This document shows, in pieces, positions 1 to 64,000 of a stretch of DNA of 64,000 bases. The stretch is from the NCBI GenBank assembly GCA_947377865.1, contig CANCHK010000001.1, positions 1 to 64,000 of the forward strand. The letters are read 5' to 3'. The position numbers were made by a program, and so were the translations under genes. The notes beneath the pieces were generated by a model. It was not told the origin of the DNA. It saw only the letters and a list, made by a program, of their open reading frames with translations, and did no database searches. This stretch comes from Opitutia bacterium. GTDB taxonomy: Bacteria; Verrucomicrobiota; Verrucomicrobiia; Opitutales; UBA953. Numbering within the stretch: the first letter of the stretch is position 1; each line of letters opens with the position of its first letter.

Positions 1-500
1 GGACGACGCCAGAAGATGAGCACGAAAAGCCAGGCGATCCAGAAGACGGCCAGCGCCACGAGAGTGGCCTGATAATGGCCACGCACCTCGATACCGATGT
101 CTTCGGTCTCCTTGACGCGAGCCTCGAGCTCCTTTGAAAGCTTCGGGTCGCCCTTCACCTTGAAGGAAGGCAGTCCGCTCAGGGCGGACCCGTTGTCGGA
201 CATGAGATACTCGATGAGGTCATGCTCCCCCTCGCGGTTCACGAGATAGCGGACGTCGTAGACCTTGGCCCCGACGTGATCGGTGACCTGGGCGATGCGC
301 ACGTTCACGGCCACGCCGTAACGGAAAGGCTTCACGATGAGCTCGGGGCCGCTGTAGGTGATGATGGCGGCCTGCTCGACGCCAAGCGGGACCTTGAGAT
401 TATCCTCCTGCTGCAGGAACCACCAGGCGGCTACGATGACCGCAAGCACGGCCAGCCCCCGGAGGAGCCAGACACGGAGCGATGTCTTCGACGCGGCCAT
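1..500 (-). CDS. Membrane protein of the Bat/MoxR operon, 3' end cut by the window
   Basis: This reading frame is absent from the ORF track because it runs off the left edge. Reading the minus strand from the ATG at 500 gives a protein beginning MAASKTSLRVWLLRG, with a hydrophobic helix at about residues 10-28 and a second at about 146-164 (ATLVALAVFWIAWLFVLIFW), so at least 166 residues with a roughly 115-residue loop between the helices. It starts 2 bp after the stop of the DUF58 gene, so it is almost certainly co-translated with it. I do not recognise a family. Position at the end of a VWA-MoxR-DUF58 operon suggests a membrane partner of that complex; this is inference from context only. 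The C-terminus is not in the window. Confidence 0.75.
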   Translation of the reverse strand, partial: MAASKTSLRVWLLRGLAVLAVIVAAWWFLQQEDNLKVPLGVEQAAIITYSGPELIVKPFRYGVAVNVRIAQVTDHVGAKVYDVRYLVNREGEHDLIEYLMSDNGSALSGLPSFKVKGDPKLSKELEARVKETEDIGIEVRGHYQATLVALAVFWIAWLFVLIFWRR

Positions 501-502
501 GG

Positions 503-1366
503 TCAGCGGGCGGTACGGCTGGCGAAGCCGCGGTTCTTAAGGAAGTAGGTCAGCTTGCCGAGGATCGGCTCGTCGGTGCGCAGAGGGAGGTAATCGATCC
601 CGAATCGGCTGAGCTCGGCCTTCCAGCCGGAGGAGTCGACCTGGCGACGTCCGCCGAAGCCGACAAAGCCGCGGCCCGATTCGGCCTCGACGCCGCGGAT
701 GATGCCCGAGCCACGCAACCCCTGCTCGGCGGGATCTTCGAAATGCAGCACGATGCAATCGTTCCGCTGCGAGAGCACCTGCAGCGCGGCGATGGCGTCA
801 GGATCATGCAGGTCGCTCAGGACGATGACCGTCGTGCGCTTGGCCAGCGACGGGGCGAGCTCACGGGCCCGGGCCGACAAGGAAGTCACCTCGGTGAAAT
901 CGTGCTGACGTAGCTGATGCGCCCATTCCATGACGATGTTGCGGGACAGCGTCGGGCGGATGTGCAATTCGCGGGCGCCGCAACCGAGCAGGCCGACGGG
1001 CGTGACCGAGGATTGGGCGGCCAAGCCGATACCGGTGGCCACGCGCACCGCCCAGGCATACTTGCTCAGCGGCTGCGAGGACACGCACATGGAAGCCGAG
1101 GTATCGAGCAGGAGGTAAAGCGGGATCTGCTTGGTCTCCTTGAACTCCTTCACGTAAAGCTTACCGAGGCGCGCCGAGATTTTCCAGTCGATGAACTTGA
1201 CCGCATCGCCCGCGACATAGGGACGCGATTGGACGTACTCCAGACCAGCGCCGTGGAACACGGAATCACGCTGGCCGAAGTCCAGGCTGTTCGCAAGGCG
1301 CCGGACGGCGACTTCGAACTGCCGGCTGTCGACCGGATCGTGAGGCAATGTCCGTTGACGTCGCAT
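503..1366 (-). CDS. DUF58 domain-containing protein
   Basis: A 287-residue cytosolic protein of the DUF58 family, which normally sits beside MoxR ATPases and VWA proteins and carries a degenerate VWA-like fold. The family signature lies near residues 55-75 (AGDAVKFIDWKISARLGKLY), followed by the VWA-like strand LLLDTSASM with its DxSxS metal-site motif at about residues 88-93, and a later VIVLSDLHDPD strand. The gene begins 4 bp after the MoxR stop and ends 2 bp before the next membrane-protein gene. In characterised systems MoxR is proposed to act as a chaperone or regulator for metal-dependent VWA partners; the exact role here is inferred. Confidence 0.92.
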   Translation of the reverse strand: MRRQRTLPHDPVDSRQFEVAVRRLANSLDFGQRDSVFHGAGLEYVQSRPYVAGDAVKFIDWKISARLGKLYVKEFKETKQIPLYLLLDTSASMCVSSQPLSKYAWAVRVATGIGLAAQSSVTPVGLLGCGARELHIRPTLSRNIVMEWAHQLRQHDFTEVTSLSARARELAPSLAKRTTVIVLSDLHDPDAIAALQVLSQRNDCIVLHFEDPAEQGLRGSGIIRGVEAESGRGFVGFGGRRQVDSSGWKAELSRFGIDYLPLRTDEPILGKLTYFLKNRGFASRTAR

Positions 1367-1370
1367 CGGC

Positions 1371-2366
1371 TCAGCCTAATCCAGCGAGGATCGATTCCAG
1401 CACCTTGGCGCTGGTCTGGCCCGCGGCTGCGGCTTCGTAGCTCACGCGGACACGGTGCAGGACAACGTCCTCGGCGAGGTCGAAAAGATCTTCGGGGGTG
1501 ACGTAATCTCGGCCGCGGATGACCGCGCGGGCGCGGGCGGCGTTGACGAGGGCCAAGCCGGCGCGAGGACTGCAACCGAAGTCGAGGTCCTTGGATTCGC
1601 GCGTACGACGCACGAGCTCAACGGAGTGGCGAAGGAAGACCTCGCTCACGTGGACGCCTTGGACGGCCTCCATCGCGGCGACGAGGTCGGCCTTCGTGCC
1701 GACCGGAGAATCGTCGATCATGTCGAAGGCTGTCTTCGGGACCGCCCCGCCCTCTTCCTTGCGTAGGCCCATACCGAGCTGGCGCTGGAGGATGTCCTGC
1801 TCTTCGTCGCGACCGGGGTAGCCCAGGCGATGGAGGAGCATGAAACGGTCGAGCTGCGCTTCCGGCAGTTCAAAGGTACCGGACTGCTCGACCGGATTCT
1901 GCGTCGCGATGACGAGGAACGGCGTCGGCAGGCGCATAGTCTGGCCACCGAGGGTGACCTTGCGCTCCTGCATGGCTTCGAGCATCGCGCCCTGCACCTT
2001 CGGCGCGGCGCGGTTGATTTCGTCGGCGAGGAGGAGATTCGTGAAGACCGGGCCGCGGTGGATGCGGAAGTCGCCCGTCTTCTGGTCGACGACCTCGGAG
2101 CCGACGATGTCGGACGGCAGCATGTCGACCGTGAACTGAATGCGACGGAAGTCCAAGGCGATGGCCTTCGCGACCGTGTTCACGAGGAGCGTCTTCGCCA
2201 GGCCGGGCATCCCTTGCAGAAGCAGGTGGCCGCCGGTGAGGAGCGCGATCATGACACGTTCGACGACGATGTCTTGGCCGACGACGACCTTGCCGACGCG
2301 CGTGCGGACGTCGGCGACGAACTGATGGGCGGCCTGAACGGCCGCGGGATTGGGATGGTTGCTCAT
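1371..2366 (-). CDS. MoxR family AAA+ ATPase
   Basis: A 331-residue AAA+ ATPase of the MoxR family. The Walker A region is LLQGMPGLAKT at about residues 53-63, Walker B is LLADEINRA at about 112-120, and the sensor-1 region is FLVIATQNPVEQSGTF. Length and motif order are normal for the family. It lies between the large exported protein (49 bp upstream) and the DUF58 gene (4 bp downstream) in a Bat-type operon. Directly before the ATG the coding strand carries a C-rich tract (CCCCACCCCTATCCCTACCCC then TTAAAAA) rather than a Shine-Dalgarno sequence, as in two other genes of this window. Confidence 0.95.
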   Translation of the reverse strand: MSNHPNPAAVQAAHQFVADVRTRVGKVVVGQDIVVERVMIALLTGGHLLLQGMPGLAKTLLVNTVAKAIALDFRRIQFTVDMLPSDIVGSEVVDQKTGDFRIHRGPVFTNLLLADEINRAAPKVQGAMLEAMQERKVTLGGQTMRLPTPFLVIATQNPVEQSGTFELPEAQLDRFMLLHRLGYPGRDEEQDILQRQLGMGLRKEEGGAVPKTAFDMIDDSPVGTKADLVAAMEAVQGVHVSEVFLRHSVELVRRTRESKDLDFGCSPRAGLALVNAARARAVIRGRDYVTPEDLFDLAEDVVLHRVRVSYEAAAAGQTSAKVLESILAGLG

Positions 2367-2414
2367 TTTTTAAGGGGTAGGGATAGGGGTGGGGGTGGGA
2401 ACATCAGGCAAGGT

Positions 2415-5400
2415 TCAGCGGAGTTGACGGAGCCATTTTTCGGCGACGGTCTTCAAGTCGGCGGGCGACAGCGTGGCCGTACCGCCGAAGCAGCCAGTCT
2501 GCACGCGTTCGATGTCCTGCTGCAGTTCAGCCTTCTGCGCGGCATTGAACTTCACGAGCGGGCTCGTGCCGAGCTTACGCAACAAGGCCACCACCGCAAA
2601 ACCGTCGATCGTCGCGGGCAGTTTGAAGACCTCGCGGGCGCGCGGAGGACGCGGCCCAGTGTCACGCTTACGGAAGACCAGCCAGGCAACGAATACCACC
2701 AAGGCTGCGATGCCGGCGTAGAGATAACCCGAATAATCTTCGACCACGGGCGGGACGTAGCCGGCACCTTGGGCGACCTTGACGCGGTCCAGCAGGACAG
2801 AAGCTTTCGAGAGCACGACTGGATCAATGTCTTGGTAGGTGCGCCAGACGGAGGTCGTATTCGCGGCCTTGACCGTTGGGAACGGAACGTCCGTCGCCTT
2901 ATCGGACGCCCGGATGGCATCACCGTCGAGGGTGATTGACCAGCGGCGCTCGGTGCGAGGGGCGACCTTCTCTCCCCACGTGTTGAGTTCCCTCACCATC
3001 AACGGATCAATCGGCGTGACCTGACGGACCTTCGCAAACGCGGCGAGCGGAGCGAGGTCAAGCAGGTCATCGAGTTCCGGCACGAGTCCGGAGGCACTCG
3101 CCGCGACTTCCAGGCTCAGCGAGCCGTTGATCGCGAACTGGCGCGTATCGAGGGTCTGCGTGACTTCGACTTTGTCAGCAGGACGAGGCACCGGCTTGCC
3201 AGAGGCGACCTTGAGAATCGTCTCGGCAGAAGTGGCCGGGATCGTCACTGGGCCACTGAGGTCGATGAAGCGGAGCTCCATCTGTACCGGGGGAATTTTA
3301 TCGACGCTGGCGTCCTTGGCACGGACAAGCACATAGGCGAGCGGCGTCTCCTCCCAGCCCGGACGGGCGGTCGGACGCGGCTTCACGTCTGGCGCGGCGA
3401 AAGTGATCGAACGGATGTCAAAGAACGGCGAGAGCCCTTCGGTGAGCTTCTGCTCGAACTCGTCGCGAGGACCTTGCGGGTCAGGGCCCTTGGCCACCTG
3501 CGGGCCGCGGCGCTTCGTCTTGGCGGCCACGGCGATGGCGTCGTTGCTGAGATACTGTCCGAAGCGGGCCACTCGGCCCATGGCTTCAGTGTGCAGAACG
3601 CTTACGATGATACCGAACTCCTGGTTCACGCCGACGGTATTGGGGCCATCAACGCGCGTCTGGACGCGGATCTCGCCCAGCAGCTCGTCAAGGTAGTCTG
3701 AGCGCTTCTTGAGTCCGAGGGAGAACGGGTCGTCTTTGGTCACGACAAGTGTACTAGCGAGGTAGCGATATTTCAGGTCCTCGTGCATCGGGTTGCTGGT
3801 ATCGTTAAGACGACCGTTGAGCGTCTTCGCGAGCTGACCCATGTGGGTGGGCGCCAACTTCCCAGGCAGAGCGAGGATGGCGGCGCGAATGCGGCCAAGG
3901 GCGGCTCGATTCATCGGCTTGGCAAGGTTGACCTGACCAGTGCTACCGATGCCAAGCACGGAATTAAACCAGCTCAGGTAAGGGTCGATGGTGAGTTCAT
4001 TGGCCTGAAGGCGGACGACCTGACGGCCATAGGCCTCGGCGGAGCGCTGGAAATAGTCCTGCGACTGCAGTGTTTTTTCCTTCGACGCAACGAGTCGCTT
4101 GGCTGGCTCGAGCGGGGTCAGGTCCTGGAAGCTCTCGAAGTCCGCCCAATCGCTGAGCACGACTGCGCCGAGCAAGATGGCCTTATAGGCATCGGGCCGT
4201 CCCGCCTGCCACTCGTCGATCATCTTCAGCAAGGAAGCATAACCGGCTTCGGCCATCGCGTAAGTCTGCGCTTCATTGCGACGAGTGAGCGCACCACGCT
4301 GGATGTCGGTGCGGCGCCATCGGTCGCCGAGGTTGGAGTGCATCTTCTGGGCGAGGAGGAAGAATAGCGGCTCGTCCATCTTAGCCGTCGGACCGAAGAC
4401 GAGTGCGATATGCGAATCGCGGTAGGCCTCGGCGTTGCTGTAGGCCAGATCGAAGGCGTTGACCACCTTGCTCTCGTCGCGCGGGGCGACGCCGGCCTTG
4501 CGGAAGACCTCCATCATGCGGGCGAGCGAGTCGATATTGCGCTCCATCATCACCGGGGTGATCGGAATGCGGGCATCCTCGGGCAGGCCGTAACGGGTGC
4601 GCAGTTCCTGCGGGAGCTGCGGATTATGAGCCTGACCCCAGGCGAGCAGGAAGTCTTCGGCGAGGGCCACGCCGGCGGCCGGGTGACGGCGGGCCAGCTC
4701 AACGATGCGGTCGGCAGCCAGTTCAAAATTAGCGCTCACGATTATGGCGCGGGCGAGGCTAGCGTCAAAACGGTCGCGGAGGTCTGACGGCAGCGCCGCG
4801 TGCCACTTGCCAGCGGGGGCGAGTAGCAGCATCTCCTCCGGATCGATTTCGCTCGAGCCGTTGCGGGAATTACCGCCACGACGAGGGACGCCCGCCTGAC
4901 GACTGAAGGAATTCTCCACCTCCGTCATCCAAGATTCGGCCATCAAGGTGAGGATTTGGCTCCAAGGCTCAGAACCAGCGTCGGGATTCTCGGCGATGAG
5001 ATTAGCGAGAACTGCCTGGGCGCGGAGATTATCGATACGCTGGCCGGCGGCGGCGTGCGTCTCGTTCTGAATCTTGCGCGAAAGCCCGCCGACGATCCTA
5101 AGAGCGGACTCAGGCTGGGACTTCATCAAGTCAGCGAACGTGCCACTGAGCACGGCGGGCGACACCTGCGTGAGCACGCGGAGCATCTCGCCCGCGGCCT
5201 TGCTCTTCTCCCATTCGTTAATCTTCTTCTCGGAGCGTAGGATCGCCACGTTGTCGTTCCAAATGCGCGAGATCTGGTCACGCTGCGCGAGCTCGGTCGC
5301 CTGTTCGGCGGCGAGGAAGGCGGCGATTTCCTGACGGAGGCCCTCGTCGGCCACATTATCGAGATCGGCACCGTCGGGCAGATATGCCTTGGCAAGGTCA

Positions 5401-5951
5401 CGGAAGCCGCCCGCGAGGAGAACGCGTCCGGCGGCGAGGCGACGGGCGGGATCCTTACCACCGAGCTTCTCGGTACCGCGGGACATCCGGTCGGCGATCC
5501 AGAAGCTTTCATTGGGCGAGACGACTTGCCCGAGCATCTGGCCGATCTTCCGGAGCTCGAGATCGGTGAGGTCACCCGGCGCAGCATCGGCGAGGGCGAA
5601 GACGTCCTCGATACGCACGCCGCTCTTCGGACGCTCGGCGAGGTCGGAAAGCATCTTGTCGTAGATGCCGCGGCCAAGCTCGGGCGGCAACGAGGCGAGG
5701 TCGGAACGCACCTGAGCCCAATCGCCAAGGCGGAAGGCCGAGATGAAGCGGGTGTCGGCGGTCGCGCGTGCGTCGGCCTTGGCTGATTTCTCCATCGCGG
5801 CGAAGACCTCGGTGAGGTCGCGTGTGTAGCGATGACGGAGCAGACGCTCATACTGCTGCTGCGTCTTGGCGTCGAGCGGCGCGGCCTGCTGGGCGGAAAG
5901 CGTCGCCGCGAGCACGAGGGCGACGCAGAGGAACGGACGGAGGAGTCTCAT
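2415..5951 (-). CDS. Large exported protein with one C-terminal membrane helix, BatD-like C-terminal half
   Basis: A 1178-residue protein with a clear signal peptide (MRLLRPFLCVALVLAATLSAQ). The first 700 or so residues are mainly alpha-helical with short repeated helical pairs, as in TPR or HEAT-like solenoids, but I cannot assign a family. From about residue 830 the sequence becomes beta-rich, and a single membrane helix (YLYAGIAALVVFVAWLVF) lies near residue 1090, followed by a basic stop-transfer and an 80-residue cytosolic tail. A beta-rich periplasmic region, one membrane helix and a cytosolic tail is the plan of BatD proteins in Bat operons, and the position between the VWA/TPR-like genes and moxR fits that. 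The BatD resemblance is inferred from layout, not a proven homology. It is larger than a usual BatD. Confidence 0.8.
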   Translation of the reverse strand: MRLLRPFLCVALVLAATLSAQQAAPLDAKTQQQYERLLRHRYTRDLTEVFAAMEKSAKADARATADTRFISAFRLGDWAQVRSDLASLPPELGRGIYDKMLSDLAERPKSGVRIEDVFALADAAPGDLTDLELRKIGQMLGQVVSPNESFWIADRMSRGTEKLGGKDPARRLAAGRVLLAGGFRDLAKAYLPDGADLDNVADEGLRQEIAAFLAAEQATELAQRDQISRIWNDNVAILRSEKKINEWEKSKAAGEMLRVLTQVSPAVLSGTFADLMKSQPESALRIVGGLSRKIQNETHAAAGQRIDNLRAQAVLANLIAENPDAGSEPWSQILTLMAESWMTEVENSFSRQAGVPRRGGNSRNGSSEIDPEEMLLLAPAGKWHAALPSDLRDRFDASLARAIIVSANFELAADRIVELARRHPAAGVALAEDFLLAWGQAHNPQLPQELRTRYGLPEDARIPITPVMMERNIDSLARMMEVFRKAGVAPRDESKVVNAFDLAYSNAEAYRDSHIALVFGPTAKMDEPLFFLLAQKMHSNLGDRWRRTDIQRGALTRRNEAQTYAMAEAGYASLLKMIDEWQAGRPDAYKAILLGAVVLSDWADFESFQDLTPLEPAKRLVASKEKTLQSQDYFQRSAEAYGRQVVRLQANELTIDPYLSWFNSVLGIGSTGQVNLAKPMNRAALGRIRAAILALPGKLAPTHMGQLAKTLNGRLNDTSNPMHEDLKYRYLASTLVVTKDDPFSLGLKKRSDYLDELLGEIRVQTRVDGPNTVGVNQEFGIIVSVLHTEAMGRVARFGQYLSNDAIAVAAKTKRRGPQVAKGPDPQGPRDEFEQKLTEGLSPFFDIRSITFAAPDVKPRPTARPGWEETPLAYVLVRAKDASVDKIPPVQMELRFIDLSGPVTIPATSAETILKVASGKPVPRPADKVEVTQTLDTRQFAINGSLSLEVAASASGLVPELDDLLDLAPLAAFAKVRQVTPIDPLMVRELNTWGEKVAPRTERRWSITLDGDAIRASDKATDVPFPTVKAANTTSVWRTYQDIDPVVLSKASVLLDRVKVAQGAGYVPPVVEDYSGYLYAGIAALVVFVAWLVFRKRDTGPRPPRAREVFKLPATIDGFAVVALLRKLGTSPLVKFNAAQKAELQQDIERVQTGCFGGTATLSPADLKTVAEKWLRQLR

Positions 5952-5980
5952 GGTGTTTTATGTTTAGAAAGTACGGGCGA

Positions 5981-6739
5981 TCAGGAACCGTTGTCGGGGA
6001 TCTTCTTGATCTCCTCGAAGAGCTTGCGGTCGTCCTGCTTGTCGGGCTTGCCCTTTGGCTCGGGTCCGCCGAGGAGCGCCGCGGCGGCCTTGGCCTTCTT
6101 CGGCTCGGGCTTGCCGGCGGGCTTGATCTGGAGTGCGGCCTCGAGATTCTTCTGCTTGCCAGCGCCGATGCCCGTGACCCCTTCGACGGGCTTGATGCCG
6201 CCGGCGGCGGGCTTCACGCCTTCGGGCGGTTTCACGCCCTTGACGCCTTCGAGTCCTTTGGCGGGGGGAGGAGGAGGCGTGGCCTTTGTGCCCGCGCCTT
6301 TGACGGCTTCCGGAGGCTTAACGCCCTTCACCGCTTCGACGCCCTTCGGAGCGGGCGGAGGCGGCGTGCCTTTGGTACCCGCACCCTTGACGCCTTCGGG
6401 CGGCTTCACGCCCTCGGCACCGACGAGGCCCTTGGACGGAGGCGGAGGCGGCGTGGCTTTTGTGCCGGCGCCTTCGACGGGCTTCGCGCCTTCGGTGACG
6501 GAGGCCGGCGGAGGCGTCTGCTTCACCGCCTTAGCACCACCCGGTGCCTTCACGCCATCGACCTTGTCGACGCCTTGAACCTTGGTCGGCGTGATAGTCT
6601 TCGCGGCGGGATCGATCTCCTTGACCTTGCCGGAACCTTCCTGGCGGACGCCGCGCACGCCTTCGACAGCGGAGGGAGCCGGGGCTTCCTCCGCTAAGGC
6701 GAGGGCGCAGAAGGCGCAGAGGAGGAGGCGGGGCTTCAT
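5981..6739 (-). CDS. Exported Pro/Lys/Gly-rich repeat protein of the Bat operon
   Basis: A 252-residue low-complexity protein with an N-terminal hydrophobic stretch that may be a short signal peptide (MKPRLLLCAFCALALAEEAP). Residues about 85-180 contain three tandem imperfect repeats of about 29 residues, each with GAGTK(A/G)TPPPP followed by KGVKPPE(G/A)V-type segments. The rest is rich in V, K, G and P with no obvious folded core. The ATG overlaps the stop of the upstream gene as ATGA, and the next gene starts 30 bp downstream. The context suggests an extended periplasmic linker or scaffold for the Bat complex; that role is inference. No family recognised. Confidence 0.75.
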   Translation of the reverse strand: MKPRLLLCAFCALALAEEAPAPSAVEGVRGVRQEGSGKVKEIDPAAKTITPTKVQGVDKVDGVKAPGGAKAVKQTPPPASVTEGAKPVEGAGTKATPPPPPSKGLVGAEGVKPPEGVKGAGTKGTPPPPAPKGVEAVKGVKPPEAVKGAGTKATPPPPPAKGLEGVKGVKPPEGVKPAAGGIKPVEGVTGIGAGKQKNLEAALQIKPAGKPEPKKAKAAAALLGGPEPKGKPDKQDDRKLFEEIKKIPDNGS

Positions 6740-7299
6740 AAGTTATTCTGGCGGACGGAGCGGGCGAATTCCGCTTCGACGCGCTTCTCGTAGTCGGCGA
6801 GGGCCGCGGGATCCTGATGTTCGGCGAGGTAGCGAAACACCTGACGGGTGCGCTCGGCGTAAGGACGCCATTCGTCTTCAGTGGCCCCATTGGCCTTGAG
6901 CAAGGAGGTCGCGTAGAAGTAGGCCTTGCCGAGCGTCTCGCGGATCGCGCGTGTCGTCGCGCCATCCTCGCCATCGACCGCGGCCGACTCCTTCAGCAGC
7001 TGCGCGAGGTCGGCGATTGCGCCGGCGACGTCGAGCATCTCGATCTTGGCCTTGGCTTTCGCGAGGCGAATCTGATGGCGGACGGACGGGCGTTCATCCT
7101 GAGGCAGTTCGCCCGAGAGCTTGTCATATTCTTCGACCACGGTCGCCCAGTCGGGCTCCTTGGCGCGCTCGAGTTCGCGGATGCGCCCGAGATGGTCGCG
7201 AGCCTTCTCACGGGCCATCTGGGCCTGACCTTCGTTGAAATGGTAATAGACCACCGCGACCGGGAAGAGCAGCCACAGCAGCGTGAAGAACTTCCTCAT
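6736..7299 (-). CDS. Membrane-anchored helical (TPR-like) protein of the Bat operon
   Basis: A 187-residue protein with an N-terminal membrane helix (FFTLLWLLFPVAVVYYHF) followed by an all-helical region rich in A, E, K and R, with helical pairs such as WATVVEEYDKLSGELP and AGAIADLAQLLKE that resemble TPR units. The ORF track begins at 7347, inside the upstream gene; I chose the ATG at 7299 because it overlaps the VWA stop as ATGA and places the membrane helix at the N-terminus. Its own stop overlaps the next gene the same way. By position it corresponds to the TPR component (BatC/BatE type) of Bat operons; that equivalence is inferred. Confidence 0.82.
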   Translation of the reverse strand: MRKFFTLLWLLFPVAVVYYHFNEGQAQMAREKARDHLGRIRELERAKEPDWATVVEEYDKLSGELPQDERPSVRHQIRLAKAKAKIEMLDVAGAIADLAQLLKESAAVDGEDGATTRAIRETLGKAYFYATSLLKANGATEDEWRPYAERTRQVFRYLAEHQDPAALADYEKRVEAEFARSVRQNNL

Positions 7300-8276
7300 C
7301 GGACGGAGCCCTCCCCTGCTTCGGCTTCGAGGCGGACAACGCGCCAACGGGAGCCGAGATACTGCAAGGCCACGGGCAGCAACGCGAGGACCGCGGAGCC
7401 CAAGGCCATGGCCAGCACGGCAAGCTGCGCGAGGTCGAGGCCAGATTTCGGCAACGGTGTACGCACGACCAAGTCGCCCAAGGCGTCGGTCGGCAGGTGC
7501 TTCTCGTTCACGTCGAAATAGGAACCACGCAGGGCGCGCGCGACTGTCGCGAGCACTTCGACGTCCTGTCGGGACTGATGGCCGGCGATAAAGGTGCCCT
7601 TGCGCGGATTTCCGACGCCGAGCACGAGCACGTCCTTGACGGATTTTGGCCGCGGCAAAATCGGCTGGAGCGGAATCGTGTCGCCGTCGGTGAAGACGAC
7701 GAGGCGTACCGTCTGCGCAGGCATGCCATCGACTACCTTGACGGCGGCGTTGATGGCGGTACCGAGGTCGGTCGAGCCGGACTTCATCACATATTGGACC
7801 GGCAGGCCGTTGAAGACATTGCGGACGAGCTCCGGATCGTGGGCATCCATCACCACCGAATGTGCCTCGGTATAGAAACCGATGACACCATAGCGCAAAT
7901 CGCCGCCAACACGCATCAGCAGCGCTTCAACCTCTTCGCGCATCCGCTCCTGCCGGGTCTGCTTCCCTTCCGGACCGGCGTCCTTGAGGTACATGCTCGG
8001 GGAAAGATCAGCCACGAAGACCAGACGGACCGGCTCCTTGGTCTCGGCAGGCTTACCGTCCTTCGCCGCCTGATGGAGTTGCCACATCACCGCCAAACCC
8101 CAAGCGAAAGCCGTGATGGCCAAGCAGCGCAGGAAAGGAGCTAGCATCGTCCAACCGCGAGAGGCGCCCTCCGGGCCGAAGGCCAACCGGGCGGCGACGC
8201 GTACCCGACGGGCATGCAAGCCCTCCGCCAAAGCGGAGAGTAGCAGCACCAGGAGGGCGGCGGACACGGGGTTCAT
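7296..8276 (-). CDS. BatA/BatB-like von Willebrand factor A membrane protein
   Basis: A 326-residue protein with membrane helices near the N-terminus (about residues 4-18 and 45-65) and near the C-terminus (LAQLAVLAMALGSAVLALLPVAL), enclosing a VWA domain. The metal-ion-dependent adhesion site is intact: DLSPSM (DxSxS) at about residue 91, SGSTDLG for the conserved Thr, and FTDGD for the conserved Asp. This is the architecture of BatA/BatB, membrane VWA proteins linked to MoxR ATPases. It is the first gene of the operon on the minus strand. A short hairpin lies just before the ATG. Only one VWA gene is visible, whereas many Bat operons have two. Confidence 0.9.
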   Translation of the reverse strand: MNPVSAALLVLLLSALAEGLHARRVRVAARLAFGPEGASRGWTMLAPFLRCLAITAFAWGLAVMWQLHQAAKDGKPAETKEPVRLVFVADLSPSMYLKDAGPEGKQTRQERMREEVEALLMRVGGDLRYGVIGFYTEAHSVVMDAHDPELVRNVFNGLPVQYVMKSGSTDLGTAINAAVKVVDGMPAQTVRLVVFTDGDTIPLQPILPRPKSVKDVLVLGVGNPRKGTFIAGHQSRQDVEVLATVARALRGSYFDVNEKHLPTDALGDLVVRTPLPKSGLDLAQLAVLAMALGSAVLALLPVALQYLGSRWRVVRLEAEAGEGSVR

Positions 8277-8282
8277 GGGGTG

Positions 8283-8301
8283 CCGACACGGGCAGTGTCG
8301 G
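8283..8301 (-). promoter_or_regulatory. Hairpin directly upstream of the Bat operon start codon
   Basis: A perfect 7-bp stem (CCGACAC/GTGTCGG) with a 5-nt loop lies 6 nt upstream of the ATG of the VWA gene, where a ribosome would bind. There is no T-run on either side, so it is not an intrinsic terminator. It could modulate translation initiation; no function is shown by sequence alone. Confidence 0.3.
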
Positions 8302-8445
8302 AAGCCCGATAATTAGGACTGGTTTCGACGGGGTGCAAACGCCCTTTGACTGGGATGCGCGCCTGACCCGTCGATGTGAATAACTCACCCTCTCCGACTT
8401 ATCCAAGAAATGTCGTGCTAGCCCCAACCCGACGGGCCCGGAAGT

Positions 8446-9444
8446 TCAGTTACCCGATGATTTCAATGTCGTCCGCAGCCATTCGACCTCGATTGCGGTC
8501 ACCTCGGCGAACTTCTCTTTGTACACGCCGTAATGGGTGATGTCGGGGATGACGCGGTATTCGACCGGCACACCGTTAGCCTTGAGGATACCCGCGACCT
8601 TGCCGCCGTGCTGCCGGATGTCGACCAGTTCATCCTTCTCGGCGTCGACAAGCAACATCGGCACCTTGATCTTCGCCGCGGCCTCGATCGAATTGAATCC
8701 GACACTGCGCGCCGGGTTGGCTCGCATCATCTCATAGGTAGCCAATTTTCCGCCGAGCTTACCCGTTTCGAAAGGTACTGGTTCAGATTCACCGCGCGCC
8801 TGTTTCGTGGAGAGATCTTGGGCGGCCTTCTCAGCCGCAGGACCACGGGCGGACATGCCCGAGACCTGGGCGATCGCGAAACGGACACGGGCGTCGTTAC
8901 CGGCGACCCACGTGACGAGACCGCCGCCATAGCTCGAACCCCAGAGCCCGATCTGCTTGGCGTCGACCGATTTCTCTCCGGAGAGGAAACTGATCACTGC
9001 GCGAATATCCTCGGTCTGGTCCGCATAGTTCATCTGCCAGCGCACGGCGCGCGCCTCGACCTTGACGTTGCCGTTAGCATCAGGCCTGGGCTGGGCATCG
9101 AGCGTGATCAGCTTACTGTCGCTCTCACCCCATCCCCGGTAATCAAAGGAAAGAACAATGAACCCGGCACGGGCGAAGGCTGGTGCGGTCCGGTTGCCGA
9201 CCTTCGCCTTCGTGCCACCGGTGCCATTGCAGAGAACGAGGGCCGGCAACTTCTGGTCAGGCTTGAGCCCTTTCGGAGAAAAGAGATCCGCGGCCATCCG
9301 CACACCGTCGCAGTAAATCGACACCGGGCGCTTCTCGACGCCAGCCAGAGGGGCTTCGGCCGCGGCGAGCGTGCCCGCGAAGCAATAGAAGAAGCAGGAC
9401 AGAAAAGCGTTTCTCATGAGCAAGGCGGAAAAGGTTACCTTCAT
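8446..9444 (-). CDS. Exported alpha/beta hydrolase
   Basis: A 332-residue secreted hydrolase. An N-terminal hydrophobic segment (FLSCFFYCFAGTLAAAEA) looks like a signal peptide. The nucleophile elbow GSSYGG (GxSxG) is at about residue 170, the likely acid is in LLVDAEKDELVD at about 267, and the likely catalytic His is in DITHYGVY at about 304, giving a Ser-Asp-His triad in the usual order. An earlier strand has FDYRGWGESD, typical of the fold. Substrate is unknown; esterase or peptidase-like activity is possible. The second ATG at 9417 gives a shorter signal peptide and is an equally possible start. It stands alone, separated from both neighbours on the same strand. Confidence 0.88.
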   Translation of the reverse strand: MKVTFSALLMRNAFLSCFFYCFAGTLAAAEAPLAGVEKRPVSIYCDGVRMAADLFSPKGLKPDQKLPALVLCNGTGGTKAKVGNRTAPAFARAGFIVLSFDYRGWGESDSKLITLDAQPRPDANGNVKVEARAVRWQMNYADQTEDIRAVISFLSGEKSVDAKQIGLWGSSYGGGLVTWVAGNDARVRFAIAQVSGMSARGPAAEKAAQDLSTKQARGESEPVPFETGKLGGKLATYEMMRANPARSVGFNSIEAAAKIKVPMLLVDAEKDELVDIRQHGGKVAGILKANGVPVEYRVIPDITHYGVYKEKFAEVTAIEVEWLRTTLKSSGN

Positions 9445-9522
9445 AACCCCGACAAAGGGTAAAAGTTGGGGCCACCTTCGTCCTGATTTCGCAGCTTGAT
9501 CGAAACCGACAGCGCGACGGCC

Positions 9523-10374
9523 TCAGAGCCGGATGCGGAGCCGAGGCGAGATCGGCGTACCGGCGTCGCGGCGTGGGCGTTTCGGGCCTTTGCCAGAGGC
9601 CTCGTCATCGTCGGCGACCAGGGCTTCCTCGAATTCTTTCGGCATGGGCGAGGCAGCCTTGAAATCGACCTTTGCACCCTGCCAATCGAAGGACAGATGC
9701 GTCGACTCGGCGTGCAGGAAGAGGCGCTTGAAGCCGCGGGCAGTACCGACCGCTTTATTGAATTCGAAATCGCCGTAGGTACGGTCTCCGAGGATCGGAT
9801 GGCCGTGCGCGGCGGTCTGCACACGCAGCTGGTGGGTGCGACCCGTGCGGGGCTCGAGTTGGATAAGTGACAAGGGCAATGACCCGCCGGCCGAACGTTG
9901 CCAGGCGTAGACCGTCACCGCGGGCACTCCGGCGCCGGCCTCGGAACGCACGCCGCCGCCGGGGCCTTTCGACTTGGCCATCTGATCCTGCCAGGTGCCG
10001 CGGGGCGTACGTAGTCCTCGACCACGGATGAGAGCGAAATATTTCTTAGAGACCTGCGAACGGGCGAACATCTTGCGCACCAGATCGGCGACGCCTTCGT
10101 CGAGCGAAAGCAGCAAGGTTCCGCTAGTCGGGGAGTCGAGCCGGTTAAGGAGATAGACCCGTCGGATGCCACCCTTGCCGTCGCGCACGTGGAAGGCTTC
10201 CTCCTCGAGGGAGTAGTTTCCCGTAATCAGGATTGTGCCCTTTTCGGCCACTTCGCCCGGGTTAGGATGCGACAGGATGCCGTCAGGCTTCTCCACCGCG
10301 ATGAGCCCGCATTCATGCGTCGCCACGACGCGCACGCCGCGTCCGAACGGAATCCAATCAGTGGCCAAGGTCAT
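9523..10374 (-). CDS. RluA family RNA pseudouridine synthase
   Basis: A 283-residue protein with the RluA-type catalytic motif NRLDSPTSG at about residue 79, where the Asp is the catalytic residue that isomerises uridine in RNA. Other family blocks include AVEKPDGILSHP near the N-terminus, SKKYFALIRG and LEPRTGRTHQLRVQTAAHGHPILGD. Length is normal for an RluA enzyme without the S4 domain. The C-terminal tail is basic (KGPKRPRRDAG) and may help bind RNA. The substrate (rRNA or tRNA position) cannot be decided from sequence. Its ATG overlaps the stop of the TonB-like gene as TAATG. Confidence 0.93.
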   Translation of the reverse strand: MTLATDWIPFGRGVRVVATHECGLIAVEKPDGILSHPNPGEVAEKGTILITGNYSLEEEAFHVRDGKGGIRRVYLLNRLDSPTSGTLLLSLDEGVADLVRKMFARSQVSKKYFALIRGRGLRTPRGTWQDQMAKSKGPGGGVRSEAGAGVPAVTVYAWQRSAGGSLPLSLIQLEPRTGRTHQLRVQTAAHGHPILGDRTYGDFEFNKAVGTARGFKRLFLHAESTHLSFDWQGAKVDFKAASPMPKEFEEALVADDDEASGKGPKRPRRDAGTPISPRLRIRL

Positions 10375-11273
10375 TAGTAGTAATGGAAGTTGATTGTGAC
10401 CGTGTCACTCTCGCCATACATGGCGACCATATCTGCACGCCAGATGTCATAAGGGGCGGGCGCCATCACGGCGTCTTTGCAGGCCAGGGTCATCACCCGA
10501 GTGACTTCGGTACCGAGAATCTCAGTGTTGGTGACTGTGCCGTCTCGATGCAGGCGGAACCGAACAACCACGCCACCGCGGGAGACACTCTCGAACCGTG
10601 AACGTTCGATAATGCTCCACCAGCTCGATTGGATAGCCTCCATCATGCGCTGGGTGTAGTCGCCGTAATTACTGAAACGTGCGTCGATAGCGATGGAACC
10701 TGCGCGGCTGACGCCTACGGGGCGGCGCAACAAAAGGCCGGTGGTACCTGAAGGAACGGACGCGCGCGGACGGTCGGAATTGGCCGCAACGGGAGCCGGC
10801 GAGGCCTTGGGGGCCGACTTGCCTGGTCCAGGAGGCGGGGCGGCCTTGACCGGCGCCGCCATCGAAACCGACGGCTGGGAGATTGGCTGCGCCTCCGATT
10901 GGTCGATCGAACGCGGTTTGCCTTGAGCCAATCTGATCTGTTCGGAAGTGCCAGCGGACTTCGGCAAAGCTGAATGGGTGGGCTTTTTCTCCGGAACCGG
11001 TTGGGCGGCGGTCTGATTGCGAGACGAGGTAAACGGAGCCGTCTTAGGCACCGCCTGATTCGCTGCGGGATTGGTCTCGGCGAATCTCAGTTTAGGCGGC
11101 AGACGGGCTTCATCGATTTTGACGGGAGCCGTTAGGACTTCCACCGGACGGACAAGGAGGACGACCTTATGAAAGGTATCTGGCAAGGCCCAGAGGAGAA
11201 GCAGGTGCAGGCCGAGCGACACCACGACCGCAATAGCCGCTGACCGCAGGTCGATGGATTCTTCAGGCCGCAC
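10374..11273 (-). CDS. TonB-like energy transducer
   Basis: A 299-residue protein with an N-terminal membrane helix (AAIAVVVSLGLHLLLLWAL), a long proline/alanine/lysine-rich middle (about residues 60-190) and a C-terminal domain of about 100 residues containing YTQRMMEAIQSSWW and GGVVVRFRLHRDGTVTN, typical of the TonB C-terminal fold. TonB couples the inner-membrane proton gradient to outer-membrane transporters. The start codon is GTG, with no better ATG before the membrane helix. No ExbB/ExbD genes are in the window. It overlaps the pseudouridine synthase gene by translational coupling, a pairing with no evident functional logic. Confidence 0.85.
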   Translation of the reverse strand: MRPEESIDLRSAAIAVVVSLGLHLLLLWALPDTFHKVVLLVRPVEVLTAPVKIDEARLPPKLRFAETNPAANQAVPKTAPFTSSRNQTAAQPVPEKKPTHSALPKSAGTSEQIRLAQGKPRSIDQSEAQPISQPSVSMAAPVKAAPPPGPGKSAPKASPAPVAANSDRPRASVPSGTTGLLLRRPVGVSRAGSIAIDARFSNYGDYTQRMMEAIQSSWWSIIERSRFESVSRGGVVVRFRLHRDGTVTNTEILGTEVTRVMTLACKDAVMAPAPYDIWRADMVAMYGESDTVTINFHYY

Positions 11274-11323
11274 TTAGCCAAGTTAGACAGACCTCGCCCG
11301 ACTTCAAGCGTAGGCGAGGCCGA

Positions 11324-12232
11324 TTATCGGCCAGCGAATTCCTGTGTGAGCGCCGCCAGCGTCCGGCGGCAGTCTTCGCGCGTACCAATCACCACGTAGA
11401 GCTGGAAACTGTGGTGGGCCTGAATCGGCTCGGTCTGCTGGAGCCGGAAGACGCAGTTCCACTTCACGACCTTATCATGGTCGAACTTGAAACGGCCGTA
11501 ACCGACCTCGGGCTGACCCGCGGGCGGACGTGACGGCGTGAATACGCCCATGGCATGATTACCGGACGGAGTGGAAAGCACGACCGGATTACGCTGCTCA
11601 CCGTTCTGCCGGGGCAACGGCACGAGCGTCTCGGTCTTGGCATCGAAGCAGAGTTCTTCGCTGAAGGACCAAGGCATATAACCGGTCAGCGCCTCGAACT
11701 GCAGCACCTTATGCGGTCGGTCATCTGGCAAGTCGAACGTCACCTTGTAGTCCAAAACGTGATCCATGCCCGGACGGCCAATACTTACCTGCTTATTGAG
11801 GACATGATTCGACAATAGCGCGGTGTTCTGCGCGACGTGGCCGTGGGACTTCATGCCCGGGGCGAGCCAATAGGCCATCCGCGTCCGCGTCGTCAAGACG
11901 CCATCCTTGGCGGACAGAAATTCCAAACGGCTCGTCGATTTAGGACCGAGCGCATCCACGACCGAACCCGCCTCGGTCGGATTATAGCATTCGATATGAA
12001 AGACACCGTCGACGTCGGCGTTGATTGCAGACTGCAGCTGCCGGCCATGATCATGCGAATCGATGAATTCCACGCCAGCCCACTTCAAGGAATCGATGGC
12101 ACCAGCCAGGCGACTCGTGGTGCGGATGACGAGGGGCTTGCCACCGACCGTGCCGGAGATCTCGGCATCTCCGCTGACGGTAGGCGCCTGCGCGAATACC
12201 AGCGCAGGCAAAAGCAACAACCAGGCCTTCAT
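11324..12232 (-). CDS. Exported protein of unknown function
   Basis: A 302-residue protein with a signal peptide (MKAWLLLLPALVFAQ). The ORF track extends 71 codons further upstream, but that part lies inside maf; the ATG at 12232 overlaps the maf stop as ATGA and puts the signal peptide at the N-terminus. The mature protein is beta-rich with many aromatic and charged residues, for example FHIECYNPTEAG and YVVIGTREDCRRTLAALTQEF near the end. I do not recognise the family. It follows maf in one transcript; the relation to maf function is unclear. Confidence 0.8.
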   Translation of the reverse strand: MKAWLLLLPALVFAQAPTVSGDAEISGTVGGKPLVIRTTSRLAGAIDSLKWAGVEFIDSHDHGRQLQSAINADVDGVFHIECYNPTEAGSVVDALGPKSTSRLEFLSAKDGVLTTRTRMAYWLAPGMKSHGHVAQNTALLSNHVLNKQVSIGRPGMDHVLDYKVTFDLPDDRPHKVLQFEALTGYMPWSFSEELCFDAKTETLVPLPRQNGEQRNPVVLSTPSGNHAMGVFTPSRPPAGQPEVGYGRFKFDHDKVVKWNCVFRLQQTEPIQAHHSFQLYVVIGTREDCRRTLAALTQEFAGR

Positions 12233-12822
12233 GCGGTGAGCCTTTCTAGGAGGCCGAGAGCGGCGAGGCGGGCTTTCACGAATTCGACGGGCAAGCCCAT
12301 GATCGTTGAGATCGGCTGCTGGAAGTCGGCGATGATAATCTCCATACCCTGTTGGATACCGTAGGCGCCGGCCTTGTCCAAAGTGTTCACCAAGGATTGG
12401 TATCGGGTGATGTCGCCTTCGGAGAGAGTCCGAAAGCGCACCCAAGCGGTGACGTCATGCGACTCGTCGAGGCCGAGGGCAGGACAAAGCAGGCACACGC
12501 CGGTATGCACCGTGTGTTCACGGCCAGACAGGCTGCGGAGCATCGCGCGGGATTCGGCGAGATCGGCCGGCTTGTTTAAAGCCCGGTCGCCAAGGGCCAC
12601 CGTGGTATCGGAGCCGAGCACGATTGCCTCGGGATGAAGTCGTGAAACCGCCGCGGCCTTCAGGCGGGCGTTGTGCAAAACCATCTGCGCAGGGTCGGTC
12701 GTCGGATCCTCGTGCTCCGTCACTGCGGCCACCACAACGCGATGCGGAATGCCCGCTTCACGCAAGAGTTCCGTCCGCCGGGGCGAAGCGGAAGCGAGGA
12801 TAAGCGTGAGCGGAGATGGCAC
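12229..12822 (-). CDS. maf: Maf family nucleotide pyrophosphatase
   Basis: A 197-residue protein with the Maf signatures: LILASASPRRTELL at the N-terminus (phosphate-binding loop), LGSDTTVALGD in the centre with the catalytic Asp, and DKAGAYGIQQ near residue 145. Maf enzymes hydrolyse non-canonical or pyrimidine nucleoside triphosphates to monophosphates, acting as housecleaning enzymes or in division control. The start codon is GTG, immediately before the conserved N-terminal strand. It is the first gene of a two-gene unit with the exported protein downstream and is divergent from the pectate lyase gene. Confidence 0.93.
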   Translation of the reverse strand: MPSPLTLILASASPRRTELLREAGIPHRVVVAAVTEHEDPTTDPAQMVLHNARLKAAAVSRLHPEAIVLGSDTTVALGDRALNKPADLAESRAMLRSLSGREHTVHTGVCLLCPALGLDESHDVTAWVRFRTLSEGDITRYQSLVNTLDKAGAYGIQQGMEIIIADFQQPISTIMGLPVEFVKARLAALGLLERLTA

Positions 12823-12901
12823 CCCGCGAGCAGAGCGGAATAATCCCGATAAGACAACCGCAACAGCCGATGCCGTTTTCTGTCGTTTACTCCGTCCGCC
12901 C

Positions 12902-12930
12902 CACCCCTACCCCTATCTCTACCCCTCCCG
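12902..12930 (+). promoter_or_regulatory. C-rich tract in the leader of the pectate lyase gene
   Basis: The 5' leader contains CACCCCTACCCCTATCTCTACCCCTCCC, ending 6 nt before the ATG at 12936. The same kind of C-rich tract precedes moxR (2366) and the gene at 36153. The opposite strand has four or more G-runs and could form a G-quadruplex. No Shine-Dalgarno sequence is seen. Function unknown. Confidence 0.35.
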
Positions 12931-12935
12931 TCGCC

Positions 12936-13967
12936 ATGCGCCTACCTCTTATGCTGCTTCTATTCGTCATGCTCAGCCCGCTGGTCACCGCGGACGAGAG
13001 TGCCCGACGCTTCCTCAACAAACCCGACAGCTGGTTCGCCTCCGCCGAAGCGAAGAAGGTCGCCACCATCATCCTGAGCTTCCAATGCGACGCCGGCGGC
13101 TGGCCGAAGAACACCGACACCATCAGCAAGGCCTATGAAGGCGACCGGTCGAAGCTCCAACCCACCTTCGACAATAAGGGCACCGTCGACGAACTCCGCT
13201 TCATGGCGCGCATGTTCAACGCCACCCAAGACGAGACCTACCGTAAATCGTTCGACCGCGGCCTGGCCTACGTACTCTCAGCCCAATACCCGAACGGCGG
13301 GTGGCCGCAGTTCTTCCCATTGCGCAAAGGCTACTTCGACCACATCACTTTTAATGACGACGCCATGGTGCGCGTGCTGCGTCTCGTGCGCGAAGTGGCC
13401 ACGGAGAAGACCTACGCCTTCCTCGACGCCAAGACGCGCGCGTTATGCCAGCAGTCCTTCGACCTCGGTATCGCCTGCGTTCTCAAGTGCCAGATCTTCG
13501 TCGAAGGGAAGCCGACCGTCTGGTGCGCGCAGCACGACGAGAAGACGTTCGCTCCGGCCAAGGCCCGCACCTATGAACTTCCTTCCTTCAGTGGGTTCGA
13601 ATCCGTCGGCGTCGTCCGCCTCCTCATGAGCCTCGAGAAGCCGACACCTGAGATCACTGCTTCCATCGAAGGCGCCGTAGCCTGGTTCGAGTCGCATAAG
13701 GTCGTCGGCCAGCGCATCGACAAAGTGACGGATAAAGACGGGAAGCCCAACCTCGTCATGGTCGCTGACGCCAAGGCCCCCGCCCTCTGGGCTCGCTTCT
13801 ACGACCTCAAGACTGGCGCCCCTTATGTCTGCGACCGCGACGGCATCCCCAAGCCCCAGCTGGCGGACATCGGCTCCGAGCGCCGCAACGGTTACAGCTG
13901 GTTCGGCGAATACGCTCGCGACCTGCTTGCGAAGGACTATCCCAAGTGGAAACAAGAGCACCGATGA
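12936..13967 (+). CDS. Secreted pectate lyase, polysaccharide lyase family 10 type
   Basis: A 343-residue exported protein; signal peptide MRLPLMLLLFVMLSPLVTA. The ORF track begins 40 codons earlier in the intergenic region; the ATG at 12936 gives the signal peptide. Family blocks of PelA/Pel-15E (PL10) lyases are present: NGGWPQFFPLRKGYFDHITF at about residues 120-139 followed by NDDAM, WCAQHD at about residue 190, and SERRNGYSWFGEYARDLL at the C-terminus. PL10 enzymes cleave polygalacturonate by beta-elimination with calcium in an (alpha/alpha)3 fold. It is coupled by an ATGA overlap to the small membrane protein downstream and lies just before a PSD1/DUF1501 pair, which supports plant or algal polysaccharide use. 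Confidence 0.92.
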   Translation: MRLPLMLLLFVMLSPLVTADESARRFLNKPDSWFASAEAKKVATIILSFQCDAGGWPKNTDTISKAYEGDRSKLQPTFDNKGTVDELRFMARMFNATQDETYRKSFDRGLAYVLSAQYPNGGWPQFFPLRKGYFDHITFNDDAMVRVLRLVREVATEKTYAFLDAKTRALCQQSFDLGIACVLKCQIFVEGKPTVWCAQHDEKTFAPAKARTYELPSFSGFESVGVVRLLMSLEKPTPEITASIEGAVAWFESHKVVGQRIDKVTDKDGKPNLVMVADAKAPALWARFYDLKTGAPYVCDRDGIPKPQLADIGSERRNGYSWFGEYARDLLAKDYPKWKQEHR

Positions 13968-14416
13968 ACGCGACGCGCAAACGACTCCTCATCATCGCCG
14001 GTACGATCCTGCTCTTCGGAGTCAGTACTTTCATCGCGCGCAAGACGCTCGGAACCGCCCTCGGACTCCCCGAGACCAAGGTCTCGTATCACGCCAACCT
14101 CGCAGCGGTGCGTAAAGCCGGCGTGATCGAACAAGGATGGGTGCCCGAAATCCTACCTGCCGGCAGCAAAGACATCCAAGAGATCCATGTCCTTGATACC
14201 AATACCAGTTCAGGAACATTCCGATTCCCTTCCGCCGACCTGGACGCCTTCAAGGCGCAGGCCCGCCAGCTGGCCGGGGCGGAAGTGAAGGAACTCAGCA
14301 CCATTACCTACGTCGTTTATTCCCGAGACCGTAGCCGTTTCGAACTGATCCTGACGCCCGCCCCCAACACGGCCGAGGCCATGATCGGGGTCTGGAACAT
14401 GAAGCCTGTCCGCTGA
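13964..14416 (+). CDS. Small membrane-anchored protein coupled to the pectate lyase
   Basis: A 150-residue protein with an N-terminal membrane helix (LLIIAGTILLFGVSTFIA) after three basic residues, then a 115-residue extracytoplasmic domain of alternating strands and helices. The ORF track starts 6 codons earlier; the ATG at 13964 overlaps the lyase stop as ATGA. I do not recognise the family. Length and layout fit a small alpha/beta periplasmic domain; nothing points to an enzyme. A long minus-strand ORF across this gene and the next is a shadow. Confidence 0.75.
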   Translation: MNATRKRLLIIAGTILLFGVSTFIARKTLGTALGLPETKVSYHANLAAVRKAGVIEQGWVPEILPAGSKDIQEIHVLDTNTSSGTFRFPSADLDAFKAQARQLAGAEVKELSTITYVVYSRDRSRFELILTPAPNTAEAMIGVWNMKPVR

Positions 14417-14467
14417 ATTTCGGGGAACCTTCGGCATCGGCTTGCAGTCATAGCAGGGGCTGGTCTT

Positions 14468-17400
14468 ATGAAAGACCCGTCCCCGATGTCTTCGCGACTG
14501 TCCGCCCCCTTTGCCCTCGTGCTCACGGCCCTTGCCGTCGGCTCCCCGACCGCTTGGGCCGCGGATGACGCCCAGGCCGATAAGGCCGTCGCGCTCCTGG
14601 ACTCCCGTTGCTTCAAGTGCCACAGCCATGCCGCGGGCAAGAATAAGGGCGGCTTGGTCATGGATTCCCTCGCCGGACTCACCACCGGCGGAGACGGCGG
14701 CGCGGCGCTCATCCCGGGCGACCCGGCAAAGAGCCTCTTCCTTCAGAACATCCTCGAGACCGACCCGGAGAAGATGATGCCGCCCAAAGGCGATCGTCTG
14801 ACGAAAGATGAGGTCGCCCTTCTTCAAGTCTGGGTAAAGGCCGGAGCAACTTGGCCGAAGAGCCGTACCAAGGCGCCCGTCGCCGGCCGCTACCTCCCGG
14901 GAACCATCGGCGTGAAGGAAAAAGGCTGGTGGGCCTACCAAGCCGTCAAGCTCCCCGAACTTCCCGCCGGTAAGTCCGCGCACCCGATCGATCGCTTCAT
15001 CGACGCACCTCTCGCCAAGGAAGGCCTGACGCCCTCCGCCGAAGCCGATCGCGCCACACTGATCCGTCGCGTCACCTTCGACGCCACCGGCCTCCCGCCG
15101 ACACCGGAAGCCGTCGACGCCTTCGTCAAGTCCGCCGACCCGCAGGCTTACGAGAAGCTCGTCGACCGCCTCTTGGCTTCGCCCGCCTACGGGCAACGCA
15201 TGGCCCGCGCGTGGCTCGACCTCGTCCGCTATGCCGATAGCGACGGCTTCCGCATCGACGATTTCCGGCCCACCGCCTGGCGCTACCGAGATTACGTCAT
15301 CAAGGCCTTCAACGACAACAAGCCCTACGATCGCTTCGTCCAGGAACAGATTGCGGGTGACGAACTGTTCCCGGGCGACCCGCAGGCCCTCACCGCTCTC
15401 GGCTACCTTCGCCACTGGATCTACGAATACAATAATCGAGACGCCCGCGGCCAGTGGGAGAACATCCTCAACGACCTGACCGACACCACCGGCGACGTCT
15501 TCCTCGGCGCCGGTATGCAGTGCGCGCGCTGCCACGACCATAAGTTCGATCCGATCCTCCAGCGCGATTACTTCGCCCTCCGCAGCTTCTTCACCAACAC
15601 CCTGCCCGTCGAGAGCCGTGTCGCGTGGACGACGAAGGAAGCCGGCGAACATGCCCGCAAACTCGCGGCATGGGAGAAGGAGACAAAGGACATCCGAGAC
15701 GAAATCGCCGCGCTCGAAAAGAAATACCGCGACTCCGCGACCAAGAAGGCCGTGAAGATGTTCCCGGAAGATATCCAAGAGATGATTGCCAAGCCGGACG
15801 CGCAGCGCACGCCCTACGAGCAGCAAATCGCCGCGCTCGCCTGGAGGCAGGTCGACTACGAATACGCCCGCCTTGATCGCTCAATCAAGGGCGACGACAG
15901 TGTCAAACACGCCGACTTGAAGCGCCAGCTGGCCGAGCACGACAAGCAGAAGCCGGAAGACCCACCCTTTGTACTCAGCGTCCGCGAAACCGGCGTTCAA
16001 GGCGTCGACGCGGTGATCCCCAAGAAGAACACCATCGTTCCGCCCGCCTTTCTCACCGTCCTCAGCACCAGCTACCCCGCCGAACCCGCCACAATCACGC
16101 CGACCTCCGACGGCAGTTCCACCGGTCGCCGTGCCGTGCTCGCCCGCTGGCTGACCGAGAAGTCGAACCCCTTCACCGCCCGTCTCGCAATGAACCGCCT
16201 GTGGCAGCTCTGCTTCCGGCGCGGCCTGGCGCCCTACGCGAGCGATTTCGGTCGCCTCGGCGAACCGCCCTCCCACCCCGAGCTACTCGACTGGCTTTCC
16301 GCCGAGTTCATGGCGAAAGGCTGGGACCAGAAGGCCATGCATCGGCTCATCCTGACGAGCGCCGCCTATCGCCGCTCCTCGCAACACCCCGCTCCTAAGG
16401 ATGGCCAGCTCAAGGATCCGCAAAACGTCCTGCTCTGGCGCTTCCAACCTCAGCGTCTCGAAGCCGAGCAGATCCGCGACGCCGTCTTCAGCGCCTGCGG
16501 CGACCTAAAGACCGACAAGCAGGACGGACCGAGCGTCGTCTACGGCGAACCCGTCCGTAGCATCTTCACGCGCATCATGCGCAATAATCGCGACCCGCTG
16601 GCCGACGTCTTCGACGCGCCGCAGTGGTTCAGCAGCGCCTCGTCCCGCGACGTCACCACGACCCCAATCCAGTCGCTGCTCCTGCTCAACAGCCCGTTCA
16701 TGCTCAAACGCGGCGAGATCCTCGCAGGGCGTATCGCCAAGGAAGTGCCCAGCGATGAAGCCGCCCAGATCCGCCGTCTCTATCAAGTGCTATTCGCTCG
16801 CACGCCTACCGCGGACGAGGCCGCACGCTCCGCGGCCTTCCTAAAGGAGGTCCGCTCCCAGAAAAACTCCTCGGCGGTGGACGCCGCCGTCGCCAACGAC
16901 TTCCTGCCCGAGAAAGTCCCGTTCCGTGACGGACAGGGCGCCCACATGGACCTAGCCCACCGCAAGCCGTTCATCGCCCGCGGCGCTTCTGAGGCCGACT
17001 TCGCCCAAGGCTTCACTATCGAGGGCGTCATCGTACCCCGCACCGTGAGCGACACTGGCGCCGTCCGCGTGATCGCCGCCCAAGTCGGCAAAGGGAAGAC
17101 CGACGGCTACTGGCAGTTCGGTGTGACCGGCCAGAAGTCACGCCGCGCCCCGCGCGTACTCGTACTCCAAGCCCTTGGCCCCCTCCTTGGCGGCAAGTTC
17201 GGCGAAGCCGTCCAATTCTCGAACCTGCGGATCGAGATGAACAAACCTTATTACGTCGCTGCCGCCGTGCGTTATGCGGACAAGAACGGCCCCGGTGAGG
17301 TCACCTTCACCCTCAAAGACCTCGCAAACGACGACGAGCCCCTGCTGCATGACCGCGTCGCCACGAACCTCACCGGCGTGCGCTCCGCGACCCAGCCGAT

Positions 17401-17710
17401 TCAACTCGGCGGCAAGGGCACCGACCGGGAAAGCTCCTTCCACGGCGTGCTCGACGACGTCCGCCTGAGCGCCGGCTCGCTCGACGACCAAGCGCTCCTG
17501 TACGCCAACGAAGACGTCAAGCCGAGTGCCCTCGGCTTCTGGCGCTTCGAGAACAAGACCGGCACGATGCGCGACTCCTCCGGCAAAGGACGTGACCTGG
17601 CCATCGGCGAAGCCAAGGCGGTCGCCCCCGAAGCGAAGATCACCCATGCGCCATTGGCTGCGCTCTGCCACGCCTTGCTCAACTCCTCCGAATTCCTCTA
17701 CGTCGAATGA
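14468..17710 (+). CDS. PSD1-type cytochrome protein (PSCyt1-DUF1549-DUF1553) with LamG-like domain near the C-terminus
   Basis: A 1080-residue exported protein; the signal peptide is FALVLTALAVGSPTAWAA, and the ATG at 14486 is an alternative start. A planctomycete-type cytochrome C domain (PSCyt1) is at residues 35-125 with one haem motif CFKCH and the sixth-ligand region MMPPKGDRL. DUF1549 follows (LIRRVTFDATGLPPTPEAVDAF at about 195), with a second Cys pair CARCHDH at about 352. DUF1553 occupies about 535-800 (ARWLTEKSNPFTARLAMNR). A beta-rich LamG-like domain (about 810-1055) is inserted before the last DUF1553 segment, HALLNSSEFLYVE. Families of this type accompany polysaccharide degradation genes; the reaction is not established. 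It overlaps the DUF1501 gene by ATGA. Confidence 0.93.
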   Translation: MKDPSPMSSRLSAPFALVLTALAVGSPTAWAADDAQADKAVALLDSRCFKCHSHAAGKNKGGLVMDSLAGLTTGGDGGAALIPGDPAKSLFLQNILETDPEKMMPPKGDRLTKDEVALLQVWVKAGATWPKSRTKAPVAGRYLPGTIGVKEKGWWAYQAVKLPELPAGKSAHPIDRFIDAPLAKEGLTPSAEADRATLIRRVTFDATGLPPTPEAVDAFVKSADPQAYEKLVDRLLASPAYGQRMARAWLDLVRYADSDGFRIDDFRPTAWRYRDYVIKAFNDNKPYDRFVQEQIAGDELFPGDPQALTALGYLRHWIYEYNNRDARGQWENILNDLTDTTGDVFLGAGMQCARCHDHKFDPILQRDYFALRSFFTNTLPVESRVAWTTKEAGEHARKLAAWEKETKDIRDEIAALEKKYRDSATKKAVKMFPEDIQEMIAKPDAQRTPYEQQIAALAWRQVDYEYARLDRSIKGDDSVKHADLKRQLAEHDKQKPEDPPFVLSVRETGVQGVDAVIPKKNTIVPPAFLTVLSTSYPAEPATITPTSDGSSTGRRAVLARWLTEKSNPFTARLAMNRLWQLCFRRGLAPYASDFGRLGEPPSHPELLDWLSAEFMAKGWDQKAMHRLILTSAAYRRSSQHPAPKDGQLKDPQNVLLWRFQPQRLEAEQIRDAVFSACGDLKTDKQDGPSVVYGEPVRSIFTRIMRNNRDPLADVFDAPQWFSSASSRDVTTTPIQSLLLLNSPFMLKRGEILAGRIAKEVPSDEAAQIRRLYQVLFARTPTADEAARSAAFLKEVRSQKNSSAVDAAVANDFLPEKVPFRDGQGAHMDLAHRKPFIARGASEADFAQGFTIEGVIVPRTVSDTGAVRVIAAQVGKGKTDGYWQFGVTGQKSRRAPRVLVLQALGPLLGGKFGEAVQFSNLRIEMNKPYYVAAAVRYADKNGPGEVTFTLKDLANDDEPLLHDRVATNLTGVRSATQPIQLGGKGTDRESSFHGVLDDVRLSAGSLDDQALLYANEDVKPSALGFWRFENKTGTMRDSSGKGRDLAIGEAKAVAPEAKITHAPLAALCHALLNSSEFLYVE

Positions 17711-19137
17711 ACGACCCACGCTGCCATCGCGTCGAAGCGACCTCCTCGCGTCGCGACTTCCTCTTCAGTGCCGGCCTCGGCCTCGGCGCCATGGCTTTCA
17801 GCGACCTGCTCGCCAAGGAGATTGTCGTCCCCGCCGCCGGCACCCCACTCCAACCCGGAGTCGGGCACATCAAGCCGCGCGCCAAGAGCGTGATCTTCCT
17901 CTTCATGGAAGGCGGGCCATCACAGATGGATCTCTACGATCCGAAGCCGCTGCTCAACAAGCTCGCCGGCCAACGCCTCCCGGACAGCTTCGGATCCGTC
18001 ATCACCGCGATGGGCGAATCTAAGTCGCCCCTGCTCGCCTCAAAGCGCGAATGGAAGCAGCACGGCCAGTCCGGCCAATGGTTCTCCGACTGGATTCCGC
18101 ACATCGCCTCCTGCTCCGACGACCTCGCGGTCATCCGCTCCTGTAAGGCCGACGGCATCAACCACTCCGCCGGCGTCTGCCAGATGAACACCGGCTCCAT
18201 CCTGGCGGGTAAACCGTCGCTCGGCTCCTGGATCAATTACGGCATCGGCTCCGAGAATAACAACCTGCCCTCGTTCATCGTGATGCAGGACAACCAGAAC
18301 ACCGTCATCAACGGGCCGCGCAACTGGGGCGCTGGCTTCATGCCGGCGGTCTACCAAGGCGTGCGCATCTCCGGCGGCTCCGAACCAATCCCAAACCTCA
18401 ATACGCCTGAGGCCGTCAGCGCCGACCTGCAGAAATCAAAGCTCCAACTGATCAATAGCGTGAACAAGGACTTCGCTGCCCGCTACCCCGACCGCACCGA
18501 ACTTGGCGCCCGCCTGGCCAGCTACGAGATGGCCGCGCGCATGCAGGCGGAAGCCCCCGGCGTGGTCGACCTGACCGGCGAGACCGAAGCCACCCGCAAA
18601 CTCTACGGTCTCGACGACAAGACCACCGAAGGCATGGGCCGCCTCTGCCTCCTTGCGCGCCGCATGGTCGAACAAGGCGTACGCTTCGTGCAGATCTATC
18701 ATGGCGCCGGTTCCAAGTGGGATGCGCACGCCAAGATCGAATCAAACCACTCCGGCCTTTGCGCCTCCATGGACAAGCCTGTCGCTGGCCTCATCAAGGA
18801 CCTCAAGGCCCGCGGCCTGCTCGAAGATACGCTCGTCGTCTGGGGCGGTGAATTCGGCCGTACCCCGATGTCCGAAAAGGGAGATGGTCGCGACCACAAC
18901 CCGACCGGCTTCACGATGTGGATGGCCGGCGGCGGCGTCAAAGGCGGCCAGACCATCGGCAGTACCGACGACCTCGGTCTGCGTGCCGTCGAGAATCCTC
19001 TCCATGTCCATGACCTGCACGCGACCATCCTCTGGCTGCTCGGCATCGACAACATGGGCCTGACCTATCGCTACAAAGGCCGCCCGGAACGCCCCACGCA
19101 GAACGAAGGCGAGCCGTATAAGAAGATCGTCGGTTAG
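17707..19137 (+). CDS. DUF1501 protein with Tat signal, partner of the upstream PSD1 protein
   Basis: A 476-residue protein of the DUF1501 family, which has an alkaline-phosphatase/sulfatase-like fold. The N-terminus has a twin-arginine signal (SSRRDFLFSAGLGLGAMAF), so it is probably exported folded. Family blocks are FLFMEGGPSQMDLYDPKP at about 60, and WGGEFGRTP then GDGRDHNP at about 380-398, which carry likely metal ligands by analogy with the fold. Its ATG overlaps the stop of the PSD1 gene. Such pairs are conserved in Planctomycetes and Verrucomicrobiota, suggesting that the two proteins work as one unit outside the cytoplasm. Confidence 0.94.
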   Translation: MNDPRCHRVEATSSRRDFLFSAGLGLGAMAFSDLLAKEIVVPAAGTPLQPGVGHIKPRAKSVIFLFMEGGPSQMDLYDPKPLLNKLAGQRLPDSFGSVITAMGESKSPLLASKREWKQHGQSGQWFSDWIPHIASCSDDLAVIRSCKADGINHSAGVCQMNTGSILAGKPSLGSWINYGIGSENNNLPSFIVMQDNQNTVINGPRNWGAGFMPAVYQGVRISGGSEPIPNLNTPEAVSADLQKSKLQLINSVNKDFAARYPDRTELGARLASYEMAARMQAEAPGVVDLTGETEATRKLYGLDDKTTEGMGRLCLLARRMVEQGVRFVQIYHGAGSKWDAHAKIESNHSGLCASMDKPVAGLIKDLKARGLLEDTLVVWGGEFGRTPMSEKGDGRDHNPTGFTMWMAGGGVKGGQTIGSTDDLGLRAVENPLHVHDLHATILWLLGIDNMGLTYRYKGRPERPTQNEGEPYKKIVG

Positions 19138-19159
19138 GCTGCGCCTGCACCGACGATCA

Positions 19160-19190
19160 GGGGTAGGGGTAGGGATGGGGGTAGGGGTAG
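19160..19190 (+). repeat. G-rich tract with quadruplex potential after a DUF1501 gene
   Basis: GGGGTAGGGGTAGGGATGGGGGTAGGGG lies 20 nt downstream of the stop at 19137, with at least five G-runs of three or more. The same GGGGTA word occurs after the stop at 35908 and, as its complement, before three start codons. It could form a G-quadruplex in DNA or mRNA. Confidence 0.55.
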
Positions 19191-19199
19191 CTAATAATG

Positions 19200-19276
19200 G
19201 TAGGGTCAGCACTGCGTGCTGACCTAGGGTCTGTCTTGGGAGATGCAGCTAGGTCGGCACGCAGTGCCGACCCTAC
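19200..19276. repeat. REPIN-like inverted pair of GTAGGG hairpins
   Basis: The left unit GTAGGGTCAGCACTGCGTGC (19200-19224, stem GGTCAGCAC/GTGCTGACC, loop TGC) faces an inverted unit at 19252-19276 (GGTCGGCACGCAGTGCCGAC then CCTAC). Each begins with GTAG at the foot of a hairpin, as in REP sequences mobilised by REP-associated tyrosine transposases. The two stems differ at one pair (A-T against G-C) but each stays self-complementary. Confidence 0.7.
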
Positions 19277-19322
19277 CCGATGCAAACAAGGCCGGACATC
19301 CCAGATGATCTCATTGCCTTCG

Positions 19323-19376
19323 GTAGGGTTGAGCGCCCTCGCTCAACCGCGGCTGACCAAGGGTGGTCAGCCCTAC
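19323..19376. repeat. Second REPIN-like pair with different stem words
   Basis: A GTAGGG unit at 19323-19348 has stem GGTTGAGC/GCTCAACC and loop GCCCTC. It is followed after 2 nt by an inverted unit at 19351-19376 with stem GGCTGACC/GGTCAGCC, ending in CCTAC. Flanks and spacing match the other GTAGGG elements, but both stems and loops differ. Confidence 0.65.
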
Positions 19377-19394
19377 CCAAAGACCGTGCCATGC

Positions 19395-19617
19395 GTAGTT
19401 CCATTCAGTCCTCCACGCAGTCCTCAACGCAGCCCTCAATTCTGTCCTCCCATTTTGCCACTGTCATCCGTCATCTGTCATCGATTCAACCATCCACGCT
19501 GCCCCTATCCCAATGCATGCACTCCCCCGATACTCGATACTCCATACTCGATACTCTCAGCATTCCTCCCAACCGCCAGCCGCTAACCGCCAGCCGCTAA
19601 CCGCCAACCGCTGACGC
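19395..19617. repeat. Intergenic composite of dispersed repeat words
   Basis: No gene is seen in this spacer. It holds the CAGTCCTC(C/A)ACGCAG word in tandem (about 19407-19437), the ATCCGTCATCTGTCATCGATT word (about 19466-19487), direct repeats of CGATACTCCATACT type (19528-19559) and a tandem CCAACCGCCAGCCGCTAACC array (19568-19615). The same words, in either orientation, recur in the spacers at 26.0, 34.2, 34.9, 36.9 and 42.1-42.5 kb. The ORF-track proteins here are low-complexity translations of these repeats. Confidence 0.6.
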
Positions 19618-20769
19618 CTACCGTTTAATCCGTCCCAACTTCTCCCCTGCGGCCCGCAGCGTATCCTCTTTCTTGGCGAAGTGGAAACGGATATAGCGGT
19701 GCTCGGGTTCACGGAAGAACGAGGATCCCGGCACACCGGCGACGCCGATATCCTTGATCAGCCATTCGGCGGCTTCGGTGTCGGTCTTGAAGCCGAGCGG
19801 CGAGATATCGAGCAGCGAATAATACGCGCCCTGCGGCTCGGTGAACTTCAACCCGGTCTGCGCGAGGATCGACGTGAACAGCGTGCGCTTGGCGGCGTAG
19901 AGCTCGCCGAGCCCGGCGTAATAAGAATCCGGCAGCTCGAGTCCGGCCACCGCGGCTTCCTGCAGCGGAGCAGCCGCGCCAACGGTCAGGAAGTCGTGCA
20001 CCTTACGGGCCTGGGCGATGACGTGCGGGGCGGCCTGGACATAGCCGAGACGCCAGCCGGTAATCGAATAGGTCTTCGAGAGCGAATTGCAGGTGATCGT
20101 GCGTTCGAAGGCGCCAGGCAAGGCGGCGAAGTGCACATGGGTATTCGGGGCGTAGACGATGTGCTCGTACGGCTCGTCGGTAATCACGAAAGCATCGTAC
20201 TGCTCGGCGAGGCGGAGAATCGTCATCAGCTCGTCGCGCGTAAAGACCTTGCCACAAGGATTGGAGGGATTGCAGACGATGATCGCCTTGGGCTTCTGCG
20301 CGAAGGCCTTCGCGAGCTCGTCTGGATCGAAGGCGAAGTCGGGCGCGCGTAAGGGCACATAAATCGGCTCGGCGCCGGAGAGTATGGCGTCGGCGGCGTA
20401 GTTTTCGTAGAACGGCGAGAAGACGATGACCTTGTCGCCCGGATTACAGGCGGTCATCATCGCGACCATCATCGCTTCGGTACTGCCACAGGTCACGACG
20501 AGATGCTGGTCCGGGTCGATCTCGAGGCCGCTGAAACGATTAATCTTCGCGGCCAGCGCTTTCCGGAAACGCGGTGCGCCCCATGTGACAGCATATTGGT
20601 GATGCGGGCCGCGGGTGGCACGCTCCAAGGCGGCGAGCAGTTCCTCGGGCGGATCGAAGTCAGGGAAACCCTGCGACAGGTTGATGGCGCCATGCTGATT
20701 GGCCAAGCGGGTCATCCCGCGGATGACAGATTCCGTAAAACCGGCGAGACGGCGGGCGGTCGAAGGCAT
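19618..20769 (-). CDS. Pyridoxal-phosphate aminotransferase, class I/II
   Basis: A 383-residue fold-type I PLP enzyme. The Schiff-base Lys is in SLSKTYSITGWR at about residue 233. Other blocks are NLSQGFPDFDPPEELL near the N-terminus, VTCGSTEAMMVAM (cofactor phosphate region), CNPSNPCGKVF, and ITDEPYEHIVY with the Asp that contacts the pyridine nitrogen. The C-terminal RYIRFHFAK contains the Arg for the substrate carboxylate. The closest functional group is the methionine/kynurenine aminotransferase subgroup, where NLSQGFPDF is characteristic; exact substrate uncertain. It is a lone gene, divergent from the second PSD1 gene. Confidence 0.93.
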   Translation of the reverse strand: MPSTARRLAGFTESVIRGMTRLANQHGAINLSQGFPDFDPPEELLAALERATRGPHHQYAVTWGAPRFRKALAAKINRFSGLEIDPDQHLVVTCGSTEAMMVAMMTACNPGDKVIVFSPFYENYAADAILSGAEPIYVPLRAPDFAFDPDELAKAFAQKPKAIIVCNPSNPCGKVFTRDELMTILRLAEQYDAFVITDEPYEHIVYAPNTHVHFAALPGAFERTITCNSLSKTYSITGWRLGYVQAAPHVIAQARKVHDFLTVGAAAPLQEAAVAGLELPDSYYAGLGELYAAKRTLFTSILAQTGLKFTEPQGAYYSLLDISPLGFKTDTEAAEWLIKDIGVAGVPGSSFFREPEHRYIRFHFAKKEDTLRAAGEKLGRIKR

Positions 20770-20931
20770 GCCCGGACGCTACGAACAGGCACCTTGCAGG
20801 CAATCCGAGAGGAATCGGACAGTGACGGCACCCCAAAAGGATACTCCGCCACGATTGACCCTAGGCCCTCCCACCTCTCAAACTCACCCTTCAGCGGAAC
20901 CCATTCCGCCCCTCCCCTGTCCTATCAGAAG

Positions 20932-23900
20932 ATGCGTCGTCTCGTCCCCCTTTTCCTCGGTATCGCGGCATTGGCTTCAGCCCAATCGGTCCCGACCTGG
21001 ACGTTTGACGGAACGGCCCGACCAGAACTGACCTCGGTCGGAAACGTGCAGTTCAAGCAACCCGGACCTCGTCGCCCGGACTATCCTCGTTTCGAGCAGA
21101 CAAATGCAGCCGCGGCCTTCGACGGCAAAGGCGCACACCTCGAAATCAAGGACTCTGGCGCTGGCAGCCTCTTCGACTTCAAGAATGGCGAAGCGATCAC
21201 GCTCGAAGCGTGGGTGAAGCCCGAGGGGCTCCGCAAGGGCGAGAATGCCTATGTCATCGGCAAGGGCCGCACCAATCCCAAGGCAGCCAATCCCAGCAAC
21301 CAGAACTGGGCACTGCGCCTCCGCGTGCTCTATGAGACCGCGTGCCTCAACTTCCTGTTCGCCACGCCGTCCGGTGCCGGAATTAAGTGGCATCGCTGGA
21401 CCACGCCGACCGGTTTCGCAAACGACGGACGTTGGCACCACGTCGCCGTCTCTTACGCATTCGGCAAACCCGAGAGCATCCGCGGCTGGATCGACGGCAA
21501 GGAGATCAAAGGCTCTTGGGACATGGACGGCGCGACGACCGACGAACCCGTCGTCGACGACGCCCCAGTCTGGATTGGCTCCTCGATGGGCGGACTCGCC
21601 AACAGCAGCTTCCGTGGCTCGATCGATGACATCCGCCTGCATCGCACCCTTGTCCCTGCGGAAGAAATCGCCGGACGCTTCGCCTCCACCCTTCCGCCCG
21701 TCACGAAAGCTGAAATAGCCCAGGTGAGCGCCAGCCCCAACGCAGGTAACGACAGCGCTAGCGGCGTGAAGACTGCCAAGTCCGCGGAAGTCGTCCGCAA
21801 GGCGCCGAAGATTGACTGGACCGCCGTCACCAACGGGCAGGTGCGCGTCGAGCTCTGCGAAGACTGGAAGCCGACAGCTAACGTCTGGCCCGACAAGGCG
21901 CCCGTCGTCACCGACAGTTACGCGGCGCTGGCCTTCGGCTTCGCGCGCGTACCAGAGAAGTACGTCGACACCGGCGTACGTGCTGAACGCGGCCATCCTT
22001 ACCTGCTGCGCGCCCTCGCCGTCGTAAAAATTCCGGAGGGCAAGCATCGCCTGCTCCTCCGCGGCCGCGGTGCCTCGGCACTCTTCATCGACGGCAAGCT
22101 GCAAGTGCAGACGCCCTTCCCTCCCGCGCAGACCGACAACAAGCCGATTAAGGATCAGGACGGGTATCTCGACCTCGGCGGCGAATTCCGCTTCGCGCCT
22201 CCGGGCAACCGTGATGCCTGGGTCGAATTCGAATCCAAGGGCGGCGAACACCGCGTCATCCTTGAGACCGTCGTCGGCTTCGTGATTAATAATAAAGGCT
22301 CACGCCGCCGGCCCGAACTCGGCGAGACCATCGCCGCCATCTCTCTCGCTGGACGCAAGGACTGGCAGCTGCTGACGCCCTCCTCCGATACGCCACCCTA
22401 TAACGACGCCGGCTGGACCGCCTACGCCGCTCAGGAGGAAGAGCGCCTAGGCAAGATTGACGCCGCCGCGCGTGCCGCCGCGCGCGCCCGTGAAGGCGAA
22501 TATTGGCAAAAACGGCGAGACGCCGCGCAGAAGTGGCTGGCACAGACGCCGGAGACCCCCGTACCTCCGCTGGCCGACGGCTTCCCGGCGAACAACCCGA
22601 TCGACCATTTCATCGCCGAGAAACTCGTCGGCTATCAGGCGCAGATGAAGTCGGTGAAGTCGGGCGGAGTGGATTTCTACGCCAAGGTCTTTCCCATCTT
22701 CGAAGCGAGCTGCCTTGAATGCCACCAAGGCGGCAAAGCCAAAGGCAAGCTGCACCTCGACACGCGAGCTGGCGCACTCAAAGGCGGCAAGTCCGACGGG
22801 GCAGCGATCATTCCCGGCGACCCCGCTAAGAGTCCGTTGCTGTTGCGCGTCAAGTCGCTGGACCCCGACGAATTCATGCCGCCAAAGGGTCATCGACTCG
22901 CCGCGACTGATGTCGCCGCCATCGAGCAGTGGATCAAGGAAGGCGCCATCTGGCCCGACTACCGCACCCTGCCGACCCAGCTCATGCCGCTCAGCGAGGA
23001 CCTCGTCTTCCTCCGCCGCGTCACCCTCGACACCGTCGGCGTACCGCCCAGCCTCGCCGAGATCGAGTCCTTCACGACGGATTCCTCCGCGGACAAGCGC
23101 GCGAAGGCCATCGATCGCCTCCTACGCGACGCACGCGCGGCCGATCATTGGATGGGCTACTGGCAGGATGTGCTCGCCGAGAACCCCAACATTCTGAATC
23201 CCACATTGAATAACTCAGGGCCGTTCCGCTGGTGGATTTACGAATCCCTCGCCGACCGGAAGCCACTCGACTTGATGGTCACCGAACTCCTGCGCCTCAA
23301 GGGCACATCCGCCTCCGGCGGCCCGGCCGGCTTCGGCATTGCCTCACAGAACGACGTACCCATGGCGGCCAAGGCCACCATCGTCACAACGGCCTTCCTC
23401 GGCATGGAGACCAAGTGCGCCCGTTGCCACGATGCCCCGGCCCACGCCGCCAAGCAGGAACAGGTCTTCGCCCTCGCGGCCCTCCTTGAGACCAAGGCCG
23501 TAAAGGTCCCCCTCACCAGCAGCGTTTCGATGGCCAAGCTCCGCGAAGGAGGCCGCAAGCCCCTCATCGAAGTCACGCTCGAACCAGGCGCGTCCGTTGA
23601 GCCGCACTGGCCGTTCCCGGAACTCTCCCAAGAAAGCGTCGCCGACGAACTCGCCCGCGACCCGAAGGACCCGCGCGACCGCCTCGCGACGCTCATCACC
23701 GCCCCGCAGAACGAACGCTTTGCGCAGGTGATGGCCAATCGCCTCTGGGCCCGCCTGATGGGCCGCGGCCTCGTCGACCAGCCCTGGGATTGGGAACGTT
23801 CCAAGAACTCGCATCCGGAGCTGGTACGCTGGCTCGGGCGCGAGCTCGTGCGCAGCGGCTATGACGCCGACCACATCCTACGACTAATTCTCAACTCGCA

Positions 23901-24687
23901 CGCCTACCAGCGTGCGACGGATGCCTCACAGAAGCAGACCAGCCCGCTCTTCGCTTCGCCGGCCCCGCGTCGGCTTAGCGCCGAACAGGTCGTGGACTCG
24001 ATGTTCTCCACAACTGGCAAGCCCTTCCACACGGAAGAGGCCAGCCTCGATATCGACAGCATCCGCGAGCAGACGAACTCCGTCACGCTCGGCCATCCGC
24101 ATCGCGCCTGGATGCTTACCTCGACGTCCAATGAGCGTGACCGACCCGCCCTCGCCCTGCCCCGCATCCAGGCCGTCTGCGACGTCCTCGCGGCTTTCGG
24201 CTGGCGAGCCAGCCGCCCGGACCCGATCACCGACCGCGAGAGCGCGGCGAACTCCCTGCAGCCCGCGATCCTCAGCAACGGCACCATGGGCACCTGGGTC
24301 ACGCGCCTCAGCGACGACCATGGCGTGACGGCGATGGCCCTCGAAGCCAAGTCGCCCGAGGCGCTGACCGACGCCCTATTCCTGCGCCTACTCTCGCGCC
24401 ATCCGACCGCGACGGAGCAGACGAAATATTCCGCCTATCTGGCCGAAGGCTTCGCCGGCCGCGTCCTGACGCCTGCGGCCAAGCCCGTCGTCTACCTGCG
24501 CAAACCGGAATATTACGTCTCCTGGTCCAATCATCTCAACGACTTGGCCACCACCGTGCGCATGCAGCAGGAAGCCGCCGCCCGCAAGGGCGACCCGGCG
24601 ACCGATCGCCTGACGACGGAATGGCGCCGCCGCGCCGAAGACGTCGTCTGGGCCCTCGTCAACTCACCCGAATTCATCTACAACTGA
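20932..24687 (+). CDS. PSD1-type cytochrome protein with N-terminal LamG domain and PSCyt1 inserted in DUF1549
   Basis: A 1251-residue exported protein; signal peptide LVPLFLGIAALASAQ. The ORF track adds 143 spurious codons from the complement of the aminotransferase; the ATG at 20932 is the natural start. Residues about 55-265 form a LamG/concanavalin-like domain (EAITLEAWVKPEGL, RWHHVAVSY, GSIDDIRLHRTL). A beta-rich region follows to about 500. At about 560 the DUF1549 opening NNPIDHFIAEKL appears, then a PSCyt1 domain with CLECH at about 594 and DEFMPPKGHR, and only afterwards the DUF1549 block LVFLRRVTLDTVGVPPS at about 690. A CARCHDAP motif is at about 830, then DUF1553 (ANRLWARLMGRGLVDQPWD) to the end, VNSPEFIYN. 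The DUF1501 partner begins 4 bp downstream. Confidence 0.92.
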   Translation: MRRLVPLFLGIAALASAQSVPTWTFDGTARPELTSVGNVQFKQPGPRRPDYPRFEQTNAAAAFDGKGAHLEIKDSGAGSLFDFKNGEAITLEAWVKPEGLRKGENAYVIGKGRTNPKAANPSNQNWALRLRVLYETACLNFLFATPSGAGIKWHRWTTPTGFANDGRWHHVAVSYAFGKPESIRGWIDGKEIKGSWDMDGATTDEPVVDDAPVWIGSSMGGLANSSFRGSIDDIRLHRTLVPAEEIAGRFASTLPPVTKAEIAQVSASPNAGNDSASGVKTAKSAEVVRKAPKIDWTAVTNGQVRVELCEDWKPTANVWPDKAPVVTDSYAALAFGFARVPEKYVDTGVRAERGHPYLLRALAVVKIPEGKHRLLLRGRGASALFIDGKLQVQTPFPPAQTDNKPIKDQDGYLDLGGEFRFAPPGNRDAWVEFESKGGEHRVILETVVGFVINNKGSRRRPELGETIAAISLAGRKDWQLLTPSSDTPPYNDAGWTAYAAQEEERLGKIDAAARAAARAREGEYWQKRRDAAQKWLAQTPETPVPPLADGFPANNPIDHFIAEKLVGYQAQMKSVKSGGVDFYAKVFPIFEASCLECHQGGKAKGKLHLDTRAGALKGGKSDGAAIIPGDPAKSPLLLRVKSLDPDEFMPPKGHRLAATDVAAIEQWIKEGAIWPDYRTLPTQLMPLSEDLVFLRRVTLDTVGVPPSLAEIESFTTDSSADKRAKAIDRLLRDARAADHWMGYWQDVLAENPNILNPTLNNSGPFRWWIYESLADRKPLDLMVTELLRLKGTSASGGPAGFGIASQNDVPMAAKATIVTTAFLGMETKCARCHDAPAHAAKQEQVFALAALLETKAVKVPLTSSVSMAKLREGGRKPLIEVTLEPGASVEPHWPFPELSQESVADELARDPKDPRDRLATLITAPQNERFAQVMANRLWARLMGRGLVDQPWDWERSKNSHPELVRWLGRELVRSGYDADHILRLILNSHAYQRATDASQKQTSPLFASPAPRRLSAEQVVDSMFSTTGKPFHTEEASLDIDSIREQTNSVTLGHPHRAWMLTSTSNERDRPALALPRIQAVCDVLAAFGWRASRPDPITDRESAANSLQPAILSNGTMGTWVTRLSDDHGVTAMALEAKSPEALTDALFLRLLSRHPTATEQTKYSAYLAEGFAGRVLTPAAKPVVYLRKPEYYVSWSNHLNDLATTVRMQQEAAARKGDPATDRLTTEWRRRAEDVVWALVNSPEFIYN

Positions 24688-24691
24688 TCCC

Positions 24692-25957
24692 ATGGACCGC
24701 CGCTCCTTTCTTACCGCTCTCGGTCTCGCCCCCTTCGCCGCTTCGCCGCTCCTGGCCTCCGCCGAAGCAGCGGGACCCAAAGGCAAAGCCGAGCATTGCA
24801 TCTTCATCTGGCTCGGAGGCGGCATGGGCCAGGTCGACACCTTCGACCCGAAGGCGCTTGGCGACAACAAAGCCACGACCAAGAAGCGCGGTTCCCTCTA
24901 TCCTTCCATCGAGACCTCCGTGCCGGGCGTGCGCCTCTGCGAGCACCTGCCGCGCACGGCCAGGCTCATGGAGCACGTGACCGCGGTCCGCTCGGTCAAC
25001 CACAAGGTCATCGACGAGCACGCCTTCGCGACGAACCTCGTGCACACCGGTCGCATGATCAGCGGCAACGCGACCTATCCCTCCATCGGCTCGATTGTAG
25101 CGAACCGCCGTGGCGCCGCCGACCCGAGCGTCCCGGCCTACATGCTCATTGGCTACCCGAACGTCAGCCGCGGCCCGGGCTTCCTCGGTATCAAGGATGG
25201 CTATATCTACCTCGTCGACACCGAGACCGGCCCGAACGGCTTCACGACGCCGAGCGACATCGATCAGGCGCAGAAGGATCGCCGCCAGGACCTCCTCGGC
25301 TCGCTCGGCGGCAAGGCCCCTGACGGTTCCGCCCTGGCCGAATACGCCGAAGCGCAGCACGAGGCGTTCCGACTCGCGGGCCCCTCGTTCATGCGCCACT
25401 TCGACCTAAAGAAGGAATCGGCCGACACCCGTCAGTCGTACGGCGGTGAGTTCGGCCAGCGCTGCCTCCTTGCCCGTCGCCTGATTCAGGGCGGCGTGCG
25501 CTTCGTCGAAGTCTCCCACAACCTCAACTTCATCAATGGCTCCGGCTGGGACGTGCATAACGATGGCATCAACAACCAGCACATCCTCATCCGTGAGCTG
25601 GACAACGCGATCGCCGGCCTGATCGAAGACCTTAAGCGCACGGGCATGCTCGAGAAGACCCTGCTGGTCATCGGCACGGAGTTCGGCCGCCCGCCGGAGT
25701 TTGACGCCAAAGGCGGACGTGGCCACCAAGGCACGGCCTTCTCAATGATCCTCGCCGGCGGCGGGCTGAAGCACTGCGGTGCCTACGGACAGACCGATGA
25801 CTTTGCCAAGACCGTGATCAAGGATCCCGTCAGCATCCCAGATTTCCACGCCACAATCCTCGCCGCGATGCAGGTCGATACTTCCAAGGATCTCATGGCC
25901 GGCGCGCGTCCAGTGCCCATCACCGACGGCGGCAAGGCGATTGCGAGGCTGTTTTAA
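24692..25957 (+). CDS. DUF1501 protein with Tat-like signal, partner of the second PSD1 protein
   Basis: A 421-residue DUF1501 protein. The N-terminus MDRRSFLTALGLAPFAASPL is a short twin-arginine-type signal. Conserved blocks are IFIWLGGGMGQVDTFDPKA at about 33, DVHNDGINNQ at about 287 and IGTEFGRPPEF then GGRGHQG at about 327-345. Compared with the first DUF1501 protein, the RDHNP block reads RGHQG, so one putative metal-site position differs. The gene lies 4 bp after its PSD1 partner, the usual pairing in Verrucomicrobiota and Planctomycetes. Confidence 0.93.
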   Translation: MDRRSFLTALGLAPFAASPLLASAEAAGPKGKAEHCIFIWLGGGMGQVDTFDPKALGDNKATTKKRGSLYPSIETSVPGVRLCEHLPRTARLMEHVTAVRSVNHKVIDEHAFATNLVHTGRMISGNATYPSIGSIVANRRGAADPSVPAYMLIGYPNVSRGPGFLGIKDGYIYLVDTETGPNGFTTPSDIDQAQKDRRQDLLGSLGGKAPDGSALAEYAEAQHEAFRLAGPSFMRHFDLKKESADTRQSYGGEFGQRCLLARRLIQGGVRFVEVSHNLNFINGSGWDVHNDGINNQHILIRELDNAIAGLIEDLKRTGMLEKTLLVIGTEFGRPPEFDAKGGRGHQGTAFSMILAGGGLKHCGAYGQTDDFAKTVIKDPVSIPDFHATILAAMQVDTSKDLMAGARPVPITDGGKAIARLF

Positions 25958-25970
25958 AGTAAAAGGAGCT

Positions 25971-25993
25971 GGCGGCTAGCGGTTGGCGGTTGG
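25971..25993. repeat. GGCGGTTAGCGGTTGG-type dispersed repeat
   Basis: GGCGGCTAGCGGTTGGCGGTTGG lies 13 nt after the DUF1501 stop. The same word occurs at 34166-34182, inverted at 34349-34365 and 19568-19615, and at 42101-42130. It consistently occupies the outer edge of the composite intergenic elements. Confidence 0.6.
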
Positions 25994-26008
25994 AAAAGAC
26001 GATGCACC

Positions 26009-26190
26009 AAAGGGAAACCGGAGACCGGATGATTGGCTGGGGTGGATGACAGAGGACTGAATTGAGGACAGAGGGCAGATTTCCTGAACCCGTACCTGAA
26101 CCTGATCACCCGTACCTGGCTCCTGATGGCTGAGACCCGAGACCTGAAAATGGGCACCCCAGCCAATCATCCGGTCTCCGGTTCCCCTTT
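26009..26190. repeat. Large hyphenated palindrome with 36-bp arms
   Basis: The left arm (26009-26044) begins AAAGGGAAACCGGAGACCGG and the right arm (26155-26190) is its reverse complement at 35 of 36 positions. The 110-nt centre contains the word ACAGAGGACTGAATTGAGGACAG and several CCCGTACCTG-type pieces. No ORF of note is inside. The CCGGAGACCGGAT core recurs at 36.9 kb and, as arms, at 42146/42335. This is the layout of a MITE or a long cruciform-forming repeat; no flanking target duplication was identified. Confidence 0.8.
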
Positions 26191-26209
26191 GAGTTACCTT
26201 CGGCCCTGG

Positions 26210-26296
26210 GTAGGGACGGCTCTCCGAGCCGTCCGTTCGCCCGGTGAGGTACGAACGTCAATAGGCTCAACGGCGGGCTCGGAGAGCCCGCCCTAC
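26210..26296. repeat. REPIN-like inverted pair of GTAGGG hairpins
   Basis: GTAGGGACGGCTCTCCGAGC (26210-26235, stem CGGCTC/GAGCCG, loop TCC) faces the inverted unit 26271-26296 (CGGCGGGCTCGGAGAGCCCG then CCCTAC). The spacer is 35 nt. It sits between the DUF1501 stop and the 3' end of hemH, so both flanking genes converge on it. A near copy is at 42375-42429. Confidence 0.75.
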
Positions 26297-26306
26297 CTTC
26301 AGCCCC

Positions 26307-27332
26307 TCAGCGGTGGTCTGGCTTCCAGTGATTCACGCGGTTCACGAGATACTTCACGTAGATATCGGAATCGTTGAGGCAAGGAATCTGCGCGAAGTGC
26401 TCGCCGCCGGCATGGATGAAGGTCTCCTTACCTTCTTCGCGGATTTCCTCGAGGGTCTCGAGGCAATCGGACGTGAAAGCGGGGCACATGACCAAGAGGT
26501 TCTTGGTGCCTTCTTCGGGCAGGGCTTCGAGGCGTTTATCGGTATAAGGCGAAACCCACTTCTCACCGGCCAGACGAGACTGGAAGGAGAGTTCGTACTG
26601 GGACTCCTTGAGGCCGGCGGCGGCCACGAAAAGGCGCGTCATCTCGACGCACTGGTGGCGATAGCAGGTCGCCTGACAGGGGCTGTAATGGGAGCAGCAG
26701 TCCTTCATCTTCATGCAATGGGCCTTCGAAGGGTCGCCCTTGCGCAGGTGGCGCTCCGGCAGGCCGTGGTAAGAGAAGAGAAGCTTGTCGAACGGCTTGC
26801 TCAGCCAAGGCTGGGCGGATTCGACCAAGGCGTCGATGTAAGCCGGGTCGTTGTAGAACGGCTGCAGGACGTGATACTTCAGACCAGGGGCGAGACGCTT
26901 GAGTTCTTCCTGCACCTTGACGACGACGGTCTCGTACGAGGACATGGCGTAGTGCGGGTACTGGGGCATCACGAACAGGTCATCGATGCCGGCGGCGATC
27001 ACCTTCTCGACGGCTTCAGCACAGGAGGGCGTGCCGTAACGCATACCCATGATCACCGGCAGGCCCGTGGCCTTCTCCAGCTTGGCGCGCAGCTTGTCGG
27101 TCGTGACCACCAAAGGCGAACCCTCGGGGGTCCAGACGCTGGCGTAGGCGGCGGCGCTCTTCTTCGGACGGGTGCGAAGGATGATGCCTTCCAGGAGCAG
27201 CCAGCGGAGCGGGGCCGGATAATCGATGACGCGGTCGTCGTTCAGGAATTCACGGAGATAGTTCCGCACGTCGGGCACGGAAGTGCTCTTCGGCGAACCA
27301 AGATTCAGCAGCAGGATACCTTTACGGGACAT
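26307..27332 (-). CDS. hemH: Ferrochelatase
   Basis: A 341-residue enzyme that inserts ferrous iron into protoporphyrin IX (or coproporphyrin III) in the last part of haem synthesis. Family blocks: GILLLNLGSPKS at the N-terminus, GMRYGTPS at about 96, FVMPQYPHYAMSSYETV, and FSYHGLPERHLRKGDPS at about 190 with the conserved catalytic His. After this comes a Cys-rich segment, HCMKMKDCCSHYSPCQATCY then RHQC, with six cysteines in about 25 residues, suggesting an internal iron-sulfur cluster. A later block is CPAFTSDCLETLEEI. The ORF track adds 63 codons upstream inside the hemE region; the ATG at 27332 fits the family N-terminus. It is last in hemF-hemE-hemH. Confidence 0.95.
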   Translation of the reverse strand: MSRKGILLLNLGSPKSTSVPDVRNYLREFLNDDRVIDYPAPLRWLLLEGIILRTRPKKSAAAYASVWTPEGSPLVVTTDKLRAKLEKATGLPVIMGMRYGTPSCAEAVEKVIAAGIDDLFVMPQYPHYAMSSYETVVVKVQEELKRLAPGLKYHVLQPFYNDPAYIDALVESAQPWLSKPFDKLLFSYHGLPERHLRKGDPSKAHCMKMKDCCSHYSPCQATCYRHQCVEMTRLFVAAAGLKESQYELSFQSRLAGEKWVSPYTDKRLEALPEEGTKNLLVMCPAFTSDCLETLEEIREEGKETFIHAGGEHFAQIPCLNDSDIYVKYLVNRVNHWKPDHR

Positions 27333-27363
27333 AGGGGCAAAAGAGGCGGGACGGCGGACGATG

Positions 27364-28395
27364 TCAAACGCCAGAGGCAACCACGGCGTCGACGACGGCC
27401 TGGAAGGTCTCGATCCGGGCCTGGGGCGTGATGCCGTGGCCCAGATTAAAGATATGCCCGAGGTCCCCGGCGTTATCGGCCAGCACGGCCTTGGTCGCGG
27501 CAGAGGCCGCGGCGGGCTCACCAGTCATGAACTCGGGATCGAGGTTACCCTGCAGGCAGATCGGACGGCCGGCCAGTTGACGCACCTGTGAGAGGGGCAT
27601 GGTCCAATCGACGCCGAGGCACGGCACGCCGGTCTGGGCGAGCGCGGCGGCCTGCGGGGACTTGCCCTTGGCGTAAAGGATGACCGGGGCGCCGGCGGGC
27701 AGGCGTTCGAGTACCGCGCGGATATAGCGGAGCGAGAACTCCTCGTAGTCGGCGCCGGTGAGCGCGCCGGCCCAGCTGTCAAAGATTTGGATCGCATCGG
27801 CGCCGGCGGCGAACTGGCGAGTGAGGTATTGCGCGACAGCGTCGGTCAGAATCTCGAGGATGCGGTGCATCATCTTCGGGTCGGCCTTGATCAGCGCCTT
27901 CGTTTTGGGGAAATCCTCGGAACCGCCGCCTTCGACGAGGTAACAGGCGAGCGTCCAGGGCGAACCGGCAAAACCGAGCAAGGTCTTGTTCAGGCCGAGC
28001 TCTTTGCGAAGGATTGCGAGGGCATCGTAAACATATTGCAGACGGTCGGCGGAGCCTTCGAGCTTCAGCGTGGCTACGTCGGCCGGCGAGGCCAGCGCGC
28101 GCTCCATGGCGATGCCGCCTTCGTCGCGGAAACGATAACCGACGCCCAAGGCCTCGGGGATCACCAAGATATCCGAGAAAAGGATGGCTGCATCGAGCTG
28201 CGGGAAGCGGCGGAGCGGCTGGAGCGTGACCTCGACCGCGAGTTCGGGCGTACGGACCATCGTGACGAAGTCCGACTTCGCCTTGAGGGCGCGGTATTCG
28301 GGCAGGTAGCGACCGGCCTGACGCATGATCCAGACCGGAGCCCGGTCATGGGGCTGTCGGCGGAGGGCGGCGAGGAAGCGGTCGCGGGAGTTCAT
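27364..28395 (-). CDS. hemE: Uroporphyrinogen decarboxylase
   Basis: A 343-residue enzyme that decarboxylates four acetate side chains of uroporphyrinogen III to give coproporphyrinogen III. The family signatures are present: RAPVWIMRQAGRYLPEYRAL at residues about 20-39, AAILFSDILVIPEALG at about 68 with the substrate-coordinating Asp, and LGFAGSPWTLACYLVEGGGS at about 138. The start at 28395 overlaps the hemF stop as TGATG; the longer track start lies inside hemF. It is followed 31 bp later by hemH. Confidence 0.96.
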   Translation of the reverse strand: MNSRDRFLAALRRQPHDRAPVWIMRQAGRYLPEYRALKAKSDFVTMVRTPELAVEVTLQPLRRFPQLDAAILFSDILVIPEALGVGYRFRDEGGIAMERALASPADVATLKLEGSADRLQYVYDALAILRKELGLNKTLLGFAGSPWTLACYLVEGGGSEDFPKTKALIKADPKMMHRILEILTDAVAQYLTRQFAAGADAIQIFDSWAGALTGADYEEFSLRYIRAVLERLPAGAPVILYAKGKSPQAAALAQTGVPCLGVDWTMPLSQVRQLAGRPICLQGNLDPEFMTGEPAAASAATKAVLADNAGDLGHIFNLGHGITPQARIETFQAVVDAVVASGV

Positions 28396-29285
28396 CAGGA
28401 CCCCTTGAGCCAATCCTGTGGTTTCAGATAATGCGAGAGCAGACGTTCTTCCGGGGTGCCGGCGACGGGTTGGTGTCCATAGTGCCACTGCACGCGGGGC
28501 GGGAGGGACATCAGGATCGACTCCGTCCGGCCGCCGGACTGCAGGCCGAAGATCGTCCCGCGGTCGAAGACCAGGTTGAATTCGACGTAGCGTCCGCGGC
28601 GGACCTCCTGCCAGTTGCGCTCGCGCTCGCCATAGGGGGTGTCCTTGCGGCGGCGCAGGATCTCGGCGTAGGCCGGGCCGTAGGCGTCGCCCACCTTCTG
28701 CATCATCGCAAAGGCCGATTCGAAACCGCCCTCGGTGAAGTCGTCAAAGAACACGCCGCCGATGCCACGTTGCTCCTGGCGGTGCTTCAGCAGGAAGTAG
28801 TCGTCGCACCAGGTCTTAAACTTCGGAAAATGAGCGCCCGTAGCTTTCTCCGCAGCGCGATGCCAAGAGACCGCATCCTCATCGAAACCGTAATAAGGCG
28901 TCAGGTCGAAGCCACCGCCGAACCACCAGACCGGATCGGGGCCATCGGTGCAGAAGAAGCGCACGTTCATGTGCGACGTCGGGCAATAAGGGTTGAGCGG
29001 ATGCTGGACGACCGAAACACCCATCGCGCGGAAGCCCTTGCCGGCGAGATCCGGACGGGCGATGGTGGCGGACGGAGGGAGTGCGTGCCCGCGGACGTCC
29101 GAGAAAGCCACCCCGCCCTTTTCGATCACCGACCCACCGGAAATGACGCGGGTACGACCGCCGCCGCCTTCGGCACGCTTCCAGTCATCGGTGATGAACC
29201 TGGCCTTCCCATCGACTTCCTCGAGCGTCGCGCAAAGGCGATCCTGCAGGCCGGTCAGGTAGTTTCTGACGAGATCGGGGTTCAT
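28395..29285 (-). CDS. hemF: Oxygen-dependent coproporphyrinogen III oxidase
   Basis: A 296-residue enzyme that converts coproporphyrinogen III to protoporphyrinogen IX using O2. Signature blocks are [20 protein letters not shown] at about 115, [25 protein letters not shown] at about 185, and [20 protein letters not shown] at about 230. The ORF track uses a TTG five codons upstream; the ATG at 29285 is preferred. Choice of the oxygen-dependent HemF rather than HemN implies haem synthesis under aerobic conditions. No protoporphyrinogen oxidase gene is visible in the window. First gene of the minus-strand hem unit, divergent from the YugP-like gene. Confidence 0.96.
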
Positions 29286-29432
29286 GGTGACGGTATCCAA
29301 TACGAGCCTGCGGGGCGGGTCAACGAAGCCTCATCCGACCGGCACGATTCCACGTCCTCTTATCGGCCTTATGCGGCAACTTCTAGGTATACCTTGATGG
29401 GAACCCGCAAATCGGCAGGTTCAGACCACGTC

Positions 29433-30107
29433 ATGAACCCGGAATTCAAGCTCTACCTGCTCTTCTGCCTGGCAGGCGTATGCGCCCTGGGGCTGCCATG
29501 GTGGGCTTGGCGGCGCGTGAAGAGCCTCGAGAAGAAGTATGGCCGCATCCTGCTGGTCCGCGGCGTGACCGGCGCGCAGGCTGCGCGCATCGTGCTCCTC
29601 CGCGGCGAGATCCCGATGGTCGACGTCGACGAAAGCACCATCGCCGTGACGGACTTCTACTCGGCGCACGAACCCGCGATCAAACTCTCCAGCGGCGTCT
29701 ATTCCGGCAAGCGGCTCTTCGACGTCGCGCGCGCGGCCCGCCTCGCCGGTCACGCGCTGCAGCACCGTGATCGCAAACTCGGCGGGCTCGCCTCATGGGA
29801 TTCGTTCATGATCCTCTGGGGCAACGCCTGGCCGATCCTCATGGTCATGCTGCTCTTCACCGGCGAAGGCCGCTTCATGATCGCCGCCGCAGGCTTTTCG
29901 GCCATCGCGGTCTTCCTCGCCATCTGCCACCTTCTGAAGCACACGCACGTCCAGGACGCCGCCCGCCGCGGTCGACGCGAACTAGACGGAGCCAAACTGC
30001 TCGACGGACACCCCGACGAAGAAGTCGACGCGGCTTTCTTGGCCGCGCGATTGGACCATATGGCCCTGCCCTATTCAAAAACGTGGCTAAGGCTGCTTTT
30101 TTCCTGA
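29433..30107 (+). CDS. YugP-like membrane protein with degenerate zinc-binding motif
   Basis: A 224-residue protein matching the YugP/Zn_peptidase_2 layout: N-terminal membrane helix (LYLLFCLAGVCALGLPWWAW), KSLEKKYGR, GVTGAQAARIVL, FYSAHEPAIKLSSGVYSGK, the segment where the zinc site should be, then two membrane helices. Family members usually have HExGHAxQ at the zinc site; here it reads RLAGHALQH, so the first His and the Glu are lost and only GHAxQ remains. The region that normally gives the third ligand (E/D near NxSRRA) reads THVQDAARRGR. The usual C-terminal Ala-rich helix is also replaced. It is probably not a working peptidase. An alternative ATG is at 29397; the longer track start is in the hemF complement. 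Confidence 0.78.
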   Translation: MNPEFKLYLLFCLAGVCALGLPWWAWRRVKSLEKKYGRILLVRGVTGAQAARIVLLRGEIPMVDVDESTIAVTDFYSAHEPAIKLSSGVYSGKRLFDVARAARLAGHALQHRDRKLGGLASWDSFMILWGNAWPILMVMLLFTGEGRFMIAAAGFSAIAVFLAICHLLKHTHVQDAARRGRRELDGAKLLDGHPDEEVDAAFLAARLDHMALPYSKTWLRLLFS

Positions 30108-30209
30108 GCAGGACGGCTACAGGCGCCCTACGGCGGGCCTAATGCCGACGTGAGCAGCGGTTTACGGCTTCCCAGCCTTACATCTCTAACCAACATCAGG
30201 CCAGACGTC

Positions 30210-31523
30210 ATGCTCTCCAAGCCCAGCCGCCTTCAGACCGCCCTCCTGATGCTCCCGACATGGGGATTCGCCCACGCGGTACTGATTTTCAAGATACTCC
30301 CGACTCCGGCGAGGGGAGCACTGAATCCTGACGCCGTCGCGCCCTTCATTCCTCTTTTAATCCTGACGGCAATCGCCGCGGCCATCGCCACATTCATCAC
30401 CGCTCGACGGGCATCCGCCCTCGGCTGGAAGAAGCCGCAGCTTCTTGGGCTACTCATCCACTTGCCATTCGTGGGAGCGGGACTGGCGCTCTGGATTACC
30501 GCGACGGGAGACGAACAAGAAAGCGAGCCCGCCTCGCCTACGAGCGTCGCGGGACGTCTCGTGGTACCATTTATCCTAGGATTCCTTGCCTGCCTCGCCC
30601 TCACCTGGGGGTTCGACACCCTTGAGAAAACCAGCCGGATTCCCCTCGGCCTAAAACAGACCGGCGGCTACTTTGGCTTGGCGATCTTCGCCGGCCTCCC
30701 CTTCGCGACGGGCGTGAGCAGCGGCGTGACCCTCCGCCGAGCCGGCGGCACTTTCGGCCAGGCGATCGGCGCTTCCATGACGCTTATCGGTACGGTCGTC
30801 CTCATCCTTTGCGCCTGCTTGATGGAAGGCATCGTCTGCGTCTTCATGGCCGCGCCGATCGGGGCGACCCTCGCCTTCCTCGGCGCGACCGCGGGCTTCT
30901 TTCTCGCGCGCACCAAGGCCGCCGACGGCACCCTGCAGTCGGCCGCTTGGCTGGCCATCGTCGCGCTCGTCGCGCTCGAAGGCTGGAATCCGCCGGCAGC
31001 GCTCGAAGATAGCACCACGACCGAGATCGTGATCGACGCCCCGGCGGCGCGCGTCTGGGCTGAGCTGCACGACATCCGCGACCTGCCGAAGACGAAAAAC
31101 CTCCTCTTCCAGTTCGGCGTCGCTCACCCGATAGGCACGGTGACGGACGGACAAGGCGTCGGGGCCGCGCGCCTCTGCCAGCTCAGCACTGGCGATATGC
31201 CGGAGATCATCACCGTCTGGAAACCTGGACAGGAGCTGCGCTTCAAGGTACTCTCGACGCCGCCTTCGATGCGTGAAACCGGTTTCTTTGGGAAGACCAT
31301 CGATACGACCCACCTCCATAGCGCCTACGCCAGCCTCGACGGAGGCTTCAAGCTGACCACCCTGCCCGATGGCCGCACCCGCCTCGTCGGCGAAAGCCGT
31401 TACCTCCTGAACATCGCCCCGGCCGCCTATTGGAATCTCTGGACCAAGGAAATCGTCCATAGCGTCCACCGCCGGGTGATGGAACACGTCAAGACCAGGG
31501 CGGAAAGCGGACCCAAGGCCTGA
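30210..31523 (+). CDS. Polytopic membrane protein with C-terminal SRPBCC-like domain
   Basis: A 437-residue protein. The first 270 residues contain about seven hydrophobic helices, for example LLGLLIHLPFVGAGLALWI, ATGVSSGV-adjacent LTLIGTVVLILCACL-like segments and APIGATLAFLGATAGFFLA. The remainder (about residues 275-437) begins TEIVIDAPAARVWAELHDIR, typical of a polyketide-cyclase/START-like (SRPBCC) domain, and ends in an amphipathic helix, WTKEIVHSVHRRVMEHVKTR. SRPBCC domains bind hydrophobic ligands; fusion to membrane helices suggests a lipid or membrane-associated ligand, an inference. The track start at 30150 is GTG; the ATG at 30210 is preferred. Confidence 0.78.
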   Translation: MLSKPSRLQTALLMLPTWGFAHAVLIFKILPTPARGALNPDAVAPFIPLLILTAIAAAIATFITARRASALGWKKPQLLGLLIHLPFVGAGLALWITATGDEQESEPASPTSVAGRLVVPFILGFLACLALTWGFDTLEKTSRIPLGLKQTGGYFGLAIFAGLPFATGVSSGVTLRRAGGTFGQAIGASMTLIGTVVLILCACLMEGIVCVFMAAPIGATLAFLGATAGFFLARTKAADGTLQSAAWLAIVALVALEGWNPPAALEDSTTTEIVIDAPAARVWAELHDIRDLPKTKNLLFQFGVAHPIGTVTDGQGVGAARLCQLSTGDMPEIITVWKPGQELRFKVLSTPPSMRETGFFGKTIDTTHLHSAYASLDGGFKLTTLPDGRTRLVGESRYLLNIAPAAYWNLWTKEIVHSVHRRVMEHVKTRAESGPKA

Positions 31524-31572
31524 AAAAGGCCCATGGAGGGGCTGGGCGGAAACTTCGCCTTGGTCGCGGAGT

Positions 31573-31578
31573 TATAAT
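31573..31578 (+). promoter_or_regulatory. Possible -10 element before the gene at 31594
   Basis: A consensus TATAAT, followed by an ATATAAAG stretch, lies 15 nt upstream of the ATG in otherwise GC-rich DNA. No convincing -35 hexamer is seen at 16-18 nt. If used, the transcript would have a very short or absent leader. Confidence 0.3.
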
Positions 31579-31593
31579 CCATATAAAGACCCC

Positions 31594-32235
31594 ATGAACT
31601 CGAACCGACTCTTCGCGATCTTCAGCCTCATTATCCTAGCTGGCGTCAGTTACGCTATCTACCAGTGGGTCCAGCCAGAAACCGCCCCGCTGATGAAGAA
31701 CACGGCCAAGAAGACTGGCTCACCGGTCTCCAAACTGACGATGGAGAAAAGCCAGATCCGCACCGCGAAGCCCCTCCACCTCAGTCGCAAGGACGACGTC
31801 GGCACGGACGTGGAAGAAAAAGATCTCGCGAAGCAGTCCAAGCCCGTCGCCGAACTCGATGCCAAGTTCGCCACTTGGCGCGACGACGGGAAGAAGGCTG
31901 TCGAAGAGATGTTCGGCGGAGATCGCCAGAAAATCGGGGACGCCTTCCGCGCCGCGATGCAGAACGACGAATTCAAGGCCAACTATGGACACATGCGTGA
32001 ACTCGAAGCGCAATATCGTACAGCTACTGACGACAAGAAGCAGGCCATCATGGATGAACTCGCCGAAGTCCGTAATCGTGGCCTCGGTATGCTCAAGCAG
32101 TCCGGCGCTGGTGCGCCCTCCACAGCCGCACCGACCGTCACAATCACCGGCGGGTCCGTCAACGCACCTGGCGTCGTGACGACGCCCGCCGCCGCTCCGG
32201 CCCCCGCTCCGGCTCCGCCCATCGTCTTCCAGTAA
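31594..32235 (+). CDS. Small membrane-anchored helical protein, member of the local paralogous family
   Basis: A 213-residue protein with an N-terminal membrane helix (LFAIFSLIILAGVSYAIYQWV), a linker, a helical module at about residues 85-170 and a Pro/Ala/Thr-rich tail ending PAPAPAPPIVFQ. Within the module, MRELEAQYRTATDDKKQAIM followed by DELAEVRN matches position by position the ELRKEAEYASDDEKKNLR then EDAMLEVRK stretch of the protein at 36153. Function unknown. It is followed 33 bp later by another small anchored helical protein, probably in one transcript. Confidence 0.72.
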   Translation: MNSNRLFAIFSLIILAGVSYAIYQWVQPETAPLMKNTAKKTGSPVSKLTMEKSQIRTAKPLHLSRKDDVGTDVEEKDLAKQSKPVAELDAKFATWRDDGKKAVEEMFGGDRQKIGDAFRAAMQNDEFKANYGHMRELEAQYRTATDDKKQAIMDELAEVRNRGLGMLKQSGAGAPSTAAPTVTITGGSVNAPGVVTTPAAAPAPAPAPPIVFQ

Positions 32236-32268
32236 GGTCGACGACGGCCTGAACGCCGTCCGCACCTC

Positions 32269-32799
32269 ATGAAAGATTTCCTCGTCCGCCGACCCCTGCT
32301 CATAGGCCTACTCCTGTTCGTCTTGGCATGGGTGGCGTCAACCTGGATCATGTCAGTCAGGTCCGAAGGCAAAGCGACCGGCCGAAATCCAGCGGTCAGC
32401 GGTAACAATAAGCCCTCAGTTGGACCCCGCCCTGCCGTCGTTGCGCCCCGCGGGATCCAAGGACTCACGGTAGACGATAAGCATAACATCTCCGCCGACG
32501 GACGTCCGCCCAATGCACGCCGGGAAGGCATCATCCGGACGGGCCTAGGCGAGATCCAAGAGATGCAGCAGATGAACAAGGCGGTCTTCGACGACGCGGC
32601 CAAACGCTGGAATGCCCAGCCTCGCGTGAAGGAACTTATCGCCCAGTGGAAAGAACTGGAAGAAGCATGGAAGACGCAGGAAGACGAGGCCAAGGAGGTC
32701 GTCGTGCCCCGCATGGATTCGATGTGGAAGGAAGCGCTCGGCTTGCTCCGTGAAGAAGTCGAGAAGGCCGCCCGCGAAGCCGATACGGGCGTCAAGTAG
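32269..32799 (+). CDS. Small membrane-anchored helical protein
   Basis: A 176-residue protein with an N-terminal membrane helix (LLIGLLLFVLAWVASTWIM), a Gly/Pro/Asn-rich linker and a C-terminal helical, probably coiled-coil region of about 85 residues (EIQEMQQMNKAVFDDAAKRW and KELEEAWKTQEDEAKEVVV). Composition and layout resemble the protein at 31594, but sequence similarity is weaker, so membership in the same family is tentative. The 3' end overlaps the convergent FGase-like gene by 8 bp. Function unknown. Confidence 0.7.
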   Translation: MKDFLVRRPLLIGLLLFVLAWVASTWIMSVRSEGKATGRNPAVSGNNKPSVGPRPAVVAPRGIQGLTVDDKHNISADGRPPNARREGIIRTGLGEIQEMQQMNKAVFDDAAKRWNAQPRVKELIAQWKELEEAWKTQEDEAKEVVVPRMDSMWKEALGLLREEVEKAAREADTGVK

Positions 32800-33550
32800 T
32801 CGCGAAGCGCGCCAGCTCGGCGCGGAATTCCGTTAGCACCGCCTGTGTCCGCGCGAAGCCCGCGTGCGGCTCGCCCGTGGCTTCGTCCATGTAAAGGTCA
32901 CGGCGCACTTCGATCATCAGCGATTTGACGCGGGGGTCTTTGCCGAAAAAACGGTTCGGGACCATCGCGCCGCTGAACGGTACGTCGACGCCGACATCGT
33001 ATCCATGAGCGCGGAAGAAATCGGTGGCCAGATCCCGCAGCGCCGGGGGCGTATGTCCGGGCTGCGTGCCGACACCGATCTCAGGCGGCGCGGAGAAATC
33101 GACCTGCGTCGGCAGCACGCCCGTCGGAAACGAATGTGCGTCGAGGAACACGCATCGGCCGAAGCGTGCGAGTCGCTCCGCCGCGGCTTCGTCGAGCCGG
33201 CGATGGTGCGGCCAGTAATAAAGATCGAGCAGTTCCGCGCGACGCGCCGACGAAAGCCACCGCAGCGGCCTGCCGTCACAAGTATTTACATACGTCGCGC
33301 CCATACCCACGGCGGCACAACGTTCGAGGCGATCTTCGGCGAATCGCTCGACGTCGACGACGAGACGGGAGACTTCCGCCCTCAGGACATCGTCCGCGGC
33401 GACGCCTTCGGCGTACAATGCGCCGGTATGCCAGTCCGTGAGCCGAAGGATTTCTCGGTCCAGGTCATCATTGGAAATCAGGAATTCCATGCGCTCATGG
33501 GCGGGAATCACCACGGAATCGTGGGGAATATGGATAAATAGGGGGGTCAT
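32792..33550 (-). CDS. N-formylglutamate amidohydrolase-like protein
   Basis: A 252-residue protein of the N-formylglutamate amidohydrolase (FGase) family. Recognisable blocks are FIHIPHDSVVIP at the N-terminus, DREILRLTDWHTGALY, RLVVDVERFAEDRLE, CVFLDAHSFPTGVLP at about 132, DVPFSGAMVPNRFFG at about 188 and SLMIEVRRDLYMD at about 212, which fit the zinc-hydrolase fold of the family. HutG-type members release formate from N-formylglutamate in histidine breakdown, but no other hut gene is nearby, so the substrate is open. It is convergent with the preceding gene and divergent from the small secreted protein at 33686. Confidence 0.85.
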   Translation of the reverse strand: MTPLFIHIPHDSVVIPAHERMEFLISNDDLDREILRLTDWHTGALYAEGVAADDVLRAEVSRLVVDVERFAEDRLERCAAVGMGATYVNTCDGRPLRWLSSARRAELLDLYYWPHHRRLDEAAAERLARFGRCVFLDAHSFPTGVLPTQVDFSAPPEIGVGTQPGHTPPALRDLATDFFRAHGYDVGVDVPFSGAMVPNRFFGKDPRVKSLMIEVRRDLYMDEATGEPHAGFARTQAVLTEFRAELARFATT

Positions 33551-33685
33551 TAGGGAATTTATCCCAACATTAAGCCCAGATTAAGCGTTAAAGCATTGAT
33601 GAATAATGTCATAACTTGATTTCAAATCTTGCAACTGTTGCGGGAATGTGGGGTTTTAAATGCGAACCCCTAATCCAATACACAC
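33551..33685. promoter_or_regulatory. AT-rich divergent promoter region
   Basis: The 135 nt between the FGase-like gene and the secreted protein gene are markedly more AT-rich than the surroundings (ATTAAGCGTTAAAGCATTGA, GTCATAACTTGATTTCAAAT). Candidate plus-strand elements are TTGCAA with TTTTAA downstream near 33653, but the spacing is long. Promoters for both directions should lie here; exact hexamers are not certain. Confidence 0.4.
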
Positions 33686-34093
33686 ATGAAACTGAAACTC
33701 GCATTCCTCCTGGCCCTGATCTCCTCGGCCGGCCTCATCGCTGCCGACGCTCCGGCCGACGCCCCTAAGGGCGACGCCAAGAAGGGCGAAAAGGGCAAGA
33801 AGGGCGCCCCGCAGAAGCCTGAGTCCGTCGACGAAGCCACCTGGAAGAAGTTCCTGGACGCTTCCAAGGCCGCCTCTAACGACGCTGCCGTGAAGTCCGC
33901 CGAAGAAAAGGCTAAGGCCGATCCTAAGGACGCCGACGCTCGCAAGGCTCTCATGGAAGCCCGCAAGGCTGCCGTGCTGAAGGCCGACGCCTCCCTCGAG
34001 TCCGTCTTCAAGGCCCTCGAAGAAGCCCACGGTAAGGGTAAGGGCGACAAGGGCGGCAAGAAGAAGAAGGGCGAAGAGCCTGCTGCCAAGTAA
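33686..34093 (+). CDS. Small secreted Ala/Lys-rich protein
   Basis: A 135-residue protein with a clear signal peptide (KLAFLLALISSAGLIAA) and a mature part that is highly charged, helical and rich in Ala, Lys, Asp and Glu. After a Lys/Gly-rich linker comes a module of about 75 residues (ESVDEATWKKFLDASKAASN to ALEEAH), including ARKALMEARKAAVLKADASL, comparable to segments in the proteins at 34399, 34985 and 36153. It ends GGKKKKGEEPAAK. A strong intrinsic terminator follows within 25 nt. Codon use is biased to GCC/AAG/GAC, and with the AT-rich promoter and terminator suggests high expression (inference). Function unknown. Confidence 0.82.
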   Translation: MKLKLAFLLALISSAGLIAADAPADAPKGDAKKGEKGKKGAPQKPESVDEATWKKFLDASKAASNDAAVKSAEEKAKADPKDADARKALMEARKAAVLKADASLESVFKALEEAHGKGKGDKGGKKKKGEEPAAK

Positions 34094-34115
34094 TCTTCGG
34101 ATTACAGGCCTAAAC

Positions 34116-34145
34116 AAGACCCCGGTTCGCCGGGGTCTTTTGTTT
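34116..34145 (+). terminator. Intrinsic terminator after the gene at 33686
   Basis: AAGACCCCGG-TTCG-CCGGGGTCTT is a perfect 10-bp stem with a stable TTCG tetraloop, followed by TTGTTT. It lies 22 nt after the stop codon. It separates this gene from the next secreted protein gene. Confidence 0.92.
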
Positions 34146-34165
34146 GGGGACGAAAACGAGGTGAT

Positions 34166-34365
34166 GGCGGTTAGCGGTTGGGTAAGACACTCCAGGTCCC
34201 GGGTCTCGGCCGTCGGGAACCTGGTCCAGGTGCTCAGGTTCAGGTACAGGTTACAGGCCCGATTCCCGAACCTGATCCTGCACCCGCACCAGCAGCCGAG
34301 ACCTGAGGATGACATCTGGTCTCCGGTTCCCTTGGATGAGAATGCCTTCCCAACCGCTAACCGCC
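34166..34365. repeat. Composite palindromic element with perfect 17-bp outer arms
   Basis: No gene is seen between the terminator and 34399. The outer arms GGCGGTTAGCGGTTGGG (34166-34182) and CCCAACCGCTAACCGCC (34349-34365) are exact reverse complements. Inside are GGTCTCGGC and its inverse GCCGAGACC, CAGGTTCAGG-type words and, near the right end, GGTCTCCGGTTCCC. The element is a nested set of the words found at 26.0 and 42.1-42.3 kb. Confidence 0.7.
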
Positions 34366-34398
34366 AAAACCTTGGGCCATTTCTGGTGTTACCTATGC

Positions 34399-34827
34399 AT
34401 GCGCACCCCTGCCCTCCTCCTCGCCCTTTTTGCCACGACCTCGATCTTCGCTGCCGATGAGCCCAAGGCCGATGCCCCCAAAGCCGAAACGGCCGTCGCC
34501 AAGCCGGCCGCGAAAGCCGCCCCTAAGGCGAAGAAGCTAATGGGCATCCCAGAAATTCCCGAGGGCGTCTCCATCGAGGACGGCGTGAAACTGCAAAACG
34601 CGTGGGTCAAGGCCCAGGAGGACCCCTCCCTCAAGGCCGGCGAAGAGAAGCCGAAGGGCGAAGCGGACGGAAAGAAGAAGAAAGTCAGCCCCCGTGCTGC
34701 CGCCGACGAAGCCCTTACCAAGGCGATGATGAAGGCCGACCCCTCCCTTAAGCCCGAACTCGTCCGCACGTACCTCGAAGCCTCGCACCAGAAGGCGAAA
34801 GACCCGACGAAAGGTAAGAAGAAGTAA
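34399..34827 (+). CDS. Small secreted Ala/Lys-rich protein
   Basis: A 142-residue protein with signal peptide MRTPALLLALFATTSIFAA. The ORF track adds 30 codons that translate the upstream repeat; the ATG at 34399 is chosen for the signal peptide. The mature part has an Ala/Lys/Pro linker, then PEGVSIEDGVKLQNAWVKAQ and a helical module ending ALTKAMMKADPSLKPELVRT, with a lysine tail TKGKKK. The GV(S/T)xED opening and the KADPSL block recur in the neighbouring proteins, so it is read as a shortened member of the local family. Function unknown. Confidence 0.8.
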   Translation: MRTPALLLALFATTSIFAADEPKADAPKAETAVAKPAAKAAPKAKKLMGIPEIPEGVSIEDGVKLQNAWVKAQEDPSLKAGEEKPKGEADGKKKKVSPRAAADEALTKAMMKADPSLKPELVRTYLEASHQKAKDPTKGKKK

Positions 34828-34849
34828 GAGAGCCGCAGAATCGAAGACT

Positions 34850-34950
34850 GAGTCGATGACAGAGGACTGCATCGAGGACAGAATAGACAAAACACCACTC
34901 GGCTAAGCCCCGTTTCGCTCGTTCATCAGTCTGCCCTCTGTCATCGACTC
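34850..34950. repeat. Palindromic spacer element with perfect 16-bp arms
   Basis: GAGTCGATGACAGAGG (34850-34865) and CCTCTGTCATCGACTC (34935-34950) are exact reverse complements separated by 69 nt. The adjoining words (ACTGCATCGAGGACAG and TCCGTCCTCGATTC) extend the symmetry imperfectly. The GATGACAGAGGACTG word also occurs at 26045-26060. This element fills the spacer between two secreted-protein genes. Confidence 0.7.
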
Positions 34951-34984
34951 CGTCCTCGATTCAGCCTTCAATCCTTAATCACTC

Positions 34985-35908
34985 ATGCGCTTCGTCCTCC
35001 TTCTTTTCGCCGCCCTGTTCGCCCTGAGTGGCTTTGCCGCCGACACTCCGGCCGACACCCCGGCGGCTAAGAAGCCTGCCCGCCAGGCCAAAAGCCAGAA
35101 CCAACTTCCCGACAGCGTCGTCGGGGTTCCTGACGAGGAGTACGCCAAAATCCGCCGAGCGCTGATGATGTCTTACGGCAACGAAACCATCTCGGCCGCC
35201 CGCAAGCGCCTCGCCGAGCTCAAGGAACGTACCCGTTTCACCACTGGTCGAAACGAAGCCGAAGACCTCCGTCTGGATTTCGAGAAAGCCCGCGATGAGA
35301 TGGTAAAAGCGACGCTCGATTCCGTGCTGAAGATCGACCCGTCGATCAACAAGGATTCCGTGGTGTTCACGCTTAACGCCGTCGAAGAGGCCACCAAGAA
35401 GCGCGGCCAGGAAGCGACGCAACGGGCCCGCGAGAAAGAAGCCGAGGAGGCAAAGGAGCGAAAGAAGTCTGCTCCAGAAGCCAAACCCGACACGCCCGGC
35501 GCCAAAGCAGATGAATCGAAGCCAATGACGACGGCCCAGCTACTAGCCGACGTTGAAGGCGTCTCGCCCGAAGACATGAAGAAATTCCGCGTTGCCGCCC
35601 TCGCCGCCCAGAAGGACCCTCAGGTTAAAGAACTGAAAGCCAAGCAGAACGAAATGCGTAAGCAGGCTGAGTTCGCCTCTGTCGACGAGAAGAAGAATAT
35701 GCGCAGCGACTTCGAAGTCCTAACGGCGGACATGCGTAAGGCCAACATCGCTGCCATCGGTAAGGCAGCCCCTTCCCTCGCCAAGGAAACCCTTGAAAAG
35801 ATCATGGAAGCCATCGAAGAGCGCACCAAGACTGCGGCCTCAAAAAAGGCGACGACCAAGTCCACCAAGACCCCGCTCAAGCCCTTCCCGTTCGGGGATA
35901 AGAAGTGA
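34985..35908 (+). CDS. Secreted helical protein with two copies of the local module
   Basis: A 307-residue protein with signal peptide MRFVLLLFAALFALSGFAA. It carries two modules of about 95 residues: residues about 40-138 (GVPDEEYAKIRRALMMSYGN to NAVEEATKKR) and about 188-288 (GVSPEDMKKFRVAALAAQKD to IMEAIEERTKTAA), joined by a charged linker. Each module has GV(P/S)xE, a KxLxELKxRxxF or RKQAEFAS segment, a charged helix and a D/APS(I/L) turn followed by a final (A)xEE helix. The second module closely matches the protein at 36153. The C-terminus is lysine-rich. Helical secreted proteins with a PE(D/Q) opening recall Spy/CpxP-type chaperones, but no definite LTxxQ repeat is present. Confidence 0.8.
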   Translation: MRFVLLLFAALFALSGFAADTPADTPAAKKPARQAKSQNQLPDSVVGVPDEEYAKIRRALMMSYGNETISAARKRLAELKERTRFTTGRNEAEDLRLDFEKARDEMVKATLDSVLKIDPSINKDSVVFTLNAVEEATKKRGQEATQRAREKEAEEAKERKKSAPEAKPDTPGAKADESKPMTTAQLLADVEGVSPEDMKKFRVAALAAQKDPQVKELKAKQNEMRKQAEFASVDEKKNMRSDFEVLTADMRKANIAAIGKAAPSLAKETLEKIMEAIEERTKTAASKKATTKSTKTPLKPFPFGDKK

Positions 35909-35932
35909 GACGCGGCGCCAAGGACGCCGCGA

Positions 35933-35953
35933 GGGGTAGGGGTAGGGGTAGGG
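35933..35953 (+). repeat. GGGGTA repeat with quadruplex potential
   Basis: GGGGTAGGGGTAGGGGTAGG followed by G gives four G-runs within 21 nt, 25 nt after the stop of the preceding gene. It overlaps the left arm of the palindrome at 35941-36066. Confidence 0.6.
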
Positions 35954-36066
35954 ACACGGACAGGAGCCAAGCATGAGGCAAGTCTCGGGGACAGCTACAG
36001 GCTACTCTGCCCTGCGTCTGGATCTGCCCCTAGGTATCGAAACCTGTCCGTGTCCCTACCCCTACC
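35941..36066. repeat. Palindromic spacer element with perfect 24-bp arms
   Basis: The left arm at 35941-35964 (GGTAGGGGTAGGGACACGGA then CAGG) and the right arm at 36043-36066 (CCTGTCCGTGTCCCTACCCC then TACC) are exact reverse complements across all 24 nt, with a 78-nt centre. RNA or single-stranded DNA from this region would form a long stem whose arms include the G-rich and C-rich GGGGTA/TACCCC words. It lies between two genes of the secreted family. Confidence 0.82.
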
Positions 36067-36152
36067 TCTCATCAAACATCCATTCAGCCCTCTTGTTTAG
36101 TATCAACTTCCCCCCGTTGTTGGGGTTAACTTTATAACCCTCCCCTACCCCT

Positions 36153-36701
36153 ATGAATAAGCTCTTCCCCCTGCTCTTTGCCGCCGCCATCGGTTCCGCC
36201 GCGACCTACTTCGTGATGGACGCTCGGCATTCCGCCGCTGTTCCCGCCGCGACTATCGCCGTCGAGAAGACCCCCACCCCCAAGTTCGCCGGAAAGTCCG
36301 CGACCCCCAGTGCCGAGACTCCAGCCTCAGACAGCCCGCGCAAATCCGGTGGCTCAAAGTTCGCCGGCAAAGGAAGCTTCCTTCCCGAAGAGATCGACGG
36401 CGTCACGCCTGAGCAGCTCAACAAGTGCAAGACGGCCATGTTTAAGACCTTCCAGGACGAAGGCGTCAAAGCCGCCCGCGAAAAGCTAACCGAACTCCGC
36501 AAGGAAGCCGAATATGCTTCCGACGACGAGAAGAAGAACCTGCGCACGCAATTCGAAGATGCCATGCTGGAAGTCCGCAAGGCGACCAAGGTCGCCATGA
36601 TGGCAGCCGACGCCGATATCACCGACGACGCTGCCGACAAGGTCTTGGACGCCGTCGAAGAGCGCCTGAAGCAGCGCATGCAAAACGGTAAGAAGAAGTA
36701 A
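36153..36701 (+). CDS. Membrane-anchored or secreted helical protein with one copy of the local module
   Basis: A 182-residue protein with an N-terminal hydrophobic segment (LFPLLFAAAIGSAATYFVM) lacking a clear cleavage site, so it may stay anchored. A Pro/Ser/Lys linker leads to the module at about residues 80-178: IDGVTPEQLNKCKTAMFKTF, KLTELRKEAEYASDDEKKNL and a final VLDAVEERLKQRMQ helix, ending NGKKK. It is nearly parallel to the second module of the protein at 34985. The GVTPEQ opening resembles the LTPEQ motif of periplasmic Spy/CpxP-like proteins, a hint only. The leader just before the ATG is C-rich (CCCTCCCCTACCCCT). Confidence 0.8.
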   Translation: MNKLFPLLFAAAIGSAATYFVMDARHSAAVPAATIAVEKTPTPKFAGKSATPSAETPASDSPRKSGGSKFAGKGSFLPEEIDGVTPEQLNKCKTAMFKTFQDEGVKAAREKLTELRKEAEYASDDEKKNLRTQFEDAMLEVRKATKVAMMAADADITDDAADKVLDAVEERLKQRMQNGKKK

Positions 36702-36738
36702 TCGAAAAACAGAGGGGTGGGCTGACTGAATACAAGGG

Positions 36739-36889
36739 GTAGGGCTGACCACCCTTGGTCAGCCGTGTCTTTAGGTAGGGGCGCGACTGCGTCGCGTCCG
36801 TTCGCCGGGGAACGTGCGAATCACCGGGCATAATCCTTGGGCCCAGCCGACATCCTCAACCCACGGACGCCACGCAGTGGCGCCCCTAC
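36739..36889. repeat. Cluster of three GTAGGG hairpins, including one inverted pair
   Basis: Units are 36739-36764 (GTAGGG then CTGACCACCCTTGGTCAG), 36775-36800 (GTAGGGGCGCGACTGCGTCG, stem GCGAC/GTCGC, loop TGC) and inverted 36864-36889 (CGGACGCCACGCAGTGGCGC then CCCTAC; in forward sense a stem GCCAC/GTGGC with loop TGC). The second and third form a REPIN with 63 nt between. Stem words differ while loop TGC, flanks GTAGGG and TCCG, and the 26-nt length are kept. Confidence 0.72.
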
Positions 36890-36907
36890 CCAAGACAAAA
36901 GATACCC

Positions 36908-37090
36908 ACCAAAAGGGGGACCGGAGACTGGATGGTTAGCTGGAGGGGGTCGTTTCCCTCTGTCATCCGCCATCGATTCAGCCCTCTTGCATACCACCTC
37001 CCCTGTCCGATTCCGCCCATGGATTCCATTTTTCCGACCTAACCCCATTCAGTCTGGAACTCCCCCGACCGAATGGCATCTAATACCCCC
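36908..37090. repeat. Remainder of spacer with isolated repeat words
   Basis: This stretch contains AAAAGGGGGACCGGAGACTGG (from about 36911), the half-word seen as arms at 26.0 and 42.1 kb, and CCCTCTGTCATCCGCCATCG (from about 36956). No right arm for the CCGGAGACC word was found, so this may be a broken copy. No gene is seen; the promoter of the FAD oxidoreductase should lie near the right end. Confidence 0.45.
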
Positions 37091-39457
37091 ATGTCCCCTC
37101 GCGTCCTTTCCCTCCTCGGATTGTCCCTGCTGGCCACCGTCTCCGGCCGTGCCCAGTCCGCCGACACGGTCTTCATCGAAGCCGAGTCCCTTGCCTCGCA
37201 TGGCGGCTGGAAACTCGACACTTCCTTCACAAACATTGTCGGTTCGCCTTACCTTCTGGCCCACGGTCTGGGTAAGCCCGTCGCCGACGCCACGGGCTCG
37301 GTCCATATCGAGTCTGCCGGCGAATACCGCGTCTGGGTGCGCACCAAGGATTGGGTTGCCCACTGGAACGCCCCTGGTACGCCCGGACGATTCCAACTCA
37401 TCGTCAACGGACAGCCCGTCGCCGCCGAGTTCGGCACCAAGGGCGCCGAGTGGAATTGGCAAGAAGGCGGCAAGGTCACCCTACCCGCGGGCGATGTGAA
37501 GCTCGCGCTCCATGACCTGACCGGTTTTGCAGGCCGTGCCGACGCCATCCTTTTCAGCAAGGACACCTCCTTTACCCCGCCCGAAGGCGAAGCGCTCGTC
37601 GCCGCCCGTTCGAAGTGGAACAACCCCAAGGGCCCTGAAGACCAAGGTGAGTTCGATCTCGTCGTCGTCGGCGGTGGTTACGGCGGCATGGGCGCGGCGC
37701 TCTCCGCCTCTCGTCAGTCTCTCAAGGTAGCCTTCATCCAAGATCGTTTCGTGCTCGGCGGTAACGGCAGCTCCGAAATCGGCGTCTGGGCGATGGGCGG
37801 CACCACCCGCGGCAAGTACCCTCACCTCGGCGAGATCATCGAGGAGATCGGTGATCGTTCGACCGATAGCCCTGGCCGCGTCGACAGCTTCGGCGACGAC
37901 CTCAAGGAAAAGGTTGTTCGGAACGAGAAGAACATCACCCTCTTCCTCGGCCACTTCGCCACCGGCGTCATCATGGAAGGCAATCGCATCGCCGCCGTGA
38001 AGGCCATCGACGTCAAGACCGGCCTCGAGAAGGTCTTCCGCGCGAAGTTCGTGGCAGATACCACCGGACACGGCTGGGTCGGCGCCTACGCTGGCGCGAA
38101 GTATCAGATCGAAAAGGACAAGCGCATGGGCATGTCCAACATGTGGTTCTATCAGGACGAAGCGCAGGCCGTCTCCTGGCCTGCCACCCCATGGGCGTTA
38201 CCGCTCGAGCTCGGCGACTTCCCTCCCCTCAATAAGTCCAAGGCAAAGATTGATGATAAGCCCTTCATGAAGGCCGAATGGTTCTGGGAATCTGGATTCG
38301 ACCAGGACCCGATCAATGGCCTCGAGTATATCCGTGACTGGAATTTCCGTGCGATCTACGGCGCCTTCTCCGCGCTCAAGAACGGGGCGGAAAAGGATAA
38401 GTACGCCCACGCCGACCTCAAGTGGGCCTCCCACGTCGGCGGCCCGCGCGAATCCCGCCTGCTCACGGGTGATATCGTGCTGAACAAGCAGGACATCATC
38501 ACGCGCAAGGAGTTCGACGACGGCTGCGTGCCGACCACCTGGGACATCGACCTCCACTACGCCCGCGAACAGTACGCCAAGAAATTCCCGGAAAACCCGT
38601 TCATCTCACGCGCTGCCTTCGGCTACGTCGGCGCGGACGGCAAAGGCATCGCCGCCGTGGACCGTCGCAACGGCTACCCGCTGCCCTACCGCCTGTTCTA
38701 CTCCGAGAACATCGGCAACCTCTTCATGGCCGGCCGACATATCTCCGTCACACATGAGGCCCTCGGCACCGTCCGCGTGATGCGCACCATCGGCATGATG
38801 GGCGAGGTCGTCGGCAAAGCGGCCTACCTCGCCGTACGTGAGAACAGCGATCCGCGCGGCGTCTACCAGAAGCACCTCCCTGACCTCCTCAAGCTCCTGG
38901 AACAGCCTGGCCGCATGCGTCGCAGCGACCTGCGCTCGGACCTCTTCCTCGATACCTCGATTGCCGACTATAAGGAACTCCCCGTCGGCCGCATGAACCT
39001 TGATCTCACCAAGGGAACTCCGTCGAAGCTCAGCGAGGACGATGTCAAAGAACTCGCCAAACTCGGGGGTATCGTCGTCGACGACGCGCAGGCGAAGTAC
39101 GAAGGCAAGTGGACCGAAGGCCACGGCCTCGCCCACCTCGGCGCGGGCTACCACTATGCCTCCGGCTCCGGCAATCGCGCCACCTACACTTTCGAGGTCA
39201 AGGACGCCGGTAAGTACGAGCTCCGCGGCTACTGGCAGGGCCACGAGAACCGCTCGGGCAACTCCTTGCTGACGATTAACCGAGCTGGCGAGAAGCCCGT
39301 CACCCTCCGCCTCAACCAGAAGGTCGGCGAAATCGAACAGGCCAATAAGCTCGGCAAGTTCCAGTTCGCCGCCGGCACTCACACGCTCGTGCTTTCTACC
39401 GAAGGCGCCAAGGGCAGCGTGCAGGCCGACGCCTTCCAGCTGGTCCTCGCCGACTAA
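37091..39457 (+). CDS. Secreted FAD-dependent oxidoreductase with carbohydrate-binding-like flanking domains
   Basis: A 788-residue exported protein; signal peptide VLSLLGLSLLATVSGRAQ (start at the ATG at 37091, 6 codons inside the track ORF). Residues about 25-165 form a beta-sandwich-like module (VFIEAESLASHGGW, AGEYRVWVRTKDW). The FAD-binding Rossmann motif VVVGGGYGGMGAALSASRQS begins at about residue 193, followed by LGGNGSSEIG; this matches the FAD_oxidored family. The body runs to about 620. The C-terminal 135 residues form a second beta-sandwich (GHGLAHLGAGYHYASGSGNR, AGKYELRGYWQGHENRSGN) like golvesin/xanthan-lyase CBM-type modules. A flavoenzyme outside the cytoplasm, framed by likely sugar-binding modules, suggests a polysaccharide or sugar substrate. 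It is followed 3 bp later by the NosR-like/ApbE gene. Confidence 0.88.
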   Translation: MSPRVLSLLGLSLLATVSGRAQSADTVFIEAESLASHGGWKLDTSFTNIVGSPYLLAHGLGKPVADATGSVHIESAGEYRVWVRTKDWVAHWNAPGTPGRFQLIVNGQPVAAEFGTKGAEWNWQEGGKVTLPAGDVKLALHDLTGFAGRADAILFSKDTSFTPPEGEALVAARSKWNNPKGPEDQGEFDLVVVGGGYGGMGAALSASRQSLKVAFIQDRFVLGGNGSSEIGVWAMGGTTRGKYPHLGEIIEEIGDRSTDSPGRVDSFGDDLKEKVVRNEKNITLFLGHFATGVIMEGNRIAAVKAIDVKTGLEKVFRAKFVADTTGHGWVGAYAGAKYQIEKDKRMGMSNMWFYQDEAQAVSWPATPWALPLELGDFPPLNKSKAKIDDKPFMKAEWFWESGFDQDPINGLEYIRDWNFRAIYGAFSALKNGAEKDKYAHADLKWASHVGGPRESRLLTGDIVLNKQDIITRKEFDDGCVPTTWDIDLHYAREQYAKKFPENPFISRAAFGYVGADGKGIAAVDRRNGYPLPYRLFYSENIGNLFMAGRHISVTHEALGTVRVMRTIGMMGEVVGKAAYLAVRENSDPRGVYQKHLPDLLKLLEQPGRMRRSDLRSDLFLDTSIADYKELPVGRMNLDLTKGTPSKLSEDDVKELAKLGGIVVDDAQAKYEGKWTEGHGLAHLGAGYHYASGSGNRATYTFEVKDAGKYELRGYWQGHENRSGNSLLTINRAGEKPVTLRLNQKVGEIEQANKLGKFQFAAGTHTLVLSTEGAKGSVQADAFQLVLAD

Positions 39458-39460
39458 CGG

Positions 39461-42079
39461 ATGCCGTCGCCCCGCGTCAGCGCCTGGCTGGTCAAAGGCT
39501 GGCGTCTCACGGCGCTGGTACTGGCCGCCCTGCTCCTGCAACGCACGACGCCGCTCACGGAATCGGCGCTGACACGTCTGGGGCTCGACGACGCCAAGGC
39601 GTTCTTCCCTGGCGCCAAGCGCCTGAAGTCCGGCCCTAACCAGACACTGCTGGTCCAGGACCAATACGGCAACCGCCTCGGACGGCTGGTCACAACTTCG
39701 CCCGACGCCGACAGCATCCTCGGCTACTCCGGCCCAAGCAACGTGCTCGTCGCACTGGACAACCAGGAGAAGATCGTCGGCACCCGTATCATTTCCAGCG
39801 ACGACACCCCGGAACACGTCGACGAACTGCGAGGCCGACCGGCGTTCGAGAAGTCATTCAAAGATTGGCGCCCCACAACGCAACCGGCGCCGAAGCTCGA
39901 GGCCTACGCGGGCTCGACGCTCACGGCCTATGCGATTACCGAATCGATCCAGAAGCGCCTGTCTGGGAATTACGTCTCACTGCGCTTCCCCACCGCGCTC
40001 TCGCTGAAGGAAGTCCAAGGCGCGGGCTTTGCTGACGCCACCAGCTTCGAACCCAACGTCCCTCGCCTCGGCTGGAACCTCGTGCGCGGGCCCAATCGCG
40101 CGCTGCTCGGCTATGTCGTGCGCTCCTCGCCTTCGGCGGACGAAGTCATCGGCTACGCCGGCCCGAGCGAGACGCTCATCGCGGTGGAACCCGACGGCCT
40201 CCGCCTCCGCAAGGTCATGTTGCGCTCGACCTACGATACCTCGGAATATGTCAGCCGCATCAAGGACCAGGAACCCGACCCCCAGGGTCGGACCTTCTTC
40301 AAGGAGCTGACGAAGTGGAACACGCGCGAGTGGGCCGAATTCGACTTCCGCAAAGGCGAGCTCGATACCGTCGCCGGCGCAACGCTCACCAGTTACGCCA
40401 TCGCCAAGGGACTCCAGACGCGCTTCGCCGATGACGCGCATGGCGGACATCGCGAGAAGCAGGACTCCCGGCAGCGCCTCCAGACCGCGGCACTCTGGTG
40501 CTTCCTCGTCGGCGCCTTGCTGATGACCTTCACGCCGCTGCATGGCCGGCCTGTCGTCCGGACCATCTGGCAAGTCCTGCTTGTCGGTGGCCTTGGCCTC
40601 TGGCTCGGCCAACTGCTTTCCCTCTCCCTCTTCGCCGGCTGGGCCCGTCACGGCATCCCTTGGAGCCAAGCGCCCGCCCTGCTCATACTCGGAGCCGTCG
40701 CCCTACTCGTCCCCTGGGGTTCCCGACGTCAACTCTACTGCCACCATGCCTGCCCCCATGGGGCCGCCCAGGAGCTCCTCGGCGGCTTTAAGAGGCTCCA
40801 TCTTACCGTCCCCGCTCACTGGCATGCCTGGCTGGGCAAAGTGCCTGCCATCGCCCTTGCCGGGGCCTTTCTGGCCGCCTTGGCCTGGCCGCGTTGGAGC
40901 CTGGGCCAAGCCGAACCCTTTGACGCCTGGATTCTAGGAGTCGGGGTGGCCATTCCGCTAACCTTGGCCGTGGTAGGGTTGGTCGCCGCAGTTTTCGTTC
41001 CGCAAGCCTACTGTAAATATGGCTGCCCGACTGGCGCCCTCTTCAAATTCGTCCGCTCCGCGAACCAGGCCGAGTCTTGGGGGCGCCGTGACATCTGGGC
41101 AGGTCTCATCCTTGCGCTGGGAGCCGTCGTAACATTCCTACCCCGCTCGGAGTTAGCCGAAGAAGGACCTGCGGAGACCTCGGCGCGCCAGGCCATCACC
41201 GAACTACACGGAGCGGCTTTCGGCACGACTTGGACGGTGAAGGTGCGTGGTAGCGACGTCGATGCCGAGATCCTCAAGCGCGAGCTCGAAGCCGAGATCA
41301 ACCGCGTCGAGTTCTCGCTCTCGCATTGGCGCGAATCTTCCGTGACCGCTGACTTCAACCACCTTGAGTCCACGCAGCCCTTCGGCATCTCGGGAGAACT
41401 CGCTGACACCGTCGAATTCGCCCTGAAACTCAGCGCCGCCTCCGATGGCATGTACGATATCACGGTCGCTCCGTTGACGAACCTCTGGGGCTATGGCCCA
41501 TCGGGCAAGCAACCCGACCCCACGCCGGAACAGATCAAGGCTGCGCTCGTGAAAGTCGGGTGGCAGAAGCTCAAGCTCGATAAGGAGAACCTCTCTCTGG
41601 CCAAGAGTCACGAAGGGGTGAACCTCGACCTCGGCTCCGTGCTGCAGGGCTACGCCGCCGACCGTGCCGCGGCAATCCTCCGCGCCCAAGGACAGAACGA
41701 CTTCCTGATCGAGGTCGGAGGCGAGATCCTCGCGGCCGGGTCGTGGCGCGTGGGCATCGAAGACCCTTTCAATCCGCGGCTGATGCTGCAGACAATGCTA
41801 CTGTCGGACCGAGCGCTCAGCACCTCTGGACTTTACCGCGCCAAAAAGCTGGCCGCCGGCAAGCCCGTCTCGCACATCCTCTCGCCCAAGACCGGACGAC
41901 CCGTGGAGCCCACGCTCGAGATGGCCGTGGTATATCACGAAAGCTGCTTCCAGGCGGACGGTTGGTCGACCGCGCTGATGGCGGCTGGATTCACGCAGGC
42001 CAAAATCATCGCCCAGCGCGAACAGCTTGACGTCATCCTCGTCACCCCGGACAAGAAGGTGTGGCGAAGCGGTAAGTGA
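39461..42079 (+). CDS. NosR-like FMN-binding membrane protein fused to ApbE flavin transferase
   Basis: An 872-residue multi-domain membrane protein. After an N-terminal helix (LTALVLAALLLQ) come two FMN_bind-type domains; the first ends EAYAGSTLTAYAITESIQ at about residue 155 and the second ends DTVAGATLTSYAIAKGLQ at about 315, the second with the full GATxT motif in which Thr carries covalent FMN. Then about six membrane helices with two CX3CP motifs, CHHACPHGAAQE at about 427 and CKYGCPTGALF at about 518, as in NosR/NapH proteins. Residues about 570-872 form an ApbE domain (HGAAFGTTWTVKVRG, VNLDLGSVLQGYAADRA, SHILSPKTGRPVEP, DGWSTALMAAG), which attaches FMN to such Thr residues. The protein therefore may flavinylate itself and carry electrons across the membrane. 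Confidence 0.88.
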   Translation: MPSPRVSAWLVKGWRLTALVLAALLLQRTTPLTESALTRLGLDDAKAFFPGAKRLKSGPNQTLLVQDQYGNRLGRLVTTSPDADSILGYSGPSNVLVALDNQEKIVGTRIISSDDTPEHVDELRGRPAFEKSFKDWRPTTQPAPKLEAYAGSTLTAYAITESIQKRLSGNYVSLRFPTALSLKEVQGAGFADATSFEPNVPRLGWNLVRGPNRALLGYVVRSSPSADEVIGYAGPSETLIAVEPDGLRLRKVMLRSTYDTSEYVSRIKDQEPDPQGRTFFKELTKWNTREWAEFDFRKGELDTVAGATLTSYAIAKGLQTRFADDAHGGHREKQDSRQRLQTAALWCFLVGALLMTFTPLHGRPVVRTIWQVLLVGGLGLWLGQLLSLSLFAGWARHGIPWSQAPALLILGAVALLVPWGSRRQLYCHHACPHGAAQELLGGFKRLHLTVPAHWHAWLGKVPAIALAGAFLAALAWPRWSLGQAEPFDAWILGVGVAIPLTLAVVGLVAAVFVPQAYCKYGCPTGALFKFVRSANQAESWGRRDIWAGLILALGAVVTFLPRSELAEEGPAETSARQAITELHGAAFGTTWTVKVRGSDVDAEILKRELEAEINRVEFSLSHWRESSVTADFNHLESTQPFGISGELADTVEFALKLSAASDGMYDITVAPLTNLWGYGPSGKQPDPTPEQIKAALVKVGWQKLKLDKENLSLAKSHEGVNLDLGSVLQGYAADRAAAILRAQGQNDFLIEVGGEILAAGSWRVGIEDPFNPRLMLQTMLLSDRALSTSGLYRAKKLAAGKPVSHILSPKTGRPVEPTLEMAVVYHESCFQADGWSTALMAAGFTQAKIIAQREQLDVILVTPDKKVWRSGK

Positions 42080-42100
42080 GGACTGATTTAATTAGGTATC

Positions 42101-42130
42101 GGCGGTTGGCGGTTAGCGGTCGGCGGTTGG
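42101..42130. repeat. GGCGGTTAGCGG-type dispersed repeat
   Basis: GGCGGTTGGCGGTTAGCGGT followed by CGGCGGTTGG, starting 21 nt after the NosR/ApbE stop. Same family as 25971, 34166 and the inverted array at 19568. A partial inverted copy (CCCAACCGCTGCC) occurs near 42352. Confidence 0.6.
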
Positions 42131-42145
42131 AGAAAGACAGCGCGC

Positions 42146-42335
42146 CAAAGGGGGACCGGAGACCGGATGGTATTTTCGGGTCTCAGGTCTCGGCTGCAGG
42201 TACGGGGACAGGATCAGGTTCGGGAATCAGTCCCGGGCCCCGAACCTGCATCTGCTCACCCGTACCCGGTTCCCGATCACCGAGACCTGAAAAATGCGAG
42301 CCCCCGCCAATTATCCGGTCTCCGGTTTCCCTTTG
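42146..42335. repeat. Composite palindromic element with 23-bp arms
   Basis: The left arm 42146-42168 and right arm 42313-42335 match as reverse complements at 21 of 23 positions around the core CCGGAGACCGGAT. Inner words are also mirrored: TCAGGTCTCGGC near 42181 against CACCGAGACCTGA near 42278, and GGATCAGGTTCGGG near 42210 against CCCCGAACCTGCATC near 42237. The element is about 190 nt, the same order as the one at 26009-26190, with no gene inside. Confidence 0.72.
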
Positions 42336-42374
42336 AGTTTCGTCTGTGTTCCCAACCGCTGCCACCTGTCTTGG

Positions 42375-42467
42375 GTAGGGACGGCTCTCCGAGCCGTCCG
42401 CACGGCGGGCTCGGAGAGCCACGCCCTACCAGACGCAAGAGCGGCTGACCAAGGGTGGCGACCCTAC
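42375..42467. repeat. Cluster of three GTAGGG hairpins with one REPIN-like pair
   Basis: Unit 42375-42400 is identical to 26210-26235 (GTAGGGACGGCTCTCCGAGC). The inverted partner 42403-42429 equals 26271-26296 except for a change and one extra base near the CCCTAC end. A third unit, GGCTGACCAAGGGTGGCGAC then CCTAC (42443-42467), resembles 19351-19376, but its stem is disrupted by CGA in place of TCAG. The pair spacing shrank from 35 nt at 26 kb to 2 nt here. Confidence 0.7.
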
Positions 42468-42483
42468 CCAAGGCAAGCACTCT

Positions 42484-42518
42484 CCCGATACTCCAAACTC
42501 GATACTCCATACTCTAAC
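42484..42518. repeat. CGATACTCCATACT direct repeats
   Basis: CCCGATACTCCAAACTCGAT continuing ACTCCATACTC is a short tandem of a CGATACTC(C)-type word. A similar array is at 19528-19559. It lies between the REPIN cluster and the terminator of the giant gene. Confidence 0.5.
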
Positions 42519-42527
42519 AACAGGCAC

Positions 42528-42554
42528 AAAAAAAGGGCGGCCGAAGCCGCCCTT
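42528..42554 (-). terminator. Intrinsic terminator of the giant repeat-protein gene
   Basis: On the minus strand the sequence is AAGGGCGGC-TTCG-GCCGCCCTT followed by TTTTTG, a 9-bp stem with a TTCG tetraloop and T-run. It begins 22 nt after the stop codon of the giant gene at 42577. Confidence 0.93.
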
Positions 42555-42576
42555 CCCTGTCGAGTCACCTGACTGC

Positions 42577-45500
42577 TCAGGCCTTCTTCTCCTGGCGCTT
42601 GCGGCGACGGATCGCGGCGGCCGCGAGGGCCAGCGCGCCGAGGCCGAAGCCGTAGGTCGAGGGCTCCGGCACGGCGGTAGTGAAGGTGCTCAAGGTGATC
42701 GCGCCCGCATTGAAATCGATCGACCAAAGACCCGCGCTGGAGCTGTCTCCACCGGTGTAGCGGAACTGCGATGTATCGAAGGTAAACAGGTCGCTGATAT
42801 TACCGACGTAAGCGGAAGAATAGGTACCGATGGCGAAGTCGACATGACCGCCGGGCAGGGGCTTGGCTAGATTGAGGGCGTTCGCAAACCCGCCAGCGAG
42901 ATCGATGGACTTAATCATGATCGTGATGCGACTGGAGGGGTTAGCGCCCGAGAAATTAACTGCGCCAAAGTCGAAGTTATCGAAACCAATGCCGGCGGCT
43001 AGGCCAGCATCGTAGATCTTGAACTCGATTTTGCTGCCGCCGTTGAGCGTGAGGCTGGTCGAGCTGAAATTCCCGATTGCCGCGCCGACGCCAAGGGTGG
43101 CCCCGGACTCAACTGTGATGTTGTTAGCGATCGCGGCTGGAGTGACGAAGTCGCCCTGGTTGCTGTAGATGTGGCCACCGGTAGAGACGGTGACAACGCC
43201 CGTGCCCAAGGCATTCTCATGGTTCACCACCAATGCGCCGTCGGAAACGGTCACGGAACCGCTCATCGCGGAGTTATCACCTCTCAGGATCATCGTCCCC
43301 AAACCCTTCTTGTTGAACGAAGAGACGCTCGAGTAGGCATCATCGGAGATGGTGCCCGAGAAATCCAAGGTCTTGTTGGCCGAGACAATAACGTCGGTGG
43401 CCACGGTAGTAGGAGCACCCGGAGCGCCGTTGACGAATCCGACGTTCTTGGCCGAGATCACGGCATTATCTGTGACGTTCAACGACCCCGTGAGAAGCAG
43501 GGAGTTTAAGTTACTTGAAGCAACGTTACCGCTGGCGATGGTACCGCCGTCGAGCGTGAGGTCGTGAATGAGACCGAAGGTTGCATCAGTACCGGCGGCA
43601 TTGATGAAGCGGAGGATGCCACCATGAATTTCGACATCCGGACCCAAGCCGGTGAACCCCATGGCATCGTCGACCGAGACATTGAGCGCCCCACTCGAGT
43701 TGATGACAATTTGTCGGACAGACTCCAGGGTCGACGTACCCGCTGCCTCGAGGATACCTGCATCCACCCGGACGTCGCCCGAGAAGCCGAAGTTATAGCC
43801 AGTCAATTTGGTGGTACCGGTTCCGGACTGCAGCAGCAGACCGTCATTCGTAGCCAGACTCGAGATTGAGCCTCCGAACTCATAGGTATTCGAACGATTG
43901 AAGCTCAGGGTCGCGCCCGTGCCGATCGTCAGAGATGTCAGGCCCTCGAGCGAGCCGGTGAGGCCGCCGTCGCCGATCTGGAGAGTGCCGGCCAAGATAC
44001 TGACGTTGAGGCCAAAGGCGTTGGTGGTATCGCCGACAATCTTCGCGACCGCATAATCGCCCGTGAACTTCAGGTCACCGCTGCCGGCGAAGGTGTTCGC
44101 GAGCGTGTAAGCCTTCGTGGTCGTGGATGTTCCGGCGACGGCATACTCAAGAGTGCCGTAGACATTGACTAGCCCAGGCCCGATGGCCCCGTCTCCGGTG
44201 ATAAGCAAGGTGCCAGAGTAAACCGTGGTGCCCCCCGCGAAAGTATTCCTGCGGGTAAGCTCCAAGGTGCCGTTGCCCTGCTTTTCAAGCGCCAGGAGGC
44301 TGAGCGGCATGGCGGCGCTGTTATTATCGGCCAGAAGACCATCGAAGGTCAGCGTCGTGCTCGGCGCGATATCCAAGGTCAGGGTGGATGTCGCGTTGGC
44401 GGAGTTGGTAATGAAACCACTTCCAGCGATTGATTTGCTGCGCTGGTTGTTGCCGTTCAGGTCGTAGCCGGCGCCCGAAGCCACCGTGAGCAGCGAATTA
44501 GCCGAGAGGTTGTCGGTCGTTCCGGCCTTGATGACGCCAGCGGCAACCGTGAGGCCCGCGTCGCCCAGGTTGAGCATCGAGGAGCTACCCAACTGCAGGA
44601 TGCCGTTGCCCGCTTTTGTCAGACCCGTACCAGAGGTGAGACCGGTGGTAAGGGTACCGTTGAAGGTCGTAGTGAGACCCGCGGTGGCGAAGGTGATTGT
44701 GCGTGCAGCAGAGCCAAGACCAATGGAGCCCGCCAGAGTGAGCGCGGCGTTGCCGCTGCCACCGATGGTGAAGTCACCGTTCACGACGACCGCATTATGC
44801 AGCGTGCGAGCGGCGTTGTCGGCGAACAGGGAAGTTCCGCCAGCGATGGTCAGAGTACCCGTACCGAGCGGACCCTTGGTCAGAGAAAGACCGTCCGAGT
44901 TGGCACCGATCATGAGACTGCCAGCATTCAGGCTGACGCCTGTCGTGAACACGCTTTCCGAGCTCGTGAGAGCCAAGGTGCCGAGTCCTGACTTCTGGAG
45001 CGAGCCAGTCATGCTAACATTCTGGCCGATCGGAGCAGAGATATTGAGCCCGACGACTCCCTTACCAGCGTTGACCGTGATGGTGGGGCTGGCGGAGGAG
45101 AATTCGAGCGAAGTCAGCGTGCTCGAACCCGTACCAATGGTCGGAACCGTGGACAGGGATTCGTTCCGCGACGTGACGGGGTTAGCCGAAGTGAGGATGA
45201 AACGGCTAACGAAACCGGTTCCGGTCGGAGTACCGAGATTGAACTCGGGGTTCACTGCGCCGCCTTCGTTGACGAAGGAGACGCTCGTGAGCGACTGGCT
45301 CAGGTCTGCACCCGCCCGAGAGGCGTAATTACCGAAGAGCAGTCGTCCGCCGCCGTTGATCGTGACGGAAGTGCCGGCGCCGACCTGACCCGCCTGCGTG
45401 GACGACATGGTGACGGTCGCATTGCCGATCGTGAGAGCGCCACCGGTGGGAAGCGCAGCCCACGAGTCGCGGGAACTGATAGTCTGGGTGCCTTGCAGCG

Positions 45501-48500
45501 ATGTGTTCGTGCTGGTCGTATCGACGACCAAGGAGACGTTGGGGGTGACCGTGAGGATCTTGGTTCCACCCGGGAAATTGGCGTTGTAAATCACCATGCC
45601 CGCCGTGAAGCCGGTCGTGTCCGACATTGTAATGGTGTTGGTTGTCGGCGCAATCGAGGCCAACGCGAACGAAACCTGTCCTCGCGAGCTCAGGCTCAAG
45701 GTGCCGGCGTTTACGAATGTACCGCCGCTGAAGTCGTTGTTGGCGAACTGGGGCGCGAGCTGGAGGGTGCCGTTGCCGAAGGAGACGATGGCCGTGGAAC
45801 CGGTGATCCTGGGCTGGATCGTGGTGGTATTCTGGGAAGCGAAGAGGTACAGGTTCCCGTCTGCGCCGGAGCCGGCGATGGTGTTATTGGCCTTGGCGGC
45901 CGCCAACGTGAACGCGACGTTGCCGCTCGTGACCAGGCCGGCGCCAAGCGTCAGGGTGGCCCCATCGGCGAAGGTGACGGTATGGGCGTTGGCGCTGAGG
46001 CGCCAGGTGTTGGCAACATTGGAGCCGGTCGCGATGGTCCGGGTCGCCGAATTATCATAGTTACCACTCGCGACGCTGCTGGCGGCCGTCGTGGGGATGG
46101 AGGTCGCTGTGAACGAGGACATCTGGCCGACACCGGTGGTGTCGGAGTAGGTCGCGAAGGCGTAGGTGTCACCAGAAGCAACCGCCCAACCCCCGATGAT
46201 GCCATTCGTCGCCACCGTGCTGGACTGGCCGAAGGCGGAGCCGTTGAGATTCGAAAGGAAGACGAGACTCGAACCCGATGGGCTGATCTGCCCCAGCGTG
46301 TTCGTACCGGTGGAGTTGAGGGTACTCCGACCGGAGAAGAGCATAGTCGTCTGAGGCGCTCCCGTGCGGGCAAGGTTACCGATGTTCACTCGCACCGAGG
46401 AGGCCGAACCGATGATCGGCTGGGTCTCCAGCACATTGGCACCGCCGAGCAGGGACACCGTGTCGAAGGCCGCGACGGTGTCCACGGAACCGGCACCGAT
46501 AATACGGACGGTACCACCGAGCAACGAGACAGGGACCGTCTGGGCAAAGCGGGTCGGCACGGTGACCGGATCTACATTCTGTCCGAAGTTATCCCAGACC
46601 AAGGCACCATAGTTAACCTTGACCGCCGTGGTGGCGGACAGTGCACCGGCGTCGACGAGCCGCAGGGTGCCGCCACGGATGACCGTTTCGCCGACGTAGT
46701 CGGAGATATCGGTAAACGTCGTGGTGTTATTGCCCGAACGAACGAAGTTGAGATTGCCGGAGATCGAACCGCCGAAGGCGCCGCCACCGGTCGAGGTGAG
46801 GGTAACCGTCGAGAGGGCGGAGTTCGCGATAGTACCACCGTTGCCGGTGGTCGAATTAACGCTCGTGAGGGCACCAAAGGCCTGCGAATGGCCGAGCAGG
46901 TCGATAATCGCATTCAGGCCGTTGAGCTGGAGATCGCTCACGCGGGCTGCACCGACGGACTCGCCGACGCTGATGGTATTATCCAAGCCCGAGGCGAGAT
47001 TAAGGAAACCATCATTGACCGTGACGACGCCGTTGAATCCGGCGAGTGCGTTCAGGTTCATCGTGCCGCCGCCGGATTTCACAAACCCGACGGAGCTACC
47101 CAGGCCGAAAGCAGAATTAAGGTTAAGAATCGCGCCAGTGAGAACGTGGAACTGCGGAGCCTGGGCGGAAGAACCGCGCAGGGCTACGTTGAACTCAGCG
47201 GTGCCGCTCTTGACAAGCAAGGCGGAGGCGTTGGCCAGCGTCAGGGTCATGGCCGCACCGTCTACGCCATAGCTACCGAAGGCGCTCGGCAGGCTCGAAC
47301 TGAGCGAGGAGGCGGAACCGATGGTCAGCGTATTGACCGACGAGGAAACGCCGATCGACGCAGTACCCGAAAGACCCGCATTCTGCTGAGACTCCCAGGT
47401 GGAGGCATCGAAATTGAGATCGCCCGAGGCCAAGGCGCGCCAGGTACCGGCAGCCTTGACGAGGAAGCCGTCACCAAGTCCGTTGAGGGCAGAGGCAACC
47501 AGCACGTCGCCGCGGACAGCATTAGCCGTGCCGGAAGAACCCTGTCCTGCGACCAGATTGGCGTTGGTCACGACCAGCTGGGCGGTGCCAGCCAGACCCG
47601 AGATGACGAGGGAGCCAGCACTAGGCGCGGCAAAGTTCGCGACGGTCAGGGTAAGCTGACGACCAGTATCCGGCGTCAGCTCGATGCGGCCAGATCCGGT
47701 CGCGAGACCGAGATTGGCGACACTTTCAGCGGAGTTCGCACCAGAGTTGCCATTGAGCGAGAGCGTGCCTCCGAGAATATTGACCGTACCACCGATAGCT
47801 GCACCCAGACGGTTAACGACGTTAGTGCCGACGTTATCCAATGCGAGTTTGGCCCCAGACTGGACGTTGAAGACAGTGTTCTCGGCGGACGAGGAAACCA
47901 AGGCCTTGCCAGCGACGGAGTACTGGAGAGAACCGCCGCTCACGGTGATGGCACCGAAGGAGCCGAGTGCGTCCTGCGCAGTGGTGAAGGTCATCGTGCC
48001 GACGCCAACCTTGGTCAGCAGGCCATAGGCCGCGTCATTGAAGCGGATGAGTCGTCCAGAGAAGGCGGTCGACTTTCCATCGAAGCCGACAGTGAGCGTC
48101 GGCGTTCCCGAAGAGCTGAAGACGTCGCCGGCACCGGACAGGGAGCCCCACGAGGTGGAATAGCCGTTGAGGTCGAAGCTGGTGTTCGCTCCGAGGTTCA
48201 GATTCGCAAAGCGGGAACCAGCATTCGTGTAACCTGTCTTGAGGCCGCCGCCGACGACGTCGACCTGACCGCTGAAGCCAGATTGGGCGTTGAACTGCAG
48301 GACACCGTCGCCGGTCTTGCTGATACCACCGGCCGTGCCGACGACCGCCTGCAGGACCAAGGAGGCCTGCAAAGGAGCGACGTCAGTGGAACCGTTGATG
48401 TCGATGGTGCCGACCGATACCGTCTTCATGCTGGCACCGAAGTCGACGCGACCTTCGATCAGGCTGGTCGTGCCCACGTTAGCCGAGGTCACCACGATGC

Positions 48501-51500
48501 CCGACGAACCGATAGTCAGCTTGCTGGCCGTGCCCCCGGTAATGGCGGTGTTAAAGGTCCGCACCGTCGGAGTGGTCGTGCCACCCAGGTTATTAAAGAC
48601 CAAGCCCGCCTGCGTGTTGTCGCCGGAATAGGTGATGACGGCCCCACCGTTGAGCGTCACGACGTTGGCCGAAGCGACCGCACCCGCGAAAATCTGGGTG
48701 AAGGCAGCGTTATTAAGGACGAGTCCCTTGGCAGGGTCGTTCGCCGCCGGGATCAAGGAGCCGGCATTCACCGTAAGCGTGCCTTCGTTGATCGTCGTCC
48801 CACCCGTGTAGGTATTGACGGCGGACAGAGCGACCGTACCGGTACCGAACTTCACGAGGCCAACACGCGAAATGCCGTCAGCAATGACCGAACGGATTGT
48901 CATAGAACCTGCGCCGCCGGAGTAGAGGAACAACTCAGACCCGCCGGAGGTAATCGTACCCGTGCCAACCACCGACGAGCCGATGTACCAACCGCTCGTG
49001 GCGTTGCTCAAGATGCCGCCGGAGCCCACCGTGAGGGTCTTTCCGGTGGAGATGCTAACCGTCCCCACCGCGACGGCGGAGGTCGCCAGCGCATTGACGG
49101 TAACGTCGGTGCTGACGGTCGAAGCCGCGGTCGTGATCTTGATGTTCTGCGACGAAGTGCTGCTGTTGGAAAGGACGGTGGACGAATAGGCCTGGAAGCC
49201 GATCTGGCCGAGGCCGCCGACGCCGAGGCCGGGCAGGTAAGAGGCGAAGTCGCCGGTGCTCGTGACGGCCCAGCCGCCGATGATGTTGTTCTGCAGGCCG
49301 CCTCCGACAGAAGCCGTCGAGACGCCGCCGATTGACCCGAAGGTCATCCGGGCGGTATTGCCAGCCTGTCCGTTAGGACCAGAGAAGAGCAAGGTGCCGC
49401 CGGTCTGCCGGACGAGCGAGGCTGCACTCAGGACCGCAGAGTTGATTCCGGTGCCGCCGACCGTGACGACGAACGAGCTGGCGCCGCCGGAAACCGTCAC
49501 CGCGCCGATGGTTTCCGAAGTATTGGTCTGCGCCCTTCCCTTCAACGTGAAAGTGCCACCAGCCAAGGTGATTGCCGTGGCGTCGCGGAGACGGTCATTG
49601 CTGTTCTTCGCCGCGTTAGCGCTGTCGAGAATTAGGGCGCCGAAGCCGAGCGTCAGTTGAGTCGTGGCCGTCAACGCAGCCTGGTCGGTGAGCGTCAGGG
49701 TGCCTCCATTGACAAGGGTGTCCTGCGCGTAGGTCTGCGCGCTGTAAAGGGTGAGGATGTTTGCGCCCTGCTTCGTAAAGCGGACGTCTCCCGTGATCGC
49801 ACCCGCCCAATCGCGTGCGCTGTTATCCTGGTTGACGACGAGTCCGGCGATGCCTCCGGTCGTAGTGACCGTGCTGCTGACAGTGGCTGTGGCGTAGTTC
49901 TGGTCGGAGAACAAGGCGCCGAGCTGCTGGGTATTGCCGTTGAGATCGAGGGTTCCGGAGATCAGGGCAAACTGATTGCCCGCCTGGATTGCATTCTTAA
50001 TACCCGTGCCGAGCTTGACCGTGCCTTGGTTGAGCACGAACTGGCCGCTCAGGGAGTTCATGCCAATGCCAGCGAGCCCCTTGACCTGCGAGGTCGGGGG
50101 AGCGATGACGAGCGTGCCGGCGCCAGCCTTGACGAAGGAGATCGCAGCGTTGCCGACACCGTTGCCCCCGCTCATCGCGGAAGTGATGGTCAACTGGGCC
50201 GTTCCGATCGTCCAGATATTGAGCGGCGGAAGGTTGCTAGGCTGGTTGAGCGTGCCACCGGCGAAGGTAGTGTCGCTACCATTACGGATTAAGACACCGC
50301 CCGAGGCTAGGCTAAGGCGTACGCCCGAGGCCAGGCTGAGATCGGCACCGGCTTCAATCGTGAGAGAGTTCGGGGCCACATCGGCCGAGAAAGTCGTCGT
50401 GGCGCTCGAGGTAAAGAGCAGGTTCTTGTCGGTGACACCGAGACCGAAATCAGGCAGTTCCAAATACTCGGAAGGACTGAGGTCGCGGATGATGCGATCG
50501 GCCGAAAGCGACGTGCCGCCGCTGCCGGCGTTATCGACGGTCGCGAAGGAGAATCCATCCGGCTGGTTGGTGACGCCAGAGCGGCCGATGACGGCCCACG
50601 GAAGAATACCCTTAGACGGGACGCCGATGCCGCCGTTCGCGCCGTTGAGGGTCACGCCACCGGCAAAGACGACGTTACTGCGGCCAGGATCGTTGGTTAG
50701 GGCGAATAAGTCGTCGCCACGGAAGAGGACCGAGGCTCCCTGCGGGGACGAACTCTGGGCCGGAGCAATATTATCCGGGGCGTTATTGAAGACCAAGGTC
50801 ATCTTACCCGCGAAATTCTTATCGAGGGTGATGATCGAAGCACCGCGACGGAACTCCGGCTTGGCGATATACTCGAGAATGGAGTCGTTGACGAAATTGC
50901 TTCCGCTGAAGATCAATTCGCCGCCGCGGAAACGGAAATTATTGTCACTGTTCGCGCTGGCACCCAGGCGACCGTTGGCCGAGATGTGGTCTGTGCCGCT
51001 CAGGGTCACGTTGGAGTCGTCGAGCCATAAGGTTGCACCGACCTCAAGCGAGACCTGCGCCGGCAACGTGCCGGCGGAAAGGAAGCTCAGCGATCCGAGC
51101 ACACCAGTCGTAGCGGAAGAAATCGTGAAGCTGTTCGTTCCCACGGAGGTGATCACGGCGCGCAACGGAATCGTCGACGGGTAAGCCGAAGTGACGACAA
51201 AGAGGCCTTCCTTCAGGCCTAGGCTGGCGACGGTATCCGAGCCACGGAGATTGATGGTCGTACTGCCGGAAGGATCGGTAGGCGTGGTGGTCGTCGAACT
51301 GACCTTGGTGCCGCCGTTCAGTACGACGGTTCCTTCGCGGATGCTGAAGTATTGGGCGGCGGTGAGTGCGAATGCCTGCGGGGTGCTGATGGTGAGCGTA
51401 CCGGTTCCGTACTTGTTGATGGCGTAGAAACCAGTGGCCGTACCCGAATAGGTCAAGGGGCTGGACAGGTTGATATTACCAGCGGCATTGAAGCTCAGCT

Positions 51501-54500
51501 GACGGTTCGCCGTGGCATTGATGCCTCCGGTGAGGTTCAAGGTAGTGCTAGCAACCGCCCCGATGGACGCGTCGTAGTCCTGCGTAATCCGGCCGGCATA
51601 GGTGTTGGTTCCAGAAACGTTGGCCAGCTGACCGCCAAAATCGATGCCGCCGAAGAACACATTGCCGGTGCCCTGAAGGGAGAGCGCGTTCGAGAAGGTG
51701 GAGCCCCCTGCGAGCTCCAGGGCGGTGCCCACGGCCGCCGTGGAAGGAGAGATGGCGATGGCGCCGCTCCCTGCCGCGCCGGTTATGCCGAGGCGAACGA
51801 TGCCGCTGTTGAAGGTGATACCGCCGGTCCAGCCAATATTCGCGGCAGAGAGGGTGAGCCTGCCGGAGCCGTTCTTGACCAGGGAGTTGGACAGCGCAGA
51901 GAAGCCAAAGGCGCTGTTCAGGGTTAACGTAGCTCCAGCAAGCACATCGATGGAATTGATGGCAGCGTTGAGGTTGATGGTGCGCGACGTAGCAAAGGTG
52001 CCGGTGACGCCGAGGCCGGTGGCCGTCGTGGCACCACTGGACGCATTGGTCAGCGAGTTAAGGGTATCACCAAGCGCCGCGTCGGAACCGAAGGTGAGGC
52101 GACCAGCTGAGACCGTAATGGTCTTCCCTGCCCCGCCAAAGCTGTTGCTGCCATTGAGTACCAGTTCGCCGGAACCGAGCTTGGTCAGCGTATAGCCGGC
52201 GGAGACGTCGTCGATATTCCCGCCCACGGTGAGCGAACTGCCGGAGACGGTAAGCGAGGAGTTGGACTTGAGGGTCACCGCGCCGGCGCCGAGGTCATAG
52301 GCGTTGGTACCGGTGAAGGTGAAGCTGTTCCACTCCTGGGCGTTGCCGCCGGAATTGACCAGGGCCGCGCCGGTGGTGTTGTTGAAGGTGACTCCGGAAG
52401 CGAACTTCAGCACACCCGTGCCGAAGGCGGAGGCATTGCCGATATTGACCGTACCCGCATTGAGGCTGAGGCCACCGGAACCGGTGCCGGCACCATTGAG
52501 GGTCAGCACGCCAGCGCCGGACTTGAATACCCGGGCGTTGAAAGTCGTGGCGCCGGAGACCGTGAGCGCGGAGCCGTTGGCCCCGGTGCCTACCACCGAC
52601 CACGTCTGCGTCGAATCGGCGATCAAGGGCGCGGAAATCGTCACCACCCCGGCGTTCGCCTGGACGGAGATCCCGTTGTTCGAATTACCAGGCGAAAGGG
52701 TCAGGCTACCACCCGAACCAGGCGCGATGGAGAAAGCCGTCACGCCGCTCGGCGTGGAAGTGAAAGTCAGGCTATCGACAGTGAACGCGGCGTCGAGGGT
52801 CGTGGCGATGGTCGGGCCGGAGGTGTTGCTGGCGCTGAAGATGAGGCTTTCGGACGCCGAAGGAACGGCCGTGGCGATCGTGGTACCCGCCGAGTTTTCG
52901 GCCCAATTACCGGCGACATTCCAGGAAGCACCGGTCGCGCCCCGGAAATAACGGGGGACGTAAAGGGAGGCAGTCAGGTAAAGCGTGGAAGTGCCGCCCG
53001 AGGTGACGGCGTCGAGCTGGTAATTCAGGCCGGCCGGGGCGGTGCCAACCAGCCAATCGGTGCTGGCGAGATCCAATCCGCCGACGGCAGTCATCAGCGT
53101 GTAGCCGTGATTACCCGTGGCGATACTGCTGAGAGCGCTCAGGTTGACGGTGACCGAAGCTCCCAACGTCGACCCAGCCGCCAAAGCAAGCGAGTCGTTG
53201 ACGCCGAGCGTGCCGATGTCGAGGCCGAGTGTGGAACCATCGGCAAGATTGAAGACCTTGGAGGCCAGCGAAACGGTGGAGCCGTTTGCCAAGCTGAGCG
53301 TCGCCGCGTTGGCAACGTTGACCGTGCCGACGACGTCACCGGAGGTGAAGCCCTTCGTCAGGGTGCCTTCAGAGACCGTAATGGCTCCGCTGCTGCCGAT
53401 ATTGACCGTGCCGGAAATTGTCAGGGAGCCAGGACCTACCTTTGTGACGCTCGCCCCGGTACCGGTGATGGCTCCGGACACCGCGATATTGCTGGCGCCA
53501 CCGAACGTGAGCGCACGCGTGCCGGCGGCGATCGCGGTCGTTCCACCGAAACTGAGCGTGCCGGAATCGGACTGAATCAAGGCGTCCGCGAGAAGCGTGA
53601 CCGTCCCGTTCATCGCGTTGGTATTCGAAAGATTACGGATTGCGCCTGCGCCGCCAAAGCCTGTACCGCTGACCGAAATCGGCTCTGCGGCGACGGTGGT
53701 GCCGCCCGCGAACTCCACGGAAGCGCCTGAGGCGACGGTGGTGCCACCGACGGTGGAACCAAGGGCCGAGGCATGGCTTACCCGGAGCGTGCCGCCGTTG
53801 ACGGCGATCGCGCCGTCAAAGGAAGAGCTGTCGCCCGACAGGATGAGCGTGCCGTTCCCGGTCTTGGTCAAAGAGGCGGAGGTGCCGGTCATGGCACCCG
53901 TGACGGAGACGTCTCCCGAGCCCGTGACGGTCAGCGCCCGCGTGCCGGCGGCAATCGCCGTGGCGTTGCCGAGGGTGAGCGTGCCGAGATCCGACTGGAT
54001 CGTCGCGGCGCCGTTCAAGGTTACCGTGCCGCCAAAGGAATTGTTGCCGGAAAGGTTGCGCAGGGCGCCATTGGAAGCCGAACCCGTGCCGGAGATACCG
54101 AGGGCTTCGGCGCCGACGGTGATAGTGTTCTGGAGCTCGAGTGAGGCATTCGCACCGACCGTAGTGCCGGCCACGAGGGAGCCCAGCGCCGTATTATGGG
54201 AGATGGATAGGATGCCGGCGTTGACCGACGTCGTTCCGTCGTAGCCGTTGGCGCCCGCAAGCGTGATGGTGCCGGTGCCGTTCTGGGCAAGCGTACCCGA
54301 ACCCGTGATGACGTTTGAGAAGGTGGCCGAATCGCTGCGATTGAACGTCAGCGCGGCGTTATTGGTGACCGAGACCGTGCCGAGCGTACCCGAGGTCGCA
54401 CCGGCGCCGACCTGGACCGTGCCGGAGGAAATCGTGAAGACGCCCGAGAAGGAATTGGTTCCGTCGATGATGAGGGTGTCGGAGCCGGCGCCAGCGGACT

Positions 54501-57500
54501 TGGTGAAGCCGGTACCACCATTGATCTGCAGGACATTCTTGAGCGTGCCGGACTGCAGGTTGAGCGCTCCGGTACCGGAGCCCACAGGGAGAGCGGAACT
54601 GCCGATGGCGTATTGGGTGACACTGGTGCCCATGCTGAGCGTGCCGCCATCGAGCGTCAGGGTGCTATTCACCGTTCCGGCGGTCTTCGTATAGGCAAGA
54701 GTCGCGCCAAGATTGAGGGTACCGTTCGTGATCGAAAGGATGCTCGTGGCGGTAGCGGCGGCATTAGAAGCAGCCGCCAGTTTGAGGGTCGTGACATTGA
54801 CCGTACCACCTGTGATATTAAGGGTCGCGAGACTGGCATTACCCGAGCCGGTATTGGCCGAGCTGTTCGTATTCATGTTCAGCGTGGAGATCGTGACCGT
54901 ACCTCCGCTGATGCTGGTGGTCGCCTGGACCGGAGCGATCGTCTGGGCAGTAGTGGTGCCGCCAATGGAATCACTACCCATCGTCACAGTGCCGATGGTG
55001 ACCGTGCCGCCGCCGATATTGAGGGCCGCGATTGCTGCGCCATTGGTCGTCGCCGCCGTGCTGGTATTCTGGCCCATCAGCAAGGTGCCGCTGATGGTGA
55101 CCGTGCCGGTTCCACCGGAAGCCATCAGGTTGAGCGTGCCGGTGTTCGTGTTGCCGAACTGGTAGGCCCCCGTACGGGTACCCAAGTTGACATTCGTGGC
55201 GACGAGCGTCCCGGTATCGAAGGTGAAAGTTCCGGTCTTGCTACCCGGAGTCCCCGAACCGCCGGAATTACCGCCGATGCTCAGGGTGGTGACCAGGATG
55301 TCGCTGTTATGCCCGGCGAGGTTCATCAGGCCGGTCGAAGCAAAACCGGTGGTCGAGGCACCGGACGCGACCGCGATGCTCGTGGCCGCCGTCGCATCCG
55401 CTCCATCAAGACCGCGCAGTTTGAAGGTCCCCGTCGCGACACCGGTATCCCAGGAGAGCTGCCCGTTGGCACGGTTGGCGACACCGGAGAGATAAAGGTT
55501 GTTCGCGTTGAAGACGTTGGCCGTATCACCGAGATAAACGTAGTTGGTGACGCTACCGTTAGGTGTATCCAACGTGATGTCCGCGGCGATAATCGTCGAC
55601 GTCTTGGCTAGATAAGCCTTGGAAGCCGTGGTGGCCGTCCCGCTAGAGTTGGTCGGATCGCCGACCCTGAACGTGCCGAGACCGAGGTTGGCATAGAAGG
55701 TCGTCAGTCCCGACATCGTCAGGGTGGCGGCGTTGCTGTAGGCATCCGTGGTATGGGCACCTAGCTGGAAATTAGCGTTGGTCCCGTTGCCCGGAGCACC
55801 GATCGAGAAGGTGCCAGCGCCTGAGACGGTAAGCAGGGTCGTACTCGCCGTGGTATTATTGACACCCACGACAACGCCGCCGTCGATATTAAGCTCCCGT
55901 CCACTTCCGATGACGATGGTGTTGACGGTCGCGCTGTTGGTCTGGACGGTCAACGAATTGAAGCTCGCACTGGCGTTACTCAGGTCGAGTTTCGATCCGC
56001 CCGTGCTCGCTAGAGCGCCCATCGTAAGGCTGGTAAGGGTGTTGGTGCCGGTAAGAATGAGGATACCAGCCCCCTGGATAGAAGTAGCACCGGTGTAGGT
56101 GGAGGCAGACCCGACCGTCAAGGTGCCGGCCGTGACGGTGACGCCTCCCAAGTGCGTCAACGCACCCACGGAAAGGATACCGGTTCCAGCCTTGGTGAGC
56201 GTAGAACTTCCAGTCACGTTGCCCCCGAAGGTGAGCGTGTTGGCCGAGACGGTGATAGTCGGATTGCCCGAGACGGCGAGGGAGGACGTACCGATGCTGA
56301 GGCTGCTTGAACCGGTAAAGGTGAAAGAGCCCGTGACCGAGCCGATGCCCGCACCAGTCAGCACCTTGGCACTACCGGAGGAATTATTCAGCGTGCCGCC
56401 AGAGATCGCCAGCGTGCCGCCGCCCAGAGCGCCGGCGGAATTGAGGTTCAACGTGCCGCCGCTCATCGCCAGGCCGGTCGCGAAGGTGTTGGTGCCGGAG
56501 AGGGTCAGCGTGCCGGTGACCAAGGAAGCCGAGGCGAAGCCGTTGTTGCCGCTGAAGCTGGCCGTACCAGAATTAATCGTGACCGCACCGCCGATCGACG
56601 GATTGTTGCCGGAAGCCGTCAGGGTGCCGCCGGTGAGCGTCACGCCGCCGCTGAGGGTATTCGCTCCGGACAGATTAATTGTGGCCGAAGTGCCGGTGAG
56701 CGAGGTGAGGGTATTGGTACCGGTCACCGTCAAGGTTGTACCCGAGGCGGCCGTGACGTCGCCCATGGTACCGCCGGTGCCGATATTCAGGGCGCCCGCG
56801 GTCAAGGCCAGGGTTCCGTCGATGGTGACAGCACCGGTGATGGTCAACGTGCCGGCGCCCGCCTTGGTGAAGCCGTAGCTACCGGCGCCGTCCGTGAGCG
56901 AGCCGACCGTGAGGACGCGTGAAGCGGTCGTAACGGTCGCGGTCAGCGACTGACCCATGGTCGCCGCACCCGTGCCGAAACTCAGGTCATTGGTCCCCGT
57001 GAAGGTGAAGGCGCCGTTCCAGTTCGTGGCATTGTTCGCCAAGGTCAGCGACGAGCCCGAGGAGTTATCGAACGTGGTCAGGGCGCCCACGGTGAGGGCG
57101 CCGGAACCCAGAGCCGTCGACGAACCGAGACGCAGCGTGCCGGCGGCGATCGTCAGGCCGCCGCTGCCGGTGTTCGTTCCGGAAAGGGTGAGCACGCCGG
57201 CTCCCGTCTTGCGCACCGGAGCGGTGAAGGTGATGTTCCCGCTGACGTTCAGCGAGGAAGTACCGGTGCCGTCGACCGACCAGGTCTGACTCGTGGCGCC
57301 GGAAGTAGAAGTGATGAGCGGAGCGGAGATCGTAACGGCGCCGGCATTCGCGGCGACGACGATGCCGCCGGAAGTGCTGATGGGGGCGATGGTCAACGTA
57401 CCGCTGCCGGCACCCTGCGAGAGAAGGATGGAGGTCGTGGCCGTCGAAGTCCCCCCGATAAACTGCAGGCCTTCGATGGTGTAGCTGCCGTCCAGGGTGG

Positions 57501-60500
57501 AGGTCAGCGCCCCGCCGACGAGACTGCTGGCACTGAAGATGACGGTGTCCGTCGCGACGGGAGTCGCCGCATAGTCGATTGATCCGTCCGCTTGGGTAGA
57601 CCAATTGGAACCAGGAACCAGCGTCGCCCACGAACCAGTGGCCTGAGCGTTATTCCAGTAACGGGGCGTGTAAGCGAGGACGTCCAAGCTAACGAGCGTA
57701 TCCGTCGTAGTGATCGTGAAGTTGTAGCCGGAAGGGGCAGTACCGAGACCGTACGAGGCCCCGCTCAGGCCGCTCGGAGCGGAGAGCAGCTCGAAACTGC
57801 CCGAGCCGAAACCAGAGATAGTCAGAAGATTGATGGTGACTGTGCCGGCGGTTACAGCGGTTCCGCCCGTGCCGACAACAATCTTATCACTGATGCCGGT
57901 AGAGCCGAGCTCGAAGCCAAGGGTCGCGCCACTGGCCAAAGTCAGGGCCCCGGTCGTTCCACCCAAGGTCAGTACTTCGGCGGCGGAATTGACGAGATGC
58001 AGGGTGCCAGCGGAACCTACGTTGATGGCGGACACGCCGCTCGTGCCGAAACCGGCCTGCAGGGTGCCGGCATTGACGGTCACGGCGTTCAGTCCGGAGT
58101 TCCACGCGGTGGAACCCGTGAGGACAAGCTTACCTACGCCCGACTTGGTCAGGTTGCCGGTGCTGCTAGCGCGCACACTAGGCAGAGTAAGTACGCCAGC
58201 CGCATCAGCGACCTCGATGGTCGCGCCGCCCAGTCCGAACTCGACAGCGTGGTTGGTCGAAAGAGTCAGCGAGCTTGCCGGCGTGTAGGCCAACGTGCCG
58301 CCGTTGACCGAGATGATATTGGTGGCGCTGGCGTCGCCAAGATTAGCGTCGGCAGAGAACTGCAGCTTACCCTCGGTGACCGAGACCGTGCCGCTGAACG
58401 TGTTAGACGCAGACAGGGTGACGGTGCCAGCTGTGGTCTTAGTGATGCCGCTGCTTCCCGTGAGGATGCCAGAGACCGTGCCGGAGCGCAGGCGGAAGTC
58501 AGAGGAAGAAGAGAGCGTACCAGTAGTGCCGGTGATGGTACCGGAATCCAGAGTGACCACACCGACCGTCTCGGCGAAGGTGGCGAGGTCGAGTGTGCCG
58601 CCGCCGACCGTCACAGCTCCCGTGTCGGCGAGCACTTCATTGCCGCCTAGGGCAAGGGTGCCGCCGGTGATGTTGGTCCCTCCCGCGTAGGTGTTACTGG
58701 CGCCAAGGGTGAGCTTACCGTTACCGACCTTGGTGAGTCCGGCCGCGGCATTGGTCGTCGAAAGTCCGGTAAAGGCAACCGATGCGCCCGTGCCGCCGCC
58801 GCCAATCAGGTCAAGCTTGGGAACGGTGCCGGCGACGTAGGTTCCAGGATTGGTGATGACGATGCCGGTGACCTTAGCCAAGACGGGGTCGATGATGGCA
58901 TAGCCTTGGGCGGGCGTGCCGCCGGGGATCATGCCGGTGGTGCTGAACCGGACTAGGGGGGCGCCGATGTAACCGATGCCACCGTTAAGTGTCATGTCCG
59001 CCTGGGTGATGCCCACCCCAGCGGCCGCACGGAGCGGCGCATGGAAGGCGACGTCGAAGCCGGCGGTATCGACGGTCAGACCGCCGACGAAGTTCGGGGC
59101 GACCGAACGGAAGCCCGCCGTCGTGCCTCGGCTGTTGTCGCCCGTCTGGTTGTCGACGGCCCCGTAAAGCACGGCATTGATCGTCGCGCCTTGGACGGTC
59201 GCCGGCAGGAAGCTCGTCAGGTTATTGCTGGCCTTGAGCGTGCCGCCGGAACCGGCGAAATTGATGACGACGTCGCCGGAGGTCGGAAGGCTGGTCGAGA
59301 TATTGGCACCGGTGCTGAAAACACCCTTGGCCAGGTTGACGAAGACCTGGTTGCCGGGATTGTTGCCGGCGGTGGTCGAATTCCCGATACGAAGCGTCTG
59401 ATTGCCCGTCCTGAACTCGCCACCCGCCATGTTCAGCGACGCAAGCACGTTAGGAACAGTGGTGTTGATGAGAAGGCCGAAAGGATTGGCCGCTCCCGTA
59501 TGGTCGATCAGGCCGCCGTCCAAGACGTTGAAGGACGCGTTGCCGTAGTTGAGGAGCCAGTCGCCGTTGGTATTGTCCAGGAAACCCGCGGTACCGGCAT
59601 TGCCCGCGGCCCCCGCGATACCGACATTGACCACGGAGACGCCGTTGCCGCTCGATGAAGCCATGAAACGGCTGCCGCTACCGGAATCGTTATAAGTGCC
59701 GCCGGTGAGGTTGAAATAGCCGTAGCCGTAACCTTGCGCGACCCATTGGGATCCACCGGTCCCCGGGGTGACGGTCACGACGCCGGCGGTCTGGTTATAG
59801 GCATTGGCTGAACCCGCGACGCTTCCTTGCGTCGTGGCATAAAGCGTCATGTTGGCGGAAACGTTAGTCACCGTCTTGCCGCCCGACCCGGTCGCGGCCA
59901 TGTCCAGCTTGGTGGAAGCCGGGTTCCCGATGATGGCCGCATTGACGTTAAGGATGCCGCCAAGAACGGTCAGGCTGCCAGTGATACTCTGGGCGGCATT
60001 AATGTTGAGGGTTCCTTGGCTGACGAAGGTCGCACCGGTCGAATTGATCAAGCCAGTGAGATTGAGCGTGCCGGTGCCCGTCTTCGTGAAGACGCTTGCG
60101 CCTTGGCCGTTGGAAATATTCGAGGCGAGGGTCAAGACCCCGGAACCATAGACATGGGCGACCAGGTCGGAGTTGGTCGCCGTGTTGCCTTGGATATTGC
60201 CGCCGGTGATCGTGAACGCGTCGCTACCTTGGAAGATGAAGCCACCAGCCGTCAGCGTCAGCGTATTTCCGGTGCCGATGGTCAGGGCTTGGCCCGAACC
60301 GTTTGGCTGCAGCTTCATCTTATCTACCGTCCAATTGCCAGTCAGGCTAAGGTTCTGCGTGATCCACGGAGTCAGCGTAGTCGAGCCGGTAGTCGTCACA
60401 GGATTAAGCGCGTAATCCGTGAACGCAGTGCTCGCCGTGTTGACACCGGTATTCTTGATGAAGTCGATGTTCCCATCGCCGGTCGTAAACACGATCTTTC

Positions 60501-63500
60501 CACGCGGTGCGCTGCCGGATACGGCGCTGTAATCCGTACCAAGCTTGAGCACGGACGTCACGGGAGCAGTCACGAGCAGGGACATGCCCGCTGACGTCGC
60601 TGTAACCGCACCGAAAGCCACGGTGGGCAGGTTCGCGGAACCATTCGGGTCGATGGTCAGGAAATTGGCGCCCGATGAAGTGGTAATCGCACCGAGCGTC
60701 GCATTGAGCGCGGTGGTCGTGCTGGCCTTCCAGGTCAGGCCGCTGCCGCCGTATAGCGTGATGCTACCAGTCGCGGACCACATGCTGGCGAGCGAAGAGG
60801 CGGAATGGTCGAAGAGGATCGAGCCGGCGTAGACCGTGATGCCGCCGGTCGCGATATGGGCGCCGGAGGCACCATCTAAGGTCAGCACGCCGGATCCTAG
60901 CTTGTACAGGCCGAGGGTGCCGACGCCGCCGTTGGCGAACACGCCGCTGAAGGTGGTGCTGGCTTGGTTCATGCCGACCTGCACGTTCGTGGCAGTGCTG
61001 GCGTGGGTATTATTCACCGTGCCGGAGCCAGTCAGGGAGGCGAAATACTGGGTGCTGAAGCCGTTGGTCGAGAATGTCGCGCCGGACTGGACCTCCAGCG
61101 AGGAGAACTGTGATGTCGCCGAGGTCCAGCCCGCCTTGACGGTGCCAGCGGCGATCACCATTGCCCCCGTGTACGCGCTGGGACGACTATAACCGAAGGC
61201 GATCGAGGTCGTCGCGGTGACCGAACGAGCGTTGTTGATCGTGATGGTATTGCCGGTGACGGAGGTGACGGCGTCCCCCGCGGTCAGGCCGGCTGCCGAC
61301 GTCATGACGACCATGCCGGGCAAGACGCCGGTCGCGTCAGCGACGGTGAAGCTAGTAGAACTCGTGGTGGCTATCCCGGTCGTCGGATTGAGGATGACTC
61401 CGCCCAGCACCAGGGTGCCCAGACCTTTCTTAGTGAGGCCGTAACTGCCCTGCACAAGACCGTAGGCGGTGAGCGTAGTCCCGGAATCCGCGACGGTCCA
61501 GGACTGATCGGACCCGAGGAATACGGAGGCCGTGGTAGCAACCGACGCAGGCGCCCCGGACTGCACGTCGATACCGTCAGCGGAAGAGGCTGGGGCGAGC
61601 GTAAGCGTGCCGAACTGTCCGGTGGTAACGCTAGCGGACGTGTTCAGGGCCACCGAAGCAATGGCAGGAGTGCCGAAGACATTGTTGAACACCAAACCGC
61701 CCGAGAAGACAGGTCCGTCGACGAAGACCGCTTGCGAGGGGCCCGCGATGCCCGCGGCGTTGAAGATGACCTTGTTCGCGATGCCGGGAAGGCCGGAGAT
61801 GACGTTCAGGCCGGCCGAGTCGGACGTGAAGTTGCTGCCGCTGCCATTGAAACCGAACCAATTGTTATTCACCCCGCCCTTCCAATAGGCGTCACCCGAA
61901 AGGGCGGCGACCGTCAGTGTCACGGCCGTGTCGGTGGCAGACAGCGCATAGGTGCTGCCCTGCCCTGCCTGCGAAGTGATCGCTGAGAGGGCCATCGTCT
62001 TGGTTCCTCCGCTGAGGCCGGAAGCGGCGGTGATCAGGTCGTAGGTGCCAGCGCCGAAGTTACCAATCGGGCGGAGCTGGAAATTGACGGTGTTCGCGAG
62101 GGTGGCGGCACCGTTCAGGACGAACTTGTCCGAGCTGGCGACGGAGCCAAGTTCCATGCCCAGGGTCGAGGTGCCGCTGCCGGCGCCGAGGTCGAGTCCG
62201 GAAAGCCTCCACGTCTGACCTGCGGCGTTGAACAAATTGAGGGTGGCACCGCCGGCGACCACGAAGTTCGCGGAGTTCTTGAAGGTCAGCGGAGCCTGCA
62301 GATTCAGGGTGCCGGCGCTGACGGTCGTCAAGCCGCCATGCTCCAACGCCGCGCCATTATTGACCGTCATCGTGCCGTTGCCGGCCTTGGTCAGCGACAA
62401 TGTGCCAGTGGAGCTATTCTTGAACGTGAAGGTTCCGAAGACGGGGGTGCTGACCGTAAGATTACCAAGGCTGACGTTCGCATCATTGAGACCGAAGGTC
62501 ACGGTACGCGCCGTCGAGGAATTGGCATCGAGGATCGAGTTGCCAGCCGAAGTGGCCGTGAGGCCGTTGAAGTTCTGCGTGTACCCGTTGAGGTTGAACG
62601 TGGACGTGATTCCCACGGCCGGGTTCATCGTGACGCTGGCGCCAGAGGCCCCGGTCGTCAGAGGATTATTAACGCCCAACTTGATCGTGCCCGTGGAACT
62701 CAGGGTGGTGACCGCGGGCAACGACGCGTTCAGATTAGCCGTACCAGCGCCCGTGGTGCTAGTAAGCGTCAAGGACGTGAGTGCGGCCTGCGTCGCATTG
62801 ACGTTCGCCGTACCCGCACCACTCAGGGTCAAGGACGTCAAGGCGGCCTGCGTCGCATTGAGGTTCGCCGTACCGGCACCGCTCAGGGTCAAGGTCGTCA
62901 AGGCGGCCTGCGTCGCATTGAGGTTCGCCGTACCGGCACCGCTCAGGGTCAAGGTGGTCAACGATGCCAAGGCAGCGTTGATATTCGCGGTGGCCGCGCC
63001 GGCGTAGGTGAACGTAGCCAAGGCAGGCTGGGCAGCGGTGATATTCAACGTACCGGAGCCGCTCAGAGTCACGGTCGCCAGGGCGGACATGCCCTGACCG
63101 AGGTTGGTGATGCCGGTTCCACTGTGCGTGAGCGTCGCGATCGTCGTCTGGGCGGCGTTGACGATCAACGTGCCGGTGCCGCTGTTCGTGATGGCGTTGG
63201 ACGCCTGCTGGTCGGCGCCGACACCCAAGGAGCCGGAGCCGGCGAAGGTGATGTTGGCGAAAAAGCCCGTGGCGGTGGTGGTGCTCGGGACATTCCAGAG
63301 GGTCGCGCCGGTACCGTTGAAGGTAAGGGTACGACTGGACTGCATCGCGTTCCACGTGGCGGCGTTGGCGTTGGAGAACGTGAGCGTCTTGCCGCTGGCG
63401 ATGTTGTTGATGAAGGTGTTGTTCGCCGTGGTATTCCCGAAGGTCCATGCGCCGGTGAACGTCAGCGAATAATCCCCTATGAAACCGGTGTTATAACTGG

Positions 63501-64000
63501 TTGTCGTGACGTTGGAAGCGATCGGATTGCTCAGGGTGCGGTCCGCGCCATAAGCGAAGACCTGGCCGTCGTTGAACTTCAGGGTGCCGCTGCCGAAGGC
63601 GGTGTCGCTGCCCGCCCCTAACGTACCCTTGGTCACCTGAGTGTCTGAGGTGTAAGTGTTGTTACCCGTCAGTACCCACGTGGCGCCGCCGTCGACGATG
63701 ACGGTGAGTGCATTATTGCTGCTATCATTGGCCAAGATGGAGTCGATCCGGTTGGCAAAGGTGCTGCTTCCGCGCAGGTAAAGGGACCTGAGTCCAGCCG
63801 CCCCGGTGTTCTGGACATTGGTGAGCACTAAGGCGCCGGTGCCGTTGGCATGGATCTGCGGATTGACGGCGCCGGCGCCGATCTCGATGTAACGGTCGCT
63901 CGTCTCGCCAGGGCCCACATAGTTGAGCACGGATGAGACGAGGGTGACGGCGTTGGCGACTAGGTTTGCGCCGGTGCTCGTGCCGACGCTACTGCCGGCC
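42577..64000 (-). CDS. Giant autotransporter-associated beta-strand repeat protein with PEP-CTERM signal, 5' end beyond the window
   Basis: The frame is open from the right window edge to 42577, about 7140 codons with no internal stop. The track start (MLNYVGPG) is a GTG, and the frame continues upstream as GTSTGANLVANAVTLVSS, so the true N-terminus and signal peptide are outside the window. The protein is almost wholly repeats of the PATR type (GAGTLTLSG, NTYSGGTT and VNAGTL variants), rich in G, S, T, N and A, expected to form a long beta-helix. It ends AVPEPSTYGFGLGALALAAA followed by IRRRKRQEKKA, a PEP-CTERM signal for exosortase-dependent sorting. There is no autotransporter barrel. It is probably a cell-surface or matrix fibre protein. 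The long plus-strand ORFs over it are shadows. Confidence 0.95.
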   Translation of the reverse strand, partial: AGSSVGTSTGANLVANAVTLVSSVLNYVGPGETSDRYIEIGAGAVNPQIHANGTGALVLTNVQNTGAAGLRSLYLRGSSTFANRIDSILANDSSNNALTVIVDGGATWVLTGNNTYTSDTQVTKGTLGAGSDTAFGSGTLKFNDGQVFAYGADRTLSNPIASNVTTTSYNTGFIGDYSLTFTGAWTFGNTTANNTFINNIASGKTLTFSNANAATWNAMQSSRTLTFNGTGATLWNVPSTTTATGFFANITFAGSGSLGVGADQQASNAITNSGTGTLIVNAAQTTIATLTHSGTGITNLGQGMSALATVTLSGSGTLNITAAQPALATFTYAGAATANINAALASLTTLTLSGAGTANLNATQAALTTLTLSGAGTANLNATQAALTSLTLSGAGTANVNATQAALTSLTLTSTTGAGTANLNASLPAVTTLSSTGTIKLGVNNPLTTGASGASVTMNPAVGITSTFNLNGYTQNFNGLTATSAGNSILDANSSTARTVTFGLNDANVSLGNLTVSTPVFGTFTFKNSSTGTLSLTKAGNGTMTVNNGAALEHGGLTTVSAGTLNLQAPLTFKNSANFVVAGGATLNLFNAAGQTWRLSGLDLGAGSGTSTLGMELGSVASSDKFVLNGAATLANTVNFQLRPIGNFGAGTYDLITAASGLSGGTKTMALSAITSQAGQGSTYALSATDTAVTLTVAALSGDAYWKGGVNNNWFGFNGSGSNFTSDSAGLNVISGLPGIANKVIFNAAGIAGPSQAVFVDGPVFSGGLVFNNVFGTPAIASVALNTSASVTTGQFGTLTLAPASSADGIDVQSGAPASVATTASVFLGSDQSWTVADSGTTLTAYGLVQGSYGLTKKGLGTLVLGGVILNPTTGIATTSSTSFTVADATGVLPGMVVMTSAAGLTAGDAVTSVTGNTITINNARSVTATTSIAFGYSRPSAYTGAMVIAAGTVKAGWTSATSQFSSLEVQSGATFSTNGFSTQYFASLTGSGTVNNTHASTATNVQVGMNQASTTFSGVFANGGVGTLGLYKLGSGVLTLDGASGAHIATGGITVYAGSILFDHSASSLASMWSATGSITLYGGSGLTWKASTTTALNATLGAITTSSGANFLTIDPNGSANLPTVAFGAVTATSAGMSLLVTAPVTSVLKLGTDYSAVSGSAPRGKIVFTTGDGNIDFIKNTGVNTASTAFTDYALNPVTTTGSTTLTPWITQNLSLTGNWTVDKMKLQPNGSGQALTIGTGNTLTLTAGGFIFQGSDAFTITGGNIQGNTATNSDLVAHVYGSGVLTLASNISNGQGASVFTKTGTGTLNLTGLINSTGATFVSQGTLNINAAQSITGSLTVLGGILNVNAAIIGNPASTKLDMAATGSGGKTVTNVSANMTLYATTQGSVAGSANAYNQTAGVVTVTPGTGGSQWVAQGYGYGYFNLTGGTYNDSGSGSRFMASSSGNGVSVVNVGIAGAAGNAGTAGFLDNTNGDWLLNYGNASFNVLDGGLIDHTGAANPFGLLINTTVPNVLASLNMAGGEFRTGNQTLRIGNSTTAGNNPGNQVFVNLAKGVFSTGANISTSLPTSGDVVINFAGSGGTLKASNNLTSFLPATVQGATINAVLYGAVDNQTGDNSRGTTAGFRSVAPNFVGGLTVDTAGFDVAFHAPLRAAAGVGITQADMTLNGGIGYIGAPLVRFSTTGMIPGGTPAQGYAIIDPVLAKVTGIVITNPGTYVAGTVPKLDLIGGGGTGASVAFTGLSTTNAAAGLTKVGNGKLTLGASNTYAGGTNITGGTLALGGNEVLADTGAVTVGGGTLDLATFAETVGVVTLDSGTITGTTGTLSSSSDFRLRSGTVSGILTGSSGITKTTAGTVTLSASNTFSGTVSVTEGKLQFSADANLGDASATNIISVNGGTLAYTPASSLTLSTNHAVEFGLGGATIEVADAAGVLTLPSVRASSTGNLTKSGVGKLVLTGSTAWNSGLNAVTVNAGTLQAGFGTSGVSAINVGSAGTLHLVNSAAEVLTLGGTTGALTLASGATLGFELGSTGISDKIVVGTGGTAVTAGTVTINLLTISGFGSGSFELLSAPSGLSGASYGLGTAPSGYNFTITTTDTLVSLDVLAYTPRYWNNAQATGSWATLVPGSNWSTQADGSIDYAATPVATDTVIFSASSLVGGALTSTLDGSYTIEGLQFIGGTSTATTSILLSQGAGSGTLTIAPISTSGGIVVAANAGAVTISAPLITSTSGATSQTWSVDGTGTSSLNVSGNITFTAPVRKTGAGVLTLSGTNTGSGGLTIAAGTLRLGSSTALGSGALTVGALTTFDNSSGSSLTLANNATNWNGAFTFTGTNDLSFGTGAATMGQSLTATVTTASRVLTVGSLTDGAGSYGFTKAGAGTLTITGAVTIDGTLALTAGALNIGTGGTMGDVTAASGTTLTVTGTNTLTSLTGTSATINLSGANTLSGGVTLTGGTLTASGNNPSIGGAVTINSGTASFSGNNGFASASLVTGTLTLSGTNTFATGLAMSGGTLNLNSAGALGGGTLAISGGTLNNSSGSAKVLTGAGIGSVTGSFTFTGSSSLSIGTSSLAVSGNPTITVSANTLTFGGNVTGSSTLTKAGTGILSVGALTHLGGVTVTAGTLTVGSASTYTGATSIQGAGILILTGTNTLTSLTMGALASTGGSKLDLSNASASFNSLTVQTNSATVNTIVIGSGRELNIDGGVVVGVNNTTASTTLLTVSGAGTFSIGAPGNGTNANFQLGAHTTDAYSNAATLTMSGLTTFYANLGLGTFRVGDPTNSSGTATTASKAYLAKTSTIIAADITLDTPNGSVTNYVYLGDTANVFNANNLYLSGVANRANGQLSWDTGVATGTFKLRGLDGADATAATSIAVASGASTTGFASTGLMNLAGHNSDILVTTLSIGGNSGGSGTPGSKTGTFTFDTGTLVATNVNLGTRTGAYQFGNTNTGTLNLMASGGTGTVTISGTLLMGQNTSTAATTNGAAIAALNIGGGTVTIGTVTMGSDSIGGTTTAQTIAPVQATTSISGGTVTISTLNMNTNSSANTGSGNASLATLNITGGTVNVTTLKLAAASNAAATATSILSITNGTLNLGATLAYTKTAGTVNSTLTLDGGTLSMGTSVTQYAIGSSALPVGSGTGALNLQSGTLKNVLQINGGTGFTKSAGAGSDTLIIDGTNSFSGVFTISSGTVQVGAGATSGTLGTVSVTNNAALTFNRSDSATFSNVITGSGTLAQNGTGTITLAGANGYDGTTSVNAGILSISHNTALGSLVAGTTVGANASLELQNTITVGAEALGISGTGSASNGALRNLSGNNSFGGTVTLNGAATIQSDLGTLTLGNATAIAAGTRALTVTGSGDVSVTGAMTGTSASLTKTGNGTLILSGDSSSFDGAIAVNGGTLRVSHASALGSTVGGTTVASGASVEFAGGTTVAAEPISVSGTGFGGAGAIRNLSNTNAMNGTVTLLADALIQSDSGTLSFGGTTAIAAGTRALTFGGASNIAVSGAITGTGASVTKVGPGSLTISGTVNIGSSGAITVSEGTLTKGFTSGDVVGTVNVANAATLSLANGSTVSLASKVFNLADGSTLGLDIGTLGVNDSLALAAGSTLGASVTVNLSALSSIATGNHGYTLMTAVGGLDLASTDWLVGTAPAGLNYQLDAVTSGGTSTLYLTASLYVPRYFRGATGASWNVAGNWAENSAGTTIATAVPSASESLIFSASNTSGPTIATTLDAAFTVDSLTFTSTPSGVTAFSIAPGSGGSLTLSPGNSNNGISVQANAGVVTISAPLIADSTQTWSVVGTGANGSALTVSGATTFNARVFKSGAGVLTLNGAGTGSGGLSLNAGTVNIGNASAFGTGVLKFASGVTFNNTTGAALVNSGGNAQEWNSFTFTGTNAYDLGAGAVTLKSNSSLTVSGSSLTVGGNIDDVSAGYTLTKLGSGELVLNGSNSFGGAGKTITVSAGRLTFGSDAALGDTLNSLTNASSGATTATGLGVTGTFATSRTINLNAAINSIDVLAGATLTLNSAFGFSALSNSLVKNGSGRLTLSAANIGWTGGITFNSGIVRLGITGAAGSGAIAISPSTAAVGTALELAGGSTFSNALSLQGTGNVFFGGIDFGGQLANVSGTNTYAGRITQDYDASIGAVASTTLNLTGGINATANRQLSFNAAGNINLSSPLTYSGTATGFYAINKYGTGTLTISTPQAFALTAAQYFSIREGTVVLNGGTKVSSTTTTPTDPSGSTTINLRGSDTVASLGLKEGLFVVTSAYPSTIPLRAVITSVGTNSFTISSATTGVLGSLSFLSAGTLPAQVSLEVGATLWLDDSNVTLSGTDHISANGRLGASANSDNNFRFRGGELIFSGSNFVNDSILEYIAKPEFRRGASIITLDKNFAGKMTLVFNNAPDNIAPAQSSSPQGASVLFRGDDLFALTNDPGRSNVVFAGGVTLNGANGGIGVPSKGILPWAVIGRSGVTNQPDGFSFATVDNAGSGGTSLSADRIIRDLSPSEYLELPDFGLGVTDKNLLFTSSATTTFSADVAPNSLTIEAGADLSLASGVRLSLASGGVLIRNGSDTTFAGGTLNQPSNLPPLNIWTIGTAQLTITSAMSGGNGVGNAAISFVKAGAGTLVIAPPTSQVKGLAGIGMNSLSGQFVLNQGTVKLGTGIKNAIQAGNQFALISGTLDLNGNTQQLGALFSDQNYATATVSSTVTTTGGIAGLVVNQDNSARDWAGAITGDVRFTKQGANILTLYSAQTYAQDTLVNGGTLTLTDQAALTATTQLTLGFGALILDSANAAKNSNDRLRDATAITLAGGTFTLKGRAQTNTSETIGAVTVSGGASSFVVTVGGTGINSAVLSAASLVRQTGGTLLFSGPNGQAGNTARMTFGSIGGVSTASVGGGLQNNIIGGWAVTSTGDFASYLPGLGVGGLGQIGFQAYSSTVLSNSSTSSQNIKITTAASTVSTDVTVNALATSAVAVGTVSISTGKTLTVGSGGILSNATSGWYIGSSVVGTGTITSGGSELFLYSGGAGSMTIRSVIADGISRVGLVKFGTGTVALSAVNTYTGGTTINEGTLTVNAGSLIPAANDPAKGLVLNNAAFTQIFAGAVASANVVTLNGGAVITYSGDNTQAGLVFNNLGGTTTPTVRTFNTAITGGTASKLTIGSSGIVVTSANVGTTSLIEGRVDFGASMKTVSVGTIDINGSTDVAPLQASLVLQAVVGTAGGISKTGDGVLQFNAQSGFSGQVDVVGGGLKTGYTNAGSRFANLNLGANTSFDLNGYSTSWGSLSGAGDVFSSSGTPTLTVGFDGKSTAFSGRLIRFNDAAYGLLTKVGVGTMTFTTAQDALGSFGAITVSGGSLQYSVAGKALVSSSAENTVFNVQSGAKLALDNVGTNVVNRLGAAIGGTVNILGGTLSLNGNSGANSAESVANLGLATGSGRIELTPDTGRQLTLTVANFAAPSAGSLVISGLAGTAQLVVTNANLVAGQGSSGTANAVRGDVLVASALNGLGDGFLVKAAGTWRALASGDLNFDASTWESQQNAGLSGTASIGVSSSVNTLTIGSASSLSSSLPSAFGSYGVDGAAMTLTLANASALLVKSGTAEFNVALRGSSAQAPQFHVLTGAILNLNSAFGLGSSVGFVKSGGGTMNLNALAGFNGVVTVNDGFLNLASGLDNTISVGESVGAARVSDLQLNGLNAIIDLLGHSQAFGALTSVNSTTGNGGTIANSALSTVTLTSTGGGAFGGSISGNLNFVRSGNNTTTFTDISDYVGETVIRGGTLRLVDAGALSATTAVKVNYGALVWDNFGQNVDPVTVPTRFAQTVPVSLLGGTVRIIGAGSVDTVAAFDTVSLLGGANVLETQPIIGSASSVRVNIGNLARTGAPQTTMLFSGRSTLNSTGTNTLGQISPSGSSLVFLSNLNGSAFGQSSTVATNGIIGGWAVASGDTYAFATYSDTTGVGQMSSFTATSIPTTAASSVASGNYDNSATRTIATGSNVANTWRLSANAHTVTFADGATLTLGAGLVTSGNVAFTLAAAKANNTIAGSGADGNLYLFASQNTTTIQPRITGSTAIVSFGNGTLQLAPQFANNDFSGGTFVNAGTLSLSSRGQVSFALASIAPTTNTITMSDTTGFTAGMVIYNANFPGGTKILTVTPNVSLVVDTTSTNTSLQGTQTISSRDSWAALPTGGALTIGNATVTMSSTQAGQVGAGTSVTINGGGRLLFGNYASRAGADLSQSLTSVSFVNEGGAVNPEFNLGTPTGTGFVSRFILTSANPVTSRNESLSTVPTIGTGSSTLTSLEFSSASPTITVNAGKGVVGLNISAPIGQNVSMTGSLQKSGLGTLALTSSESVFTTGVSLNAGSLMIGANSDGLSLTKGPLGTGTLTIAGGTSLFADNAARTLHNAVVVNGDFTIGGSGNAALTLAGSIGLGSAARTITFATAGLTTTFNGTLTTGLTSGTGLTKAGNGILQLGSSSMLNLGDAGLTVAAGVIKAGTTDNLSANSLLTVASGAGYDLNGNNQRSKSIAGSGFITNSANATSTLTLDIAPSTTLTFDGLLADNNSAAMPLSLLALEKQGNGTLELTRRNTFAGGTTVYSGTLLITGDGAIGPGLVNVYGTLEYAVAGTSTTTKAYTLANTFAGSGDLKFTGDYAVAKIVGDTTNAFGLNVSILAGTLQIGDGGLTGSLEGLTSLTIGTGATLSFNRSNTYEFGGSISSLATNDGLLLQSGTGTTKLTGYNFGFSGDVRVDAGILEAAGTSTLESVRQIVINSSGALNVSVDDAMGFTGLGPDVEIHGGILRFINAAGTDATFGLIHDLTLDGGTIASGNVASSNLNSLLLTGSLNVTDNAVISAKNVGFVNGAPGAPTTVATDVIVSANKTLDFSGTISDDAYSSVSSFNKKGLGTMILRGDNSAMSGSVTVSDGALVVNHENALGTGVVTVSTGGHIYSNQGDFVTPAAIANNITVESGATLGVGAAIGNFSSTSLTLNGGSKIEFKIYDAGLAAGIGFDNFDFGAVNFSGANPSSRITIMIKSIDLAGGFANALNLAKPLPGGHVDFAIGTYSSAYVGNISDLFTFDTSQFRYTGGDSSSAGLWSIDFNAGAITLSTFTTAVPEPSTYGFGLGALALAAAAIRRRKRQEKKA
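62761..63190 (-). repeat. 60-bp tandem repeat array inside the giant gene
   Basis: About seven consecutive 60-bp units encode 20-residue repeats of the form LTLSGAGTANLNATQAALTT. The two units at 62821-62940 differ from each other at about two positions, the unit at 62761 at a few more, and later ones (to 63190) diverge progressively. Near-identity at the DNA level indicates recent duplication, unlike the older divergent repeats in the rest of the gene. Confidence 0.88.

Follow-up and report, generated by a model that had tools for sequence, protein, structure and literature searches.

Several kinds of short repeat are known to occupy the spacers between bacterial genes. REPs, REPINs and TIRtrons are known from a wide range of bacteria, and a high enrichment in GTAG repeats has been reported for Opitutus terrae (PMC3733652). 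GTAG REPs and REPINs, which are associated with RAYTs, are high-copy, intergenic, imperfect palindromes (PMC3733652, PMC3116915). The TIRs of the TIRtrons/TIRYTs are long inverted repeats unrelated to GTAG (PMC3733652). Another kind is the bacterial MITEs, such as Correia/NEMIS, RUP and RPE, which are short, non-coding, TIR-bearing elements that are dispersed in spacers and fold end to end (reviewed in PMC2229807).

The locus considered here lies in the window, that is, the whole stretch of 64,000 nucleotides that was analysed. An initial annotation had pointed to a 36-bp inverted repeat with a 110-nt centre, placed between two converging genes. This was confirmed by a repeat search, in which each arm gains one outer base; the resulting 37-nt arms (26008-26044 and 26155-26191) are complementary at 36 of 37 positions (97%) around the same 110-nt centre. 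It is the longest inverted repeat in the 64-kb window among those with arms at most 400 nt apart. The genes do converge, since the repeat lies inside the spacer between the end of DUF1501 (25957, + strand) and the end of hemH (26307, - strand). The features of the region, together with another copy found elsewhere in the window, are as follows.

24692 to 25957, + strand: DUF1501 gene, the upstream neighbour (name taken from the initial annotation)
25970 to 25993, + strand: tandem GGCGGTTAGC/GGCGGTTGG module on the DUF1501 side, linked to the arm via AAAAGACGATGCAC
26008 to 26044, + strand: DUF1501-side arm, a repeat end of type B (CAAAGGGAAACCGGAGACCGGATGATTGGCTGGGG)
26046 to 26081, + strand: first part of the centre, a degenerate GAGGACTGAAT/GACAGAGG module assigned by sequence, with the same module at the same place in the relative G064
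26082 to 26154, + strand: second part of the centre, a degenerate CCTGAACCTGAACC...GAGACCCGAGACCTGAA module, the fixed companion of the type-B right end at many loci
26155 to 26191, - strand: hemH-side arm, a repeat end of type B, found at the same position in most orthologous spacers
26209 to 26297, + strand: separate, adjoining REPIN-like pair of GTAG-tagged imperfect palindromes (GGTAGGGACGGCTCTCCGAGCCGTCC ... CGGGCTCGGAGAGCCCGCCCTACC)
26307 to 27332, - strand: hemH (ferrochelatase) gene, the convergent neighbour (name taken from the initial annotation, orthologues found via protein search)
42146 to 42335, + strand: second copy of the dispersed element in the window, 190 bp long, with arms matching at 25 of 37 positions

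The REPIN-like class of 26209-26297 is also present at several other sites of the genome and in relatives.

The capacity to form a long hairpin, which had likewise been claimed, is borne out by prediction. Against dinucleotide shuffles, the predicted RNA fold of the inverted-repeat region has a z of -7.6, with none of 200 shuffles as good, and the predicted DNA fold of the inverted repeat together with the neighbouring repeat has a z of -9.35. A predicted fold of such stability is in favour of the hairpin being a bidirectional transcription barrier, or a stabiliser of mRNA 3' ends, that was selected between the two convergent genes. This explanation is nevertheless considered unlikely. There is no U-tract, and sites resembling a terminator (a short-loop hairpin followed by a T-run) number zero in 25900-26350; with a centre of 110 nt in addition, an intrinsic (Rho-independent) terminator was rejected. 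Between 25000 and 27500, no Rfam covariance model matched at E values up to 1.

A search for genome copies, also proposed in the initial annotation, revealed that the arms recur genome-wide. With the spacer as query, 125 matches were obtained in the window's own assembly, a 2.32 Mb draft of 128 contigs that is 76% complete. This genome was covered by whole-genome searches along with about 434 kb read as stretches. The outer 21-nt arm motif occurs 61 times in it at up to two mismatches, as against 0 occurrences of the reversed control. In the stretches that were read, the ends come as pairs that face inward. In the first pool of fetched DNA, neighbouring ends within 350 bp of each other formed 19 unique inward pairs, as compared with 2 outward and 3 same-direction pairs. 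The arms, therefore, form the two termini of a defined element.

The anatomy of this element can be read from 55 unit-length copies across the genus, which share an asymmetric consensus. The basic unit is around 76-84 bp, a few copies being slightly longer by local duplications, and comprises a left arm (CAAAGGGAGACCGGAAACCGGRAAGGATGCTGCGG), a loop of 7-15 nt and a right arm (CCCCAGCCAATCATCCGGTCTCCGGTTTCCCTTTGAGTT). Its foot is CAAAGGG/CCCTTTGAGTT, and the G+C content of the consensus is about 56% by count. The two ends of the unit differ at conserved positions; the outer part of the arms is complementary, and the pairing has a conserved A.C mismatch, a conserved internal loop of six columns and a conserved C.C mismatch. 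In the longer copies of 110-280 bp, REPINs or degenerate tandem modules occupy the loop. At one locus (L182), a complete GTAG-tagged REPIN lies exactly within the loop of one unit, and in other long copies a degenerate CCTGAACC-type module, itself often palindromic, fills the centre.

The window copy is a 184-bp composite with two degenerate modules in its centre. Unlike the rest of the family, it carries the right-hand (type B) end on both sides and, because of this, is the most symmetric of the 80 complete copies. Its arms match at 36 of 37 positions, the next best copy reaching 29 of 37 and the median being 25. Copies lacking symmetry, whose existence the initial annotation had held to speak against its reading, are indeed what the genome shows. 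The solitary position of the window copy among the 80 could be taken as a sign that the symmetry arose at the DUF1501-hemH locus itself, by a local inverted duplication of one arm (template switching). Such an origin is very unlikely, as the two arms are not identical: GGGGAACC, the variant found in the hemH-side arm, is also present in the orthologues of G064 and G034, whereas the DUF1501-side arm has the family consensus GGGAAACC. Moreover, in the relative G069 a type-B arm stands on the DUF1501 side along with a similar linker. Taken together, the lone mismatch and the G069 arm make recent copying of the present right arm unlikely.

The symmetry had also been taken to suggest either a recent insertion or selection on structure, and neither suggestion is supported for this copy. 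The hemH-side arm occurs in the corresponding spacer of most relatives, and G069 shares the DUF1501-side arm with the window. As for structure, the family keeps an asymmetric, mismatched hairpin, and its arms are without compensatory covariation (1519 paired cells observed versus 1526 shuffled), which also counts against a selected barrier or stabiliser. On sequence grounds, the conservation of this asymmetry without compensatory changes points to a putative sequence-specific recognition of the ends, and not to selection for a perfect stem.

Of ten DUF1501-hemH spacers that were compared, most have a recognisable hemH-side arm, and the modules on either side of it have been exchanged between species. 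The second arm is absent from this spacer in most relatives, so that a hairpin of the window type cannot form there, a further point against a barrier or stabiliser selected at this site. On the other side, the block made up of the CCTGAACC module and the hemH-side arm (window 26076-26197) is 98% identical to that of G064 (114 nt) and of G034 (107 nt), while the adjoining hemH genes fall below this, at 93.5% and 92% identity, respectively. This favours a selected role, and the high identity could be due to constraint, gene conversion or recombination. More generally, orthologous copies have a median identity of 92.9% as against 87% for the flanking, mostly coding DNA, and are the higher of the two in 33 of 39 pairs, with local alignment biasing the figure upward. 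That the copies are as similar as their flanks or more so could indicate function. The resolution of the hemH tree is insufficient to tell gain of the left arm from its loss. By synteny, no clean pair of empty and filled sites was obtained; several relatives have spacers without the element, in which the modules are too divergent for the junction to be read.

The placement of the family with respect to genes was also considered. In 1.13 Mb, 114 of the 115 ends lying away from stretch edges are intergenic. By approximate counts, with genes called by a simple codon-usage script and some stretches chosen because they bear the element, an end is present in 24 of 92 convergent spacers (26%), 42 of 447 tandem spacers (9%) and 7 of 113 divergent spacers (6%; Fisher p = 1.7e-5). 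The window's genome alone gives 10 of 28 convergent spacers against 21 of 202 (p = 0.001). Such an enrichment would be expected under a 3'-end role or under simple tolerance of the element there. It speaks for the barrier or stabiliser and makes a bidirectional transcription barrier a possible candidate role, as far as sequence can suggest one; yet the absence of promoters in convergent spacers would explain the same bias. In tandem spacers, furthermore, the copies show no preference for the upstream stop and lie midway, at a median of 142 nt from the downstream start versus 139 nt from the upstream stop. On the whole, the element looks parasitic or neutral, rather than a purpose-built transcription barrier.

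The question of how such an element moves leads to another explanation, namely that it is a MITE of the classical type, derived from an IS and mobilised by a DDE transposase, whose target-site duplications have been lost with age. Terminal inverted repeats, a short non-coding body and many copies are all in agreement with this. However, a check for target-site duplications, as the initial annotation had advised, found no signal that stands out at any tested combination of boundary and length in the 55 unit elements, the best z being about 2.3 over many combinations. Nor was an autonomous version, with a gene bounded by the ends, found in the end list of the 76% complete genome or in 1.93 Mb of fetched DNA, the latter holding three inward pairs of ends 1.4-2.6 kb apart that were not individually annotated. 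The conserved asymmetry of the ends and the conserved mismatches of the hairpin are also difficult for this explanation, which is thus held to be improbable.

Among 49 Y1 transposase loci scanned, some of them overlapping, none has a closely flanking pair of ends; isolated ends or complete units are present at a few. The genus does have RAYT-type HUH genes as well as many true REPINs, and the short genes that were inspected are mostly flanked by GGTAGGG (GTAG) REPINs, not by the ends of the element. Three short RAYT genes of about 140-190 aa, at L304 (G062:C72), L299 and L274, have at least one REPIN close on each side. The REP stem sequences vary between RAYT loci, as if there were one repeat class per gene. 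On contig C63 of the window's own genome, a RAYT-type gene (L267 1817-2528) has REPINs on both sides, and these belong to the same class as the inverted repeat GGTAGGGTCAGCACTGCGTGCTGACC at 19199-19277 of the window. Transposase and repeat, therefore, coexist in this genome.

The spacers of the window hold other repeats as well. Those at 34159-34969, 35931-36070 and 42100-42430 are mosaics of degenerate tandem 'words' (AACCGCTAACCGCC, GAGGACTGAATCGAT, CCTGAACCTGAACC, AGGGGTAGGGG and others), which recur across the genus and are swapped between orthologous spacers.

The distribution of the family is narrow. Within the genus, 32 of 55 genomes carry the unit-specific pattern; none of 170 genomes from the rest of the order does. 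A 363-bp query, which includes the REPIN, matches 33 of 36 genomes of the same genus and 2 of 20 others. The hosts are uncultured freshwater Opitutae, their named relatives including the MAGs UBA953 and UBA7397. The 18-nt core has no exact match in viral contigs, and the element was not found in plasmid and phage collections.

Taken together, the two arms of the window's inverted repeat are probably the paired ends of a single copy of a non-coding, dispersed foldback repeat that is confined to a single freshwater genus of the Opitutales, non-autonomous and mostly a tolerated passenger. It is proposed that the family would have spread as a non-autonomous element without target-site duplication, perhaps by single-strand (HUH-type) transposition or by recombination copying, and that modules may later have been exchanged. 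The family would mostly be tolerated in spacers, and transcription at hemH/DUF1501 would be affected only secondarily, if at all. A bolder version, regarded as distinctly unlikely, is that the family represents an undescribed class of non-autonomous foldback elements. In this class, the mismatched hairpin would be recognised as ssDNA and no target duplication made, the loop would serve as a landing site for REPINs or modules, and spacers would be rebuilt by nested palindromes.

That so conspicuous a palindrome is explained as a single member of a family found across the genus cautions against giving such palindromes a regulatory meaning one by one. Together with the mosaic spacers, the family could mark a rapid turnover of spacers. 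It may also be a possible test case for how short repeats for which no transposase is known spread in abundant, uncultured bacteria of fresh water.

No published description of this repeat family was found in the open literature, and the element is best placed by comparison with the systems introduced above. With the bacterial MITEs (PMC2229807) it shares the short, non-coding, TIR-bearing body, the dispersal in spacers and the end-to-end fold; it differs in having no target-site duplication, ends that are not 5'TA, a composition that is not A+T-rich and no parent insertion sequence found. Like the GTAG REPs and REPINs, it is a high-copy intergenic imperfect palindrome. Its foot, however, lacks the GTAG tag, which is present at the palindrome foot of its neighbour (26209-26297); it does not closely flank RAYT genes, and it can itself host a REPIN in its loop. 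The long inverted repeats unrelated to GTAG are a likeness to TIRtrons/TIRYTs. Left ends reading CAAGGGGAGAC contain GGGGAGAC, which is compatible with the reported GGGGWSAS motif (PMC3733652); the left end of most units reads AGGGAGAC, and neither arm of the window copy has GGGGAGAC. The difference here is that no tyrosine transposase gene was found with the element's ends close on both sides. The element is, accordingly, filed as a new family, specific to the genus, among the short palindromic intergenic repeats, which are a known kind; it stands outside the MITEs, REPINs and TIRtrons.
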